Source of the DNA: Microcaldota archaeon
GTDB taxonomy: Archaea > Micrarchaeota > Micrarchaeia > Norongarragalinales > Norongarragalinaceae
Direction of reading: 5' to 3'
DNA length: 64,000 bases
Assembly: GCA_016188965.1 (NCBI GenBank)
Contig: JACPGT010000002.1
Coordinates: 7,461 to 71,460, forward strand
The position numbers were made by a program, and so were the translations under genes. Below, one piece after another: positions 1-64,000 of the stretch. The notes beneath the pieces were generated by a model that saw only the letters and a list, made by a program, of their open reading frames with translations, was not told the DNA's origin and ran no database searches. Every line of letters starts with the position of its first letter. Positions within the stretch are counted from its first letter, which is position 1.

Positions 1-185
1 AGCCATGCTTTTTTTTTCACTTCCTTTTAGCCCGCTGGTCTTCCCACTTCTTGGGCTGTTTTGTCCTAAGGCTTCCGGGGGCTTAGAGGTGTTTCGTCGT
101 TAGGCCTGCTTTGGTCTTCCGAAAGAACCGGAAAGAGCTGCGTTCGGTACCATTAAATGACGTTTGTGCACGTTGTTATCGGGTG

Positions 186-485
186 ATGATTATGGAGTTC
201 ATCAGTTTCCGGTCCAAGGAGGAATTGTGCAAGGCGGCGGAAGATCTGGCGCACCTGGAGCGGCGCAGCAAGAGCGATGAATTCCGTGAGATTTTTGCCG
301 TTGGCATCGCCGAGAAGCGCAAGCAAGTGGCGCTGGAGCGTTATTCTGGCGGTCGCGTCTCGTTGGGAAAAGCCGCTCAGATTGCCGGCGTCAGCTTCTG
401 GGATTTTCTGGAACTTCTGCAGTCCCGCGGTGTCTCTCTGAACCTTTCATCCAAGGATATCCTGTCTCAGGCGGAGGGGTTGTAA
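186..485 (+). CDS. UPF0175-like antitoxin (VapB-type)
   Basis: ORF MIMEFISFRSKEELCKAAEDLA... with C-terminal HTH-like segment (GKAAQIAGVSFWDFLELL); abuts a PIN-like ORF. Confidence 0.65.
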   Translation: MIMEFISFRSKEELCKAAEDLAHLERRSKSDEFREIFAVGIAEKRKQVALERYSGGRVSLGKAAQIAGVSFWDFLELLQSRGVSLNLSSKDILSQAEGL

Positions 486-977
486 GTGGCGGCCGTCGTC
501 GACTCGTCGTGCCTCATCTTTGCCGCTAAGACTCCTCCAATGCTTGATTGGCTCGTTGACCATTTTGGCCGGTTGTACGTCCCCAAGGCTGTCTACGCCG
601 AAGTCGTCGAAGAAGGCAAAAAACGTGGTTTTGCCGAAATCGGGATCGTCGAGCGCAAGTTCGCCGCCGGCGTGCTCGTCCGTGCGCGTGCGGCTGCCTT
701 GGCGCAGGATGTGCTCGGTCCGGGCGAGGCGGAGGCGTTGGCGCTGGCCAAGCAAAAGCACTTAGTGTGCCTCTGTGACGACCGCAAGGCGCATTCCGTG
801 GGCTCGGCTTTGGGCATCCGCGTGGTCTCTTTGGCCGCCTTCCTGATTTTTCTGGCGCGCAAGAAGAACTTGCCCGTCTTGGCGTTGGAGAAATGCCTCA
901 ACGAATTGGTTGAGAACGGCTATTACCTCAAGACGGCGGATTACTTGGCCGTTTTGAGGGCGATTCGGATAGCATGA
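486..977 (+). CDS. PIN-domain toxin (DUF3368-like)
   Basis: GTG start directly after the antitoxin stop; VVDSSCLIFAAK... GEAEALALAK... CDDRKA motifs. Confidence 0.7.
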   Translation: MAAVVDSSCLIFAAKTPPMLDWLVDHFGRLYVPKAVYAEVVEEGKKRGFAEIGIVERKFAAGVLVRARAAALAQDVLGPGEAEALALAKQKHLVCLCDDRKAHSVGSALGIRVVSLAAFLIFLARKKNLPVLALEKCLNELVENGYYLKTADYLAVLRAIRIA

Positions 978-1058
978 CTTGCCTTCATTTTTTCATAAAG
1001 CTTGCGCTACGGTTATGAAAAGAAAAAACGGAGCCGCTTTTTACGGCCTTCTTGCGTA

Positions 1059-4000
1059 TCAGCCGAGGTAGTCGGGGCTCATCGTGAGCTTGACGTTGCC
1101 GGTGCCGCAGGGCACGATTTGGCCGCAGATGATGTTTTCGATGATGCCCGTCAGCTTGTCTTCCTCGCCCGTGAGACAGGCGTTGACTAAGTGCTTGCCG
1201 GTCTCTTCGAACGCGGCGCGCGCCAGGACCGATGCCTTGTGACCGGCCAATCCATGGCGGCCGACGGACTGCACGGCGCCGGAAGACGTCATGGCGTCGG
1301 CGATGAGCATCACGTGGCGGGCGTCGACGCGCAATCCTTGCGCTTCCAGCACTTTGTTCATTTCCTGGACGATGGCGTTGCGTCCGGCCTCGATGCCAAG
1401 CGTGTTGGCCACTTCCATGATGTCGTTGGTCGTGGTGTGCTCGACGTCGACTTCCTCCATCTTGAATACGGCTTCCAGGTTCGAGCCTTCCGTGGCCAAG
1501 GTCAGGATTTTCTTGTCGTCTTGCTCTTTCTCGATGATGATGGCGCGTTTGATGCCCGGAATGCCTTTGAGGTGCGTCTCGCGCAGCTTGTTCGTCAGCT
1601 TGCGGATGTTCTTCAGCGAGTCGTTCTTGGGCTTGAAGTGGATCTGGTTGCCTTCCTTGTCCGGCTCGTATTCGCCGGCGGCTTCCTTGATCTTGGCCAG
1701 CACTTCGGATTCCTTGATGGCTTTTTCCTGCAAGAGGGGCCGGTTCAAGGTGATGGTCACGACTTTGCGGGTGAAGTTCTCCTCTATTTCTGCAATCTTG
1801 TCCAGCGTCACTTCCTCGATGGACGCGGCGACCATCTTGGCTTTTTCAAAGTCCGTCGAGTACGGCTTCTTCAGATAGATTTCCATGACGGGTTTCTTGG
1901 GCGTCTTGCGTCCGTCGACGATTTCGACGAGGCGGGTGAAGCCCAATTGGGCCAAACTGGCCACGCCGGCGTAGTGGAAGGTACGCAGGGTCATCTGGGT
2001 GCCGGGCTCTCCGATGCTCTGTGCCGCGATGACGCCGACAGGCTCGCCGGGTGCGATCATCTTCTCGTCCATGGGGTCGCGGCCATCGTCGCCGTACAAA
2101 GGCTGGATGATGCGGTTGGACGAGTCGTGGACCGAGCGGTCGTTCTGCACGATGAGGTCCTGCAGGGCATTGATAAGGCGGCGTTGCATGTAGCCGGTCT
2201 TGGCCGGGTTGACGCCTTTGTCGACGACGGAGTCACGACCGCCGGCGGCGTGGAAGAAGTATTCCGTGGGCGAGAGGCCTTGTTTGTAGCTGTTGCGCAC
2301 GAAACCGCGGGCACTTTCGCTCAAGTCGCCCGGTCGGAAGTGGGGTAGGATGCGGCGGCGGTAGCCGGACGTCATGCGCTTGCCACGGACGGCCTGTTGG
2401 CCGACGAGGGCCGACATCTGGACGACGTTGATGGGCTTGTTCTTCACGCCGGCCTGGGCCATGAGCGTGGCCGGGTTGTGCTCAAGCCTTGCGGAGCCGA
2501 TGTAGACCGGTTCGGTCTTGATGTTCTTGCGGACGATTTTCCAGCAGTCGTGGCGGATACCTTCGACGATTTCCATGACTTGCTCTTCCAGCGTCTCCTT
2601 GAGCGTCTTGCCGGGCAGGCGTTTGAGCTTCTTGGATCGGAACTGTTGCACCAGCGCGCGCAGCTTGGTGCGGCCTTCCTTGTACAACGCGATGATGTCT
2701 TTTCGGGCTTCCGGCGGCATGTAGTAGTCGTCCAGCGACAGCGAGAGGCCGAAGCGCGTGGCCAACTGCACGGTCAGGCGGGTGGTGTTGTCGATGTAGG
2801 TGCGGACGACTTCGCCGCCGTAGCGCTTGGCGATGAGCGAAACTAAATCTTCGCTGATCTTGGAGTCGACTTGTCCTGACATGAGTTTGCCGTTCTTGAT
2901 GCGGACGCACGCCGGGTTCTCGCATTCCTGGCTTTCGTGCCGGTACTTGCAACGCTTGGCGTGCAGAAAGACCGTCAAGTCGGCCGGAAGGAGGCTGGAG
3001 AAGACTTCGCGGCCGGAAATCTTGTTCTTCGTCACTTCCGGATCCTTGACGCCGGCCTGCGCCATCAGCCAGGCGGCATCGCTGCGGTCGAATTCCGTTT
3101 CGGGCAACGTCAGGATGAACAATCCGGAGACTTGGTCCAAGTCCGGTGAAATGATGGGCTTTCCGTTGCGCGGCGACAGCGTCTGGTCTTCGACTTTCAT
3201 CAGGACTTCCGCTTCGCTCTGCGCTTCTTCGTTCTGCGGGACGTGGATGTTCATCTCGTCTCCGTCGAAGTCGGCGTTGTACGGCCGGCAGTCGGCCACG
3301 TTGAAGCGGAACGTCTTGCCGGGCAGTACCTTGATGCTGTGGCACATCATCGACACCCTGTGGAGGGACGGTTGGCGGTTGAAGATGACGACGTCGTCGT
3401 CCATCAGTTGGCGTTCGACCACGTAGCCGGGGGCCAGTTCTTCCAGTACTTCGTTGAGGTTGCTGGTGGTCAGTTTCTTGCGTTTGCTGTCCGGCCGGAT
3501 GACGTAGTTAATCTTCTCGGGGTGGTTGCGGATGATTTCCTTGAGGTTCTCCGCGTTCCACAGCGTCACGGCGACTGGCAGCGTCAGTTCGGCGGCGATT
3601 TCCTCCGGCACGCCCAGCTCGTTGATGCCCAAGGTCGGGTCCGGAGAGATGACGGTGCGGGCGGAAAAGTTGACGCGTTTGCCGGACAGGTTGTAGCGGA
3701 AGCGGCCTTCCTTGCCTTTGAGGCGCTGGAAGAGCGTCTTGAGCTGGCGGCCCGAGCGGTGTCGTGCGGGCGGGATGCCGGCGATCTCGTTGTCGAAGTA
3801 CGTCGACACGTGGTATTGCAGCAGTTCCCACAAGTCTTCGATGATCAGTTGGGGCGCGCCGGCTTCGACGTTTTCTTCGAGGCGCTGGTTGATGCGGATG
3901 ATGTCGACCAATTTGTGCGTCAGGTCGTCTTCCGAGCGTTCGCCGGTTTCGAGGGTGATAGAGGGACGCACGGTGACCGGCGGGACGATCAGGACGGTCA

Positions 4001-4520
4001 GGACCATCCATTCGGGCCGGACCTTGACGTTGAGCATGTGCAGGTCCTCGTCGGGAATGCGCTCGAGCCGTTCGCGGACCTCGTTGGGCAACAGTTTTCG
4101 GTCGTCTTCGTAGAACGTGGTGGGTTTGATGAATTTGACGGGGCGCTGCTTTTCGTTGCAGTGGGGGCATTCGCCCATCTTCTTGATCTTGTTCAAGCTA
4201 TGCGTGGGGTGCATCAGCCGTCCGCATTTGCGGCAGCAGGCCTTGAGCAATTGGTAGATGGCTTTGGCGAATCCGGCGTGCACGACGGGGCGCACCAGTT
4301 CGATGTGGCCGAAGTGGCCGCCGCAGTCGCGCATGCGTCCGCCGCAGGTCTTGCATTTGAGGCCGGGGTCGATGACGCCGAGACGTTGGTCGGCCAAGCC
4401 GCCGGATATGGGGTAGCCGTCTTCGTCGTAGGTGTCCGGCACGGTGATCTTGATGGCCGACATGCGTCGGATCTGTTCCGGCGAGAACAACGAAAAGCGC
4501 AGTCCGTCAATAACCTTCAT
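1059..4520 (-). CDS. rpoA: DNA-directed RNA polymerase largest subunit, A' and A'' fused in one ORF
   Basis: NADFDGDEMNIHVPQ active-site motif; zinc motifs CKTCGGRMRDCGGHFGH; continues without a stop through the A'' motif GEPVGVIAAQSIGEPGTQMTLRTFHYAGV to a typical A'' C-terminus; likely start MKVIDGLRF. Confidence 0.96.
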   Translation of the reverse strand: MKVIDGLRFSLFSPEQIRRMSAIKITVPDTYDEDGYPISGGLADQRLGVIDPGLKCKTCGGRMRDCGGHFGHIELVRPVVHAGFAKAIYQLLKACCRKCGRLMHPTHSLNKIKKMGECPHCNEKQRPVKFIKPTTFYEDDRKLLPNEVRERLERIPDEDLHMLNVKVRPEWMVLTVLIVPPVTVRPSITLETGERSEDDLTHKLVDIIRINQRLEENVEAGAPQLIIEDLWELLQYHVSTYFDNEIAGIPPARHRSGRQLKTLFQRLKGKEGRFRYNLSGKRVNFSARTVISPDPTLGINELGVPEEIAAELTLPVAVTLWNAENLKEIIRNHPEKINYVIRPDSKRKKLTTSNLNEVLEELAPGYVVERQLMDDDVVIFNRQPSLHRVSMMCHSIKVLPGKTFRFNVADCRPYNADFDGDEMNIHVPQNEEAQSEAEVLMKVEDQTLSPRNGKPIISPDLDQVSGLFILTLPETEFDRSDAAWLMAQAGVKDPEVTKNKISGREVFSSLLPADLTVFLHAKRCKYRHESQECENPACVRIKNGKLMSGQVDSKISEDLVSLIAKRYGGEVVRTYIDNTTRLTVQLATRFGLSLSLDDYYMPPEARKDIIALYKEGRTKLRALVQQFRSKKLKRLPGKTLKETLEEQVMEIVEGIRHDCWKIVRKNIKTEPVYIGSARLEHNPATLMAQAGVKNKPINVVQMSALVGQQAVRGKRMTSGYRRRILPHFRPGDLSESARGFVRNSYKQGLSPTEYFFHAAGGRDSVVDKGVNPAKTGYMQRRLINALQDLIVQNDRSVHDSSNRIIQPLYGDDGRDPMDEKMIAPGEPVGVIAAQSIGEPGTQMTLRTFHYAGVASLAQLGFTRLVEIVDGRKTPKKPVMEIYLKKPYSTDFEKAKMVAASIEEVTLDKIAEIEENFTRKVVTITLNRPLLQEKAIKESEVLAKIKEAAGEYEPDKEGNQIHFKPKNDSLKNIRKLTNKLRETHLKGIPGIKRAIIIEKEQDDKKILTLATEGSNLEAVFKMEEVDVEHTTTNDIMEVANTLGIEAGRNAIVQEMNKVLEAQGLRVDARHVMLIADAMTSSGAVQSVGRHGLAGHKASVLARAAFEETGKHLVNACLTGEEDKLTGIIENIICGQIVPCGTGNVKLTMSPDYLG

Positions 4521-4531
4521 CGTTAAACACC

Positions 4532-6340
4532 TTATGAGCGGTCCGCCAGCTTCATCTGGGGGAAGATGCCGATGGACTTCATCTCGTCCAGAAGCAGCTT
4601 GAACGCGTAGCTCATCTCGACTTCCGTCGTGTCCGAGCTTTCGCAGATGGGGCAGTACCGCTTGTTCTTGATGCGGTCGTACACGGCCAGCGCGCCGCAG
4701 TGGGTGCATACCAGCTGGAGCGTCTTGTCGGACGAGTCGATCATTCGCTCTTTGAGGAGCGACGCGGCGCCAAAACCGATGAAACAGTCGCGTTCCATCT
4801 CTCCCAAGCGCAGGCCGCCTTCGCGGGCGCGGCCTTCGGTCGGCTGGTGCGTCAGCATCTGCACTGGACCGCGCGAGCGGGCGTGCATCTTGAGCGTTAC
4901 CAAATGGTGCAGGCGCTGATAGTAGATGACGCCCATGAATATCTTGGCGTAGATGCGTTTTCCGCTCTTGCCGTCGTACAGGACTTCGCGGCCGGTGAAA
5001 TCGAAACCGCGCTGGCGCAGGGCTTCCTCGAAGTCGCCTTGCGTCTGGCCCGAGAACGCCGTGCCGTCCTTGAGCTTGCCGTCCAGGGCCGCGGCTTTGC
5101 CACCCAGCATTTCCAGTAGGTGTCCGGCGGTCATGCGGCCGGGGATGGCGTGGGGATTGATGATGAGGTCCGGAACGACGCCGTCTTTCGTGAAGGGCAT
5201 GTCTTCCTGGGGGACCATGAGGGACACGACTCCTTTCTGTCCGAAGCGGGAGGCGAACTTGTCGCCGATTTCGGGTACCATGGTGCGGCGGACGCGGATC
5301 TTGATGAACTTGTTGCCGGCGGTGGATTCGCTAAGGATGATGGAGTCCACGATGCCTTTCTCGTTGCCGCGGACGGACACCGAGCTTTCGCGGCGTTTCT
5401 CCGTTTCGACGTCCAAAGCGGAAATTTCTTTCAAAAAGCGGGGAGGTGAGCTCTTGCCGACCAGGACGGCGTTGCCGGCCACTTCCGTCTCCGGCGGCAC
5501 GATGCCGTCGGAATCCAAATGGGCGTAGGCTTCCTCGCCGAGGTAGCCCTGGACGAATTCCTGGGGCTTGCCGATCTTGTCGCGCTGGCCGCCGGGGTAA
5601 CGGCGCTCTTCCGCGTTGTACGTCCGGAAGAAGGTGCTGCGGGCCATGGCGCGCTCGATGGCGTTCTTGTTGATGACCACGGCGTCGTTCATGTTGAAGC
5701 CTTCGTAGGACAGCACGGCGACGACGAAGTTCTGGCCCGAGGCGCGCTTGTAGTTCTCCAAGGCGTTGTATACGCGGGTCTGGACCATGGGTGCTTGGGG
5801 ATAATGCAGGACATGGGCCAGGGTGTCCATGCGGAGGTTGAAGTTGGACGCGTACAGGCCGAGGGATTGTTTGGTGTGCTGCGCGGCCATCAATACACGC
5901 GGGGCCATGTTGTATTCGGGAAAAGGCACTTGCGAGGAAGCATAACCGAGGATCATGGCCGGGTCGATTTCCAGGTGGGTGTGTTCGACGTCAAGGTCTT
6001 CCTCGTGCAGCGCCACGAAGGCGTTCTCCTCCTCTTCCGCATCGAGGTATTCGATGATTCCGGACTTGACGAGGTCGTCCCAGGTCACTTCCTTGCGGTT
6101 GAGTTTTTCCAGGTATTCGGCCGTGAAGAGGCCTTTTCCGTTCTTGACGACGATGAGGGGGCGGCGGGCGCGGCCGGCGTCGGTGTTGATGAATACTTCG
6201 TCCGTCTTGGGGTAGAACGAGATGTTGGCCTGCGGGTCCATCTCGCCGGCGCGGCGCATGGCGCGCAGTTCGTCGACGAGTTTCTCGCCCTTGTCATGGA
6301 ATCCGACGAAACGACCGTTGAGATACACGCTGGTTTTCAT
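4532..6340 (-). CDS. rpoB1: DNA-directed RNA polymerase subunit B' (C-terminal half of B)
   Basis: Motifs GDKFASRFGQKGV, MLTHQPTEGRAREGGLRLGEMERDC and a C-terminal zinc ribbon; start MKTSVYLNGRF. Confidence 0.95.
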   Translation of the reverse strand: MKTSVYLNGRFVGFHDKGEKLVDELRAMRRAGEMDPQANISFYPKTDEVFINTDAGRARRPLIVVKNGKGLFTAEYLEKLNRKEVTWDDLVKSGIIEYLDAEEEENAFVALHEEDLDVEHTHLEIDPAMILGYASSQVPFPEYNMAPRVLMAAQHTKQSLGLYASNFNLRMDTLAHVLHYPQAPMVQTRVYNALENYKRASGQNFVVAVLSYEGFNMNDAVVINKNAIERAMARSTFFRTYNAEERRYPGGQRDKIGKPQEFVQGYLGEEAYAHLDSDGIVPPETEVAGNAVLVGKSSPPRFLKEISALDVETEKRRESSVSVRGNEKGIVDSIILSESTAGNKFIKIRVRRTMVPEIGDKFASRFGQKGVVSLMVPQEDMPFTKDGVVPDLIINPHAIPGRMTAGHLLEMLGGKAAALDGKLKDGTAFSGQTQGDFEEALRQRGFDFTGREVLYDGKSGKRIYAKIFMGVIYYQRLHHLVTLKMHARSRGPVQMLTHQPTEGRAREGGLRLGEMERDCFIGFGAASLLKERMIDSSDKTLQLVCTHCGALAVYDRIKNKRYCPICESSDTTEVEMSYAFKLLLDEMKSIGIFPQMKLADRS

Positions 6341-6358
6341 AAGAGTCACCAAACCCGG

Positions 6359-7825
6359 TTAGATTCGCATCGTGAGGCCCAGCTTCTTGAGGGCCGATTC
6401 CACGGGCTTTTCGGACGAACCGGTCGTCACTTCGCAGAACAGCGCGAGGTTCTTGACCAGGCCGCAGTTGGGTCCTTCCGGCGTCTCGTTCGGATCCAAC
6501 CGGCCCCAATGCGTGCCGTTTAAGTCACGCGCCTTGTAATGCGGGTGCTTCTTGGCCAAAGGCGACGTGACGCGTTTGAGGAACGACGCGGCGGAGATGA
6601 AGTTGTAGCGGTCCAACGGTTGCGACACGCCGGTGTGGCCGCCGACCCAGTTGCCAGTGGCCATGGAGTACTTGATGCGTTCCGTGAGGGCGTCGGGCCG
6701 GACGAGAGCGAACATGCTCATGCGGCGTCCGCGGACGTTGGCTCGTTCGATCTGGTACGCGACGTCCTTGACCAGGAAGCCGAAGGCGTATCGGAAGAGC
6801 TCTTCCATCAGTTTGCCTGCGATCTTGAGGCGCTTGTTGGCATAGTGGTCCTTGTCTTCGACCGCACGCTTGCGGTTGGCCACCAGGATGGCGCGCTCCG
6901 CCATGCGACAGAGAAAATAGGCCTTGGCCAGGCGGTCCTTGGGCTCCACGCCGATGTGCGGCAGGAGGTAGCGGTCGATCAGCAATTCGGCGCGCTTCAG
7001 CTGGTAGTCCACGGGCTGTCCGGGCGCGGCGCGCTTGCCGATGGTCTCCAAGGCGTCCTTGCGGTTCTTGACCGGGTTGAGTTCGAAATTCAGCAGGATG
7101 TCGTTGTAGACTTCCTTTTCCTTGGAGAAGACTTCAGTGACTTTTTCTTCTTTGTCCAAGCCCAGGGCGTACAGGACCATCATGAATTCGAGCGATTTGT
7201 TGTACGACGGCAGGGTGATGCTGACGCGGCCGTCTTTCGAGCGGTCCACGGTGCAGCGGCCACGGAAACCCGCTCGGGTGGAGAAAATCTTGCTCTGGAC
7301 TGTTTCCTCGTCTTTTTCGCGCGAGACTAAGATGCGGTTCGGCGCCAAGTCCTCAAGGGTCATGAGGCTTTTCTCGGTGCCGTTGATGATGAAGTATCCG
7401 CCGTGATCCTTCGTGTCTTCGCCGGCTTCGCTCAATTCCTGGCGGCTTTTGCCGTTGAGGTAGCACAGCTGGCTTTTGACCATGACGGGCAATTCGCCGA
7501 TGAACACGTCTTCAGGGCGTTTTTCCACGCCATTGACCACTTGAGTCATTTCCAGAAAAAGGGGGGCGGTATAGCTCAAATCGCGCAGGCGGGCTTCCAT
7601 CGGCGCCAGGGGCCGGCGAGAGCCGTCCGCTTCGGTCACCATGGGTTTTTCGGCGCGGATCTTGCCCAGCTTGATGAGGTATCCTTCCACCTGGGGCTCG
7701 ATCACGCCTTGGGCGTCCACGATTTCCTGCATCTTCTCTTCGAGGAACTGGTTGTACGAATCGAGGTTCTGCTGCACCAGGCTTTTCTGGCGCAAATACG
7801 CTTCGGTCAGTTCGTGGTAAACCAT
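6359..7825 (-). CDS. rpoB2: DNA-directed RNA polymerase subunit B'' (N-terminal half of B)
   Basis: PNETPEGPNCGLVKNLAL near the C-terminus; order H-B''-B'-A. Confidence 0.95.
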   Translation of the reverse strand: MVYHELTEAYLRQKSLVQQNLDSYNQFLEEKMQEIVDAQGVIEPQVEGYLIKLGKIRAEKPMVTEADGSRRPLAPMEARLRDLSYTAPLFLEMTQVVNGVEKRPEDVFIGELPVMVKSQLCYLNGKSRQELSEAGEDTKDHGGYFIINGTEKSLMTLEDLAPNRILVSREKDEETVQSKIFSTRAGFRGRCTVDRSKDGRVSITLPSYNKSLEFMMVLYALGLDKEEKVTEVFSKEKEVYNDILLNFELNPVKNRKDALETIGKRAAPGQPVDYQLKRAELLIDRYLLPHIGVEPKDRLAKAYFLCRMAERAILVANRKRAVEDKDHYANKRLKIAGKLMEELFRYAFGFLVKDVAYQIERANVRGRRMSMFALVRPDALTERIKYSMATGNWVGGHTGVSQPLDRYNFISAASFLKRVTSPLAKKHPHYKARDLNGTHWGRLDPNETPEGPNCGLVKNLALFCEVTTGSSEKPVESALKKLGLTMRI

Positions 7826-7831
7826 GAGTGC

Positions 7832-8077
7832 CTATTCCACCACCAATCGGTAATACAGCGTCTGCTCGCCGGTCTGCCAGCTCTTGCGGTGGATCTTGAC
7901 CACGTCGCCGGGGCCGACGGCGATGCCGACCAGTCCCGCGTCCGTCGTCTTGATGTGCGGCAGCTGGGCCTTCGTCACGTTATACGTCTTGCAGAATTTG
8001 TCGAGTTCCTCGTCCGTCGCCTTGAAAATCGTCGGAACTAGGTAATTTCTAACCGTTTGCGCCGCTTCCGTACCCAT
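7832..8077 (-). CDS. rpoH: DNA-directed RNA polymerase subunit H
   Basis: 81 aa, LVPTIFKATDEELDKFCKTYNVTKAQLPHIKTTDAGLVGIAVGPGDVVKIHRKS...YYRLVVE; directly upstream of rpoB2. Confidence 0.93.
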   Translation of the reverse strand: MGTEAAQTVRNYLVPTIFKATDEELDKFCKTYNVTKAQLPHIKTTDAGLVGIAVGPGDVVKIHRKSWQTGEQTLYYRLVVE

Positions 8078-8484
8078 CCCACCACTTATAGAAGCCCGTG
8101 TCTAGCCGAATGACAAAGTCGAGGCTAAACCGGGCGTTTGTGCACAAGCTTACTTTTTATGCCCCGATTGGTTTTTAAAGCTATTGCCCTTTTGCTAAAG
8201 GACTTTTTTTTTGGATTTTGGCAAGCCCGGGCCGCTGCTCAAGTCCGTCGCGATTGGGCACACGTCACCATGACTTCACGGATTCCGTACACCGGAACGA
8301 ATGAGTCGCGCCTTTTCGAAAGTGGTTGCGCGAAAACGGCTTTCAGTTGTGGGATTCGCCGCAGATTCACGAAGACCTGCGTCAATACCGCTAAGGCTAA
8401 CGCATTGACGCGATGCATCGTCCGGCAACTGTTTTGCAATGGTCATTGGCGCGGACGTGCGTTCTTCGAGCGACTTCCGAGCTT

Positions 8485-8579
8485 TATAGCAAACCGCGAA
8501 AGTCTTCCGAGACTTTCGCGCCGTTTGCTAGATAGCAATCCACGACTAATTTGTCGGGTTATTTTCGTGGATTGCTATA
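8485..8579. repeat. 95-nt two-hairpin intergenic repeat, copy 1
   Basis: tatagcaaaccgcgaaagtc...cgtttgcta-ga-tagcaatccacga...tcgtggattgctata; near-identical inverted copy at 63251-63345. Confidence 0.85.
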
Positions 8580-8586
8580 AGCGGCT

Positions 8587-10386
8587 TCAGAGGTACAGCA
8601 CGTCATCCCAGGCATGGCGGTATAATGGCTGTTGCAGGCGCTTCTGATCAATCGCATGCCCGATGATGCCGATGCTTCTGCCTAAAGCGAAGAAGGCGTT
8701 CAGCACGCCGATCTGGATGAGTTGGTCCTTTTCTTCGTCCGTGAATTCGGGGCAGGAGTCGAACAAGTCCAAAAAGAGCGCGGCGATGCAGCCGTCCACG
8801 TTGAGGATCAAGTTGCCCTTCTTCTGGGTGGTGAGTGCTTCCACGCCGAGAGCGAAGTCCAAATGCTTGCGGGACTTGAAGTGCTTCTGCGCGTAGGCCT
8901 TCAAGGCGGCCACGCGGGCGTCCGGGTTGCTGACGGATTTGATGCGGTGCCCGATGCCGGGGATCAGCACGTTCTGCTCCTTCATCTGGTCAATGAACTG
9001 TTTTGGCGTTTTGCCTTCCTTGACGGCTGCTTGCCAGTAGCGCGCCGCGTCGTCGATGGCGCCGCCGAAACGCGGGCCGATGGTGAGCAAACCGGAGCAC
9101 AGCGACGACACCAAATCCTTGCCTGCGCGGGAGGCCACGATGGCGTTGTGCGCGCCGGAAACCGCGGGGCCGTGGTCGGCGGTGATTTTGAGCGTCATCT
9201 CCATGAATTCCGAGGCAAACTTGGGCAATTTCTTTTTGAACCAAAGCGCGGCGATGATGTCGCCCACGCCTGCGCCTTCGTTCAGCAGGGTCGTGAGGGG
9301 CACTTTGTTGTACAGCACGTCTTCGCCGCGGTCGTCCGAAATGCTCGAGACGATGGACGCAGGACGGCGGACCTTGTTTTTGCCCAACGCGTCCTTGTAT
9401 TCCGCCGGCAACGGCTGCGGCTGGACGGATTCCTTGGGCACCGGACCCACTTTTTCGACAAATACTTTGTGGATCAGCTCGCCGAAGTCGTCGTACGATT
9501 TGGGAACGTGCGCGCCGGCTTTGCGCAAGGCGTCGTTCTTGGCCTGGGCGGATTCCTTGTCGGAACCGCTTTTGGCGCCGGCGTGTCCGAACTGCACTTC
9601 GGTCGGAAAGACCGTGGCGCAGGTGCCGGTGACCCAGGCGACCATAGGTTTCTTGACTTTTTTGGCCGCCAGGGCTTCGGCGATGCGGTATTCGTCCGTT
9701 CCACCCAATTCACCCAGCACGACAATCATCTTGACGGCCGGGTCGGCTTCAAAACGTAAGACGTGGTCCAGCAGGCTGGTGCCAGGAAACGCGTCGCCAC
9801 CGATGGCGATGCCTTCACAGATGCCGTTCGTCGTGTTGCCGATGACGTTGAACAATTCGTTCGACATGCCGCCGGATTTGCTGACGAAACCCACGGAGCC
9901 GGGCCGGTGCAGTTTAGCCGCAATCATGGCCTCCGGCGTTCCACCCGAGTTGCCAATCTTGAACGTGCCGGCGCCGATGCCGCCGACCGTGGCCGGGCCG
10001 ATGAGGATTTTTCCAAGTTTCTTGGCTTTGGCGGCCAAGAGGCGGGCGGAGCGTTCCGGCACGCCTTCGGCGATGACCACGAGGGTCGAAAACGGAAGGT
10101 CGAGCGCTTCGTCCGTGGTGTCGTAAGCCGAGCGGAAGGATGCGAAGTTGATGAAGACGTCGGCCTTGGTCTTGGCGTACGCTTCTTGGGTGGTCTTGAA
10201 GACCGGAATCAGGATCTGCTTGGAGCCGAAGAACGCGGTGGTGATTTCGGACGAGGAGGGGTTGACGATGGCGGCCACCGAGGGCATTTTTCGTCCGCAC
10301 ATCCAGTCGAAGTCCAGCATGCGCTGCACGGCGGCGGCCTGCATGCCGTAGATGATTGCCGTTGTTTCCTTGGTGAAAAGTGGCAT
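8587..10386 (-). CDS. aclA: ATP-citrate lyase, subunit carrying succinyl-CoA-ligase-like and citrate-synthase-like domains
   Basis: GHAGAKSGSD phospho-His loop; citrate-synthase-like tail (PGIGHRIKS...GFxGHxxDQKRLxQPLYRHxWDD type); paired with the other ACL subunit. Confidence 0.88.
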   Translation of the reverse strand: MPLFTKETTAIIYGMQAAAVQRMLDFDWMCGRKMPSVAAIVNPSSSEITTAFFGSKQILIPVFKTTQEAYAKTKADVFINFASFRSAYDTTDEALDLPFSTLVVIAEGVPERSARLLAAKAKKLGKILIGPATVGGIGAGTFKIGNSGGTPEAMIAAKLHRPGSVGFVSKSGGMSNELFNVIGNTTNGICEGIAIGGDAFPGTSLLDHVLRFEADPAVKMIVVLGELGGTDEYRIAEALAAKKVKKPMVAWVTGTCATVFPTEVQFGHAGAKSGSDKESAQAKNDALRKAGAHVPKSYDDFGELIHKVFVEKVGPVPKESVQPQPLPAEYKDALGKNKVRRPASIVSSISDDRGEDVLYNKVPLTTLLNEGAGVGDIIAALWFKKKLPKFASEFMEMTLKITADHGPAVSGAHNAIVASRAGKDLVSSLCSGLLTIGPRFGGAIDDAARYWQAAVKEGKTPKQFIDQMKEQNVLIPGIGHRIKSVSNPDARVAALKAYAQKHFKSRKHLDFALGVEALTTQKKGNLILNVDGCIAALFLDLFDSCPEFTDEEKDQLIQIGVLNAFFALGRSIGIIGHAIDQKRLQQPLYRHAWDDVLYL

Positions 10387-10409
10387 GGTGTCAAGTCATC
10401 TCCGAATCG

Positions 10410-11627
10410 TTATGCTTTCAATTCCGTGAGTGCCATGGGCACTATTTTCGTCATGTGCGTCTCCGGGCCGTACACCTGGATGGGAATTCCCGTCTTCTGG
10501 CCCAAGTTGCGCATGAGTTCGAGGCCTTTTTCGTAGTTGGGCCCGCCGCGGCGGACGAAGATCTTCACTCCGGCCTTTTTGAGCGCCGGCGCCTGCTCTT
10601 CCAGCGCCTGGATGATGCCTTTGAACGTTTTGGCCACGTCGGTGAAGTTGGCGATGCCACCGCCGATCAACAGTACCTTTCCTCCGCCTTTGACCATGAG
10701 GTCCAGTACGGTTTTCGCGTACAAGTAAGTCTCCTCGTCGTTGGGGTTGCCCGAGTATTCACCGTAGTTGGCCATTTCCGAGCCTTTTCCGAGGTCAACC
10801 AGCGTGTCGGCGTAGATGACGGACGCGCCGCCGCCGGCCACCAGCGTCCAAACTTTGCCTTTGGGGTTCAATACCGTCAGCTTCAAGGAGGCGCCGGTCT
10901 TCTCGTCCAGCGATTTGATGTATTGCTCCTCTTTGCTCAATTCGCGGCCGAACGGCGCCGGAAACTCGACGTCCCACTTGCCTTTGAACGCAGCGGTGTC
11001 GTCCAGGCGGGCGACGGAGCCGAGGATGACGGCTTTGCCGTCCACGATGGTGAACGGATTCAACTCCAGGAAGGCAAAATCGTTGTCTTTGAATGCTTGG
11101 AAGACTTTGAGGATGAACTCTTCCACGAGCTTCTTCTCGGCTTTGTCCTTGACTGGCAGGTTCAGCGAGGGTGCCGCATCCAGGACCGGTACCTCGATTT
11201 TCTGGACCTTATCCCAGTTGTCTTCGATGTCGATGCCGCCTTCGGTGGAAAAGAGAACGACGTCCTTTTCAGCTTCAGTCTGGAACGCCACGTAGTACTC
11301 CGTCTTGTGCGGAACGAACGGTTCGATCAAAAAGTGCGTCAGGATTCCGTTGACTTTGCCTACGGTGGCTTTTTTGCCCGCGTTGTCCTTGACGAACTTC
11401 TGCACCTGCTCCAAGGACGCGTCCAAAAGAAGGAGGTTGTTCTTGCCGCGTTTTCCGAAACATTGATCCGGCTTGGCCACCAGTTTCTTGCTCTTGAGCC
11501 AAGGGTGCTCCTTGGCCGCCTTGGTCCAATCCGTCGAGGCATCGGCCAGAAGCCCTTCAAGCGGATAGCCGAGGGCGGCGTAGAGGATCGACTTTCCGTC
11601 GTATTCGCGGATGGAACGTTGGGCCAT
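10410..11627 (-). CDS. aclB: ATP-citrate lyase, ATP-grasp subunit
   Basis: ACLY N-terminus-like: MAQRSIREYDGKSIL...LLDASLEQVQKFV...GGGIANFTDVAKTFKGI...RRGGPNYEKGL. Confidence 0.88.
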   Translation of the reverse strand: MAQRSIREYDGKSILYAALGYPLEGLLADASTDWTKAAKEHPWLKSKKLVAKPDQCFGKRGKNNLLLLDASLEQVQKFVKDNAGKKATVGKVNGILTHFLIEPFVPHKTEYYVAFQTEAEKDVVLFSTEGGIDIEDNWDKVQKIEVPVLDAAPSLNLPVKDKAEKKLVEEFILKVFQAFKDNDFAFLELNPFTIVDGKAVILGSVARLDDTAAFKGKWDVEFPAPFGRELSKEEQYIKSLDEKTGASLKLTVLNPKGKVWTLVAGGGASVIYADTLVDLGKGSEMANYGEYSGNPNDEETYLYAKTVLDLMVKGGGKVLLIGGGIANFTDVAKTFKGIIQALEEQAPALKKAGVKIFVRRGGPNYEKGLELMRNLGQKTGIPIQVYGPETHMTKIVPMALTELKA

Positions 11628-11754
11628 GAGGTTCACCTGGAAACCGGCCGGCAAAACGTCGCCGGTGGTTTTTTTTCATCGGATTGGGCGAATAAAAAAC
11701 TTGGGCCGAAAAAAGAAACGGCCTTTTTGGCTTTCAACATCGTTTTGGCGCGTT

Positions 11755-12966
11755 TCAGCTCATGTTGTTGATGATTGCATTACCGAATTCCGAGCACTTA
11801 ACCTCTTTGGCGCCTTCCACTTGGCGGGCCAAGTCGTACGTCAGCACCTTCTGTTGAATGGTCTGGCCGAAGGCCTTTTCGACCAACTCGGCGGCTTCAG
11901 ACCAATTCAGGTACTGCAACATCATCACGGCCGAGAGGATGAGCGAGCCGGGGTTGACCTTGTCCTGACCCGCGTACTTCGGCGCCGTTCCGTGCGTCGC
12001 TTCGAACAAGGCAATGCCGGACACGCTGTAGTTGATGTTGGCCCCCGGCGCAATACCCAAACCACCGGCTTGCGCTGCGGCGGCGTCGGACACGTAGTCG
12101 CCGTTGAGGTTGGTCGTGGCGATGACGTCATATTCATCCGGACGCAGCAACAGCTGTTGGAACATGGAGTCCGCGATGCGGTCCTTGATGATCAGTTTGC
12201 CAACGGCTGACTTGCCTTCCGTCACTTCCTTCTCGGTGACGACCTGGTCGCCGAATTCCTTCGCCACTTCGTAGCCATAGGCCATGAAAGCGCCTTCGGT
12301 GAACTTCATGATGTTGCCCTTGTGCATGATCGTCACGGACTTGCGCTTGTGCTTCAAGGCGTAGTGGATGGCGGCGCGGACCAGGCGTTTGGAGCCGGAT
12401 TCGCTGATGGGCTTAAGGCCGATGCCGGAGTCCGGCTTGATCTTCTTTCCGAACGAAGCGATCAGCTCGATGAGCTTCTGCTGTTCGGGCGTGCCCTTGG
12501 CGTACTCGATGCCGGCGTACACGTCTTCGGTGTTCTCACGGAAGATCACGACGTCCAGCTTTTCGGGGTCCTTCATGGGATTCGGAACGCCCTTGTAGTA
12601 GCGCACGGGACGCACGCAGGAATACAAGTCCAGCACTTGGCGCATGGTGACGTTCAAGCTTCGGAATCCGCCGCCGACCGGCGTGGTCAGCGGGCCCTTG
12701 ATGGCCACGAGGTGCTCCTTGATGGCGTTGACACTCTCGTCCGGCAGCAGTTGACCGGTTGCGGCGATGGCCTTCTCACCGGCCAGGATGGGCTTCCAGT
12801 GGATGCGGCGCTTTCCGCCGTAGGCTTTCTGAACCGCGGCGTCCACGACTTTCTGCATAACGGGGCTGATGTCCACGCCCACGCCGTCGCCCTCGATGAT
12901 GGGGATGATCGGCTCGTCCGGCACGTTGAGTTTTCCGTTGCTGATGGTGATTTTTTCCGCGGCCAT
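11755..12966 (-). CDS. icd: Isocitrate dehydrogenase (NAD(P)-dependent)
   Basis: [77 protein letters not shown]. Confidence 0.95.
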
Positions 12967-13066
12967 GTGCTTTTCCCCTCTTGCCTTTCGTTTTCGCTGT
13001 TATCGTTCCTTGTCACGAATCCGTGCCCGGACTGGGGCCTTGCAACGCGTTTGCCTGCCGGCCACG

Positions 13067-15007
13067 CTACGCCGCGACGGCCGACGCGTTCTTCTTGCGC
13101 GTGAAGTTCAGCAGGCCGCCGGCCAGGATGATGGCGCGGTCCCGTTTGGACAAATCCAGCTTAGCCTGGTAGACCTTGCCGGTCGTCTTGTTGGTGACCG
13201 TCACCGTCGTGGCGCCGGTTTCGAACGCCTTTTTGACATCCGCCAGCTGCAATTCATGGTCCTGCTGGACGTCCGCGTACGCACTTTCGTCCAGTTCCAG
13301 CGGCACGATGCCGAAGTTGACCAAGTTGGACTTGTGGATGCGGGCGAACTGCCGCGCCAGGACCGCCTTGACGCCCAAATACATCGGCGCCAGAGCTGCG
13401 TGCTCGCGCGAACTGCCTTGGCCGTAGTTCTCGCCGCCGATGATGAATCCGCCACCGCGCTCCTTGGCGCGCTTGACAAATCCTGTGTCGACGTTGGTAA
13501 AGACGAATTCCGAGATCTTCGGCACGTTCGAGCGCAACGGGAGGATCTTGGCGCCGGCCGGCATGATATGGTCCGTGGTGACGTTGTTGCCCGTCTTGAT
13601 CAGCACGAAGCCCTGCAACTGCTCCTCGAGCGGCTCCTTAAGGGGCACGGGCGCGATGTTGGGCCCGCGCAGCACTTCCACCGCCTCCGGCGTGGCCGAT
13701 GGTGCGAGAATCATCGAGTCGTCGATGACGATCTGCTCCGGCACGACGATCTGCGCTGACGGCAGCTTGCGCGGATCGGTGACCTTGCCGGCGATGGCGG
13801 ATGCCACGGCGACTTCCGGCGAACAGAGGTAAACCAAGTCGTTCTTGGATCCGGAGCGTCCTTCGAAGTTGCGGTTGAACGTTCTGAGCGAAACGGCTCC
13901 GGTGGCTGGGGCCTGGCCCATGCCGATGCACGGACCGCATGCGGATTCCAGCACGCGCACGCCCGCGGCGATGAAGTCCGTCAAGGCGCCGTTGCGGGCG
14001 ATTTCCTGGAACACCTGCTTGGAGCCCGGCGAGAGCGCCATGCTCACGTTGGAGGCCACTTTCTGGCCCCTCAGGTATGCCGCGACGGTCATGAGGTCTT
14101 TCAGCGAACTGTTGGTGCACGAGCCGACCAGCACTTGCTGCACCGGCAGTCCTTCGACTTCCGTGACCGGCACCACGTTGTCCGGCGACTGGGGCTTGGC
14201 AATCATCGGCACGAGCTGGTCCAGATTGATTTCAAGAAGTTCGTCGTATGGCGCGTCGGCATCGGCTTCGACTTTCACGTACGCATCTTCCCGGCCCTGA
14301 CGGCGGAGGAACTCCTTCGTCTTCTCATCCGTCGGAAAGATGGACGTGGTAGCGCCCAGTTCGGCACCCATGTTGGTGATGGTGGCGCGCTGGTACACGT
14401 CCAACGAAGAAACGCCTTCGCCATGGTATTCGATGACCTTGCCCACGCCGCCTTTGACGGTGAGTCTTCGGAGTACTTCCAGAATGATGTCTTTGGCCGC
14501 CACCTGGCGCTGCAACCGGCCGGTCAGCTTGACACCCAGGACTTTAGGCGCTTTCAGATAGAACGGACCGCCACCCATGGCCACGGCCACGTCGAGTCCG
14601 CCGGCACCGATGGCCAACATCCCCATGCCGCCGCACGTCGGCGTATGCGAGTCGGATCCCAACAGGGTCTTGCCGGGCGTGGAGAATCGTTCCAAATGCA
14701 CCTGGTGGCAGATGCCGTTACCGGGCCGCGAGAAGTACAATCCGTACTTGGACGCCATGCTCTGTAGGTAGCGGTGGTCGTCGGCGTTCTCAAAACCCGT
14801 CTGCAGCATGTTATGATCGACGTACGAAACGGCCACTTCCGTTTGGACCCGCGGGATGCCTAAGGCTTCGAACTGCAAGCAGGCCATGGTGCCCGTGGCG
14901 TCCTGGGTAAGCGCCTGATCGATCTTGATGGCGATTTCCTTGCCTGCCTCAAGCGTGCCTTCGACCAAGTGTTTTTCAAGAATCTTATACGTCAGCGTCT
15001 TGCCCAT
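13067..15007 (-). CDS. acn: Aconitate hydratase
   Basis: LLGSDSHTPTCGGMGMLAIGAGG, VLVGSCTNSS, GPCIGMG, GENYGQGSSREHAAL; ~646 aa. Confidence 0.93.
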   Translation of the reverse strand: MGKTLTYKILEKHLVEGTLEAGKEIAIKIDQALTQDATGTMACLQFEALGIPRVQTEVAVSYVDHNMLQTGFENADDHRYLQSMASKYGLYFSRPGNGICHQVHLERFSTPGKTLLGSDSHTPTCGGMGMLAIGAGGLDVAVAMGGGPFYLKAPKVLGVKLTGRLQRQVAAKDIILEVLRRLTVKGGVGKVIEYHGEGVSSLDVYQRATITNMGAELGATTSIFPTDEKTKEFLRRQGREDAYVKVEADADAPYDELLEINLDQLVPMIAKPQSPDNVVPVTEVEGLPVQQVLVGSCTNSSLKDLMTVAAYLRGQKVASNVSMALSPGSKQVFQEIARNGALTDFIAAGVRVLESACGPCIGMGQAPATGAVSLRTFNRNFEGRSGSKNDLVYLCSPEVAVASAIAGKVTDPRKLPSAQIVVPEQIVIDDSMILAPSATPEAVEVLRGPNIAPVPLKEPLEEQLQGFVLIKTGNNVTTDHIMPAGAKILPLRSNVPKISEFVFTNVDTGFVKRAKERGGGFIIGGENYGQGSSREHAALAPMYLGVKAVLARQFARIHKSNLVNFGIVPLELDESAYADVQQDHELQLADVKKAFETGATTVTVTNKTTGKVYQAKLDLSKRDRAIILAGGLLNFTRKKNASAVAA

Positions 15008-15159
15008 GAAGCGGTCCACCCCGATTTTTTTTCTTTGGTTGACTGAGTGCCTTGAATAGGCGCTGAGAAAATCCCGATTAACTGCTATTCCCACGCAAAA
15101 GAATAAAAGCCCCTGTAGGTCCGACGGAAGACGAAGTATCCGCCGCCACGGCGTGGCCT

Positions 15160-16524
15160 CTACCAACCGTAGTACTCCGCACGCGAGTAGCCGAACGCTT
15201 TCATGGCCTCGTTGAGGCCTTTGGCGAACAAGCCCGGCTTGCGCGTGAGCACCTTCACGCCGAACGCGACGCGCTGGCTATTCGAGACTTCCGCCAACTC
15301 CGGCGGCATGATCGAACCGATGAACTCCAACTCTGAATCGCTCATCTTGTACAAGGCATGCTTGCCGCCGATGATCTTGTCATACTGTGGGAATTCCGCT
15401 TTCCAGAGGCGCTCGTACTCCGACAAAACGGCTTTGGATGCATCGTTCTGCGCAATGGCTTTTTTCGCCACGTTGGCGGCAAAACGACCCGAAACCAGGC
15501 CCAAATGCGAGCCGCCTTCGAACAGCGGCGACGTAAAGCCCGCGGCATCACCGATGAGCATCAACCCGTCATCCACCGTGTTTTGCACGGGGCCCGACGC
15601 GGGAATCAAGCCGCCGAACGTCTTGATCACGACTTTGTCCGTCCAGCCCATCTTGGCGACGAATTGGTCGAGGAACGTCTTGGCCTTGACGTTTTCATTC
15701 GTGACCAAACCGACGTTGGCACGTCCTTGCCCTTTGGGGATCATCCACAAGTAGCCGTGGGGCGCCAAGTCCGGCCAGATAAAAAAGTCCATGTAGCCGT
15801 CCGTCGGGATGTCCTTCATCTCGTACTGGATTCCAACCACGCTCGAAAAACGCGGGTTGAGGTTCAACAGGCGCGAGACGAGCGCGGCCACGCCGGAGGC
15901 GTCTATGAGGATTTTGGCCCGGAACGAAGAGCCGTCGGCACAGGAAACCGTCCAAATGCCGCTGGCCGAGTCGCGTTTGACTGTCGAAACCCGCTTGCCC
16001 AACGCCAATTGAACGCCGGCGTCCTGGGCTTGTTTCATGATCCACTGTTCGAACTTGTGCTTTTCCAGCACGTAGCCTTCTTCAGTGAGCCTGGTCGTCT
16101 TATTTCCTGGAAAAATGACGCGCACGCCTTTGACGGGCATGGCAATGGCCTCTCCGGGCAATTTCCAGCCCATGCGGTCGCACGCTACCTGGCTCAAACA
16201 CTCGCCGCAATGCACCGGCTCGCCCACGGCCTGATGCTCCTCCACCACTAGGACTTTCAAACCGTTCTTCGCCGAATGCAACGCAGCCGATCCGCCCGCC
16301 GGACCGGCACCGATGATCAGGACGTCGAAGACCGCGGCGTTGGCACTGGCCCCCGCTTTGGAACCAGGAACGTCGCGGACGGCAGGGTGCATGGAAACGG
16401 CCGCGTTGGAAACGGATGCGTTTAATTCTGTATCAGCCATGGAGTCAACTCGGGCATTATCGTTTACGTCAATCGCATCCGTGATGGTGCCGGACGTGCT
16501 TTTTTTAGGTTGTGGAACGTCCAT
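15160..16524 (-). CDS. FAD-dependent geranylgeranyl reductase family protein
   Basis: DVLIIGAGPAGGSAALHSAK, GEPVHCGECLSQ, LIGDAAGFTSPLFEGGSHLGLVSGR; exact start uncertain. Confidence 0.85.
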   Translation of the reverse strand: MDVPQPKKSTSGTITDAIDVNDNARVDSMADTELNASVSNAAVSMHPAVRDVPGSKAGASANAAVFDVLIIGAGPAGGSAALHSAKNGLKVLVVEEHQAVGEPVHCGECLSQVACDRMGWKLPGEAIAMPVKGVRVIFPGNKTTRLTEEGYVLEKHKFEQWIMKQAQDAGVQLALGKRVSTVKRDSASGIWTVSCADGSSFRAKILIDASGVAALVSRLLNLNPRFSSVVGIQYEMKDIPTDGYMDFFIWPDLAPHGYLWMIPKGQGRANVGLVTNENVKAKTFLDQFVAKMGWTDKVVIKTFGGLIPASGPVQNTVDDGLMLIGDAAGFTSPLFEGGSHLGLVSGRFAANVAKKAIAQNDASKAVLSEYERLWKAEFPQYDKIIGGKHALYKMSDSELEFIGSIMPPELAEVSNSQRVAFGVKVLTRKPGLFAKGLNEAMKAFGYSRAEYYGW

Positions 16525-16605
16525 TGCATACCGCACATGCGTCCAATCCCGCTCAATCGAAACGCATTAAAAACGCAATGCCCACATCTGTAACTCTATA
16601 CTGTT

Positions 16606-16678
16606 GCCTTGATAGTGTAGTGGTCCAGCATTCGGGCTTGTCGAGCCTGCGACCCGGGTTCGAATCCCGGTCAAGGCG
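16606..16678 (+). tRNA. tRNA-Asp (GTC)
   Basis: 7-bp acceptor GCCTTGA/TCAAGGC with discriminator G; anticodon stem CGGGC/GCCTG around loop TTGTCGA; T arm CCGGGTTCGAATCCCGG. Confidence 0.95.
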
Positions 16679-16682
16679 TTTT
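16668..16682 (+). repeat. attL-like direct repeat within tRNA-Asp 3' end
   Basis: cggtcaaggcgtttt, followed by ttttgaagctcag, partly shared with 26134-26162. Confidence 0.8.
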
Positions 16683-16809
16683 TTTTGAAGCTCAGCGTGC
16701 GCAAGGCACGAAAGTCCTCCTCATTCTCAAATTTGAGAGGAATTTAGGGATATTTATCCTCTGCACCGGTTAGGGGATTGACGAGGGGCGATTCGTCCAT
16801 GCCTGAGGT

Positions 16810-17373
16810 TTAACTAGTGATTGAACACGCAGGGAGTTTTTTGCAAATTTCAGTACAGGCTTCCGGAGTTAAAGCTACATATACGACTGAAAATGTTCGA
16901 CCATCCGATCCACTGAATTCATACATTTGCTTACAGGGTTGTATGTCTCTTTGGCCGGGTCCTACTATCGACATTGCTGGGAGGCCAAATGCGGCGTTCA
17001 CTGCGCATCTCAAAAATATTTTCGGGTCAGTAGCTTTGGTTTTATCTGCAATAAACGCCACTCCTGCTGAAAGTGGGTAGTCTTTTCTAATATAGCCTTG
17101 TCCTGAAATTATTCCTTTATCTACATAACAAGAAGCGAAGTTCGTAATTTTTGTTGTAATGTCTGGGTTTAACGGATTGTTTATCTGTGCTGCAGACATT
17201 GCTAGGTTTACTTTGCTTATCATTTCAGTTGCGGGGACTGTATCGTACTCATTTATTGTGGGAAGTAATTCTGCGGCGGTGGTAGTTGAGTTTACTGGAA
17301 CCGTTCCTCGGCTAACGTTCGTGCAGCCCATTATTACAACTGCAATTAACAGAACTGTTAGAATTTTCTTCAT
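16810..17373 (-). CDS. Putative lipoprotein
   Basis: MKKILTVLLIAVVIMGCTN lipobox-like signal peptide. Confidence 0.55.
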   Translation of the reverse strand: MKKILTVLLIAVVIMGCTNVSRGTVPVNSTTTAAELLPTINEYDTVPATEMISKVNLAMSAAQINNPLNPDITTKITNFASCYVDKGIISGQGYIRKDYPLSAGVAFIADKTKATDPKIFLRCAVNAAFGLPAMSIVGPGQRDIQPCKQMYEFSGSDGRTFSVVYVALTPEACTEICKKLPACSITS

Positions 17374-17374
17374 A

Positions 17375-18862
17375 TTACGAGATACAATCGTTAAGCACCT
17401 TTAATCCTTTGCTAACTGCTTCTAACTGGGAGATGTATAAGTTACCTTGAACGGCCCCCGTTTTGGAATTTGTTTTGAATGCTGAACAAATATCTGGGGC
17501 TGAAGCAATTGTCTGAAAAGTCTCTTCTGTATTGAACACGATATCAAAATCCGTATTTCCAGGTTGTTGTTCTATTACGGAGATGTCTCCAGATTTTGAT
17601 ACTACGAATGTTCTTGAACCAACAAAAAAACCAACGCTCACCCCGTTGGCAATTGAATTTATTCCGGGAATGCGGTTCAAAAGATTCTTTATGGACGTCG
17701 CAGTAATTCCGACTGGGGGTGATATTGATTGAGTTGGACTCGGAGTCTGGGTTGGTTGACTCGTTACGATAGTTTGAGGAGGTACTATTGTTGGCTGGAT
17801 AGTTGAAATTGGGGTGGGGCGGCTTGTTGGCGTAGGAGTTTCTTGTTTTATCTGGGTTAAATGCGGGGTTCCGCCAAGTTTCGTAATCAATTTTTGCTGG
17901 AAATCGTTGTTGAGTTCAGACAATTTTTGTTTTACATTTTGTTTCAAAGCATTGGCCAAAATAATTGATGACGTTTCAGTTTCTTTACTCTTAACTTCAT
18001 TTATTGTCACTTGAATATTCTTCCAATAACTTAGACCGGCACTATCTTGCAATTCGTCTAGAATGCCGATGAGCTTTGCGACTTTTGTCCCAGTTACCTC
18101 TAGATCCGTTTGTACTTTGTTCAATTTTGATTGGAGTGCAAAAGTTTCTTCTTGAGTTAAAACTGCGATGCATGCGTTTTGTTGGCAGATGAATCCTGTT
18201 GAGCATGGGGGATTATCGTAATCGCATCCTGGTTTTAAGATGCATGCGTTGTTGGTACAGTCGTGGCGCGAGTCGCATGGAGGATTGTTGTACAAACAAC
18301 CTGGTTTTAGTATACAGACATTATTTGTGCAATCGTGGCTAGAATCGCAAGCGGGGTTGTTGTATTGGCAGCCGGGTTTTAGTATACATTCGTTATTGAT
18401 GCAATTGTGACTGTCATCACATATGGGTTGGCCGTATTGGCAACCTGACGTAGTGACCAGAGAATAATTCAATTGTTTTACGCTGTATGCGTTTGATTTT
18501 GCTATTGAGTAATCGTTTGAACTTTTTGTATCGCAAATGTTTCCGCCAATTACTGCCCAATAATCGAATACAAAAAGGCTGATTTGCGTTGTGGTTTGCC
18601 CCTTAGCAAGGGTATAGCTGATTCTAACTGAGGTGGTAGTTCCCGGTGAAATACAATTGGATATTGTTTGGGGCGCTGCGTTTCCTTGCTGGTAGAAAAC
18701 TTTCAGTCCGCCCCAACCGTTGTTTGTAATAGTAATGTCCTTTGTCTGGGTTGAGTCGGGTATTCCGCTTGATTGAATTGTGCTTAATTCTGGAGGATTA
18801 ACCGAGATTGTTACTGCAGTAATCAGGGTAGTCATCAAAAAAATTAATAATAGGTGTTTCAA
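17375..18862 (-). CDS. Secreted Cys-rich repeat protein with coiled coil and Pro/Thr linker
   Basis: Signal peptide; three 24-aa repeats CxYxxPxCDxxHxCxNNxCILKPG plus a degenerate fourth; TPTPTSRPTPIST linker. Confidence 0.6.
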   Translation of the reverse strand: MKHLLLIFLMTTLITAVTISVNPPELSTIQSSGIPDSTQTKDITITNNGWGGLKVFYQQGNAAPQTISNCISPGTTTSVRISYTLAKGQTTTQISLFVFDYWAVIGGNICDTKSSNDYSIAKSNAYSVKQLNYSLVTTSGCQYGQPICDDSHNCINNECILKPGCQYNNPACDSSHDCTNNVCILKPGCLYNNPPCDSRHDCTNNACILKPGCDYDNPPCSTGFICQQNACIAVLTQEETFALQSKLNKVQTDLEVTGTKVAKLIGILDELQDSAGLSYWKNIQVTINEVKSKETETSSIILANALKQNVKQKLSELNNDFQQKLITKLGGTPHLTQIKQETPTPTSRPTPISTIQPTIVPPQTIVTSQPTQTPSPTQSISPPVGITATSIKNLLNRIPGINSIANGVSVGFFVGSRTFVVSKSGDISVIEQQPGNTDFDIVFNTEETFQTIASAPDICSAFKTNSKTGAVQGNLYISQLEAVSKGLKVLNDCIS

Positions 18863-19188
18863 TTCAAGGACCCCGCAATTTCGCTAACGTCACTAGCTGT
18901 ATTAGAAATGTCTGCCTTGATTTCTTGCATGAGCGAATTTGCTTGTTCTTGTTTCAGAATTTTAGGGTCAATGGTTGGGCTAGGCGTAATTGTCGAATTC
19001 GGAAAAGCTGGTTTTTCGGTTGCCTGACTTGCACTCGTCTGATTAGCTGTAGTTAATCCGTCTTGATCTGAAGCAGTGGTTGGCGAACTTTGTTGATTCT
19101 GCGTGCATCCAATTAATGAAATAGCTAGGAAGAGAATGAATGCGATTGTTATTGTCTGACGCATATCGATTTGGTGCATGAAGACCAA
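18859..19188 (-). CDS. Small putative lipoprotein
   Basis: TITIAFILFLAISLIGCTQNQ lipobox; overlaps the next gene by 4 nt. Confidence 0.5.
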   Translation of the reverse strand: MVFMHQIDMRQTITIAFILFLAISLIGCTQNQQSSPTTASDQDGLTTANQTSASQATEKPAFPNSTITPSPTIDPKILKQEQANSLMQEIKADISNTASDVSEIAGSLN

Positions 19189-19327
19189 TTAAAACTCATC
19201 CTTGTCTTGTGAGCAAAAGAAATAACCGAAAATTTGCAGTACTGCGCTGATGTTTGAATCAATAGTTTGGCTAATTATTTAGGCGCCAAACCCTTATCCC
19301 AAACGTTGGGGTTAATTCGAATTTACC

Positions 19328-20326
19328 TTAGCTTGCAACAAACCCCGCGCGATGTAAGTATTTATCAAATTCTCCCTGCGGGTGGATTTTGTTTAGAATT
19401 TCTCCAATTTTGAATTGAAGTGGTGAAATTTTTAGATTATCTGCGGATTCCGGTGCGGGAAGATATGCCCGAGCTCCGTCCACGATTACAAACAAATCTT
19501 TATGGACTAAATTTCCGTTGTACCTGACTTCAATAAATTGACGGAATGCTTCTTGGTTTGCGAATTTTCCTACCCATGGCTCACTGAAGTAATCCTTTTC
19601 AAAAATAGGGTGGCCTAGACGGAGGATTTTCAGATTTACATCTTGGTCGAAAACATACTCTCCAATTTCATCGTGGGCCGTCCAGTCTTCTGTACTTGAG
19701 CTCATTAGCGTTGCTAATATTTCAGGTTTACTTTTTGCGTGATTCCTATTTGGGCTAATGCTCACATTTCCATTGTTGTTTCCCCCAATTACGACTTGGG
19801 AATTGTTGCTTCCGCTTTGCGAAATTTGCATTCCATTCTGTCTTCCAATGCTTGGTAGTAGGTATGAAAACGCGAAAGAAAGTATTCCTAGGACACTGCT
19901 GATTTTGTTAAGTATGTCCCAAATACCAGCGTCTACCGTAATATTTGTGGGCGTTATTGCCCCAAAGAAAATTGAACTTTGTATTAGGATTCCGAGAACA
20001 AGCAAGCCGTTTGCTATTCTAAAGTTGTTTTCGGATATTTTCAATGCGTTTACTAAAATTTTTACTCCAGCGAGGTATACGTTTGTCAATACAAATCCAA
20101 AAAATACGCTTATGCTTAGTATCAATATTTTACTTGCGCCGTCTTGGCTATGTGGTAATGATGACGCAATTATTAATGAAACTAAAATTCCCGCCAATAG
20201 GCCATTAATAGCAATTTTGCGATCTTGTGGTTTGGCACTTTTTGATAATACCAGTAGCTCTGAATAGCACATTTGTGCGAAATAGGCAATAGTACCTTCT
20301 TGGATTACTGGCATATTTTTTTTCAT
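19328..20326 (-). CDS. Membrane protein of unknown function
   Basis: Four or so predicted TM helices plus a C-terminal soluble domain; 4-nt overlap with the upstream ORF. Confidence 0.5.
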   Translation of the reverse strand: MKKNMPVIQEGTIAYFAQMCYSELLVLSKSAKPQDRKIAINGLLAGILVSLIIASSLPHSQDGASKILILSISVFFGFVLTNVYLAGVKILVNALKISENNFRIANGLLVLGILIQSSIFFGAITPTNITVDAGIWDILNKISSVLGILSFAFSYLLPSIGRQNGMQISQSGSNNSQVVIGGNNNGNVSISPNRNHAKSKPEILATLMSSSTEDWTAHDEIGEYVFDQDVNLKILRLGHPIFEKDYFSEPWVGKFANQEAFRQFIEVRYNGNLVHKDLFVIVDGARAYLPAPESADNLKISPLQFKIGEILNKIHPQGEFDKYLHRAGFVAS

Positions 20327-20709
20327 TCGGAGGGCATCACTACTTCCTTTAGCATTGTCACGGAAACGCCTAACAACGTTCCAAGTAAGAATGTAAAGTT
20401 ACCTTGGTCTAATTTTCCCAAATAGGTCATGATTCCTGCTCCAAGGGTAACGAGGATTAGAATCACCAGAAATCCGATAATGGTCCACTGGACTTTTGGG
20501 GTCTCAAGTCGTTCGAGTTTTGTCTGGTAATACTTCTCAAGAATAGGTAATCCTTTTTCGACAAGCATTTGGATATTTTCTTGACTTTTCAACTGAAGCT
20601 TGAGCTGGGTTTCCTGGAGTTCCAGCGCTTTCAATTCAATTGTTCTCACTTTTTTTCCTGCCATTCCGACCCCCTTTTTTTGGGTAAACTTAACTAGTCT
20701 TTTGAGCAT
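20323..20709 (-). CDS. Small membrane protein
   Basis: Coiled coil plus two hydrophobic segments; overlaps the following gene. Confidence 0.45.
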   Translation of the reverse strand: MLKRLVKFTQKKGVGMAGKKVRTIELKALELQETQLKLQLKSQENIQMLVEKGLPILEKYYQTKLERLETPKVQWTIIGFLVILILVTLGAGIMTYLGKLDQGNFTFLLGTLLGVSVTMLKEVVMPSE

Positions 20710-20716
20710 TTAACCT

Positions 20717-21100
20717 TTGGTGACCCGATTGGCCAAACATTCTCTTGCAAACTTTGATTTAGACGAAAAATATTCAGTTCAAGTTAACCTTACTGATTCT
20801 CCTATTCTCCCTCGACCAGACGTCGTTGATGAGCTTGTTTTTGTTTTAATTGACAAAACAGGGTTGGGCACTGGTTTTCACCTAAGTAATCATCATTGGA
20901 ACGGTCGGCTTAATGGAAACATGACGACAAAAACCGAAACTGGCAGAAAATTTTTCAAAGTACTTAGCGAAGGGGGCAACAAAAGAACGATGGCGTTTCA
21001 AGGTTTGAAACAGAACTTCATCGATGAAGTTTGTATACGAACAAATGAATGTTACCGTGAGACTTTGACCCGTAGTCTTCAGAATTGTATTTTGCCCTAA
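20717..21100 (+). CDS. Hypothetical protein
   Basis: 127-aa ORF without a strong overlapping alternative. Confidence 0.35.
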   Translation: MVTRLAKHSLANFDLDEKYSVQVNLTDSPILPRPDVVDELVFVLIDKTGLGTGFHLSNHHWNGRLNGNMTTKTETGRKFFKVLSEGGNKRTMAFQGLKQNFIDEVCIRTNECYRETLTRSLQNCILP

Positions 21101-21438
21101 GTCTGTTCAATCCTACTACTATCGGCATAGTTGGTTGTTCGGGTCCCGTAAGGTGTTTTGCCTGATATTTCGCGAATTAAAGGGTGGAAAGCCTTTAAAT
21201 CTAGGGGCGGGGTAATAGTATTGCAACGGCAGCCCATGTAGGGAGTCGTTGTTTTATACTGTATTATTGTGTTTTACTTCTTCTCGTGTTTGAAGCTCTT
21301 GCCAAGTTTCTGCAGTGCTTTTGCGGTGTGTTCTCCTTTTTCTCCATAGGTGAACAAAATATCATTCGGTTGCAACAATCGAGTATTCGAATTTTTGTAG
21401 AATACGTGATTTTTTATCAACAAGTGTCAAAGTCAAGT

Positions 21439-22182
21439 TTATACCTTTTCAAGTTCGTTTTTTGTAAATCCCATTTTCCTCAATTCTTTTAGCGCTTCTT
21501 TTTTGTTCATTCCTTGTCCGAGTCTTCTTTTCAGACCTTCGCGTATAGTGTCTTTGTCAGCTAATCTTTTCAGGGAGCCCAGGATTGGCGCGCTAATGCC
21601 GTGTTTTTCCTGCAGTTCAAAAAACTTCGAATATGTGGCGCCATGCCAGGGTCGTTCTCCACTTTGCCGCGTACACTCGTCCAAAATCGTGTTCCAGTTG
21701 ATTTCAGCACTTCTTACTATTGCCGCAATGTCGTTGACATCATCAATCCGGTCAGTTATGCTTTTGAAAAGAATAATGTCTTCGTTGGAGACGATTCTTA
21801 CAGTTAGTTTTCCGTAACTTCCGAGTGTTTCACTTCTTTTTTCGACCGTGGGGGTAATTTCAAGCTTTTTGCATACTTTTTTGAAAAAAGAGTCGATTCG
21901 AAATCCGTTCTTTTCCTCCCAAATTCCATCCGCTGACATTTCCTCGTATTCTTTTTCTAGTGCTTCCAGTTTCTGATAACCAAGTACCTTTAATCTGTTG
22001 GCAAATTCAGTAGCACTTTCTCGCGTTACAAAAACGAGATCCAGATCTTTTGTTGCATCTTTCTGGTTACGGTAGCACATGGCGCCCCCGCCCAGCAAAT
22101 ATGTTGTAACCGGTATTGACAGCTTTTCACCGATTGCTACGAATGCTTTGTTTAACTCTTCTTTTGTGAATCCTTTCCTCAT
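21439..22182 (-). CDS. Nucleotidyltransferase-like protein (AbiEii/DUF6036-like)
   Basis: YLLGGGAMCYRNQKDATKDLDLVF: GG...DxD nucleotidyltransferase signature; 4-nt overlap with the upstream HTH gene. Confidence 0.7.
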   Translation of the reverse strand: MRKGFTKEELNKAFVAIGEKLSIPVTTYLLGGGAMCYRNQKDATKDLDLVFVTRESATEFANRLKVLGYQKLEALEKEYEEMSADGIWEEKNGFRIDSFFKKVCKKLEITPTVEKRSETLGSYGKLTVRIVSNEDIILFKSITDRIDDVNDIAAIVRSAEINWNTILDECTRQSGERPWHGATYSKFFELQEKHGISAPILGSLKRLADKDTIREGLKRRLGQGMNKKEALKELRKMGFTKNELEKV

Positions 22183-23087
22183 GCGTAGCTCACTATTTTT
22201 TCTGAATATCCGACCGCTTGTTGCAATTCATTTAGTGTTGACTTTAAGTCTAGTCCGAACGAATACCACTCTGCATAAAGAGATAGGCGAATTGAATCTA
22301 GCTTGTTTCGATTCTTGCTAAGGAAGACCGCTAAAAGCGGTTTGTTTTGTCCCTGTTGTGCCGACGTTAGCAGTAATGCGTGAATGAATGCTTCTTCTAG
22401 GATGGGTTCTCTTTTTAGTCCATCTAAGTTTACGTAATAATCTGAGTAATCTGTTTTCAAGGCTTCTAGGCCTTCACTTATCAGGCGGTTCAAGCCGGTT
22501 TCAGTAAAATTATTGGGAAGCTTCTTCGAGTCTGTTCTGATTAGTATTCGTTTTCTTATCCTGAGCGAAAAGTTGTTGCTTTCATTTAGCGGCTCTAACA
22601 TCTTGAAGTGTAGATTGTCCGCGTATGCATCTACGAATTCAAAAACAAGCGGATCTGATATTGTAATCTTCCCTTTGCTTCTGGATATTACGCCGGCCGA
22701 AGCAAGTTTCGATAATGTGCGATAGATGGTTGCTTCTTCGTTTTTTGACTCTATTTTTAGCAAAAATAATGTGATTCCCCCTGGGACTGCCGCTATAGTG
22801 AGTAAATCAAGTGCGGCTCCGCTTAGCCACTTTTCGGGGTGAGTGCCTGACCGCGCGGATTGCAATTGTCTGAATGCTTGTGCATGCGACGCATGGGATA
22901 GGCTTATTTTTTTCTCTTTTCCGTTTCTTTCAACTGCTATTAGTCTTTTGTTTTCTAATGACTTGAGCAGATAGGATACGCTTGGCTTTGTTACCGCTAG
23001 TGCTTCAGCAAGCTCTTTTGCGACATACTCTCGAGTACACAGTGCGCCAAGCGCCCTAATCTCTAATTTACTTAATCGTAATTCCAT
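22179..23087 (-). CDS. Winged-HTH regulator partnered with the nucleotidyltransferase
   Basis: ELAEALAVTKPSVSYLLKSLENKRLIAVERNGKEKKISLS winged helix; translationally coupled to the NTase. Confidence 0.6.
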   Translation of the reverse strand: MELRLSKLEIRALGALCTREYVAKELAEALAVTKPSVSYLLKSLENKRLIAVERNGKEKKISLSHASHAQAFRQLQSARSGTHPEKWLSGAALDLLTIAAVPGGITLFLLKIESKNEEATIYRTLSKLASAGVISRSKGKITISDPLVFEFVDAYADNLHFKMLEPLNESNNFSLRIRKRILIRTDSKKLPNNFTETGLNRLISEGLEALKTDYSDYYVNLDGLKREPILEEAFIHALLLTSAQQGQNKPLLAVFLSKNRNKLDSIRLSLYAEWYSFGLDLKSTLNELQQAVGYSEKIVSYA

Positions 23088-23434
23088 ATATCTTTTTATT
23101 TAACTGATACTATATAAAGTTAAGTATTTTGATAGTTTAGCTGTCTTTACTATGTTGTATGCGTATTTTCATCTGGCATTCATTTTCCTCTCAAAATGGT
23201 TAACTGAACTGCTTCTTTTGGACTTTGTTTTTAGAGCGATTTGACGCAATTGTTGACTTTGAACCGCATTGTTTCCACCCACTTTTCAAAGTATTAGCCT
23301 ATTTTTTAGGCTCAAAATTTCGGGCATTTTTATCCCGTTTTTCCAGCTTAATCCTCCCCGTGTAGTTCGTTGTTCCTATTCGTAAATTGAGGGGCAGTTT
23401 GTGAGCTTATCGGCCTCCATAGATATGTATCTAC

Positions 23435-24256
23435 CTAGGGGTAAGACTGCCTTTTGTGGAAGATTCGGTTCAGTGTCTTTCTGAGGGTGCTTCGGCTGAT
23501 GACTTTGGCGAATTTTGAGTAGCGGTATTTGAGTTTGAAGCTCGTGACGAAGACGAAGATTCGGTTGTATTTTTCTTTGAGTTTTTCGAACTTTTTTTGG
23601 ACGTAGTCGGGGTTTCGTTTGAGGACGCTTCCCGTTTCCACTTCGAAGGCATACTTTTTTCCGCCGTGTTCAAATTCAATGTCGGGTCCGTCGGTTACGT
23701 TCAATTTGGGCGTTCCTTCGCGGTTTTTGACTTCTTTTTCGATGAGGTAGCAGAAAAAAGCGTGTTCTTGTGATTCGTTAAAGCGTTTTTGAATCCAGTA
23801 ATATGCCGCCCCTGAGTCGCCGTAGGGGCTGATTTTCATGCGGCGGAAGCCTTTCGAGTACAGGCTTTCGCGTTGTCGTTTGGATAGGTCGCGTTCGAGG
23901 AAGACTTCTCCTTTTTCGATGCTTTTTTCGCCGCGTTTGAGCTTCTCTTTTTTCTCGCTTGGGTTTTCCTGCGATTCAAGCCATTTTCTACGCGCCCAAT
24001 CAAACTCTTGATAAAACTCTGGGGATTCTGGGTAGACTTTGGCTTCGGCTTCTTGATGGTTTAAGCCAGTTGTGAGACGTTTTTCAATTTCGTGCAGAAG
24101 GCGGGTTTCTTGTTTTACCAAGCGCTGGCGTTCCGCATTTGGGAGGTTGTCGAAAGTAATTCGGCAATAGGTTCGGTCGGCTCGGTATTCCGTATAGATT
24201 GGAAAATCGGTCTGTGATGCGTAGTCGTAGATGGCGTCAAATTTTAGCCTCTTCAT
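23435..24256 (-). CDS. Putative PD-(D/E)XK nuclease-like protein
   Basis: GPDIEFEHGGKKYAFEVETGS is consistent with a D...ExE/K nuclease core. Confidence 0.45.
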   Translation of the reverse strand: MKRLKFDAIYDYASQTDFPIYTEYRADRTYCRITFDNLPNAERQRLVKQETRLLHEIEKRLTTGLNHQEAEAKVYPESPEFYQEFDWARRKWLESQENPSEKKEKLKRGEKSIEKGEVFLERDLSKRQRESLYSKGFRRMKISPYGDSGAAYYWIQKRFNESQEHAFFCYLIEKEVKNREGTPKLNVTDGPDIEFEHGGKKYAFEVETGSVLKRNPDYVQKKFEKLKEKYNRIFVFVTSFKLKYRYSKFAKVISRSTLRKTLNRIFHKRQSYP

Positions 24257-24824
24257 ATTCGGACCTCTTCCGCTTGAAACCGCAGTATTTGAGCTCTTGT
24301 TCGATTGCGAATGCCCGAATTTTGGCGTCTTCTAATTGGCCGGCAAGTTCTGCAATGTCTTCGATGGAGCCGTAATTGCCGAAGTCGAAAGCGCGTATGC
24401 TTTTTCTTGCCGCGCCCGTGGTCATTCGGGTTTCGAATTGGTCTTCGTGTTCGTATTCTTGGACTAATTCTTTGAACTCCTCAAGTTTTCCGGTGGCGCC
24501 CCAAAGTTGGCGTTTAAGCCGGTCTTTTTTCTTCAATAACTCCTCGTATTCCAAAAGCAGGCGGCCTTGTTCGTTTTTGACTTCCTCAACGCTTTTGCGG
24601 GCTTTGCGTTGTTTTTCTTGGCGAATTTGTTTGGCGAATATCATTCCATGTACGTATCCAATCAGTTGAAATGGAATTGAAAGAAGCCAGCCGCCGATTT
24701 GGGTGATGATTTCGTAAGCTGCGGGTAAAACGTTGAAAATGAGGTAAACGAGTGTTCGGACGACGATGTAGGGGAAGTAGACGATGCTTTTTATGAAAAA
24801 TGCCAGTCCTTCGTCGTCAGCCAT
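24237..24824 (-). CDS. Membrane protein with coiled coil
   Basis: Start MADDEGLAFFIKSIVYFPYIVVRTLVYLIF; TM segments followed by KQIRQEKQRKARKSVEEVKNEQ coiled coil; gap of 1 nt from the integrase stop. Confidence 0.5.
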   Translation of the reverse strand: MADDEGLAFFIKSIVYFPYIVVRTLVYLIFNVLPAAYEIITQIGGWLLSIPFQLIGYVHGMIFAKQIRQEKQRKARKSVEEVKNEQGRLLLEYEELLKKKDRLKRQLWGATGKLEEFKELVQEYEHEDQFETRMTTGAARKSIRAFDFGNYGSIEDIAELAGQLEDAKIRAFAIEQELKYCGFKRKRSEYEEAKI

Positions 24825-24825
24825 T

Positions 24826-26037
24826 TCAGAACACCATTTTGTCGATGAGTCCTTTTTCGACGATTTTACGGGTGATGAGTTGTTTGACTTCCGAATCCTG
24901 CATGAGTTCGTTGAGGACGCCATTGTTGGGCTGGCCAAAGCTTTCCGTTAGGGTGGTTTCGCTTAGGGGTGAACCGCAGCGGGTGCAGAATTTGGATGCG
25001 GGCGAGTTTTTCTCCTTGCAGCGGGCGCAGTGGCAGAGTTGAAGTGTTTCTTCCTCGGTGTCCTTTCGTTTGGCTAACCCTTGCAAGGAAAGCAATGCGT
25101 TGTCTACATCGCGGCCGGACAAGTGGACGTATACGGAGGCCATTTCGCTTCCTTGGGTCCAGCCGAAAAACTCCTTCATTTGGGCTTCCGTCAACTTGTT
25201 GGCCAACGCCGTTGCCCTGGAATGCCGGAAAAGGTGAGGGTGCACTTTCTTGGTAATTCCCGCTCGTTTGGCCAACGTTGTGACGGTTTTGTAGACTGAG
25301 CGATGGGCGGGTGCGTAGTCGTTGGCCCGGTTGCGATTCGACCGGGGCGGCCAGAGCATGGCGTCGGGGGTTTGTTCGCCACCGTAGTTTTCGATCCATT
25401 GGCTCAACGCCGGAGCAGAACTGATGATCCGAACCCGCCGGTCTCCGGTTTTTCCGGTGACTCTCAAAACGGCGCCATACTGGTCAAATTGCACGTTTTT
25501 CAAGTGCAGGGACATAAGTTCGCCGATTCGGCAGCCCGATTCGTACAAAACGAGGACCAACGCCTTATCGCGGGCATTGGTGGCGGCCGCTGCCATATCC
25601 AAGACTTCTTTTTCGGTGAGGATTTCTTCGGGTAGCTTGTGGCGGCCGTTTTTGAGCCGGGGTTTGATCCAGGCGACTTCTTTGGGCGTGTTTTCGTCGT
25701 CGCCTTTTAGCCACCGATAGAACATCTTGAGGATGACTTTCAGGTCGTACTTGCTGGAATCCGCCAAATCGTCCCCTTCAATCCGGCCGACCAAGGCAAT
25801 CAGGTCGTCTTTGGAAGCATCCGCAAAAGGCTTGTTCAGATTGGCGGCCAGCTTTCGCAGGCAGTAAACCAGTTTGACCACGCGTATTTTGGTGCATCCG
25901 CGGGCAAGCCAGACGTTGCCAAACTTCAAAATCAGCTCTTTATTGCCTGCACTGACTAGTCCGTCCCGCTCCAGTCGGCCGTAGGCTTTGTCTAAGTCGT
26001 TCATGTTTCGGTGTATCTGGCTTCCGCTCTGTTTCAT
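24826..26037 (-). CDS. Tyrosine recombinase/integrase with C-terminal zinc ribbon
   Basis: Catalytic signature R(SGCRIGEL)...HPHLFRHSRAT...Y(ASVYVHLSGRD); CHCARCKEKNSPASKFCTRCGSPL zinc ribbon. Confidence 0.9.
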   Translation of the reverse strand: MKQSGSQIHRNMNDLDKAYGRLERDGLVSAGNKELILKFGNVWLARGCTKIRVVKLVYCLRKLAANLNKPFADASKDDLIALVGRIEGDDLADSSKYDLKVILKMFYRWLKGDDENTPKEVAWIKPRLKNGRHKLPEEILTEKEVLDMAAAATNARDKALVLVLYESGCRIGELMSLHLKNVQFDQYGAVLRVTGKTGDRRVRIISSAPALSQWIENYGGEQTPDAMLWPPRSNRNRANDYAPAHRSVYKTVTTLAKRAGITKKVHPHLFRHSRATALANKLTEAQMKEFFGWTQGSEMASVYVHLSGRDVDNALLSLQGLAKRKDTEEETLQLCHCARCKEKNSPASKFCTRCGSPLSETTLTESFGQPNNGVLNELMQDSEVKQLITRKIVEKGLIDKMVF

Positions 26038-26133
26038 ACGATCCGCCTCTGAGAATGAGGTCTAATTAACTTTCGTGCTAAATTGCGCATGAAATTACAT
26101 GGTTCGACCAAGTAGAGCTTCAAACTCAACGCA

Positions 26134-26226
26134 CGGCCAAGGCGTATTCATTGAAGCTCAACTTGCACCAGACGCGGTTTTTTGTGCAAGTTGAGTTTCG
26201 AACTCCGCTTACGGTCAAGGCGTTTT
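26134..26226 (+). repeat. Tandem att-like sites (degenerate copies of tRNA-Asp 3' end)
   Basis: gagcttcaaactcaacgcacggccaaggcg and gagtttcgaactccgcttacggtcaaggcg, about 78 bp apart; perfect 12-bp hairpin ctcaacttgcac/gtgcaagttgag (26157-26195) between them. Confidence 0.7.
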
Positions 26227-26456
26227 CTTCTTTTTTCCCTTTATTTGGTGGTCCGAATCATCGTATTTGTTTTTTTTGGTGACTACATTTTTGGCCTGTT
26301 CGAACTTGGGTGTCTACTTTTCGTGTTTTGTAGTCACTTCGGCCTATCTGCGGGCAGCGTCTTTCAGGCGTGATTGCGCCCTTGCAAACCCGTTATATTC
26401 TATCGAACCCATGCAACGTAGCGAATTAACGATTTGACTTTCCGAGGTTCAATTCC

Positions 26457-27773
26457 ATGCCATTCCAACAACTCAAACTGATCGAACCGCTCATGCGCGC
26501 GTTGAAGAAGCAGGGCTACGTCAAGCCCACGCCCATCCAGGAAAAAGCCATTCCTCCTTTGCTTGCCGGACGGGACTTGATGGGCATCGCCCAGACCGGC
26601 ACGGGCAAGACGGCCGCTTTCACCCTGCCAATTCTTCAGCTTCTGTCGCAGGATCCGGACCCGTTGGTCCCCACGTCGCCCAAAGTGCTCATCCTGACGC
26701 CCACGCGCGAACTGGCCATGCAGATTGATGAGAGCGTCGCCGCTTACGGTGAATTCCTCCGCGTGCGGCACGCCGTCGTATTCGGCGGCGTAGGCCAGAA
26801 CCCGCAGGTCCGCGCCTTGTCGCACGGCGTCGACTTTCTCACCGCGACGCCGGGCCGCCTGTTGGACTTGATCAACCAGCGCCACGTGCGCCTCGACGGC
26901 GTGAAGTTCTTCGTGCTGGACGAGGCGGACCGGATGCTGGACATGGGTTTCATCCGCGACGTGCGCAAGATCGTCGCCTTGCTTCCCCATCATCGCCATT
27001 CGTTGTTCTTTTCGGCTACCATGGCGCCGGAAGTCACGGATTTGGCCAGGACGTTGCTGAAGGACCCGTTCCGGGTGGAAGTGACGCCGGAGCGCAAGAC
27101 GGTGGAGAAGATCGAGCAGCGCGTGCTGTTCGTCGACCAGGGCAACAAGGATAAGCTTCTGGTCCAGCTGTTGCGGCAGGACCACCTCACGCGCACCCTC
27201 GTGTTCACGCTGATGAAGCACAAAGCAAACAAGGTGGCGCATATGCTGTCCCAGAACGGCATTCCGGCGGACGCCATCCATGGCAACAAGAGCCAAAGCG
27301 CGCGCGTGCGGGCGTTGGAGAATTTCAAGAACGGGCGCGTCTCGGTTTTGGTGGCGACGGATATTGCCGCGCGCGGCATCGACATCGACGACATCTCGCA
27401 CGTCATCAACTACGACTTGCCGAACGAACCGGAGACGTACGTCCACCGCATCGGACGCACGGCCCGGGCCGGCGCCGAAGGCACGGCGTATTCGTTCTGT
27501 TCGGGCGACGAGCGCAGCTATTTGACGGACATCCAGCGGCTCATCGGCATGCCGATTCCGGTCATGGACCATGCCTTGCATTCGGAAAGTGCCAAGAACG
27601 AGACGCGTCAGGCCTTGTCTCCCCAGCAGCGTTCCCGCGGCGGTGGCGGCGGTCGGCGTTTCGGACACTCCAGCGGCCAAGGCGGCCACGGACGAAGCGG
27701 CGGAGGCCGGCCTTTTGGCGGTTCAAGTCACGGCGGGTCACGCTTTGCGCCAAGGCGGCCGTACCGGCGTTAA
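26457..27773 (+). CDS. DEAD-box RNA helicase (RhlE-like) with Gly/Arg-rich tail
   Basis: AQTGTGKTAAF, PTRELAMQI, TPGRLLD, VLDEADRMLDMGF, SAT, HRIGRTARAG; RGGGGGRRFGHSSGQGG tail. Confidence 0.93.
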   Translation: MPFQQLKLIEPLMRALKKQGYVKPTPIQEKAIPPLLAGRDLMGIAQTGTGKTAAFTLPILQLLSQDPDPLVPTSPKVLILTPTRELAMQIDESVAAYGEFLRVRHAVVFGGVGQNPQVRALSHGVDFLTATPGRLLDLINQRHVRLDGVKFFVLDEADRMLDMGFIRDVRKIVALLPHHRHSLFFSATMAPEVTDLARTLLKDPFRVEVTPERKTVEKIEQRVLFVDQGNKDKLLVQLLRQDHLTRTLVFTLMKHKANKVAHMLSQNGIPADAIHGNKSQSARVRALENFKNGRVSVLVATDIAARGIDIDDISHVINYDLPNEPETYVHRIGRTARAGAEGTAYSFCSGDERSYLTDIQRLIGMPIPVMDHALHSESAKNETRQALSPQQRSRGGGGGRRFGHSSGQGGHGRSGGGRPFGGSSHGGSRFAPRRPYRR

Positions 27774-27853
27774 TCTTCCTTTTTTCCGGGCTGTTGGCCT
27801 ATTGCAGAACAACGGCCGGCCTGTGATTTTTTTCCTGTTTTTCTGCGAATCGT

Positions 27854-27948
27854 TATACTAAACCACGGAGGTTTCCCGACTCGGTTGCGTGGTTTAGTAG
27901 ATAGCAATCCTTGACTATTTTGTCGGGTTCCTTTCAAGGATTGCTATA
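27854..27948. repeat. 95-nt two-hairpin intergenic repeat, copy 3 (diverged)
   Basis: tatactaaaccacg...cgtggtttagta-ga-tagcaatccttga...tcaaggattgctata; same length and architecture as 8485-8579 with compensatory stem changes. Confidence 0.78.
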
Positions 27949-27971
27949 ATAAGCCGGCTACTTTTCTTTTT

Positions 27972-28526
27972 GTGTCCGTTTTCACCGAGCCGTTTCGTGA
28001 CGGGGGGTGCGGGGTGGGTTTCGCGTTGGTCAGAGTGAACTTCACGTGTTTTCCGGAAAAGGTGCGCACGGGTTCCAAGCGGCAGACCATCCGGCCGCCG
28101 CGGGACGACGTGCACGTGGGCGATTCGCTTCAGATTTGGTGGAACCGCCGCGGTCTGCCGGCGGGCCGCTACTGCGAGCCTTGCGCGCTGGTGTGCGTGT
28201 TCGAACCGGCGTCGGCGGCGCATTTTCTGAAGTGCCACGGCGGCGAGCAGAAGCACTATGTCAAGCTGCCGCAGAAGCTCAACGAAGGCGTGGTGACGGA
28301 AAAATTCAAAATCGAGATGGGCGCGACGGCTTTGACCGGCAAGCGTCCGGACTTGGCGTTGTTCTGGATTCGTAAGGACGGCCGAGTGTTGGACCCGCGT
28401 GCGGCGCGCCACCTCATTCGGGAGGACGGTTTTGCCGATTCGAAGTCGTTCTTCGCCTTTTTCCAGCGGCATTACGGCATCCGCGAGAAACCCGCGAATT
28501 TCGAAGTCATCCGTTGGGTTTCGTGA
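27972..28526 (+). CDS. Hypothetical protein (possible ASCH-type domain)
   Basis: FPEKVRTGSKRQTIRPPRDDVHVGDSLQIWW resembles ASCH N-terminal motifs; start uncertain. Confidence 0.5.
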   Translation: MSVFTEPFRDGGCGVGFALVRVNFTCFPEKVRTGSKRQTIRPPRDDVHVGDSLQIWWNRRGLPAGRYCEPCALVCVFEPASAAHFLKCHGGEQKHYVKLPQKLNEGVVTEKFKIEMGATALTGKRPDLALFWIRKDGRVLDPRAARHLIREDGFADSKSFFAFFQRHYGIREKPANFEVIRWVS

Positions 28527-28682
28527 AGGTCCTCCCGCCAATTTTTTTCCATTCATCGTTTTCTTTGGCTTTCGGCCGGTTTTTCCATGCTCTTTTTCCC
28601 CCGTTGGTCCATCCCTGCCATTTAAATAACGCCTTGCTTTGCTTCTTCATAGGCGCGAAGCGCCTTTATCGGAGGGGTTTGT

Positions 28683-28916
28683 ATGCAACAAATGGGTTCG
28701 GCCTGCTGCAAGATGTCGGGTTTGATGCTGCTGATTTCGGGTCTTTCGTTCCTGACGTACGGCCTTAACATCTGGAAGGATGGCATGCTGGTCCACCTCG
28801 TCGGCGGCCTGTTCCTGACGCTGTACGCGCTGGGTTCGATGATGCACGCGATGGACATGTGTCCCAGCTGTCAAGTAATGCCCGAAAGCAAGGCGCCGGC
28901 CAAGAAGAAGTAATAT
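28683..28916 (+). CDS. Small membrane protein
   Basis: Two hydrophobic segments, Cys pairs (SACCKM, CPSC), upstream ggagggg. Confidence 0.55.
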
Positions 28917-29130
28917 CCGTCATAAGGAAAAACGCCGGAAGACCCGGCCCTTTTCCTCTTTTTTTCTTTCGTTGCAATTTTTCCCTTTTGGGAGTGTCTT
29001 GTTTTGGGGAGTAGGTCTGGCGTTTCGTTTTTGTCCCATGGTCGAAGCAGCGATGCGTTTTTAAGAATCCGCTTCCAGGAAAGAGGGTAACGGAAAACCG
29101 GGGGTTTTTGCCCTTTTTCCGCCGATCACC

Positions 29131-29262
29131 ATGGATGAGACCACTTTGACGGCTTTACTTGCCGGTCTGCTTCTGGTTGCCGCGTTTTCCGCCGGTAGCC
29201 TCGAGTTGGCGGGCTTGGGCGCGGCCGCCTTCTTGATCCCCTTGCAATCCAAGGGTCACTAA
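29131..29262 (+). CDS. 43-aa single-TM microprotein
   Basis: MDETTLTALLAGLLLVAAFSAGSLELAGLGAAAFLIPLQSKGH; similar layout to the ORF at 30170. Confidence 0.4.
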   Translation: MDETTLTALLAGLLLVAAFSAGSLELAGLGAAAFLIPLQSKGH

Positions 29263-29379
29263 CGCCCAGCCAACCATCGGCTTGGATGCGCACTCCGCTT
29301 GAGCGCAAGCTTTGCTTGTCCTGATCGCGGCCGGCGTTTTCCCGAAAGGGTTTATTTTTACTGTGTCATTGTTCCACCC

Positions 29380-29997
29380 ATGGTTCAGCATTATCGCCTG
29401 GTGGATGGCACTTTGGAGATTGACGGCGTACGCATGCACCAGACGGTGCGCAAGACGCCGCTTCAGGACGCGGCGGACAAAGTCGCCGCGTTGCGGCCGG
29501 ACGAAGCAATGGCCGTCTTGGACATTTGCACGGGTCTGGGGTATTCAGCTTTGTCGGCGGCGCGGCGGGGCTGCTGGGTCACGACCATCGAGAAAGACCC
29601 TCACGTCCTGGCGTTGGCCATGCAGAATCCGGATTCCGAAGGTCTCTTCGACCATCGCCGCATCAAAATCGTCAACGAGGATGCGTATGCGTTCGTGCCT
29701 ACGTTGGCGGACGCTTCGTTCGACCTCATCCTGCATGATCCGCCGCGCTTTTCCATGGCAGGCGAACTGTATTCCGGAGCGTTTTATTCCCAATTATTCC
29801 GGGTGCTTAAAGCCGGTGGCCGGCTTTTCCACTATACGGGAACGCCCGGCTCGGCGCGTGGCAAGAACCTTCCCCGCGGCGTCAAGGACCGCCTGCTTGC
29901 GGCCGGCTTCCAGCACGTGACGTGGGTGGAAGATTTGTTGGGTTTCTTGGCGGAAAAGCCGCTGGTGGCCCGCACAAGACCTCCACTGCCTTTTTAG
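29380..29997 (+). CDS. SAM-dependent methyltransferase
   Basis: VLDICTGLGYSALSAARRG motif I, LILHDPPRFS; TATA-like ttatttttac about 28 nt upstream of the ATG. Confidence 0.75.
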   Translation: MVQHYRLVDGTLEIDGVRMHQTVRKTPLQDAADKVAALRPDEAMAVLDICTGLGYSALSAARRGCWVTTIEKDPHVLALAMQNPDSEGLFDHRRIKIVNEDAYAFVPTLADASFDLILHDPPRFSMAGELYSGAFYSQLFRVLKAGGRLFHYTGTPGSARGKNLPRGVKDRLLAAGFQHVTWVEDLLGFLAEKPLVARTRPPLPF

Positions 29998-30169
29998 GCC
30001 ACTCGTTCTTCCACGATCCACGAACTGCATTTTTGTGAATTTCGTAAAGTGTGGGCGCTGTATGTGTGTTTTAAGAAAACTAATCTCGGTATGTAATATA
30101 TTCGGATCTTATGTTAGAATTCTAAAACCATATATTGGTTGTTTGCGTCGCTACTTGCAAGGTGGGGAA

Positions 30170-30328
30170 ATGGAGGAAGAATCTACTATAGCGTTAGCGG
30201 CCCTCTTGTTGATGGCCGTGTTGGCCAACGTGGCGCTCGGCTCGGGTCCGTGGGTCCTGGTTCCAGTGCTTAGCACGTTAGTGCCGGCCATGTTCTTGAT
30301 GTCGGAAGACGCAGCGCCGGACCTGTAG
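30170..30328 (+). CDS. Small hydrophobic protein
   Basis: MEEESTIALAALLLMAVLANVALGSGPWVLVPVLSTLVPAMFLMSEDAAPDL preceded by aaggtgggg. Confidence 0.4.
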   Translation: MEEESTIALAALLLMAVLANVALGSGPWVLVPVLSTLVPAMFLMSEDAAPDL

Positions 30329-30335
30329 TACGGGT

Positions 30336-31481
30336 TCAGCCTGACGGTTTGACTGGAAGCAGGACCGAGGCGTCCAGCGTCTGTTGCAGCAATGTCGGCG
30401 ACAGGCGTTCTTCCAGTTTTTCCAACTCGCGGATTTTCGTAGTTGTAGCCGGGTGCTTGGCCACCAGGCTCTGGCAGCAGTCGATGTAGTCCTGGTTGGA
30501 AATGGCGTAGGTGCCGATTTTTTCGGCAAGCTGGATGATTTCCTTCTTGTCGTACGTCAGCAAGGGCCGTAGCACCTGCAGGTCCGTGGCTGAACCGATG
30601 GAGTTGAGGTTGGACAGCGTCTGGGACGAGACTTGGGCCAGGTTCTCGCCCGTGCCGATGGCCTCGGCGCCTTCTTTTTCCGCAATGGCTTGCGCCACGC
30701 GCATCATGAACCGGCGGAAAAGGGGCAGGGCGTAGCGTTCCGGCACGTGCAGCGCGTCCAGCACGAAGAAATTGTACGGCGCCAAGTACAGGCTCGTGCT
30801 TTGCGTGTAGGGCTGCAGTTGCCGGATGAGGTCCTGGATTTTTTTGGAACGCCGTACGGCTTCTTGCGGGTCCTTGAAGGGATGGAAATGCAGGTAGACG
30901 CTTTTCACGCCGCGTTTGGCCAACAAAAAGGAGGCGACGGGTGAGTCGATGCCGCCGGAAAGCAGGGTGATGACTTTGCCGGTGCAGCCGACGGGTAACC
31001 CCCCTTGCCCGGCGTGTTTTTGTCCAAAGACCAAGGCTTTATGCTGCAGGATTTCCACGTTGAGCGTCGCGGTGGCGTTCTTCACGCCCATTTTCATGCC
31101 TTTTTCTTCCAAGGCCGCCGCGAGCTGTTGCGCGATTTGGATGGACGTCAGGCCGTGGTTCTTGTACGAGCGGGAGACTTCGACTTTGAACGGTCCATTT
31201 TTGCCTTTTAGCAGCGTCAAGGCGGCGGGAACCAAGTCGGCGATGTCGGTGCCGTCCGTTTCGATGGCTTGCGCGTAATTGGCCACGCCGAAGACTTTGA
31301 CTACCGCGTCCAAGGCGGCCGTTTCGTCGGCGCTTTCGGGCAGTTCCATCAGGAAGCGGTGCGCTTCGAGGTAGACGCGGGATTTGGGCACGGCGGCTTT
31401 GAGGTTGCGCAAAAGCAGGTTCTGAAAGTAAGGTCGGTTCTGGCCTTTGGTAAACAGTTCGCCGTAGTGGATGAGGATCAT
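30336..31481 (-). CDS. thiI: tRNA 4-thiouridine synthase (THUMP + PP-loop)
   Basis: MILIHYGELFTKGQNRPYF; LLSGGIDSPVASFLLAKRG PP-loop; SIGSATDLQVLRPLLTYDKKEII. Confidence 0.92.
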   Translation of the reverse strand: MILIHYGELFTKGQNRPYFQNLLLRNLKAAVPKSRVYLEAHRFLMELPESADETAALDAVVKVFGVANYAQAIETDGTDIADLVPAALTLLKGKNGPFKVEVSRSYKNHGLTSIQIAQQLAAALEEKGMKMGVKNATATLNVEILQHKALVFGQKHAGQGGLPVGCTGKVITLLSGGIDSPVASFLLAKRGVKSVYLHFHPFKDPQEAVRRSKKIQDLIRQLQPYTQSTSLYLAPYNFFVLDALHVPERYALPLFRRFMMRVAQAIAEKEGAEAIGTGENLAQVSSQTLSNLNSIGSATDLQVLRPLLTYDKKEIIQLAEKIGTYAISNQDYIDCCQSLVAKHPATTTKIRELEKLEERLSPTLLQQTLDASVLLPVKPSG

Positions 31482-31595
31482 GGGTAGTCACGCGGGAGGG
31501 GGCGAGGCCCAGGCCGGGCCAGGGGGAACCGAAGCGTAGCGTAGGTGCCCCCGGGGCGACCGGTAAACAGTTCGCCGTAGTGGATGAGGATCATG
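31449..31595. repeat. GC-rich insert flanked by exact 34-bp duplication of the thiI start
   Basis: ggtaaacagttcgccgtagtggatgaggatcatg at 31449-31482 and 31562-31595. Confidence 0.9.
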
Positions 31596-31677
31596 TTCGG
31601 TCACGTGTTGAGTATGTTGGCTTCAAACACGGTGACAAAAGTCAGGTTTATAGGCTTTGTTCCGCAGTTTACCGTTC

Positions 31678-32685
31678 ATGGGCATCGTTCTGGGCTTGAC
31701 GGGTGAGAACTGCGCCGGCAAGGGCACGGTCGCGGCGTATTTGGAGAAGAAAGGCTTCTACTATTACTCGCTTTCCGACGTCATACGTGAGGAATTGGCG
31801 GCGGAAGGCGCCGAGATCACGCGCGACTCCCTCATCGCCAAAGGCAATTTTTTGCGTGAAAAATTCGGCCCTGCGTGCTTAGCGGAAAAGATGTTGTTGA
31901 AGCTGCAGGACGACCGAAATTACGTCATCGATTCGTTCCGCAATCCGCACGAAGCCGAGGCGTTCAAGAAAGCCCGTAAGAACTTCTTCCTTCTGTACGT
32001 CACCGCTCCGTCGGACGTGCGCTTCGAGCGTATGAAAAGCCGCGGCCGCGAGTCGGACCCCAAGACGTTGGAAGCGTTCAGGACCATCGAGGAAAAAGAA
32101 AGGCAATCCTCGTCGGACCGTCACCAGAACCTGGACGCCACGCGGACCTTGGCGGACCGCACTATCCTCAATGGGGCGGACTTTCCCGCGTTGTACGACT
32201 TGATTGACCGGACGTTGGCGGATTTGTCCAAGGAATTCACCGTCGACCGGCCGTCGTGGGACGAATACTTTATGGGCATCGCCAAGATGGCCTCCACCCG
32301 CAGCAACTGCATCAAGCGCAAGGTCGCCGCCGTCATCGTGCGCGACAAGCGCATCATCTCCACTGGGTACAACGGCACGCCGCGAGGCTGTCGCAACTGC
32401 AACGAAGGTGGCTGTCCACGTTGCAACAATTTCGGCCAGAGCGGGCAGGGTCTGGAAGAATGCCTCTGCTCTCACGCCGAGGAGAACGCCATCGTCCAGG
32501 CGTCGTACCACGGCATTCCGATTGCCAACGGCACGCTCTACAGTACCTTTTCGCCGTGCTTGCTTTGTGCGAAAATGATCATCAACGGCGGCTTGAAGGA
32601 AGTCGTCTATTCCGCCGACTACAGCGTGTCGGAAACCGCGTCCAAGTTGCTGCGCGAAGCCGGCGTGTTGCTGCGGAAAGCCTGA
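31678..32685 (+). CDS. P-loop kinase-like domain fused to dCMP/cytidine deaminase
   Basis: N-terminal LTGENCAGKGTVAAYL P-loop; C-terminal HAEENAI and SPCLLCAKMI deaminase zinc motifs. Confidence 0.88.
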   Translation: MGIVLGLTGENCAGKGTVAAYLEKKGFYYYSLSDVIREELAAEGAEITRDSLIAKGNFLREKFGPACLAEKMLLKLQDDRNYVIDSFRNPHEAEAFKKARKNFFLLYVTAPSDVRFERMKSRGRESDPKTLEAFRTIEEKERQSSSDRHQNLDATRTLADRTILNGADFPALYDLIDRTLADLSKEFTVDRPSWDEYFMGIAKMASTRSNCIKRKVAAVIVRDKRIISTGYNGTPRGCRNCNEGGCPRCNNFGQSGQGLEECLCSHAEENAIVQASYHGIPIANGTLYSTFSPCLLCAKMIINGGLKEVVYSADYSVSETASKLLREAGVLLRKA

Positions 32686-33057
32686 TCATTTGACGAATTC
32701 TACGTTGGGCAGGTCTTCAAACGCGCGGTCGCCCGTGAGGAATTTCACGTCTTTTTTTGCCGCTACCATGTAGCCGATTACGTCGGCCATGGACATGCGG
32801 CGGTCCGCGAACCGTATTTTCATTAAGACGGCTGCGCGTATGACGTCTTCGTCGTATGGAATCGCTTTTTCCTTATAATCATCAAAGAACCGGTCAGCGC
32901 GGTGCTGTCCGTACTGTTTGGCGAACGCATGATAGACTTCGAACAGGTTCAGATTCGTCATGATGATTTCCGATTGCGTGTACCGGAAATAATTCGCGTT
33001 CGCTTTGAGCAGTTCGATGAGCGCGTAGGAGTCGAAGAAGTACGCGTCAGTCGTCAT
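32686..33057 (-). CDS. vapC: PIN-domain toxin (VapC-like)
   Basis: YFFDSYALIELLKAN...FEVYHA...FLTGDRAFEDL. Confidence 0.75.
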   Translation of the reverse strand: MTTDAYFFDSYALIELLKANANYFRYTQSEIIMTNLNLFEVYHAFAKQYGQHRADRFFDDYKEKAIPYDEDVIRAAVLMKIRFADRRMSMADVIGYMVAAKKDVKFLTGDRAFEDLPNVEFVK

Positions 33058-33271
33058 ACAGATCGCGTCGGGCCTCGTCTTTGACTTGCTGTCCGCTTAA
33101 GGGAAAGTCCTTGAACATGCCGAACGTCTTCTTGAGTATGTTCGTCTTCGGATTTATGAGAAGTTCGACTTTTTGGCCTTCCTTGAAATGACCTTTTTCC
33201 AACACGTTTTTGGGCAGGAGGATACCGTAGGAGTTTCCCCATTTCTTGATGACGCCTTGCATGTGAACCAT
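33047..33271 (-). CDS. vapB: AbrB/SpoVT-type antitoxin (VapB-like)
   Basis: MQGVIKKWGNSYGILLPKNVLEKGHFKEGQKVELLI; overlaps the toxin start. Confidence 0.8.
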   Translation of the reverse strand: MVHMQGVIKKWGNSYGILLPKNVLEKGHFKEGQKVELLINPKTNILKKTFGMFKDFPLSGQQVKDEARRDLYDD

Positions 33272-33347
33272 GGTTAGACTTTGTATAATTGGATATATTA
33301 GTTTTGGGAAGGAAAAGTCAACCTCTGGCCTTTCGGTCTTTAGTCCG

Positions 33348-34334
33348 TCAACGTGTCAGCACGATTTTGCCGAACGCTTTTCCCGCTTCCAGCTTTTCGT
33401 ACGCTTTTTTCGCATCGGCCAGCGGGTAGGTTGAGTCAATGACCGGCTCGATCACGCTCTCTTCGGTCCACTTTAGCACCTGCCTGAACTCGTCAATCGA
33501 GCCCTGTTTGGAGCCGATGAATCGGACTTGGTTCGAATAGAGCCAGCGCAATGGAACGGTCACGTCCGGTCCGCTGACGGCGCCGGCCGTGACGATGGCG
33601 CCACCTTTTCGCACGGACTTCATGGACGCCGGCCAGGTGGCCGGTCCCACGAGCTCCAGGACCACGTCGGCGCCTCGCTCTGATGTCCGTGTAAGCACTT
33701 CGGCGGCGACGTCTTGCGTTTTGTAGTCAACGACGGGCACGCCGAATGTTTTTTCGGCACGCGCGACTTTGTCCGTGGATGCCGTGGTGATGACTTCGGC
33801 CCCCATGGCTTTCGCGATTTGGATTCCGAACGAGCCGACGGCGCTTGCCGCGCCCCAGACCAGCACGGTTTGGCCCGGCTTAAGGTCGGCGCGCTTGAGC
33901 ATGTGGTAGGCGGTGACGGCCGCGACGGAAAGGCAGGCGGCTTTGCCCGGTTTAAGCGTCGTCGGGACGACGTTTTGCCTTGGCAGCGCGACGTAGTCGG
34001 CATGCGTGCCGTCGCGTTGCGCGCCCAGTGTTTGGGTCGCGTCGCAGGAGCTGGTCAATCCTTGGCTGCAGGCGTCGCATTGGCCGCACCATGTGCCGGA
34101 GAACAAGGCGACGCGCTGTCCGGTTTCTTCGAGGATGCCGGAGCCGTCGGAGCCGAGGACCTGCGGATAGTGCACGCTGTAAGAAGGGTGGCCTCTGGCG
34201 ACCCAGAGGTCCAGGTGGTTCAGGGATGACGCTTCGAGTTTGACGAGGGTTTCGCCGTCTTTCGGCTGCGGCGTGGGTGCGTCGCTGTAATGGGCGTTTT
34301 CAAACCCGGGCGCGGTGGCGTAGAATGCGTGCAT
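33348..34334 (-). CDS. MDR-family zinc-type alcohol dehydrogenase/quinone oxidoreductase
   Basis: GSDGSGILEETG, Cys cluster CGQCDACSQGLTSSC, VWGAASAVGSFGIQIAKAMGAEVI. Confidence 0.88.
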   Translation of the reverse strand: MHAFYATAPGFENAHYSDAPTPQPKDGETLVKLEASSLNHLDLWVARGHPSYSVHYPQVLGSDGSGILEETGQRVALFSGTWCGQCDACSQGLTSSCDATQTLGAQRDGTHADYVALPRQNVVPTTLKPGKAACLSVAAVTAYHMLKRADLKPGQTVLVWGAASAVGSFGIQIAKAMGAEVITTASTDKVARAEKTFGVPVVDYKTQDVAAEVLTRTSERGADVVLELVGPATWPASMKSVRKGGAIVTAGAVSGPDVTVPLRWLYSNQVRFIGSKQGSIDEFRQVLKWTEESVIEPVIDSTYPLADAKKAYEKLEAGKAFGKIVLTR

Positions 34335-34363
34335 GGGTTTTTTTTTGTGGCGTCGGACCGTTT

Positions 34364-34585
34364 TTAGGTTTTGGCCAAGGCTGTATCTTCGGCTTTGGGC
34401 GCGACGTATCTCTTCGTCTTGCCTGTGAGCTTTACGGCCAAATCGTAGCTGTTCTGCGCGAGCTGTTCGGCCAATTCGTGCACTTGGTTCTTGGCGATGA
34501 GCTCGTCGTCCAATTCCGTCTGCTCATCCGCCGGCCCGACGAAGTAGCACATGCAGTGGCCCGGGATATTCCCGCCCATGGTCAT
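34364..34585 (-). CDS. Hypothetical small protein
   Basis: 73-aa ORF downstream of leuS; MTMGGNIPGHCMCYFVGPADEQTELDDELIAKNQ. Confidence 0.4.
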   Translation of the reverse strand: MTMGGNIPGHCMCYFVGPADEQTELDDELIAKNQVHELAEQLAQNSYDLAVKLTGKTKRYVAPKAEDTALAKT

Positions 34586-34617
34586 GGACAGAAGCCCGGC
34601 GGTGTTTTTCCTTCTTT

Positions 34618-37386
34618 TCACTCGACGAATACGGCCGGCTTTCCGGGAAGGGCTTTTTCCTTGCGGGGGTTGTCCGTTTTGTCTTCTTCGAGGACTTCGA
34701 AAGGCACGCCGAAGACGGATTGCAGGTAGGCCCGGCTTTCGCGGAGGATGGCGGATTCGTCCACGGGCCGCGTGTGCTTCAGTTCGTACAGGCGCTTGCG
34801 CACGAAATTCTCCATGAAGGAGTCTCCGGTGAGCTGGTCCGGAGTCTCGGCTTTTAGAAGTTCGGCCATTTTCTTTCGTTTGGCCGCGTTGGCGACGATG
34901 AGCGATATTTTGGCCGGCTTTTTCTTTACAAGGGGAAGGATGGTGCGCACGTCCGAGACGGTGTTCATCAGGAAGTCTTCGGCCGCTTCGCTTTGCTCGT
35001 CGCGCCATTCCTTCGGCAATGCGGGCCATGCCGATGTGGAGGCCAGGCCTTCGCCTTCGACTTTTTCCCAGTATTCCTCGCAGGCGTGGGGAATCAGCGG
35101 ACAGAGCAGGCCGATCCAAGGCTTCAGAAGCAACGCGGCGGCTTGCGCCTTTTCGGCGGGAGTCGCGCGGCTGCCGAAGTGTTCGGCCGCGTTTAGCGCT
35201 TCGAAGAACGCCGCTTGGGCGTAGTCGCGCAAGGCGCGTCGTTCGATAGCATCCGTGGATTTCTGCGCAATCGAGGCGAATTTGGATTGCAGCCACCGCA
35301 CCACGGGCGTGGGCGTTTTCTGGTCCTGGCTCAAGGCGGACCACTCGTCCCAGATGGTGTACAATTTGTAAAGCCGGCGGCGCAAGGCTTCGACGTCCTT
35401 GGCGCGAAAGTCAAGCGTCGCGGCCAAATCGGCCGTCGAGATGGCGTAGAGGCGGAACAAGTCCGCGCCGGTGTTGTTCGCGATGTCATTGAGCGACACT
35501 ACGTTGCCTTTGCTCTTGCTCATCTTGGTGCCTTCCGCGACGACTAACTCGTTCAGCGTGATGGCGTGGGGCCAGTGTTCGGGGCGGAAGACGGCGGCGT
35601 GGGCGAAGATGAAGAAGCTTAAGTGGTTCGTCAGATGGGCCACGGCGGTGTGGCGTTGGTCGTTGGGGTACCAGTAGAGGAATTCGGCGCGAACCGCATC
35701 GCGTTGAGGCGTGCCTTTGCCTTGGCCGGTAAAGACGTAGTCGAAGAATTCAGGGGTGAGGTTTTCCGGCGTAAGTTTGAGTTCGCGGATCTTTTTGATG
35801 ATCGTGTACATAGCCATGTAGATGGTCGAGTCGCTCAAGCTCTCGACAATCCAGTCGCGGTTGAACGGCAGGCGAGTGCCGAGGCCTCGGCGGCGGGCGC
35901 AGGGGCGTTTGTCCAGCCAGGCGAAGACGTCTTCGAACTGCTTGCGGTACGTGGCGGGGTGGATGTCCATCCGCTGCAGGCATTGGTTGGCCGCGGTCTT
36001 CCACCCGGCGGCGTTGAAGTCAAGGAACCATTGATCGGAAAGCACGGCGACGACCACTTGGCCTCCGCATCGGCATTGCGCGGGCCGGCTGGCCTCGTAC
36101 ACGTCCAAGGCGGCGCCTTTTGCCTTGAGCCAGAGCGCCATCTTGTCTTTGGCGGTTTCGGCCTTCATTCCGGCGAATTCGCCGTTGATCGGCAGGAGGG
36201 TGCCTTCGTAGTATTCTTTCTTGTACAGTTCGGCCGTGGCCTTGTCCAGCTTGGCTTTTTCCTTGAGGTTGGCGATCTTCATGCGCTGAACGACGTCTTT
36301 GGCCGGCCAGTTGCCGTAGCCGGGAACGGATATGACGGCAATCGGCTCGATTTTTTCCACAAGACCTTTCCATTTGGCGTCTTTTTTGAGGTCTTGTAGC
36401 GCGACGTAGTCGAACGGCGCGTGGGCGGGAACGGAGTGGACGAAGCCGGAGGCGTGGTCCGGGTTGACGAAGGCGCCCGGCAGGATGGGCACCTGCTTTC
36501 CAAGCGGCGTCGTGCACGTCTTGCCCAAAAAGGCCTCGCCTTTGATTTCTTCCAGCACGTCGACGACGTGGTGCTGCAGTTTCATCTTCTCGACGAATTC
36601 TTTCGCCACGTACAGGATTTGGCCGTCGGCGCGGATCTTGGCGTACGTCGCATCCGGTCGCGCGAACATGTTCGTGATGCCGTATACGGTATCCGGCCTC
36701 AAGGTGGATGAGACCAGGAACCCATCTTCGAAGGCGAACTTGAATCCGGTGAACGGCTGCACCGAGACGGGGTCCGAATCGCCGTCCTTGATGTCGTCCT
36801 CGCCCACGGCGTTGCGGTCACGCACGCAGTACAGGATGGGGTACGCCGCCTGCTTCAGGTAGCCTTTTTTCTGGTACGTGTGGAACTGCCATTCGATGAA
36901 CTTGTTGTACTCGGCATCGCCGGTGGTGAATTGCCGGCTTAAGTCCAGCGAGAAGCCCATGCGTGAAAAGTCGTGCACGAGTTTTCCGGAGTAATAGTTG
37001 ACGACGTTCCACGGGTCTTTTCCGAAGCTCTGCACGATCTTTTTGACTTTGGAGGCGTCGGACTCGTACACGGAGACGTAGTCCTCGTGCATCTGGACGG
37101 TGGCCTTGTCGCCGTCGGCAATCTTGGAACTGATGGCCAACACGGGCGTGCCGGTGATGTGGAAGGCCATGGGCCACAGGACGTTGAACCCGGCCATGCG
37201 CTTGTACCGCGCAAACACGTCGCCCACCGCGTAGGTGCGGCCGTGGCCTACGTGCAAGGAGCCTGAGACGTACGGGTAGGGCACGGTGAAGAAGAACTTG
37301 GGTGCTTGGGCGTCCGTCTTCGGCTCGAACGCTTTTTGTTTGGCCCAGGTTTTCTGCCACTTGGCTTCCACGGTCTTGAAATCCAT
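34618..37386 (-). CDS. leuS: Leucyl-tRNA synthetase (archaeal type)
   Basis: YPYVSGSLHVGHGRTYAVGDV HIGH-type and KMSKSKGN motifs; 922 aa. Confidence 0.95.
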   Translation of the reverse strand: MDFKTVEAKWQKTWAKQKAFEPKTDAQAPKFFFTVPYPYVSGSLHVGHGRTYAVGDVFARYKRMAGFNVLWPMAFHITGTPVLAISSKIADGDKATVQMHEDYVSVYESDASKVKKIVQSFGKDPWNVVNYYSGKLVHDFSRMGFSLDLSRQFTTGDAEYNKFIEWQFHTYQKKGYLKQAAYPILYCVRDRNAVGEDDIKDGDSDPVSVQPFTGFKFAFEDGFLVSSTLRPDTVYGITNMFARPDATYAKIRADGQILYVAKEFVEKMKLQHHVVDVLEEIKGEAFLGKTCTTPLGKQVPILPGAFVNPDHASGFVHSVPAHAPFDYVALQDLKKDAKWKGLVEKIEPIAVISVPGYGNWPAKDVVQRMKIANLKEKAKLDKATAELYKKEYYEGTLLPINGEFAGMKAETAKDKMALWLKAKGAALDVYEASRPAQCRCGGQVVVAVLSDQWFLDFNAAGWKTAANQCLQRMDIHPATYRKQFEDVFAWLDKRPCARRRGLGTRLPFNRDWIVESLSDSTIYMAMYTIIKKIRELKLTPENLTPEFFDYVFTGQGKGTPQRDAVRAEFLYWYPNDQRHTAVAHLTNHLSFFIFAHAAVFRPEHWPHAITLNELVVAEGTKMSKSKGNVVSLNDIANNTGADLFRLYAISTADLAATLDFRAKDVEALRRRLYKLYTIWDEWSALSQDQKTPTPVVRWLQSKFASIAQKSTDAIERRALRDYAQAAFFEALNAAEHFGSRATPAEKAQAAALLLKPWIGLLCPLIPHACEEYWEKVEGEGLASTSAWPALPKEWRDEQSEAAEDFLMNTVSDVRTILPLVKKKPAKISLIVANAAKRKKMAELLKAETPDQLTGDSFMENFVRKRLYELKHTRPVDESAILRESRAYLQSVFGVPFEVLEEDKTDNPRKEKALPGKPAVFVE

Positions 37387-37447
37387 ACGATCAGTGCGCC
37401 TCGGAAATGCAAACCCTCAAAATACCGCGACGCCGCTATTGCATGCG

Positions 37448-37966
37448 ATGCGTCCGCTTAAACCCGTGTTCTTCGCCACTTTAAAGTTTTTGGGCTTGAT
37501 TGTTCTATTCGCCGCCTTGGCCTATGGCGTGCTGGTGTTCACGCCGTTGGAAAAACTCCTGGCGGCCTATACGGCGCATGCGACGGCTTTCCTGCTTTCC
37601 ACGTTGGGTCAGGTGGTGACCGTCACGTTTCAGGCCAACCCTCATCTGCTTTCCGACGGCTTCGACGCCGAACTGATCCCCCTTTGTTGGGGCACGGTGG
37701 AACTGGCGTTGTGGGCCGGCATCGTGCTAGGCACCGACAACCGCTCCTGGAACCGGCGGCTCAAGGGCCTCATCGGCGGTACACTGGTCTTCTTGGCGTT
37801 CAACCCGGCGCGCATCGCCCTGACGCTTCGGCTGTTCGACGCCTCGCAGCCGTTCGCCTCGTCGGTGGCGCACGACGTGCTGTTCCGCATAAGCCTCGTC
37901 GCGCTGTTCGTCGTGGCGTACTTTGTGTGGTACGAGTGGCCGCAAGCTCGGACGGCCGCGGCCTGA
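37448..37966 (+). CDS. Exosortase/archaeosortase family protein
   Basis: Multi-TM with Cys (LIPLCWGTVELALW), Arg (FNPARIALTLRL) and His (VAHDVLFRI) in the expected order. Confidence 0.72.
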   Translation: MRPLKPVFFATLKFLGLIVLFAALAYGVLVFTPLEKLLAAYTAHATAFLLSTLGQVVTVTFQANPHLLSDGFDAELIPLCWGTVELALWAGIVLGTDNRSWNRRLKGLIGGTLVFLAFNPARIALTLRLFDASQPFASSVAHDVLFRISLVALFVVAYFVWYEWPQARTAAA

Positions 37967-38111
37967 TCCTTTTTCCATTACCTGCGCGTCTTCTTTTTTT
38001 TCGGTTTCTTGCCTTCTTGTTTTTTCACTTTTTTCCGTGTTGTCCTTCCCGGCTTCCCGTTTTTCCTTGCGCTTCCCGCAGCGTTTTATACGCCGTTTCC
38101 GTCAAACCTGC

Positions 38112-39824
38112 ATGCGTCTGCCGTCCCTTTCTTCCGTTTTGCCTTCGGACTCCTCCCGGCGTCGTGCTTTCATTGCCGCGGTCGCCCCGGGGGGCACCCG
38201 GAGCAACCGACGGTCAAGCAAGACCGTCGGCAACCACGTTTCCCCCCTGGCGCGGAACGGTTGCAAGCGATGGCCAACTAACGGCCATCGCTACTTCCGC
38301 TCGCCTCGCCCCCCGCCCGAATCGTCAAAGCGCCGTGCCTTTATCGCCGCGCCCCTCATCGGCGTGTTACTCTTTCTGTCGTCGGTCCTGTTCACCGTCA
38401 ACCTGAACAAGATCGAGTCGGCCCAGTCCGCCCGCATCGTCAACGACGCCTACCACAACCGCATCGTCTCGCTCATCGAGATCTACCGCACCGACTTGAA
38501 CTCCATCTTCCGCGAGAGCGTGCGCCGCAACATCCAGGAATACATCCTTGAGCCAGGCTGGAATACGTTGGACCCGAAGAACATCGGCGACGATATCGTG
38601 TACCCCTCCACTCGTTTCCTGAACATCCGCGAAGTGCGCAACCAGCGCTGCGAACGCGTCCGCCAATTGGCTCGAACCCTCGTCTGCGGCACTGGAGAGG
38701 CCAGCAGCAGTTCGACGTTCGGCTACGGCATCCCGGCCTGGGTTGAAGTGGCCCGCCAGGCATTCACTTTCGAAGGCATCGCTTTTCGGCCGGCCAACGC
38801 CGAGCAAATGTCGTTGCTCAACCCACCCAGCGGCCTGCCTACCGACGAGCAGACCCGCGCCAACACCGCATACCGCAATGCCTGCCTCAACCTCGTGCAG
38901 GAAAACCTTTTCGACTGCGAGGACTTCTCCCGCAACCCGAGACATTATCAATGCAAATATGACGGCCGCGTCATCCCCGGTTGCGAGGAAGGCACGTTCT
39001 ACATGCGCGTCGATCCCCGTGGCATCAATGCGGCGAATCCCGATGGTGATTCGGCGCTCTATGCGGCGCTTCCCAGAATCGAGGGCGACGACGGCTTCGG
39101 CAACCAGGTACGCTCCGGCGCCATCGGCGACGAACCGTTCTACTTGCCGATCAATCTGCGCGTGTTCTTCTACGACGACTTCGCCCTCGAGTTTTATAAC
39201 CGGCTGGGCTTCAACGCGGACGCGTCGGGCAACCCCCAAGCCGGCGGCCTCATCACCGGCATGTGTTTTGGCTCCTCCGCCGCCTGCCGCGACCCGCCAC
39301 CTGGCGGTCCGGGTGTCAACGCGCCGCCGCTGGGTCCGGGCATGCCCGTAGCCGGCAACAATGCGATCCTCGTCCGCAACCGTCTCCTGCAGAATTTGGC
39401 CGCCAGACCTTACCGGAATGCGGTTCAGGGCTTGCGGGATTGGCGCCAGGCCGCGTCGACATCCCCGTTCCGTTTGGCCCAACTTGATTCAAGCGGAAGA
39501 TGGGATATCAATCCGCATATGCTGTTCAAGGATGATGCGTACCGCCGTTGCTTGGAAGATGCCACTCCGCCGGTGCCTTCCACCAAATGCCTCAACATCA
39601 TCGACCGCGGCTTCGGCCTCACTCCCGCGGAGGTCTACGATATTCCTGGTCTGCGAGTGGATTCCTTCGCGTACGTTCCGACCACGGGAAATCAAGAGTA
39701 TTCTGCCGGGTACGCCGAGGCCAGCGTGGATTTCTTCGTGCTGGACTACCGGCCCGAATTCCGCGTCAAGGGAACCGCGCCGAACAACCCCCGCTACGGC
39801 ATGTTGTTCAGAGTGCAATCCTGA
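38112..39824 (+). CDS. Membrane-anchored extracellular protein (pilin-like N-terminus)
   Basis: KRRAFIAAPLIGVLLFLSSVLFTVNLNKIESAQSARIVNDAYHNR; TATA-like tttatac about 25 nt upstream of the ATG. Confidence 0.6.
   Translation: MRLPSLSSVLPSDSSRRRAFIAAVAPGGTRSNRRSSKTVGNHVSPLARNGCKRWPTNGHRYFRSPRPPPESSKRRAFIAAPLIGVLLFLSSVLFTVNLNKIESAQSARIVNDAYHNRIVSLIEIYRTDLNSIFRESVRRNIQEYILEPGWNTLDPKNIGDDIVYPSTRFLNIREVRNQRCERVRQLARTLVCGTGEASSSSTFGYGIPAWVEVARQAFTFEGIAFRPANAEQMSLLNPPSGLPTDEQTRANTAYRNACLNLVQENLFDCEDFSRNPRHYQCKYDGRVIPGCEEGTFYMRVDPRGINAANPDGDSALYAALPRIEGDDGFGNQVRSGAIGDEPFYLPINLRVFFYDDFALEFYNRLGFNADASGNPQAGGLITGMCFGSSAACRDPPPGGPGVNAPPLGPGMPVAGNNAILVRNRLLQNLAARPYRNAVQGLRDWRQAASTSPFRLAQLDSSGRWDINPHMLFKDDAYRRCLEDATPPVPSTKCLNIIDRGFGLTPAEVYDIPGLRVDSFAYVPTTGNQEYSAGYAEASVDFFVLDYRPEFRVKGTAPNNPRYGMLFRVQS
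38151..38351. repeat. GC-rich hairpin insert between two copies of an SS(R/K)RRAFIAA-coding segment
   Basis: Copies at 38151-38180 and 38322-38351; insert shares conserved blocks with the 31.5-kb insert and adds two 9-bp hairpins. Confidence 0.75.
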
Positions 39825-39968
39825 CTCCGGCTCGTCCGTACTTCGGTGCCGTTTTTCCTTGTGCCTTTTTTAGCCCGCCGTAATCGCCTTCGCGCTCCGA
39901 CGCACGGTTTGCTATATATAATACCGTCGCTCTACTAAGCAAAATGCCGTAAGGGGGGTTCGTGTTCT

Positions 39969-42900
39969 TTGGCCAGCTTTCAAGAACAATACGATTCGCT
40001 GATGCAGCAACTGGAGGAAAAAGGGATTCCGCAGCCCCGCCTCCTGGTTCCCGCGGCCGCATTGGCGGTCCTGGCGGTCATCCTTCTTGTCGCCGTTCCC
40101 GCGTTGCTGCCTTCCGATGTCACCGTCAAGTTCACTCTCCAGTCCGCGGCGGGACAGCCCGTGCCCAACGCCGCGCTGACCTTGCTGGCGGGCCAGAAGG
40201 AATTCTCCGCCACGTCGGACGCTTCCGGACAGGTCACGTTCAAAGGCGTGCCTCCCAACCAGAAGCTCCAACTACGCATCAGCGCCTCCGGTTACGTGGC
40301 CGAGACCAAGCGCATCGGCTACGGCGATGAGCGCGTCACGCTGACGGCGCTGGAACAACCGCCTTCCGAAATCTCGTTTTCCGCCCAGGTCCTGACGGAC
40401 CAGCGCATGCCCGTCGAGGCCGCTTCCGTTCGCTTCACGACCGACGACGGCGATTCCCAGCTCGGCGTCACCGATACGTACGGCGAGGCCAAGGCCCGCA
40501 TGTCCGACACGCAACGCGTCTCCGTGGAAGTCAGCAAGGACGGGTACAAGTCGCAGCGGCGCAGCGTGATTTTAGCCGACCAGAAGACCGTCGAAATCGT
40601 TCTGGAAAAATCCGCCGAGCCCACGCCCACCGACGTGCCTCCCGGGACGCAGTCCGTCCTGGTCAGCGTTTCAGACGAGAAAGGTTCACCCGTGCGCGGC
40701 GTCAGCGTCCAGCTGCTGGACGAACAGACGCAGTCCGTCATCCGTGCAGGCACTACCGACGCGTCGGGCGAAAGCCGGCTGGACCGGATCAATCCCAACC
40801 AGGCCTTCATCGTTTCCGTCAACGATCCGAAGGACCGCTACTATCCTTACTCTTCCCCATACGCCCTCGTGCCCGGAGCCGAGCCGGTCACCATCGTGCT
40901 GAACGCGGCGCCTGAATCGGACCAATTGGTCATCACCATCAAGGACAAAGCCGGCAACGCCGTTTCGGATGCGACCGTCACGGCATACGACCCGCGCCGA
41001 AAGTCGTACCTTTCTTCCATCGACTCCGACGCGTCCGGCCGCGCCGCCTTGACGCTGGACGTCGCGGAAGCCTACGTCACCGTCTACCATGACGGCTTCA
41101 ACCCGGTGGCCTTGTCGGTCCGCAACAAGGAAACACGCAGCGTCGTCTTAGAATCCTCCGAAGGCAAGACCGTTGCCGTGCGCGTGACGGTCCAGAAGAA
41201 CCTCGAACCGGCCCCCGAGGCGCAAGTCCAACTGTACTCCGCCGACGGATTCCCCCTGGGCTTGCCCAGCCAATACACCGCTGCCGACGGGACGGCGTCC
41301 TTTGACGTGCCCCGGAGCGCCTCCGCCATCCACGCCAAGGCCTCGCTGGAGGCAAGCGTCGGCGAAAGCGACCGCGCCGTTCCCCAGGCGGACCTGGAGT
41401 GGGTCATCCACCTTCTGCCGCCCAAGGTTCCGTTCCGCGTCCGCGTGACGGATGCCGTCAGCCAGAAGCCGGTCAACGGCGCCACCGTCCGCTTCGTCAC
41501 CCACGCGGAAAAACTCACTTGCAAGACGCAGGAAGGCGCCTGCCAGGCCGACGTCCCGACCGAGACGGAATTCCACCTCGTCGTGGACAGCCCTGCCTAT
41601 CTTCCCTACCAATCCGCCACTCAACTGGTCGGCCCAAACGAGGCCCGTGTCCAGTACGAGGCCAAGCTTTACCCCAAGTCGCTCACCCAGAGCGCCACCG
41701 TCCAATTCCAAGGCTTCTTTACGCCTTCCGGCCAATTGCTGCGCGAGACGGCCAATGCCCAACCCGTCCAGGCGCGCTTTTTGGTCAGCCTCCCATCCGC
41801 CACGGCCGACGACCGCGGCCGCTTCAGCGTCCGGCTGGCCGAATCCCCCGCTCCCGTCGCCTCGATCACGGCCGTGGACGGCACCGACGTGTTCTTCACC
41901 GGCTCCGACCCGACAACGGCCTGCAACCCGCCGGAGTCGGACAACAATTCCGAATTCGGGCAATGGGCCGTATTCGAATTTTCCAAGGGATTCTCCGGAA
42001 CCCAGCAAGTAAGCGTCGACTTTCTCACCATGCCTGACGCGAAGGCCCCCGCCGCTTTGTGGATCCAGTACGACCTACACGGCCTGCGCAGCGGCGTGCC
42101 TTTCGTCCACCCGCTGGACGTCGAGAAGCTCCAGCAACTGACGGCGCTTTCTTCCGTTTCCGAGTCGGACTTCTGCGGTCAGAAGTCCGCCAGCGTCCGC
42201 CTTCCGATTTCACGCGACGTCATGACGTGCCAGGACCAATACTGTTCGAAAGCCGTATTCGTCACGTCCGACGGCCGTCGGTTCACGTCATCCGCATCGC
42301 TTCCGGCCGGCCAGGCGTTCGGCCTGGACTTGGACCTCATCGGCCTGCAGGCCGGCATCAGCCAGGTCCAAATCAGCGCCCCAAGCAGCGTCCAGCTGCT
42401 GTCGCTGCAAGTAGTGGGTTCCGCTGCGGACACTCTGACGCAATCCAACCTTGAATCCGCCGACGCGCCCAATTCGGTGACCGTCTCCCTGCAAGCCGCC
42501 AAGAACGAGAAAGTCCGGCTCCACCTGGATGCCCGCGCGGTACGCGCTTCGGCTTTGGCCGAGATTTCCATCCAGCTGGACGACGCCGACGGCGGTCAGG
42601 CCACGATCGTCCGCAACATCGTCATCACCGGCACCAACCGCTTCACCGTCGCGCCTTCTTCGGCGTCTTTAGAAGCCGGGCTTTCCGAAAACCTCCGCGT
42701 CACCGTTAAGGACCAGTTCAATAAGCCGGTAACCGACGCATCGGTCGAATTGTACGAATGCGACGGTTCGCCCATCAACGGCCAAGCCATTCCCCTGGTT
42801 GGCGGCAGCGGCGGCGCCTATTCCGTCAAGGTCCAACCTTCTTCCATCGGAACCCTCGGCATCCGCGTCAGCCAGCCGCAATTCGTCACGTATGAGGAAT

Positions 42901-45900
42901 GCGTCCTGCCCGTGCGCGCCGTTGACTTTTTGGTCACCGAGCCGGAAAGCGTCCTATTCAAAGGCGACACCCAGAAGGAGACCGTCACCGAATCCATCAC
43001 GCTTTCGTCACTTCTGGATGTCAAGAGCAAGGTCACCTCCACCGTCAAATGCACCGACGCCAACGGAACGGATGCCCCCGCGCCCTTCACGCTTTCGCCC
43101 AAGTCGCTGACGCTCAAGGACACGGCCACCGTGAAGCTGCAATCCAACCTGCAGGCCTTCAAGGGCCGCTGTGACGTCACGTTCGTGGCCAAAATCAACA
43201 AGGACAACATGGCCGCAAGCCTGGTGAGCGTCGATATCGAGCTCAAAGGCCCGCCGGCGGCCCATCAACTCTGCCCTACGGCACAAGCCGGCGTAAAATG
43301 CCTATCGGCATCCGAAGCCACGCCCCTGCGCTGCACCAAGACGTCCTTCCTCTGCGAGGACACGGCGCAGTCTTGCTACCAATGCAACCTCGGACCCCAG
43401 ACGTTGCCGGGCCAAATCAGCCTCTCCGTTTCCAACTATCAGAGCGACGCCACGCAGACGTACGCCATCGCTTTGGAGGACAACCCCGAGGAATGTCGTG
43501 TCGAAGGATTCACCAATAACCCTTCCACCGCGCCCTATGGGTACAACAATCCGTACGGTACGAACCCCTACGGCTACTCGACGGGCTACTCCGCGCCCAA
43601 CTCGTACTACGGCTACCGGCCCAACACCTACACGCCCTATGCGTCCAACCCGTACCAGACTCCCGGCGCGTGCATGCCCTATACCGGTTCCTACCCGTAC
43701 GGCTCCACTTACTCGCCGACGTATGCTTCGGCCTATCCTAACGGCTATGCGGCTAACAACCCCTACGCGGGCGGCGCCTATTCCGGTACGTACCCTGGTG
43801 GTGCGGTCAACCCGGCATATGCTGGCGCTTATCCTGGCGCCTACGCTGGCGGCGCAGCCAACCCGGCTTATACCGGAGCCTACCCCGGCACGTATCCGGC
43901 CACGCCGGGCATCAACCCCAGCAATGCCTTGGCCAATCCGTCCACGCCGTACGCCAATTGCCAGGCCATCATCGCCAAGCTCTCTCCGTATTGCCAGCCG
44001 TACTTCACGCAATACAGCCAGTACAATACGGACCAGAACTATTACGGCAACTCGTACCGCGACCCGTGGTCAAGCACCTTGAATCCGACGTACCCCTCGC
44101 CGGCGTCGTTCCAATACCCCCAGCAACGCCCCACGGTCAACGTCCAGGCCGACTGCACCCGCACTGAACTGCGCGTCACGGCCCAATACACCGGCGGAGA
44201 CACAAACTACGGCGGCGCACTGGGCGGCAACCAACAAGGCTATCTTTTGGTGCGCACCGGCGGCCAGACCAAACAGATTCCCATTACCGTCATCGTCCAG
44301 ACGCCCTTCAGCCCCGGCGCGTACCCCGGCACCTATCCGGGCGGCTATTACCCTGGCGGCTATCCCACCAACCAGATTCCGCCGCAATGCATCCTGGAAT
44401 ACCAGCAAGCCGTCCAAACGGCTTATACTACTGCGGCCACGGCCACTGAAGCGGGCCTGGATGACTCCGGCCTGCCGGACACCATCGACGTCTACTACAA
44501 TACGTACACGGGCCAGGGGACTTTTGAGCGGGAGTTGAAGGCGCCTGCCGGCGGCGTGCTTAGCGTCGTGAAGCCCTCGTCAGCCCAGGTCCGCATGGAC
44601 GCCTCCGGGAGCAAGATCCGTGTCAGCGTCCAATGCAAGAAAACCAAGGAAGGCGCTTTCGAATGCCCGGACAACGTGCCGTTCAAGGCCACGTGGACTT
44701 TCGCCAACCTGCAGACCGTGCAGAAAGACCGCACCATCCGCGTGAGCCAGGACGACTTCGTCCCTTCGGTTCTCCAACTGCTGGCCACGAAGGACACCAA
44801 GGACGCGGCCATGTTCGACGTTTCGACTTCGAGTGACTTTACCAAGGCCAAATGCAAGGGCCAAAGCGGAGTTCAATGCCGGCCTGCCGACGGCCAAATC
44901 AGCGCCCAGGCATCCGCGGCCATCAAGGATGGAAAACTTGAAATCCGCGACATGGATGATTACCAAATCCGCCAAATCCCGGTGCGCGCGTCCGTCATCG
45001 ACTCTTCCGTTTCCCTCAAGGCCGGTGAAGACAAGAAAATCGACTTTTCCGGCTCCTTGACCGTCACGCCCACGTGCGACGTCGTCAACGCCGAAAAAAG
45101 CGACGTCAAATCGGCAGTGGAAGTGACGTGCACGAAAGAATCCGTCAAGATCAAGGCCAAGGAAGGCGTCAGCGGCGTGCAGAAAGGCTGGATCGAATTC
45201 ACCTTCGACGATTCCGAACGCAACTACGAAAAAGTCACGCCCTCCGGATTCAAGCCCAAAGTCCAGCTCATCGTCGAGCCCAAAGACGGCGCGGCGACTA
45301 CGACCGCTATCACGCTGACGCCGCCGGCCACGCCAGCCATCGTGAAACAGGCGTTCACCATCGGATTTAAGTTCCCGGTCGGTGACGACCCGACGGCACG
45401 CAAGATCACCCTCACGCTCGTGCCGGACCAAGGCGGCGACGCCCAGAAACAACAATGGACGGTCATGGCCTCGCAGTTGACCGTCTCCGCCCAAGGCGAC
45501 GGCACTACGTCCGCCTCCTTTGACCAGCCCGGACGCGTCATCGCGCGCGCCGACGGCAAACTCGGAGGCAAGGACATCCTCGGCACCGCCGAATTCAACA
45601 TCGTCAAAGCCGAGGGCACCTCCACGGCCCCGCCCGGTCCAACGACTCCCGGCAGCGCTCCAATCACGCCCGGAAGCGGCCCCGCCCCCAGCGGGCCGAG
45701 TTCGCCGGGAGGCGGCCCTGCTACGGCGTCAGGCACCCTGAAGCTCAAGTCGTTGGCCGTGTCCATCGGAATTGACAAAACACCGGCGGACAAGAACCTC
45801 AAGATCGAAGTCAGCTTCACGGGCGACCATTCCCCGTGGAAGGCGTTCAACCTCTTTATCTTCAAAGACAAAAACAAGAAGTCCTACTCTGGCAAATTCT

Positions 45901-46841
45901 CCGGCGGCCATGTTGCTACCTCCGGAACGTCTTGGTCCAATTTCCTGTACGTCTATTCGGACATCAAGAAGTTCATGGAGGCCAACGGCGAAGCCACCTT
46001 CGTTTTGGCGGCGTATGCCGACGAAGCCCGCACGCAATCGTTGGGCCGCGTCCAGACCTCCGTCAAGGCCTCGGATTTGGGATTCACCGCTTCCACTGCC
46101 CCGTCCGCACCCGCTCCCGGCACGACTGCCTCCGCGTCAAAACGATGCACCGGTTCAGGTACGTATAAGACCTGCTGGTTATCTCCGGTCAAGGCAGAAT
46201 ACCGCTGCACTGACTGGCTGGACAACGGATTCGGTTTGTGTATTTTGGGCACTTCCGTGAATCCGGCGAAAGTCGATTTGTCCGTCAGCGGCGGGGACGG
46301 TTTATGCGGCGGTTGGGAGCAATCCAACTTTATCGGGTACCACACGGGCCAATTCGGTGGCGGATACAAGAAGTGCGGAGACATTTGGAGTTTCAAGCTT
46401 TTGGGCACTGCAACGTTTCCCGGCGTCGGCACTGTTGCCAACGTCGAAATTGCCCAACAAAAGGGGGGTTCTTCTGGAAAGGATTTGACTTCCATTCCGG
46501 GAAACCGGTGCGTCATTTCGCCGGATCGTCATACCGTCAGTTGTAAGTTAAAGCCGTGGGTTACGTCGCAGCGGTGTACCGAGACGACTGCACAAGGAGC
46601 GGCCGTGTGCGTGAATTGGATTGATGAGGCTAAGGGAACGGTTCAGCTTAAGACGATGACGGGCAACGGGCGTTGTTGGAGTGTTGATCACGGTTTACTC
46701 AGTGATACTTATGTTTATACGCCCAGCACGGCCCACATGACCGTTGGCAAAACCCAGACGTGCACCCAGGGCACGAAGTATGATGTCTCCGTCCTGGCCA
46801 TAGCTGATGGCTATGTGACGGTGACGCTGATCGATCAGTAA
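39969..46841 (+). CDS. Giant (about 2290 aa) membrane-anchored surface protein with repeated beta-sandwich domains and Tyr/Pro/Gly-rich region
   Basis: One N-terminal TM; repeated carboxypeptidase-regulatory/Ig-like units (GxxVxxAxVxL...T(D)xxGxA); low-complexity NPYGTNPYGYSTGYSAP...; TTG start after aagggggg. Confidence 0.85.
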   Translation: MASFQEQYDSLMQQLEEKGIPQPRLLVPAAALAVLAVILLVAVPALLPSDVTVKFTLQSAAGQPVPNAALTLLAGQKEFSATSDASGQVTFKGVPPNQKLQLRISASGYVAETKRIGYGDERVTLTALEQPPSEISFSAQVLTDQRMPVEAASVRFTTDDGDSQLGVTDTYGEAKARMSDTQRVSVEVSKDGYKSQRRSVILADQKTVEIVLEKSAEPTPTDVPPGTQSVLVSVSDEKGSPVRGVSVQLLDEQTQSVIRAGTTDASGESRLDRINPNQAFIVSVNDPKDRYYPYSSPYALVPGAEPVTIVLNAAPESDQLVITIKDKAGNAVSDATVTAYDPRRKSYLSSIDSDASGRAALTLDVAEAYVTVYHDGFNPVALSVRNKETRSVVLESSEGKTVAVRVTVQKNLEPAPEAQVQLYSADGFPLGLPSQYTAADGTASFDVPRSASAIHAKASLEASVGESDRAVPQADLEWVIHLLPPKVPFRVRVTDAVSQKPVNGATVRFVTHAEKLTCKTQEGACQADVPTETEFHLVVDSPAYLPYQSATQLVGPNEARVQYEAKLYPKSLTQSATVQFQGFFTPSGQLLRETANAQPVQARFLVSLPSATADDRGRFSVRLAESPAPVASITAVDGTDVFFTGSDPTTACNPPESDNNSEFGQWAVFEFSKGFSGTQQVSVDFLTMPDAKAPAALWIQYDLHGLRSGVPFVHPLDVEKLQQLTALSSVSESDFCGQKSASVRLPISRDVMTCQDQYCSKAVFVTSDGRRFTSSASLPAGQAFGLDLDLIGLQAGISQVQISAPSSVQLLSLQVVGSAADTLTQSNLESADAPNSVTVSLQAAKNEKVRLHLDARAVRASALAEISIQLDDADGGQATIVRNIVITGTNRFTVAPSSASLEAGLSENLRVTVKDQFNKPVTDASVELYECDGSPINGQAIPLVGGSGGAYSVKVQPSSIGTLGIRVSQPQFVTYEECVLPVRAVDFLVTEPESVLFKGDTQKETVTESITLSSLLDVKSKVTSTVKCTDANGTDAPAPFTLSPKSLTLKDTATVKLQSNLQAFKGRCDVTFVAKINKDNMAASLVSVDIELKGPPAAHQLCPTAQAGVKCLSASEATPLRCTKTSFLCEDTAQSCYQCNLGPQTLPGQISLSVSNYQSDATQTYAIALEDNPEECRVEGFTNNPSTAPYGYNNPYGTNPYGYSTGYSAPNSYYGYRPNTYTPYASNPYQTPGACMPYTGSYPYGSTYSPTYASAYPNGYAANNPYAGGAYSGTYPGGAVNPAYAGAYPGAYAGGAANPAYTGAYPGTYPATPGINPSNALANPSTPYANCQAIIAKLSPYCQPYFTQYSQYNTDQNYYGNSYRDPWSSTLNPTYPSPASFQYPQQRPTVNVQADCTRTELRVTAQYTGGDTNYGGALGGNQQGYLLVRTGGQTKQIPITVIVQTPFSPGAYPGTYPGGYYPGGYPTNQIPPQCILEYQQAVQTAYTTAATATEAGLDDSGLPDTIDVYYNTYTGQGTFERELKAPAGGVLSVVKPSSAQVRMDASGSKIRVSVQCKKTKEGAFECPDNVPFKATWTFANLQTVQKDRTIRVSQDDFVPSVLQLLATKDTKDAAMFDVSTSSDFTKAKCKGQSGVQCRPADGQISAQASAAIKDGKLEIRDMDDYQIRQIPVRASVIDSSVSLKAGEDKKIDFSGSLTVTPTCDVVNAEKSDVKSAVEVTCTKESVKIKAKEGVSGVQKGWIEFTFDDSERNYEKVTPSGFKPKVQLIVEPKDGAATTTAITLTPPATPAIVKQAFTIGFKFPVGDDPTARKITLTLVPDQGGDAQKQQWTVMASQLTVSAQGDGTTSASFDQPGRVIARADGKLGGKDILGTAEFNIVKAEGTSTAPPGPTTPGSAPITPGSGPAPSGPSSPGGGPATASGTLKLKSLAVSIGIDKTPADKNLKIEVSFTGDHSPWKAFNLFIFKDKNKKSYSGKFSGGHVATSGTSWSNFLYVYSDIKKFMEANGEATFVLAAYADEARTQSLGRVQTSVKASDLGFTASTAPSAPAPGTTASASKRCTGSGTYKTCWLSPVKAEYRCTDWLDNGFGLCILGTSVNPAKVDLSVSGGDGLCGGWEQSNFIGYHTGQFGGGYKKCGDIWSFKLLGTATFPGVGTVANVEIAQQKGGSSGKDLTSIPGNRCVISPDRHTVSCKLKPWVTSQRCTETTAQGAAVCVNWIDEAKGTVQLKTMTGNGRCWSVDHGLLSDTYVYTPSTAHMTVGKTQTCTQGTKYDVSVLAIADGYVTVTLIDQ

Positions 46842-46902
46842 TCCTGCCTTTTTCGTTCAACCATGGCTTTTCGGAATTCGTTCTGATGAAAGGTGAGCAA
46901 GA

Positions 46903-47367
46903 ATGGAACAGACTTTCGTGTTGTTGAAGCCCGACGCGGTCCAACGCGGCTTGTTGGGAAAAATCATGACGCGCTTGGAAGACAAAGGCTTGCAGTTAGT
47001 CGGCATGAAGATGATCCTGCTGGACGACGCCTTGCTGGATGAGCATTACGCCCACCTCAAGGACAAACCGTTTTTCGGCGGCATCCAGACGTTCATGAAG
47101 TCGGCGCCTTGCGTCGCGTGCGTGTGGCAAGGAAAAGAAGCCGTTGACGTCGTCCGCGCATTGTGCGGCGTGACGAATTCGCGCAAGGCCCTTCCCGGCA
47201 CGATTCGCGGCGATTGGGGCATCAGCATGCAGGCCAATTTGATTCATGCCTCCGATTCGCTGGAAACGGCCAAAGCGGAAGTCAAGCGCTTTTTCAAGAA
47301 GGAAGAATTGTTCCACTACCACAAGTCGCTGGACCCGTTTTTGTATTCGAAAGACGAGAAATCGTGA
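46903..47367 (+). CDS. ndk: Nucleoside diphosphate kinase
   Basis: MEQTFVLLKPDAVQRGLLGKI; NLIHASDSLETAK. Confidence 0.95.
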   Translation: MEQTFVLLKPDAVQRGLLGKIMTRLEDKGLQLVGMKMILLDDALLDEHYAHLKDKPFFGGIQTFMKSAPCVACVWQGKEAVDVVRALCGVTNSRKALPGTIRGDWGISMQANLIHASDSLETAKAEVKRFFKKEELFHYHKSLDPFLYSKDEKS

Positions 47368-47509
47368 GTGGTTACGGGCCTTTTTCGAAAGCTTATTTGC
47401 CCGCCGGTTTTCCATTCATGGGACCGGCATGACCTCTTTTTTTACCCTCGCTGGCCATCTACCCACAAAATTTATCTACCCATTTTGTCCCAACTTATTT
47501 GGAAGGCGG

Positions 47510-47743
47510 ATGGGGATGTATGTGAAACTGGACGAACGTAATCGGTTGACGTTGCCGAAAAGTGCAGCCGCATTATTTGAAAACGGGCTTGTGGCCATTA
47601 AGCGGGAAAAAAATCGCATCATTTTGGAACCTGTCGAGCGGCCTTTTGCCAAATTCAAAGGCCGGATTAAGGACAACCGCTCCATCCTCCAACTCAAACG
47701 CAAGTTGGATCAAGACATCGAAACGGGTCGTTGGGGCGTTTAG
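47510..47743 (+). CDS. AbrB-type antitoxin
   Basis: MGMYVKLDERNRLTLPKSAAALF; directly precedes a PIN-like ORF. Confidence 0.68.
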   Translation: MGMYVKLDERNRLTLPKSAAALFENGLVAIKREKNRIILEPVERPFAKFKGRIKDNRSILQLKRKLDQDIETGRWGV

Positions 47744-47744
47744 C

Positions 47745-48182
47745 GTGTACTTGGTTGAATCCGACTTGACGTACGCGTTAGCGTTGTCCGATCCTTTGTC
47801 CGACGTTGCCGAGCGGGTTTTTACTGCCGCGGCGCAAAAACGCATCGATTTATCCGTCTGTTCTCTGAGTTTCCAGGAGATGGATTCCGTCATCAAGGCC
47901 AACCAAGTGGATGTGGATGGCACTCCGGAGGATTTTTTTCAGGGCCTGGCAGAGCATTTTGCAGACTATGGCATTGCGCAAGAACCGATGCTGATGGCGG
48001 ATACGGCGCAAAGCATCCGCTTTCGGAAACGCTACGGTTTGACTTATTTCGATTCGTACCATGCCGCTTGTGCTTTCCGCGTCGGGGCGACGTTGCTCTC
48101 TTTTGACCGGGCCTACTTACGCGTCAAAGAGATTAAATACCGACATCCGGACGATTTGTTACATGAACTGGATTCCGCCTAA
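47745..48182 (+). CDS. PIN-domain toxin
   Basis: GTG start 1 nt after the antitoxin stop; YLVESDLTYALAL...LTYFDSYHAACAFRVGATLLSFDRAY. Confidence 0.7.
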   Translation: MYLVESDLTYALALSDPLSDVAERVFTAAAQKRIDLSVCSLSFQEMDSVIKANQVDVDGTPEDFFQGLAEHFADYGIAQEPMLMADTAQSIRFRKRYGLTYFDSYHAACAFRVGATLLSFDRAYLRVKEIKYRHPDDLLHELDSA

Positions 48183-48209
48183 CCCTTAGTGCATATTTGG
48201 TTTTACCCC

Positions 48210-48644
48210 ATGGTTACTATCAAAGTCCGCATCGAACACGGCAAGCTGCCGTTGTACATGTCCGAGCACGCCGCCGGCGCCGACGTCTGTTCGGCCAACG
48301 CCGAGCCGATTGAAATTCCGCCCAGCGGCACGGCCCTCATTCCCACCGGCATGTATTTAGAGATTCCGGAAGGCTTCGAAGTCCAAGTGCGGCCCCGCAG
48401 CGGATTGGCGTTCAAGCACGGCGTGACCATCCTCAACGCGCCGGGCACCATCGACGCGGACTACCGCGGCGAACTGAAGGTCCTGCTTATCAACCACGGC
48501 CCGGCCGCCTATTCCATCCAGCCCGGCGAACGCGTGGCGCAACTGGTCGTGGCGAAAGTCGAGAAAGCACATTTTGAGACCGCGGAGGCGTTGAAAGACT
48601 CCAAGCGGGGTCACGGCGGGTTTGGTTCGACCGGCAAAAGTTGA
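48210..48644 (+). CDS. dut: dUTPase (trimeric family)
   Basis: [62 protein letters not shown]. Confidence 0.95.
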
Positions 48645-48678
48645 GCTTCTTTATTAAGCACCATTCCCTGGTTTTTTC

Positions 48679-49269
48679 GTGGATTTCCAATACTGGTTCC
48701 GCTGGGTCCTGCAACCCCAGGCGGCGCTTGAAAAAACTGAAGCACCTTCCGATCTGTTTTCCGCATTCAAGGTTTGGGCCGTCACGGGTCTTTGGGCCGG
48801 GTTGGCATCCGGGCTTTTCGGCATTCTTGCCGGCGGCTTTTCCGGCCTTTCTGTTGCGGTCCTGTTCTTTTCACTCCTCATCGGTCCGTTGGTCTATCCC
48901 CTGGTGTACGCCGTCTTGGAAGGCATCTATTTCCTCTCTGCCCGCGCCTTGGGTGGCAAAGGCTCTTTTCGCGACCAATTCTATTTTGTCGGCCTCACGG
49001 CGCGGCCCATTTTGCCGGTATTGGCCTTGCTGTCCGGAATCAACCCCCTATTGTCCTTCCTCGCTTCGATGCTGGTGGGCCTTTACTGGCTGTATCCCAA
49101 GACGGTCGTGTACCGCCACGTCCACGGCTTTGACTGGTTCAAGGCCATCTTAGTCTGGCTCATTCCCAGCATCGTGCTGACGGTTCTCGGCCTGTTCCTG
49201 CTGATCCTGTTTTGCGGCCTCATCGCCGCGGCCGGTGCCGGCGCGGTTGCCGTCAACGCCACCCGTTAG
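48679..49269 (+). CDS. Yip1-family-like membrane protein
   Basis: Multi-TM, GTG start; Yip1-like spacing. Confidence 0.55.
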   Translation: MDFQYWFRWVLQPQAALEKTEAPSDLFSAFKVWAVTGLWAGLASGLFGILAGGFSGLSVAVLFFSLLIGPLVYPLVYAVLEGIYFLSARALGGKGSFRDQFYFVGLTARPILPVLALLSGINPLLSFLASMLVGLYWLYPKTVVYRHVHGFDWFKAILVWLIPSIVLTVLGLFLLILFCGLIAAAGAGAVAVNATR

Positions 49270-49314
49270 TCTTGGTTTTGGCTTTCAAAATCCTTAAAAG
49301 TCCCTTCCGGCCCA

Positions 49315-49908
49315 ATGAAATCAACGATTGTTAACTCGGGTGGATTTGCGTTTATGACCGTCACCAAAGACATGCTCATCGGCGAAGTGGTGCAGAACTA
49401 TCCGGACGCCGTGGACATCATGCTCAAGAACGGCTTCCACTGCGTAGGCTGCCATGTGTCGCCGTTCGAGACCATCGAACAGGGCGCCAAAGGCCACGGC
49501 TTTACGGACCAACAGGTTACTGACCTGATGGAGGAAATCAACGCCAAAATCGCCCACAACCCCATCGTCATCAAACCGGAAGCCGCGCCTGCCCACTTGA
49601 CGGACGCCGCGGCGACCAAATTGAAGTCTTTGATGCAGGCCGAAGGAAAGACCGGCATGGGCTTGCGCATCAATTTGGTCGGCGGCGGATGCGCCGGCAA
49701 CTCGTACGAGATGGACTTCGACAATCCGGATCCGCAGAACGACCGCGTTTTCGAAAGCCACGGTTTGAAGATCTTCTACCACAACTCGCTGCATGACCAA
49801 GTCAAGGGCATCGAGATCCACTACCGTGACGCCTTGAACGGCGGCGGCTTCACCATGCGCAACCCCAACGCCCACGCCTCGTGCGGCTGCGGCAAGAGCT
49901 TCAGTTAA
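49315..49908 (+). CDS. DUF1858 domain fused to HesB/IscA-type Fe-S carrier
   Basis: N-terminal LIGEVVQNYPDAVDIMLKNGFHCVGCHVSPFETIEQGA; C-terminal LVGGGCAGNSYEM...CGCGKSFS. Confidence 0.88.
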   Translation: MKSTIVNSGGFAFMTVTKDMLIGEVVQNYPDAVDIMLKNGFHCVGCHVSPFETIEQGAKGHGFTDQQVTDLMEEINAKIAHNPIVIKPEAAPAHLTDAAATKLKSLMQAEGKTGMGLRINLVGGGCAGNSYEMDFDNPDPQNDRVFESHGLKIFYHNSLHDQVKGIEIHYRDALNGGGFTMRNPNAHASCGCGKSFS

Positions 49909-49947
49909 AGCCGCTTCTGCCATCGTCATGATGGGAGGAAAAAACGC

Positions 49948-50391
49948 ATGACGGAAAAGCTTCAAGCCGGCGACAAAGCCCCGTTGTTCAAGCTCAAGGA
50001 CCCATCCGGAAAGACCCGCACGCCCACGGACGTGCCCAAACTCGTCCTGTACTTCTATCCCAAGGACTTCACGCCCGGTTGCACCATCCAAATCGGAGAT
50101 TTTTCCAAGGAATACTCCGCTTTCAAGGCCAATGGTTACGAGATTTACGGCGTGAGCCCGGATTCGGTCGAATCGCACCAGAAGTTCTGCGACGCATTCA
50201 AGGCACCGTACCCGCTGCTATCCGATCCGGATGCTGCGGTCGCTAAGCAATACGGTGCATGGGGCAACAAAGGTGTCTTCGGTTTCGGCATCATCCGCTC
50301 CACCTTCGTCATCGAAAACGGCATACTCGCGCAAGTGCATTACAAGGTCAATCCCGTCAACCACGCGCATGCGCTGTTGCAAAGCATTTAA
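49948..50391 (+). CDS. Peroxiredoxin (Bcp-like)
   Basis: LVLYFYPKDFTPGCTIQIGDFSKEYSAFKANGYEIYGVSPDSVESHQKFC. Confidence 0.92.
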   Translation: MTEKLQAGDKAPLFKLKDPSGKTRTPTDVPKLVLYFYPKDFTPGCTIQIGDFSKEYSAFKANGYEIYGVSPDSVESHQKFCDAFKAPYPLLSDPDAAVAKQYGAWGNKGVFGFGIIRSTFVIENGILAQVHYKVNPVNHAHALLQSI

Positions 50392-50481
50392 CTTGCCGCT
50401 CCTGCTTTTGGCCTAGTTCGCGCCCTTTTTCGAAAAAGGAAGCCAAGTGACGTTGCGTTGCTTTGGGGTTCTTCCGCGTCT

Positions 50482-51186
50482 TCAGCGCCGCTTGCGTTCG
50501 CCGGACAGCACGTGGGTGTGCACCCAGCCGGCCACGACGCCGCCCAGCAACGGGCCGATCCAGTAGACGGCTTGCGTGGCCCAGTATCCGGACGCCAAGG
50601 CGGGCCCGAAGGCGCGCGCCGGGTTCATCGCCGCGCCCGTCAAGGGGCCGCCGACCAGGATGTCAAAGACCAGGACCATGCCGATGGCCAGGCCGTAGAT
50701 GTTCGCCGGCGCGCGGCTGTCCACCGCCACGCTGAAGACGACGAAGACCAGGAAGAACGTGAGGATGGCCTCCAGGACGATGCCTTGAATCAATCCGATG
50801 CCTGACAGATCCGGCACGCCCAGATGCGCCGGCGCGGTTGGGAATATGAATAGCAGGACGAACGACGCTACGGCGGCGCCTGCCAGTTGGGATAAGACGT
50901 AGAGCGCCGCCTTTTGTGACTCGATTTTGCGGTTGACCCACAAGGCGGCGGTGACGGCGGGGTTGACGTGCCCGCCGGAGACGTGGCCCGTGGCGTAAAC
51001 CATACACATGAGCACCATGCCATGCGCCAGGGCGATGCCCACAAGGCCCAACGCCCCGTTCGTGACGGTATTCATGATGACGGCGCCGGCCCCGATGAAT
51101 ACGAGGCCGAACGTGGCGATGAACTCGGCAAAATAAGCGGCGTACTCCCTCACACGATCTCCCCCGATGGAACGGTTTGAATCCAT
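50482..51186 (-). CDS. Aquaporin / MIP-family channel
   Basis: SGGHVNPAVTAAL and GAAMNPARAFGPAL (two NPA motifs). Confidence 0.93.
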   Translation of the reverse strand: MDSNRSIGGDRVREYAAYFAEFIATFGLVFIGAGAVIMNTVTNGALGLVGIALAHGMVLMCMVYATGHVSGGHVNPAVTAALWVNRKIESQKAALYVLSQLAGAAVASFVLLFIFPTAPAHLGVPDLSGIGLIQGIVLEAILTFFLVFVVFSVAVDSRAPANIYGLAIGMVLVFDILVGGPLTGAAMNPARAFGPALASGYWATQAVYWIGPLLGGVVAGWVHTHVLSGERKRR

Positions 51187-51316
51187 TCAGCCTGCTTCCT
51201 GGATTTAAATCCCCGCGAATTTCAAAAACGCCGTTTTGCCTTCTTTCCGATCACAAACACCGTTATGGCGCCGCCTCTGCCAATGCTTAAAGCGTTTTCC
51301 GGCCACACGCTAGAGC

Positions 51317-51865
51317 ATGGATGCCGATTTTTCCCGCGTTTTTTCCGACTTGCTTCGCGAACTGGGTGACGTGCCGGACGGCGACGGCCTCAAGCAGACG
51401 CCGGCACGCGCGGCCAAGGCATTTTCATTGCTGACTGCTGGGTATGGCCAGTCGTTGGATGAAGTCGTCCAAGGCGCCGTGTTCGCCGAGAAGAACAACG
51501 ACATGATCCTGCTGAAAGACGTGCCGTTCTACTCGCTATGCGAGCACCACTTGGTGCCGTTTTTCGGCAAGTGCCACGTGGCGTACATCCCGGACGGCCG
51601 CGTCATGGGACTCTCCCGCATCTCCGACGTCGTCCAACTCTACAGCCGCCGCTTGCAGGTGCAGGAACGACTGACGGACCAGATTGCCGATGCCTTGGAA
51701 AAGACGCTGACGCCTAAAGGCTTGGGCGTGGTGATGGAAGCGCGCCACCTCTGCATGGAACTGGAAGAACGTCAAAGCCCCTCCACGACCGTCACGTCGT
51801 GCGTCCGGGGTAGCTTCCGCCAGCGGCCGGAAACGCGCGCTGAATTCTTCAGTTTGATTCGCTAA
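51317..51865 (+). CDS. folE: GTP cyclohydrolase I (type I FolE)
   Basis: SLCEHHLVPFFGKCHVAYIPDGRVMGLSRI; EARHLCMELEERQSPSTTVTSCVRGSF. Confidence 0.92.
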   Translation: MDADFSRVFSDLLRELGDVPDGDGLKQTPARAAKAFSLLTAGYGQSLDEVVQGAVFAEKNNDMILLKDVPFYSLCEHHLVPFFGKCHVAYIPDGRVMGLSRISDVVQLYSRRLQVQERLTDQIADALEKTLTPKGLGVVMEARHLCMELEERQSPSTTVTSCVRGSFRQRPETRAEFFSLIR

Positions 51866-52305
51866 AGCCGATGGGCGAAGAAGATTTCGTCTTCGCCGAA
51901 ATGCAGGCCCTTGAGCATGCCTATTTTTTTGAATCCGGCTTTTTGGTGCAGGCGGATGGAGGCTTTGTTCTTGGCTTTTGTGCTGCTCAACGCCAACCGT
52001 TGTTTTTGGGGCTGCTCCTTGCGGCTGCGCGCAACAAAATCCTTCAATAGCGCCAATGCCGCACCGTGGCGGCGGAATGGGGGCGAAACGGCCAAGTCCA
52101 TCACGTAATTGGCATAATGTGAGTAGTCGCGTGCATACGCCAACACTCCGGCGCATTGGCCGTCGATTTCGGCGATGATGCATCGCTTCTGCCGGATGGC
52201 GGGCCGGACGACGCGCGCGGCGTCGGATGCCGAAGAGTAATACGCTTCCGCTAGGATTCCGGTGGCTTTTTTTCCGTCGCAGGCATTGGCAAGTCGGATG
52301 CGCAT
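51862..52305 (-). CDS. GNAT-family N-acetyltransferase
   Basis: VMDLAVSPPFRRHGAALALLKDFVARSRK acetyl-CoA-binding motif. Confidence 0.8.
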   Translation of the reverse strand: MRIRLANACDGKKATGILAEAYYSSASDAARVVRPAIRQKRCIIAEIDGQCAGVLAYARDYSHYANYVMDLAVSPPFRRHGAALALLKDFVARSRKEQPQKQRLALSSTKAKNKASIRLHQKAGFKKIGMLKGLHFGEDEIFFAHRL

Positions 52306-52437
52306 GCTAAACGCTACGCTTGGGTCGTTTATTGCGGTTGCGTTTTTCGGAAAAATATCGGTGCGCGCCTAAAAACGAATGCGCGGCAAGGAAAAGGGGC
52401 TTTGGGTATGCGATGTCGGTGACACTGGGCGGTTGGC

Positions 52438-52545
52438 TTATTCGCCGTCGTCATCGTCTTCTTCGTCGTCTTCGAATTCTTCTTCTTCGAAGTCCTCGCC
52501 GTCGTCTTCCCACTCGTCGTCTTCGTGCTTCTTGGCTTTGGGCAT
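52438..52545 (-). CDS. 35-aa highly acidic microprotein
   Basis: MPKAKKHEDDEWEDDGEDFEEEEFEDDEEDDDDGE with upstream AGGAGG-like sequence (rc of cccctcct). Confidence 0.5.
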   Translation of the reverse strand: MPKAKKHEDDEWEDDGEDFEEEEFEDDEEDDDDGE

Positions 52546-52774
52546 TCGGATTTTCCCCTCCTGATTAAAGGTCGTTGCAACTGGTTGCGTGATTGTTGGG
52601 TTCGGTATTCGTTTTGCGTCCGGCTATAAAAGCATGCCGTTGGGATTTGCTCAACTGCCGTTTGCTTGTTTTTTCTTTCCGCCTTTGGCCTGTCGCGTTG
52701 CCATCGGGCCTTGCAAGCGGCCGGGTTTTTTTTCTTCGTCGCCTTGGCCCGTTTTGACGTTTGTTCCCTTTTCT

Positions 52775-54004
52775 TCAACTCAATAAAAGCTTGAGGTAGA
52801 ACAATGGGCCGGTGAATTCCTTCTTGGCTTCCTCGTTGCCCAGCATGCCGGAAATCGTGTCGCGGACCTTGGGCGACGACGCGGCCTTGCCGACGACGAA
52901 GTTCAGAAGCGGCGTGATGCGGCCGACTTTCTGCAGTTTGTACGACGTGTTCAACTCGGGCCCGATTTCGTTCCAAAGCTTGTCATCGTATTGTTTGAGT
53001 GTCGCTTCCGACACGTCGCCTTTCTTGAGCGCTTCGGTGATGACTTGTGAGGCGATTAGGCCTGACGTCATGGCGTTGCCGATGCCTTCGCCGGTGAACG
53101 GGTCGATCAACGAGGCGGCGTCGCCGACGAGCAAGAAGCCGTTGCCGTAGGGCTTTCGGTGGTGCGAGCCGAATGGAAGCGTCCAGCCCTGGATGGGTCC
53201 CACGGCTTCGGCGCCTTCGAATCGCGCCTTGAACATGGGATGCTTCGCGATGGCGTCCAGCGTGACTTGGCGCAGGTTGACTTTGTTCTTCTTCATGTCG
53301 GACGTGACCATGCCTATGCCGACGTTGCACAAGCCGTTCTCCAGCGGGAAGATCCAGAAGTAACCCGGCAGGACCGAGTCCACGAAGTGCAGTTCGATGT
53401 TGGCCGTGACGTCCTTGACGTTCTTGTAGTAGAGCCGCAGCGCCGTGCAGTGGTGCTTCTCCGGAGTGTCGAGCCTTCCCATCTTAGTCGCTACGATGCT
53501 TTGCGAACCGTCGGCGCCGATGACGACTTTTGCGCGGAACTCCTTCTGCTGGTTGGTGGCCAGGTCCGTGGCCTTGACGCCGACCACGAAGCCGTTTTCG
53601 ACGATCACGTCGTTCACGGAGTGCTTCTCCAGCACTTCTGCGTGTTTCTTGGCGTTCTGGAACAAGATGTTGTCATATACGAGGCGGCGGCAACAGAAGC
53701 CCGGAGCGGAGTGGTCGGGGCGCGCCGGGAACGGGATGTTCACGGTCTTGCCGTTGGGCGCGGAAAAGATGACGCCTTCGATGCGCGCGTTGGGCGCGTT
53801 GCGGACTTCGTCCACCAGGCCCAGCTTGCGCAGGACGCCCATGGATTTGCCAGATATGGCGTCGCCACACGTCTTGTCGCGCGGGAATTGGGCTTTTTCC
53901 AAAACGAGTACTCGTACGCCTGCCTGGCCCAAAAACGATGCGGCTGTCGAGCCTCCGGGACCCCCGCCGGCGATGATGACGTCGTACATGCTTGAAGCTT
54001 CCAT
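52775..54004 (-). CDS. Geranylgeranyl reductase family protein (second copy)
   Basis: YDVIIAGGGPGGSTAASFLGQAGVRVLVLEK; LVGDAASLIDPFTGEGIGNAMTSG. Confidence 0.9.
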   Translation of the reverse strand: MEASSMYDVIIAGGGPGGSTAASFLGQAGVRVLVLEKAQFPRDKTCGDAISGKSMGVLRKLGLVDEVRNAPNARIEGVIFSAPNGKTVNIPFPARPDHSAPGFCCRRLVYDNILFQNAKKHAEVLEKHSVNDVIVENGFVVGVKATDLATNQQKEFRAKVVIGADGSQSIVATKMGRLDTPEKHHCTALRLYYKNVKDVTANIELHFVDSVLPGYFWIFPLENGLCNVGIGMVTSDMKKNKVNLRQVTLDAIAKHPMFKARFEGAEAVGPIQGWTLPFGSHHRKPYGNGFLLVGDAASLIDPFTGEGIGNAMTSGLIASQVITEALKKGDVSEATLKQYDDKLWNEIGPELNTSYKLQKVGRITPLLNFVVGKAASSPKVRDTISGMLGNEEAKKEFTGPLFYLKLLLS

Positions 54005-54128
54005 GATGAGGATTCACCTGAAAATACGCGCTAATCGTCCGAAAACAATGGTGATTTTTTAGGACGCAGTGGGCTTTAAAGCTTTATTTCGGGTCCGGTT
54101 GGGCCGTTCAGACCCTCTTGATGTTTGG

Positions 54129-54518
54129 CTAGCGGGCATCGTCCATGATTTGCCGCACGTCGTTTTCCACCACTTGCGCCGCTTGGGCATCCAGGCCTTG
54201 GAAAAAGCCGGTCATGGCGGACGGCCGCATGGCCACTAGGTGCACGCCGTCGATTTCCTGCAACACGTTGATGCGGCAAGGCATGCAGGCCGATACGAGC
54301 CGGTTTTGCGAAAGCATGGCGTGTGCGGCCTTGGCGTTGCAGAATTCTATGATTTTCAGCGGTTGCTGCTTGAAGCCCTTGGCCGCGAGGCGTTCGCGCA
54401 CATCGTAAATGCCGAAAACGGTCCAGCCTTTCTTTTCGATGGCTTGCAGCACCGAGACGACGGCGTCGTCGAATGCCTTGTCCGTTGTGACTACGTACAG
54501 GAAGTCCCGCTCGTCCAT
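54129..54518 (-). CDS. DUF302-like protein
   Basis: DDAVVSVLQAIEKKGWTVFGIYDVRERLAAKGF...KIIEFCNAKAAHAML...MPCRINVLQ. Confidence 0.75.
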   Translation of the reverse strand: MDERDFLYVVTTDKAFDDAVVSVLQAIEKKGWTVFGIYDVRERLAAKGFKQQPLKIIEFCNAKAAHAMLSQNRLVSACMPCRINVLQEIDGVHLVAMRPSAMTGFFQGLDAQAAQVVENDVRQIMDDAR

Positions 54519-54544
54519 ATGCCGTTTTCCCTTATCGCGCCATC

Positions 54545-55012
54545 CTATGCGGCCACGATCTGGCCGGTGACCATGCGCATGCTGCAGCCGAAGTCCAAAG
54601 TCTGGCCGGCTTGCATTGCGGGCAGGTCGAACGTCACGGCCTGGCCCTTGGGAAGCGCCGCGCTCTTGCCTAAGCTGTAGAACGAGATGGCGTTGCCGCA
54701 GCCTTCTTCATCGGTGCGGGTGACGGTGAATTTGATGGGCGTTCCGGCTTTGACTTGGACCGGGTCCGGGCTGTAGCGGAAGCCCTCCAGCTTGACGCTC
54801 ACGGCTTGCGCATCGATGCCGGGTGTTTTTGCGGCGGGTTGCAGCACGTCGGACGGTCCGCTGATGATGAACGTGTAGGCCACGGAAAGGCCGACGAGGG
54901 CCATGAACGCGATGACGGCGAAGTACATGGAGTTGTTCGTCTTTTTCGCTTTGCCTTCCGGCGGGCAGTCCTTGCACGCTTCTGGTTGGTCTTGCTGCAT
55001 GTTTTCAGTCAT
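54545..55012 (-). CDS. Membrane-anchored cupredoxin-like protein
   Basis: One TM; FRYSPDPVQVKAGTPIKFTVTRTDEEGCGNAISFYSLGKSAALPKGQAVTFDLPAMQAGQTLDFGCSMRMVTGQI. Confidence 0.78.
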   Translation of the reverse strand: MTENMQQDQPEACKDCPPEGKAKKTNNSMYFAVIAFMALVGLSVAYTFIISGPSDVLQPAAKTPGIDAQAVSVKLEGFRYSPDPVQVKAGTPIKFTVTRTDEEGCGNAISFYSLGKSAALPKGQAVTFDLPAMQAGQTLDFGCSMRMVTGQIVAA

Positions 55013-55051
55013 GGTTTGGAATCCTCCTGTGTGTGGTGTCGATTCGGGTTT

Positions 55052-55098
55052 ATAACAATCCCGGACTGTTTTGTCGGCTTACTTTCCTGGATTGTTAT
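55052..55098. repeat. Single-hairpin member of the 95-nt repeat family
   Basis: ataacaatcccggactgttttgtcggcttactttcctggattgttat; shares the ACTn-TTTTGTCGG core. Confidence 0.65.
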
Positions 55099-55145
55099 CT
55101 AACCAGACCGGTGTATTCGTCGTGAACTTTGCTGGTCTTGCCATA

Positions 55146-55907
55146 TCAATTCAACGGCAGGTAGGGCGCTAGCAGGTAGGCCGCGGCCAAGGCCAAAATG
55201 GCGGCCGACGCGTTCCGGCTGATGCGGCCGATTTCCGCCGAATGGGGTAGGCTTTTGCGCGCGCCCAATGCCAGGTGGGTCGCGGCGAACATTGCTGTGG
55301 CTGAAACGGCGGTGAAAAGGACGAATGCGGGCAACGTGGCTGCAGGGCCGATGGCCAGTGGCAGTATGAACAACGTCAGCAGCACCGGCGTCGTACAGAA
55401 CGCTCCCGCCACTCCGTAGAAAAACCCGATGGTGAAAAACCCCCGGATTCCGCCGGAGGGCAAGAGGCGGGCCGAGCGCAGGTGTACGCCCAGCGGCACG
55501 TCGAACCACAGCGCGGCGGCCAAGGCGGCCAGGATGATTCCGGCCGGGATCCGGCTGTCGATCAGCAGGCCGGCCAAGGCGGTTCCGAATACCACCAGCG
55601 TGCCGACGGCGACGACGTAAAACGCGGCCAAGCCAGCTGCGGCGGACGCCGCCAACGCGACGTGGGGCCGGTGGCGATCCTGCGCGTTGAGGACCATGCC
55701 GACCATGGCCGGGTACGCCGCCAGGCTGCACGGGTTGAAGAACGCGGTGAGGCCGCCTAAGGCCGCGATCAGCAGGAAAAGACTCGGCGGCAACTGTTCG
55801 ATGGCCAAGCTTCCCCGCGCCACGGCTACCAGTTCCGGGGCGGCGAGAAGGCCGAATGCCAGGATCACGATGAGGGCGGCCAGGTATGCAAGAAATGGTT
55901 TTTTCAT
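55146..55907 (-). CDS. CcdA/DsbD-like transmembrane thiol-disulfide protein
   Basis: GGLTAFFNPCSLAAYPAMVGMVL and GAFCTTPVLLTLF paired membrane Cys; 4-nt overlap with the upstream regulator. Confidence 0.8.
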   Translation of the reverse strand: MKKPFLAYLAALIVILAFGLLAAPELVAVARGSLAIEQLPPSLFLLIAALGGLTAFFNPCSLAAYPAMVGMVLNAQDRHRPHVALAASAAAGLAAFYVVAVGTLVVFGTALAGLLIDSRIPAGIILAALAAALWFDVPLGVHLRSARLLPSGGIRGFFTIGFFYGVAGAFCTTPVLLTLFILPLAIGPAATLPAFVLFTAVSATAMFAATHLALGARKSLPHSAEIGRISRNASAAILALAAAYLLAPYLPLN

Positions 55908-56323
55908 GCGCGTTTGTCCCAGGCTTCGGCGCAGAAATGGCAGCAGAAAAGCTTGCCTTTGTGCGCGTGGGCGTTTTCGAATACCTTGCAGCCGCAGTGG
56001 GCGCAGGTTTTGATTTTGTTGGACAGCGCGGATTCCAGGATGCCGTCGAACTGGCCCAGAAGCACGCCGACTTGGCGGCGTCCCTCCGCCGTCAAGGCAA
56101 AGACGTTCGTGCGGTCGTTCTTCTTGGAATGGATCCATTTTTTCTTTTCCAGTTCACGAAGAAACGGATATACGTGGCTGGCGCTGATTTTCTGATGCAG
56201 CTGCTGGCCCACTTCCTGGATGAGCTGGTAGCCGTGCGCCGGGCTCCGGTTCAACCGAAGCAAAAGCGAGAGGCGTAGCAGGTTGGTGACTTTAAGCGCA
56301 GGGGTATCGGGCGTCGGCGTCAT
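55904..56323 (-). CDS. PadR-like winged-helix regulator with C-terminal Cys-rich metal-binding domain
   Basis: SPAHGYQLIQEVG...SHVYPFLRELEKKKWI wHTH; CAHCGCKVFENAHAHKGKLFCCHFCAEAW tail. Confidence 0.72.
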   Translation of the reverse strand: MTPTPDTPALKVTNLLRLSLLLRLNRSPAHGYQLIQEVGQQLHQKISASHVYPFLRELEKKKWIHSKKNDRTNVFALTAEGRRQVGVLLGQFDGILESALSNKIKTCAHCGCKVFENAHAHKGKLFCCHFCAEAWDKRA

Positions 56324-56334
56324 GTTTTAGGGTT

Positions 56335-57078
56335 TCAGCCCACTTTCTTTTTGGCGCGTTCCAAGTGCACGCGGGTTTTCTGCCGGCCGGCGGCAAAACC
56401 GTCCGCCTTGGCTTCTTCGTCTTGCACCACTTGCTGGGGTGCCGGCAACGCTTGCGGATGCCACGCGTGCAGGAAGATGGACAACGTCTTGAGGGCGTGC
56501 GAGCCTTCGCGGATGTGGCCCAGTTCGTGAAGGAGGACTGCTTCCAGTTGGCGGCGGCTTAACAGTTGGCCCATGCCGATGGATACGAAGATGGCCGGCT
56601 TCAATCCGCCGACCGAGTAGCCTTGGGGTTTGCCTGAATCAATCCAGAAAACGTCGGGCACGCGCATGCCGATGCCTTCCGCTTGGTTGCGGACGTATTG
56701 CTGCAAGGGTCCGTCTTCAGCCAGGCCGCGTTGGCGGTGAAGCAACGGGACAATCCAGAGGCCGGCCAGAAGCGCCAGGAATCCGCTGACGGGGACGACG
56801 ACTAAAAGCGTTTGGGTCACGCCTACTTCACAGATGCCTTTTTCCTGGCAGGAAAGCGTCGCGGCGAAAAGGACCAGGGGTAGGACCAAAAGGACGAGGT
56901 GGCCGTACATCAGGAACGAGCGGGTGCGCGCGGTCCATTCTGTCCTGCGGGACGCCCCGAGCATTGCGATGGCCATCACGAGTGAACCGGTGACGGCGGC
57001 CATGTAATAGGGGTCGGCGAAAAATTGCCCCGCTCCTTGGAATAAGTGCTCCAGCATTCCCCACATGATTTTCGGCAC
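56335..57078 (-). CDS. Membrane metalloprotease (M48/M56 BlaR1-like)
   Basis: TM segments plus AVLLHELGHIREGSHALKT HExxH-type motif; overlaps the BlaI-like stop codon. Confidence 0.8.
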   Translation of the reverse strand: MPKIMWGMLEHLFQGAGQFFADPYYMAAVTGSLVMAIAMLGASRRTEWTARTRSFLMYGHLVLLVLPLVLFAATLSCQEKGICEVGVTQTLLVVVPVSGFLALLAGLWIVPLLHRQRGLAEDGPLQQYVRNQAEGIGMRVPDVFWIDSGKPQGYSVGGLKPAIFVSIGMGQLLSRRQLEAVLLHELGHIREGSHALKTLSIFLHAWHPQALPAPQQVVQDEEAKADGFAAGRQKTRVHLERAKKKVG

Positions 57079-57434
57079 TATATCCGTTTCTGATACTTCT
57101 CGTTAAAATAGCTGATGGCCGACTCCCCGAAGCGCTCGACGATGCGGTCGACGGCGCGCTGCGCCAGGCTTTTGCGGTATTCGTCCTTGGACTGGCGGGC
57201 GGAGTAGATGTACGCGAGGCCCCCGCGGCCCGTGGTAATCGTGCGGCTGACCAATTTGCGCTCGAAAAGGCGGTCCAAAGTCACGGCCACGCTGGTCTGG
57301 GCGCAAGGGTTCTTGCCCTTGATTTTCTGGTAGATGTCACGGACTTTGGACTCCCCGCTTTGCCAAAGCGCTTCCAGGATGGCAGATTCCAGGGGGCTGA
57401 GCGTTTCAGAAACGGCGTCGGTTTGCTTGACCAT
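57078..57434 (-). CDS. BlaI/MecI-family repressor
   Basis: LSPLESAILEALWQSGESKVRDIYQKIKGKNPCAQTSVAVTLDRLFERKLVSRT winged helix. Confidence 0.85.
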   Translation of the reverse strand: MVKQTDAVSETLSPLESAILEALWQSGESKVRDIYQKIKGKNPCAQTSVAVTLDRLFERKLVSRTITTGRGGLAYIYSARQSKDEYRKSLAQRAVDRIVERFGESAISYFNEKYQKRI

Positions 57435-57485
57435 GGACGTTGTTCTGCCGGACGGACTATTTAACCGTTTCTTTAGTGAAAAGTG

Positions 57486-57500
57486 TTACATCTTAGGTAA
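57486..57500. promoter_or_regulatory. Candidate operator TTACATCTTAGGTAA (shared)
   Basis: TTAC-N7-GTAA inverted repeat between the BlaI-like gene and the divergent thioredoxin-like gene; second copy at 58754. Confidence 0.5.
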
Positions 57501-57572
57501 AGCTATTTATATGGAGTGTTTCAAGGATAAAAAAGCATTGCTTTCAGTGTAAATCTATGGAGATGGATTCGC

Positions 57573-58712
57573 ATGAGTCATGGTCTTTCGCGCCCCAAAC
57601 GCGCGCTTTTCGAACTGCTGCCCTTAAGCTTGGCCGCCTTGGTGGTGCTCGTCGCCGTCTTTTCCGTCTGGCAAACCGCTGACGTGAAGGCCGCGTTCCT
57701 CCAAAAGACGGCGCTTGCTACTTCGGCGCCTTTGCCTGCCCTGCGCATCGTCCAACTCGTCAGCACGTTGTGCTCGGAATGCTGGAGTCCGAACGCCTTG
57801 GCCACGGCCCTTGCCGGCCGCTCCAACTCCACTGTCCAGACCGTGGCGGCCCAGACGCCGGAAGGCCAGGAATTGGTCAGGAAATACGGCATCGCCCGCG
57901 CGCCCACGCTGATCGTCACGGGCCAGGTGGACGATTCCCGTCTGGCGGCATCCTTTTCGCAGGGCTGGCGGACGCAGGCGGATGCCCGTATTTTCGTCGG
58001 GCAGGAGCCTGTCTATTTCAACCCGCTGACGTACGAAGTGACCGGCAAGGTCTCTTGGGTGCAGGTCGTGGACCCCGGTTGCGACCAATGTGCGGATTTA
58101 TCCGCACTGGCTGAATCGCTCAAGAAGGCCGGCGTCTATCTTTCGGCGGAGACGGTCGTCAACTCCACGTCATTGCAAGGCGCCGATTTGGTCCGGAAAT
58201 ACCGTCCGGCGTCGCTTCCGTTTCTCGTGCTGTCCAAGGACGCCTCCGCTTATCCAGACATCGTCGAGGCCTGGAAGGGAGTCGGAACCGTCGAGCCGGA
58301 CGGCGCATTCGTCTGGCGCCAAGCCGTTGCGCCGTTTAGGAACACGACGACGGACCGCGTCGTCGGTCTTGTCAGCCTGGTGGAATTGGAGAACCGGTCC
58401 TGCACGGCGTGTTACGACGTATCCATCCACGAGCGGTTGCTGGCAAATCTGGGTCTTGTCGTTTCCAACGTCACGCGTTTGGACGTCGCCAGTGTGCAAG
58501 GCAAGGCCCTGGCCGGTCAGTACAACCTCACGCAGGTGCCGACCGTCCTGATCTCGTCCGACGCCGCGTTCTATCCGTCGTTCATGCAGGTCTGGCCGCA
58601 AGTCGGAACGCGCGAAGCTGACGGCCGTTTCGTTTTCCGCAACCTGGCCGCTTTGCCGAACGCGACGGTGGCCAATGTTTCGGCCGGAAGCGCCGGGGGC
58701 GTGCCCGCGTAG
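57573..58712 (+). CDS. Membrane-anchored protein with three thioredoxin-like repeats
   Basis: N-terminal TM; three repeats with CSEC, CDQC, CTAC followed by VRKYxxxxxPTLI-type segments. Confidence 0.72.
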   Translation: MSHGLSRPKRALFELLPLSLAALVVLVAVFSVWQTADVKAAFLQKTALATSAPLPALRIVQLVSTLCSECWSPNALATALAGRSNSTVQTVAAQTPEGQELVRKYGIARAPTLIVTGQVDDSRLAASFSQGWRTQADARIFVGQEPVYFNPLTYEVTGKVSWVQVVDPGCDQCADLSALAESLKKAGVYLSAETVVNSTSLQGADLVRKYRPASLPFLVLSKDASAYPDIVEAWKGVGTVEPDGAFVWRQAVAPFRNTTTDRVVGLVSLVELENRSCTACYDVSIHERLLANLGLVVSNVTRLDVASVQGKALAGQYNLTQVPTVLISSDAAFYPSFMQVWPQVGTREADGRFVFRNLAALPNATVANVSAGSAGGVPA

Positions 58713-58753
58713 GAAGCGTTGCATTCGGTGAAAAGGTTTATTAAGCAGTTGCG

Positions 58754-58768
58754 TTACATTTGAAGTAA
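58754..58768. promoter_or_regulatory. Candidate operator TTACATTTGAAGTAA (shared)
   Basis: TTAC-N7-GTAA; same flanks (GTTACAT...GTAAAGC) as 57486. Confidence 0.5.
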
Positions 58769-58781
58769 AGCTTTTCGAGAG

Positions 58782-59588
58782 GTGTTGAATTTGAAGGAAC
58801 ATCCGCACGCGCATTCCCCTGCCGGGCATCCTGAACATCCGGCGCACCCGGTCCAAGCATCCGTCCGTCCTGGTTCAGATGATACTCCCAAGCCGGCATG
58901 GGTCTTGTTCGCCTTGCTGGCTCTGGTCGTCGCCGTGACGGCCTACAACCAACTCCAAATCACCGACGTGCAGTACGCCATGGCGGGCTATTCGACCGCC
59001 GCGGCTCGTCCGGCCGTTTCCGCACCCGGCGGAGCGCCGCAGGGAAGCTCTTCCGCAAACCTGCAGGCGCTGGCTGACCGCATTCTTCCCAAAGGCATTC
59101 CGGCCGTCTACGGAAAGGAATTGTCCGTGTCGTACGACGACCCGGTGGCGGCCATGAAGGTCCTGGCGCCTTTGGATGACGGAATCCAATTATCGGCCGA
59201 ACAGAACGCGCGCTACGTCAAGATTGCGTCGCAAATTTCGTGCGAGTACTGCTGCGGTGCCGAGTCGATCATCTTTGCCAACGGCCAGGCCGCTTGCGGA
59301 TGCCAGCACTCGTACGTCATGCGCGGACTTGCCAAGTACCTGCTGACCAAGCACGGCACCGAGTACACGAACGACCAGGTCTTGGACGAATTGGGCAAGT
59401 GGAAGACGCTGTTCTTCCCCAAGCAAATCCTGACGAAGGCCTTGGCGTTCGAGTCGGCAGGCAAGGCCATCAATACCATCGATTTGACGTCGAACAAGTA
59501 CCGCGGTTTCACGGCCGCGGCCGCCAGCGCGGGTTCAGGCTCGGCGCAAGGCGTGGCGTCTTTGCCGAACATGGTCGGCGGTTGTTAA
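58782..59588 (+). CDS. Membrane-anchored Cys-rich (PCYCGC-like) protein with C-terminal LPNMVGGC
   Basis: TM near N-terminus; QISCEYCCGAESIIFANGQAACGCQHSYVMRGLAKYLL; ends ASLPNMVGGC*. Confidence 0.75.
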   Translation: MLNLKEHPHAHSPAGHPEHPAHPVQASVRPGSDDTPKPAWVLFALLALVVAVTAYNQLQITDVQYAMAGYSTAAARPAVSAPGGAPQGSSSANLQALADRILPKGIPAVYGKELSVSYDDPVAAMKVLAPLDDGIQLSAEQNARYVKIASQISCEYCCGAESIIFANGQAACGCQHSYVMRGLAKYLLTKHGTEYTNDQVLDELGKWKTLFFPKQILTKALAFESAGKAINTIDLTSNKYRGFTAAAASAGSGSAQGVASLPNMVGGC

Positions 59589-59614
59589 GCGCGAACGGAG
59601 GATTGGAAAAAAAC

Positions 59615-59788
59615 ATGCAACGATGCCAGAACTGCCAAAAACCGTACCTGTCCTGTTGCGGCGATACCAGCGCGTATTGTTTCGAGTGCGAGCCGCGCCA
59701 AAAAGGCACGTGCGCCATCGAGGCGCCGAAAGCCGCCCCATCCCAACCCGTTGAAAAGAAAACCAAAGGAGGTCGTTCTCATGGATAA
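59615..59788 (+). CDS. Small Cys-rich (zinc-ribbon-like) protein
   Basis: MQRCQNCQKPYLSCCGDTSAYCFECEPRQKGTCAIE; overlaps the next start. Confidence 0.6.
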   Translation: MQRCQNCQKPYLSCCGDTSAYCFECEPRQKGTCAIEAPKAAPSQPVEKKTKGGRSHG

Positions 59789-60065
59789 GTTCGTCGTATT
59801 GTCGGCCCTGTTGGGCATCTTGCTGGTCACGTCGGTGTTCCAGGCGTTCGAGCTGAACGGCCTCAAGAACCAACTGACGGCCAAGACTGGAGCCGTATCG
59901 TTCGCATCGGCGCCTGCGCAGCCCGCTTCCAGCGGAGGTGCGGAGTCGTACGAGCAGATGATGCAACGGATGCATCCGGACCAGTTCGCCCAACAACAGG
60001 CCGCCAGCGCGGCCGTTGGCGACGGCGCGTTGAACGGCCTGCCGAACATGGTCGGAGGTTGTTAA
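59781..60065 (+). CDS. Single-TM protein with C-terminal LPNMVGGC
   Basis: MDKFVVLSALLGILLVTSVFQAFELNGLKNQL...GLPNMVGGC*; strong SD aaaggagg. Confidence 0.78.
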   Translation: MDKFVVLSALLGILLVTSVFQAFELNGLKNQLTAKTGAVSFASAPAQPASSGGAESYEQMMQRMHPDQFAQQQAASAAVGDGALNGLPNMVGGC

Positions 60066-60174
60066 ACGCATCCGATTGACGATGGCGCCGTGCGCCCCCA
60101 AGGCGGCATTCGAAAAACCTCCCTCGAGCCGCTTTGGGGCCACGGATGCCTTTTACGACGTGAGGCGAAAAATC

Positions 60175-60378
60175 ATGGATGACTGGATGATTTTGAGCGC
60201 ATTGCTGGCCGTATTGCTGCTGGCATCCGCGTTCCAAGCATTCGAATTGGCCGGACTCAAGGACGGCATGGCGCGGATCCAAGCGCCGTCGGCCGTCCTA
60301 CAGCCGGCGGCCGCGCCGGCGCAATCCCCTTCGGCCGGCGGTTTGAGTGGCTTGCCGAACATGGTCGGCGGTTGTTGA
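60175..60378 (+). CDS. Single-TM protein with C-terminal LPNMVGGC (paralogue)
   Basis: MDDWMILSALLAVLLLASAFQAFELAGLKDGM...GLPNMVGGC*. Confidence 0.75.
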   Translation: MDDWMILSALLAVLLLASAFQAFELAGLKDGMARIQAPSAVLQPAAAPAQSPSAGGLSGLPNMVGGC

Positions 60379-60396
60379 GAGCAGGAGTTGAGCGAC

Positions 60397-60975
60397 ATGG
60401 ATGTCTACCCGAAGGTCTGGCTGTTGTTGGCCGTATTGTTGTTGCCGCTGGCAACGGCTGCGTCGCCGCGCGTGCTGGTGTACAAGAACGACGCGTGCAG
60501 CCACTGCGGGCCGTACTTGAAGGACTTTTTTTCCTTGTTGGATAAAAATGGCGTCACGGCCGACCAGATCGTGGTCAAGGACTACTTGAACAACGCCGAT
60601 TCGCGGCGCGAAGTCGCCGAACTGCAAAGCCGTTTCGGCGTGCCGCTGGACATGCAGGGCCACATGCTGGCCATCCTCGACGGCGTCTACGTCTTGGAAG
60701 GCCACGTGCCGCTTTCCGTCGTGCAGGGGTATCTGGACGCGCCCAAGCCCGCCCAACCGGTCATCGTGTACCAGGATTCGATGCAGCCCGACGTGCGCTC
60801 CTATGCCGTGTTATACGATGGCAAGCGCCAGGTCTATGCCCTCGACGGGCAGGCCGCCCCGGTTTCGGCGCAGGATTACTCGAAATACGTCATCCCGGCC
60901 GTCCTCATCGGCGCCACCGGAATCCTGTTGTACCTGGGCCTGAAAAAAGGGCCGGCCCGTGAGGCCCGACCGTAG
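60397..60975 (+). CDS. Secreted/membrane thioredoxin-like protein
   Basis: Signal peptide, VLVYKNDACSHCGPYLKDFFSLL CxxC motif, C-terminal TM. Confidence 0.72.
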   Translation: MDVYPKVWLLLAVLLLPLATAASPRVLVYKNDACSHCGPYLKDFFSLLDKNGVTADQIVVKDYLNNADSRREVAELQSRFGVPLDMQGHMLAILDGVYVLEGHVPLSVVQGYLDAPKPAQPVIVYQDSMQPDVRSYAVLYDGKRQVYALDGQAAPVSAQDYSKYVIPAVLIGATGILLYLGLKKGPAREARP

Positions 60976-61006
60976 GATTTGACACGCGTAAAGGTGGGAT
61001 GGATTC

Positions 61007-61684
61007 ATGGTTGATTTCTGGGAACTGGCCGCTTTGGTGAGTTCGTCGGGCTTTCTCGACGGCATCCACCCCTGCGGTTTCGCGGTGTTATTGTTCTTCA
61101 TCGCCTTTCTGCTGTCCATCCAGCGCTCGCGTACCCACATCCTGCTCATGGGCGGCGCCTACATCGCCGGCGTCTTCCTGACGTATTTTCTCATCGGCTT
61201 GGGCATCCTCAAGGCCGTCTCTTTCTTCCCCGGCCACTTCTTCGCCATCGCCGGCTCCTCGCTTTTGGTCCTCATCGGCCTGATCAGCATCGCGGACGGC
61301 ATCCGCGGCACCGAGACGCTGGTCATCCCCAAAATCAGCAAGCCATGGATCAACGACGCCATCCAGAAAGCCACGTTGCCTGCCGCACTCGTCGCCGGCC
61401 TGCTGGTGGGACTTTGCGCGTTTCCCTGCGCTGGCGGCATTTACTTAGCCGTCCTGGGCTTCCTGACCGTTTCGACGACATTCTGGGAAGGCGTCGGCTT
61501 CCTGGTGCTGTACAACGTCTTTTTCGTCATGCCGCTGATTCTGACGTTGCTGTTCGCTTCGAACGAAACGGTCCTTGAAAAGCTGGAGTCGCTGGAGACG
61601 CGCAACCGCAGGAACTTCAAGTTCATCCTCGGCTTCTTGGCCATCGCGTTGGCGTCGTTCATCCTGTATTCGGTGATGAAGTGA
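61007..61684 (+). CDS. CcdA-like transmembrane thiol-disulfide protein
   Basis: GFLDGIHPCGFAVLLFFIAFLLS and GLLVGLCAFPCAGGIYLAVLGFL. Confidence 0.85.
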   Translation: MVDFWELAALVSSSGFLDGIHPCGFAVLLFFIAFLLSIQRSRTHILLMGGAYIAGVFLTYFLIGLGILKAVSFFPGHFFAIAGSSLLVLIGLISIADGIRGTETLVIPKISKPWINDAIQKATLPAALVAGLLVGLCAFPCAGGIYLAVLGFLTVSTTFWEGVGFLVLYNVFFVMPLILTLLFASNETVLEKLESLETRNRRNFKFILGFLAIALASFILYSVMK

Positions 61685-62322
61685 AAAAAGAACGCGACGC
61701 CGCCCGTAAACGGAAGTCTTTTGTTGCTGCTGACGCCGGTTGGCTGACCCGGTTCAAAGCCGGCATCTTGGGCTACTTGGAACAACACGACCTTTTGGCC
61801 GGCGTATTGGCCGCCGCCGTCCTTCCGGTTTTCTACCTGTTGCTGCTGACGGCGCTTAACGGCTTCGGGCATGCCGTTCGCCAGATCGCATCGCTTTCAG
61901 GCTGGATGACGTTGCTTTCCGCCGGTTTGGGCCTGCAGGTCCAGCTCTACTTCCGGCTGCGTCGGCTGCACCGGCTTGCCAATCCGAACGCCGTGGCCGC
62001 TTCGGGCGGAGCGTCCGCGTTTTCCATGGCGGCTTGCTGCGCCCACCACGCCGCCGACGTGCTGCCGGCCTTCGGTCTTGCCGCTGCCGCGTCGTTTCTG
62101 TCCTACTACCAGGATAGCTTCCTGCTCTTGGGCGTGTTGAGCAACGTAGGCGGCCTTTGGTACATGTTGTCCTGCTACCAGGATTCGCGCCTCAAGACGG
62201 CAGGCTTTCTGGATGCCTTCATGGCGTTTCCCCTGAAGCGTTGGCTTCCGTTTTACGTCGTTTCGGCCGCGGCCTTGTTCGTCGCGTATACGGCGTCGCT
62301 TGGGTTCAAAGCAATGCGTTGA
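61681..62322 (+). CDS. Polytopic membrane protein with Cys/His intramembrane motif
   Basis: FSMAACCAHHAADVLPAFGLAAAASFLSYYQDSFLLLGVLSN; 4-nt overlap with the ccdA-like gene. Confidence 0.6.
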   Translation: MKKERDAARKRKSFVAADAGWLTRFKAGILGYLEQHDLLAGVLAAAVLPVFYLLLLTALNGFGHAVRQIASLSGWMTLLSAGLGLQVQLYFRLRRLHRLANPNAVAASGGASAFSMAACCAHHAADVLPAFGLAAAASFLSYYQDSFLLLGVLSNVGGLWYMLSCYQDSRLKTAGFLDAFMAFPLKRWLPFYVVSAAALFVAYTASLGFKAMR

Positions 62323-62332
62323 GGTGGTCGTA

Positions 62333-62635
62333 ATGAAATATCTGGAGTATGCCGTGGTGTTCGGAGTCGTCCTGGTCTTGGCGTTCGCGTTCCTGGTGTA
62401 TCGTCCCGCCGGTTCACAGACGGGTCCGGGTAGTTTGGTTCCCAACGGACAGAATTTCCAGTATTACCAGCAGAAAGCCGCGGCGCTGGGCAATGAATGC
62501 GGCGACTTGAAGGACGAAGGCAACGTGCAGCACTTGTCGCACCACCCCGAACGCTACGCCGCGTGCCTCAAACAAGTCGAGCCGGTATTCCTACAGCAAG
62601 CCACGGGCAAGACGCTGCAACAGCTACTTGGGTAA
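62333..62635 (+). CDS. Small membrane-anchored protein
   Basis: N-terminal TM; NECGDLKDEGNVQHLSHHPERYAACLKQVEPVF. Confidence 0.55.
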   Translation: MKYLEYAVVFGVVLVLAFAFLVYRPAGSQTGPGSLVPNGQNFQYYQQKAAALGNECGDLKDEGNVQHLSHHPERYAACLKQVEPVFLQQATGKTLQQLLG

Positions 62636-62639
62636 CTCC

Positions 62640-62765
62640 GTGCTCCAATACGTCTGTTACGGGCGGATGGGCTTGGGCGTAGGGGCCATGGCTTTGGACG
62701 ATTTGCTGACCGGCGGGGCCATGCTAGTTGTCGGTGTCGTGCTGCACATCGCGATGGGGCATTGA
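62640..62765 (+). CDS. 41-aa hydrophobic microprotein
   Basis: GTG start; VLQYVCYGRMGLGVGAMALDDLLTGGAMLVVGVVLHIAMGH. Confidence 0.4.
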   Translation: MLQYVCYGRMGLGVGAMALDDLLTGGAMLVVGVVLHIAMGH

Positions 62766-62769
62766 AAAG

Positions 62770-62994
62770 GTGGTCTTGGTGTTGGAATTGTTGAAGAACA
62801 AGCTGGATTTGTTGCGCCACAATCACGCCTTGTTGATGGCTTTGTGCATCGGCCCGTGGATTGTCCTGGGTGCGGCGTACGCCTTTGGGGTCCGCAGCCC
62901 GCTTCTGTGGCCGGCGGCCTTGGTGTTGTGCATCGGCTCGCACGTGTTGATGATGGCGGCGCATTCCACCGACGGCAAGAAATCATGTCACTAG
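62770..62994 (+). CDS. Small membrane protein (DUF2933-like)
   Basis: RHNHALLMALCIGPWIVLG...VLMMAAHSTDGKKSCH. Confidence 0.5.
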   Translation: MVLVLELLKNKLDLLRHNHALLMALCIGPWIVLGAAYAFGVRSPLLWPAALVLCIGSHVLMMAAHSTDGKKSCH

Positions 62995-63024
62995 GAATCA
63001 TGTCACTAGGAGTTGATTCTAAAA

Positions 63025-63111
63025 ATGGACTGGAAAGAAATCGCCTTGTGGGTCGGATTCGCCGTCGCGTTCGGCGGCATGTGGGTCGTCATGCACGGGT
63101 TTCCGAAATGA
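63025..63111 (+). CDS. 28-aa single-TM microprotein
   Basis: MDWKEIALWVGFAVAFGGMWVVMHGFPK; ATGA overlap with the next tiny ORF. Confidence 0.4.
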   Translation: MDWKEIALWVGFAVAFGGMWVVMHGFPK

Positions 63112-63154
63112 TGCCACAACATCCGGGTTTTCCCGGCTTGCGGAGGTGGAGTCG

Positions 63155-63199
63155 ATGAGCGGACCTAAAAAGCCGAAGAAAGGCGGCGGCTGCTGCTGA
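63155..63199 (+). CDS. 14-aa microprotein MSGPKKPKKGGGCC
   Basis: Strong SD (cggaggtgg) 7-8 nt upstream of the ATG; start overlaps the stop of a 16-aa ORF (63108-63158). Confidence 0.4.
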   Translation: MSGPKKPKKGGGCC

Positions 63200-63250
63200 C
63201 GTCACGTCGCCGATTTTTTTTTCTTTTCCGGATTCTTCATGTCCGGCATA

Positions 63251-63345
63251 TATAGCAATCCACGAAAGTGACCCGACAAATTAGTCGTGGATTGCTATCT
63301 AGCAAACGGCGCGAAAGTCTTCCGAGACTTTCGCGGTTTGCTATA
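63251..63345. repeat. 95-nt two-hairpin intergenic repeat, copy 2 (inverted)
   Basis: Reverse complement differs from 8485-8579 at only a few positions, mostly in the hairpin-1 apex. Confidence 0.85.
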
Positions 63346-63415
63346 AAGACAATCGATATTAGGGTTGACGGTGTTGCTTTTTTTTGCAGGAAACGGTAAC
63401 TTGAGGTGAGCGTGT

Positions 63416-63679
63416 TTGAAATCGCAAAAACTCGATGAGAATGCCGCCGGCATGGCGTTGGCCGCCGTATTCGACGGCTGGTACGTGTTGTGCGCGTTGG
63501 CGTTGTACGCGTTCCAGAGTCCCGCGATGATGGTGGGTCGCAACATGCTGCACGGCGTGAGCCTACAGGCACCCACGTTCAGCCTGACGGGCGTCCTGCT
63601 GGGCCTGCTTGCGTGGTCGGTGCTGGCGTATGCAAGCGGCTACGTCTTCGCCACGCTGTACAACCGGATGGCCCAGTAA
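63416..63679 (+). CDS. Small two-to-three-TM membrane protein (DUF5676-like)
   Basis: TTG start; DGWYVLCALALYAF...SLTGVLLGLLAWSVLAYASGYVFATLYNRMAQ. Confidence 0.5.
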   Translation: MKSQKLDENAAGMALAAVFDGWYVLCALALYAFQSPAMMVGRNMLHGVSLQAPTFSLTGVLLGLLAWSVLAYASGYVFATLYNRMAQ

Positions 63680-63817
63680 CGCCCGGTTCGCAGGCATCCG
63701 GTACCCCTTCCATTTTTTTCTTTTTTTCCCTTCGCGGATTCGTATGTCGGTTTCGGATATACTAATATACTTTTCCATTCCTATTTTGGCCACGCGAACC
63801 GTTTCTGGTGTTAACGT

Positions 63818-64000
63818 ATGGTGTTGTTTTCCTATGTCCTGGCCTTCGTCTTGTCGATTGGCGTAATCCTGCTGTCCGCGGCCTATGCGTACAAGCATTA
63901 CGCCAAGACGAACGAGATGTGCGGCATGATGATCGGCATGGCGTATGGCACGGCGGCCGGCTTTGCCACTGGCACCCTGCTGGTCCTGCCGACGGGCAAC
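63818..64000 (+). CDS. Membrane protein, truncated by the window edge
   Basis: ATGGTGTTGTTTTCCTATGTC...; reads MVLFSYVLAFVLSIGVILLSAAYAYKHYAKTNEMCGMMIGMAYGTAAGF to the end. Confidence 0.5.
   Translation, partial: MVLFSYVLAFVLSIGVILLSAAYAYKHYAKTNEMCGMMIGMAYGTAAGFATGTLLVLPTGN

Follow-up and report, generated by a model that had tools for sequence, protein, structure and literature searches.

A co-changing C-terminal cysteine peptide on membrane-anchored proteins encoded in gene clusters of DPANN archaea

The tagged gene cluster and its neighbours

The window analysed here, a 64,000-nucleotide stretch of the genome of a Microcaldota archaeon, contains three forward-strand genes, at 58782–59588, 59781–60065 and 60175–60378, whose translations all terminate in LPNMVGGC followed directly by the stop codon. 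The tags are encoded at 59562–59585, 60039–60062 and 60352–60375, respectively, and a search of the whole 1.37 Mb genome recovered exactly these three copies of the PNMVGGC-stop pattern, all in this cluster (the reversed-pattern control gave 0), bearing out the initial annotation, in which the common end of the three proteins had been pointed out. The first product, P1 (268 aa), consists of a His/Pro-rich N-terminal tail, one transmembrane (TM) segment (residues ~38–60), a Cys-rich domain (~82–242), an Ala/Ser/Gly linker and the tag. The N-terminal TM segment attributed to P1 is indeed present, with the refinement that the tail of ~37 residues stands before the helix; the folded domain, with its CEYCCG (154–159) and ACGCQHS (ACGCQH, 171–176) motifs, had gone unmentioned. 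The second product (94 aa) is a small protein with an N-in signal anchor and a linker carrying a YEQMMQRMHPDQ motif, and the third (67 aa) combines a signal anchor with an Ala/Pro/Ser linker; the LSALL...AFEL(N/A)GLK(N/D) similarity noted earlier between these two small proteins is confirmed. Between P1 and the first small protein lies a forward-strand gene (59615–59788) for a Cys-rich protein of 57 aa, MQRCQNCQKPYLSCCGD..., with a CxxC...CC...CxxC pattern and counterparts in related Micrarchaeota loci (the family is found in 8 loci).

Downstream of the tagged genes and on the same strand, 60388–60975 encodes a divergent DUF411/CopG-like thioredoxin-fold protein, exported and with a C-terminal TM segment, which carries CSHC and GHM...EGHVP motifs and aligns with true CopG homologues. 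Its similarity to PF04214 is below the cut-off (16.2 bits against 27), its match to the CopG structure 6WIS is weak (E 0.075), and the CxCC copper motif of CopG/DUF411 proteins is absent, CSHC standing in its place; the counterparts at three other loci (L025, L027 and L028) have CGCC. This gene is followed by those for a CcdA/DsbD-type membrane thiol transporter (61007–61684, +; HPCGFA and CAFPCAGG motifs, weak DsbD_TM/SfLAP/DsbD matches) and two conserved neighbours, namely, a multi-TM protein with an SMAACCAHH motif (61681–62322, +) and a small anchored protein with a CGDL...LSHHP...C motif (62300–62635, +). Upstream, a membrane-anchored thioredoxin-like protein with three CxxC motifs (CSEC, CDQC and CTAC; 57573–58712, +) matches PF13192 above the cut-off. 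On the reverse strand, the neighbourhood includes a BlaI/CopY-type repressor (57078–57434; PF03965) paired with an M48/M56-type membrane metalloprotease (56335–57078), a PadR-type regulator with a C-terminal Cys-rich, metal-sensor-like segment (CAHCGCKVF...CCHFC; 55904–56323) and a membrane-anchored cupredoxin (54545–55012; PF13473). DUF302 is also represented in the cluster, and genes for an HMA protein and a heavy-metal ATPase are located just outside the window.

Distribution, sequence constraint and genomic context of the tag

Homologues of P1 are encoded in 17 of the 296 genomes of the same phylum and at 23 loci belonging to Micrarchaeota, Woesearchaeota, Pacearchaeota, Aenigmatarchaeota and Diapherotrites. 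Among the 37 complete homologues in these sets, which were assembled by homology and cover several DPANN groups, 32 end in [MQ]VGGC; two others end in QIGGCS or QIGGCG, one in TLGGC, and the remaining two are untagged, each with a tagged small protein encoded next downstream. The MVGGC-stop pattern itself gave 24 matches in 11 of the 296 own-phylum genomes (control, 1); a single match, in an rpl12 leader of genome G003, falls outside the P1 clusters. In the phylum of the Woesearchaeota genome that contains L025, 76 of 284 genomes have matches (control, 3), nearly all of them close tandem pairs, and in the 60 loci of this phylum that were read in detail, the tagged open reading frames (ORFs) encode either P1 homologues or single-TM proteins of ~50–110 aa. 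Across the 580 genomes, the matches fall, where checked, almost entirely within clusters of P1 and small-protein genes. The tag is beyond chance and is not confined to the genome of the window: the C-terminal motif search in archaeal genomes that had been suggested as a check found it conserved in relatives, clustered, and co-occurring with genes for CcdA and thioredoxin-fold proteins. Degenerate tags were also observed, namely, an MVGGHK... read-through in a small protein (L139:6683–6964) and MVGAC in a P1 homologue (L120:6997–7647).

The small proteins have almost nothing in common besides the signal anchor and the tag, and in an alignment of 29 of them, only the V, G, G and C columns are invariant. 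The final five residues hardly vary among 184 tagged ORFs, as they must, these residues having served to select the ORFs; P is favoured at position −7, and the linker is not conserved. Coupling of the tags is evident in 94 pairs of P1 and a small protein from the same locus: residue −5 is M in both partners in 87 pairs, Q in both in 7, and never mixed. Likewise, an extra residue after the tag Cys is found on both proteins in two loci, each in a different genome, and never on one alone, and the presence of P at −7 agrees in 81 of the 94 pairs. Because the switch between M and Q maps to at least three independent events on the P1 tree, the tags of the partners have changed together repeatedly. 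Matched codons differ synonymously in 254 of 446 cases, indicating constraint on the protein rather than a copied DNA repeat and corroborating the initial view of a functional tag; with the linkers diverging as well, chance or a DNA-level repeat was rejected as the origin of the tag.

In all 104 small proteins considered, the tag Cys is the sole Cys of the exported part. Positive charges (K/R) around the TM segment are heavier on the N-terminal side in 77 small proteins and on the opposite side in 7, so that an N-in/C-out orientation is predicted, which would place the tag outside the cell on a flexible tether.

The genes surrounding the tag recur as well. At least one gene for a triple-thioredoxin, DUF411, CcdA-like or CPLC-type protein was present in the stretch read in 81 of 86 loci, and in 71 of 85, the three genes following the tagged ones on the same strand include a thioredoxin-fold, CopG, CcdA-like or CPLC-type gene, the first such gene most often coding for CopG/DUF411 (23 loci) or a triple-thioredoxin (20); these counts are descriptive, with many of the loci chosen by the tag itself, stretches ending at contig ends and no formal background. 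The link between the tag and the CcdA/thioredoxin-fold genes, previously proposed from the window, is evident in both counts. In L025, the DUF411 protein whose gene adjoins the tagged ones gives a match to structure 6WIS of CopG at 5.9e-26, and in two loci (L147:6726–7922 and L042:8552–9781), a CopG-like thioredoxin domain is fused to CcdA, the counterparts in the window being two neighbouring genes. Rhodanese-family genes are present in 14 loci. A clade of 30 rows in the P1 tree has mainly thioredoxin and Grx neighbours, and the clusters of this thioredoxin clade contain fewer recognisable copper genes.

The P1 domain, its bacterial relatives and separation from the tag

In P1 homologues, C154, C157, C158, C172, C174 and H176 are invariant. 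AlphaFold2 models the domain as helical, with pLDDT above 90 over most of residues 82–242 and likewise in a distant member, and a Foldseek comparison of two models with the PDB returned no match to a solved fold (best E values of 0.37 and 3.2). Searches of Pfam, NCBIfam and PDB sequences assigned P1, its homologues and the small proteins to no known family, and the earlier statement that the motif proteins belong to no named family holds for these libraries. PCYCGC (PF13798) gave no match in four tag-bearing genomes, and none in the controls either. The tag itself has a pLDDT of ~79 in the P0001 model and of 32–42, i.e., disordered, in a second one; docking of the tag onto the P1 domain in cis, hinted at in the former and not in the latter, was set aside.

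A divergent archaeal relative in L162 aligns with the P1 domain (hhalign probability 97, E 1.7e-11) and, through it, the domain connects to bacterial proteins annotated as hypothetical (WP_115422038 and WP_218685996); a direct plasmid search with P0001 yielded nothing, the bacterial relatives being reached solely via L162. The bacterial genes lie directly 3′ of CcdA in DsbE-TlpA-DsbA-CcdA operons, accompanied by genes for SCO, DUF1573, DUF411, multicopper oxidase, PCu(A)C, CusA or a heavy-metal P-type ATPase; a fourth case has DsbA, SCO and TlpA genes nearby and lacks CcdA. None of the bacterial relatives carries the tag, suggesting that the domain can work without it. On two Sinorhizobium plasmids (L174 and L175), a gene of the isoprenylcysteine carboxylmethyltransferase (ICMT) family is found directly 3′ of the P1-like gene.

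Tag and domain come apart in archaea, too. In five loci (L035, L114, L115, L117 and L124), the P1 homologue is untagged while its small neighbour keeps the tag, and five others (L025, L118, L121, L122 and L125) encode an untagged P1 paralogue, in several cases as a fusion with a CPxC-containing multi-TM domain (L025:79–1317, L121, L122 and L125). Free-standing CPxC membrane proteins are encoded in many other loci, one of them (L042:9943–10386) with a weak match to MerT. Furthermore, operons of the thioredoxin-type clusters include a small lipobox lipoprotein with a [VIA]GGGC motif, located at or at most two residues from the C-terminus in L126:6259–6417, L127:1139–1291 and L128:6206–6325, and internal, followed by a variable tail, in L116, L117, L122, L163, L164, L172 and L173; these lipoproteins are possibly a lipid-anchored version of the same arm. 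Given the untagged P1 proteins with tagged neighbours and the GGGC lipoproteins, the arm can apparently function when separate from the P1 domain. A mobile module, W(T/S)xNExMNYEMHGxxPAR, occurs in small tagged proteins (L025:6599–6898, L039, L041, L123, L138, L146, L147 and L173) or inside P1 (L032–L034), with other proteins carrying ETYEQMMARMHPDQ instead; both modules resemble Met/His motifs.

A putative thiol arm, its alternatives and known systems

The reading that we favour, and to which we give an even chance, is that (M/Q)VGGC is an extracytoplasmic, membrane-tethered single-thiol arm displayed by several carriers and coupled to CcdA and thioredoxins, with Cu(I) as its most likely cargo. 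The carriers would be held in the membrane by the N-terminal signal anchor with the C-terminus outside, an orientation deduced from the charge bias, and the flexible Ala/Ser/Pro linker would offer one Cys, preceded by two Gly residues, to common extracytoplasmic partners. Among these, the folded P1 domain (CxxCCG...CGCxH) is a probable acceptor or donor of metal or thiol, whereas the CcdA-like transporters and the triple-thioredoxin, CopG/DUF411-like and Grx-like proteins might maintain the arm thiols in the reduced state or undergo exchange with them. Cu(I) could then be handed from thiol to thiol, either for detoxification or for the loading of cuproproteins. The action of the arm, its cargo and the direction of transfer are what we infer from the computed features set out above. 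Copper appears to be the likeliest cargo given that genes for CopG, copper ATPase and cupredoxin accompany the tag: CopG uses CxCC to bind a tetranuclear copper cluster and has a part in copper resistance (PMC7558416), and in the Scs (suppressor of copper sensitivity) system, Cu(I)-binding thioredoxin-fold proteins are subject to DsbD-type reduction (PMC8900818). Met at −5 can be replaced by Gln, so the tag does not constitute an invariant Met-Cys site for copper. In the thioredoxin-clade clusters, poor in copper genes as they are, the cargo may differ. A broader and more tentative proposal, for which we see roughly one chance in three at best, is that (M/Q)VGGC acts in trans as a currency common to several unrelated tethered proteins, whether signal-anchored, domain-bearing or, perhaps, attached by a lipid, and that a single partner, perhaps the P1 domain, recognises all of them; in these cells with their very small genomes, the peptide would form a thiol buffer at the surface, taking the place of soluble chaperones or of diffusible low-molecular-weight thiols, and the whole would be a new category of extracytoplasmic carrier system.

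Of the alternatives, the one that survives best, although it seems unlikely, casts the tag as a sulfane-sulfur carrier, with the terminal Cys bearing a persulfide or sulfur intermediate that is loaded by a rhodanese lipoprotein and reduced by CcdA and thioredoxin. A single exported thiol, Gly-flanked on a flexible C-terminal arm, with CcdA and extracytoplasmic thioredoxins as neighbours, would suit such a role, and the 14 loci with rhodanese-family genes would be compatible with sulfur transfer, too. There is also a precedent: SoxYZ carries intermediates on the Cys of a swinging arm (PMC5336275), and the title of a reference cited in PMC10451225 describes SoxV as an orthologue of CcdA by which the thioredoxin SoxW is reduced. 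However, rhodanese genes are found in a minority of the loci, Sox enzymes are missing from the neighbour families, and copper-linked genes are the commoner specific context. The latter context, with CopG proper, metal regulators, cupredoxin and copper-ATPase genes recurring near the clusters, weighs also against the next alternative, a likewise unlikely one, in which the tag would carry no metal and would shuttle electrons or disulfides between the P1 domain and thioredoxins driven by CcdA. This purely redox wiring would account for 81 of 86 loci having thioredoxin-fold, CcdA-type or CPLC-type genes, for the thioredoxin/Grx neighbours of the 30-row clade and for the two fusions of CcdA with a DUF411-like thioredoxin domain, but a disulfide relay normally uses a Cys pair, and a monothiol arm alone would be unusual. 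Very unlikely, in our estimation, is a docking or assembly peptide that assembles the anchored proteins on a single partner, perhaps with an intermolecular disulfide as a lock: the identity of the tag within a genome, its concerted switches and its modelled confidence of ~79 in P0001 would agree with docking, yet the tag is disordered in the second model, and a universal Cys is better explained by chemistry. Least credible of all is a processing or lipidation signal, with the Cys prenylated, carboxyl-methylated or cleaved off by a dedicated enzyme, as the strictly C-terminal position in almost all proteins and the likeness of Gly-Gly-Cys to Rab C-termini might suggest, considering that the carriers are already membrane-anchored, that in two genomes the Cys of both proteins is followed by one further residue, that an ICMT homologue was not found in 8 of 12 tag-bearing genomes, the window genome included (prenyltransferase matches numbered 0 in the same 12, with a control that gave none anywhere either), that no hydrophobic helix or basic tail of the sortase type follows the motif, and that no candidate processing enzyme is universally linked to it. 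Thus, of the two roles entertained in the initial annotation, C-terminal processing or Cys lipidation is not borne out, whereas the Cys as a carrier of thiols, metals or mixed disulfides survives, now with a copper context provided by the CopG/DUF411 neighbours and the bacterial copper operons.

The components around it belong to known types, whereas the Cys peptide at the C-terminus, shared by several proteins and changing in step, is, as far as our tools reach, undescribed in the literature and libraries searched, and no paper in that literature describes the (M/Q)VGGC motif in this sense. Roughly one in four of the sampled genomes of one DPANN phylum encode the tag, which is also present in several further DPANN groups, and a co-changing Cys peptide on unrelated anchored proteins offers a clean handle on copper and thiol handling outside the membrane of gene-poor archaea. 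The P1 domain adds a fold without a PDB match that has a bacterial counterpart in plasmid copper operons.

Comparison with characterised systems sets the tag apart from several of them. Sortase and archaeosortase signals have a hydrophobic helix and basic residues after the motif, whereas no more than one residue follows the motif in the tagged proteins. The ubiquitin-like sulfur carriers of the ThiS, MoaD and QbsE type are cytosolic beta-grasp proteins in which GG is followed by residues that can be removed; by contrast, the small tagged proteins consist of a TM segment and a low-complexity linker, and the model of P1 is helical, with no PDB match to a beta-grasp of this type. CopG/DUF411 (6WIS) is a neighbour rather than the tagged family, its true homologues adjoining tagged genes in many loci. 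Scs and CueP share with the tag system extracytoplasmic thioredoxin-fold proteins, linked to Cu(I) tolerance, whose reduced state is maintained by a DsbD/CcdA-type transporter (PMC8900818), but involve a different set of proteins, in which no tag or P1 domain is known. Related by homology is the WP_115422038/WP_218685996 family (CCCQCWRW...GLAKYLI...DGCGG), with a homologous domain encoded directly after CcdA in thioredoxin/copper operons; it has an extra N-terminal SCC...H region and lacks both MVGGC and recognised small tagged partners. Similar in design is SoxY with SoxV/SoxW, which likewise combines a flexible C-terminal arm, located outside the membrane and bearing one Cys flanked by Gly, with a CcdA-type transporter and thioredoxins. 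The arm motif of SoxY is GGCGG, from which the VGGC(x) terminus differs, while being equally a Gly-flanked Cys arm. Unlike SoxY, the tag system has no SoxZ partner, is membrane-anchored, places one tag on several unrelated carriers and resides in a copper-type neighbourhood, and Pfam detects no SoxY or SoxZ domain in P1, its homologues or the small proteins. By analogy, then, the best reading is that the tag system would resemble the swinging arm of SoxY without being SoxY.
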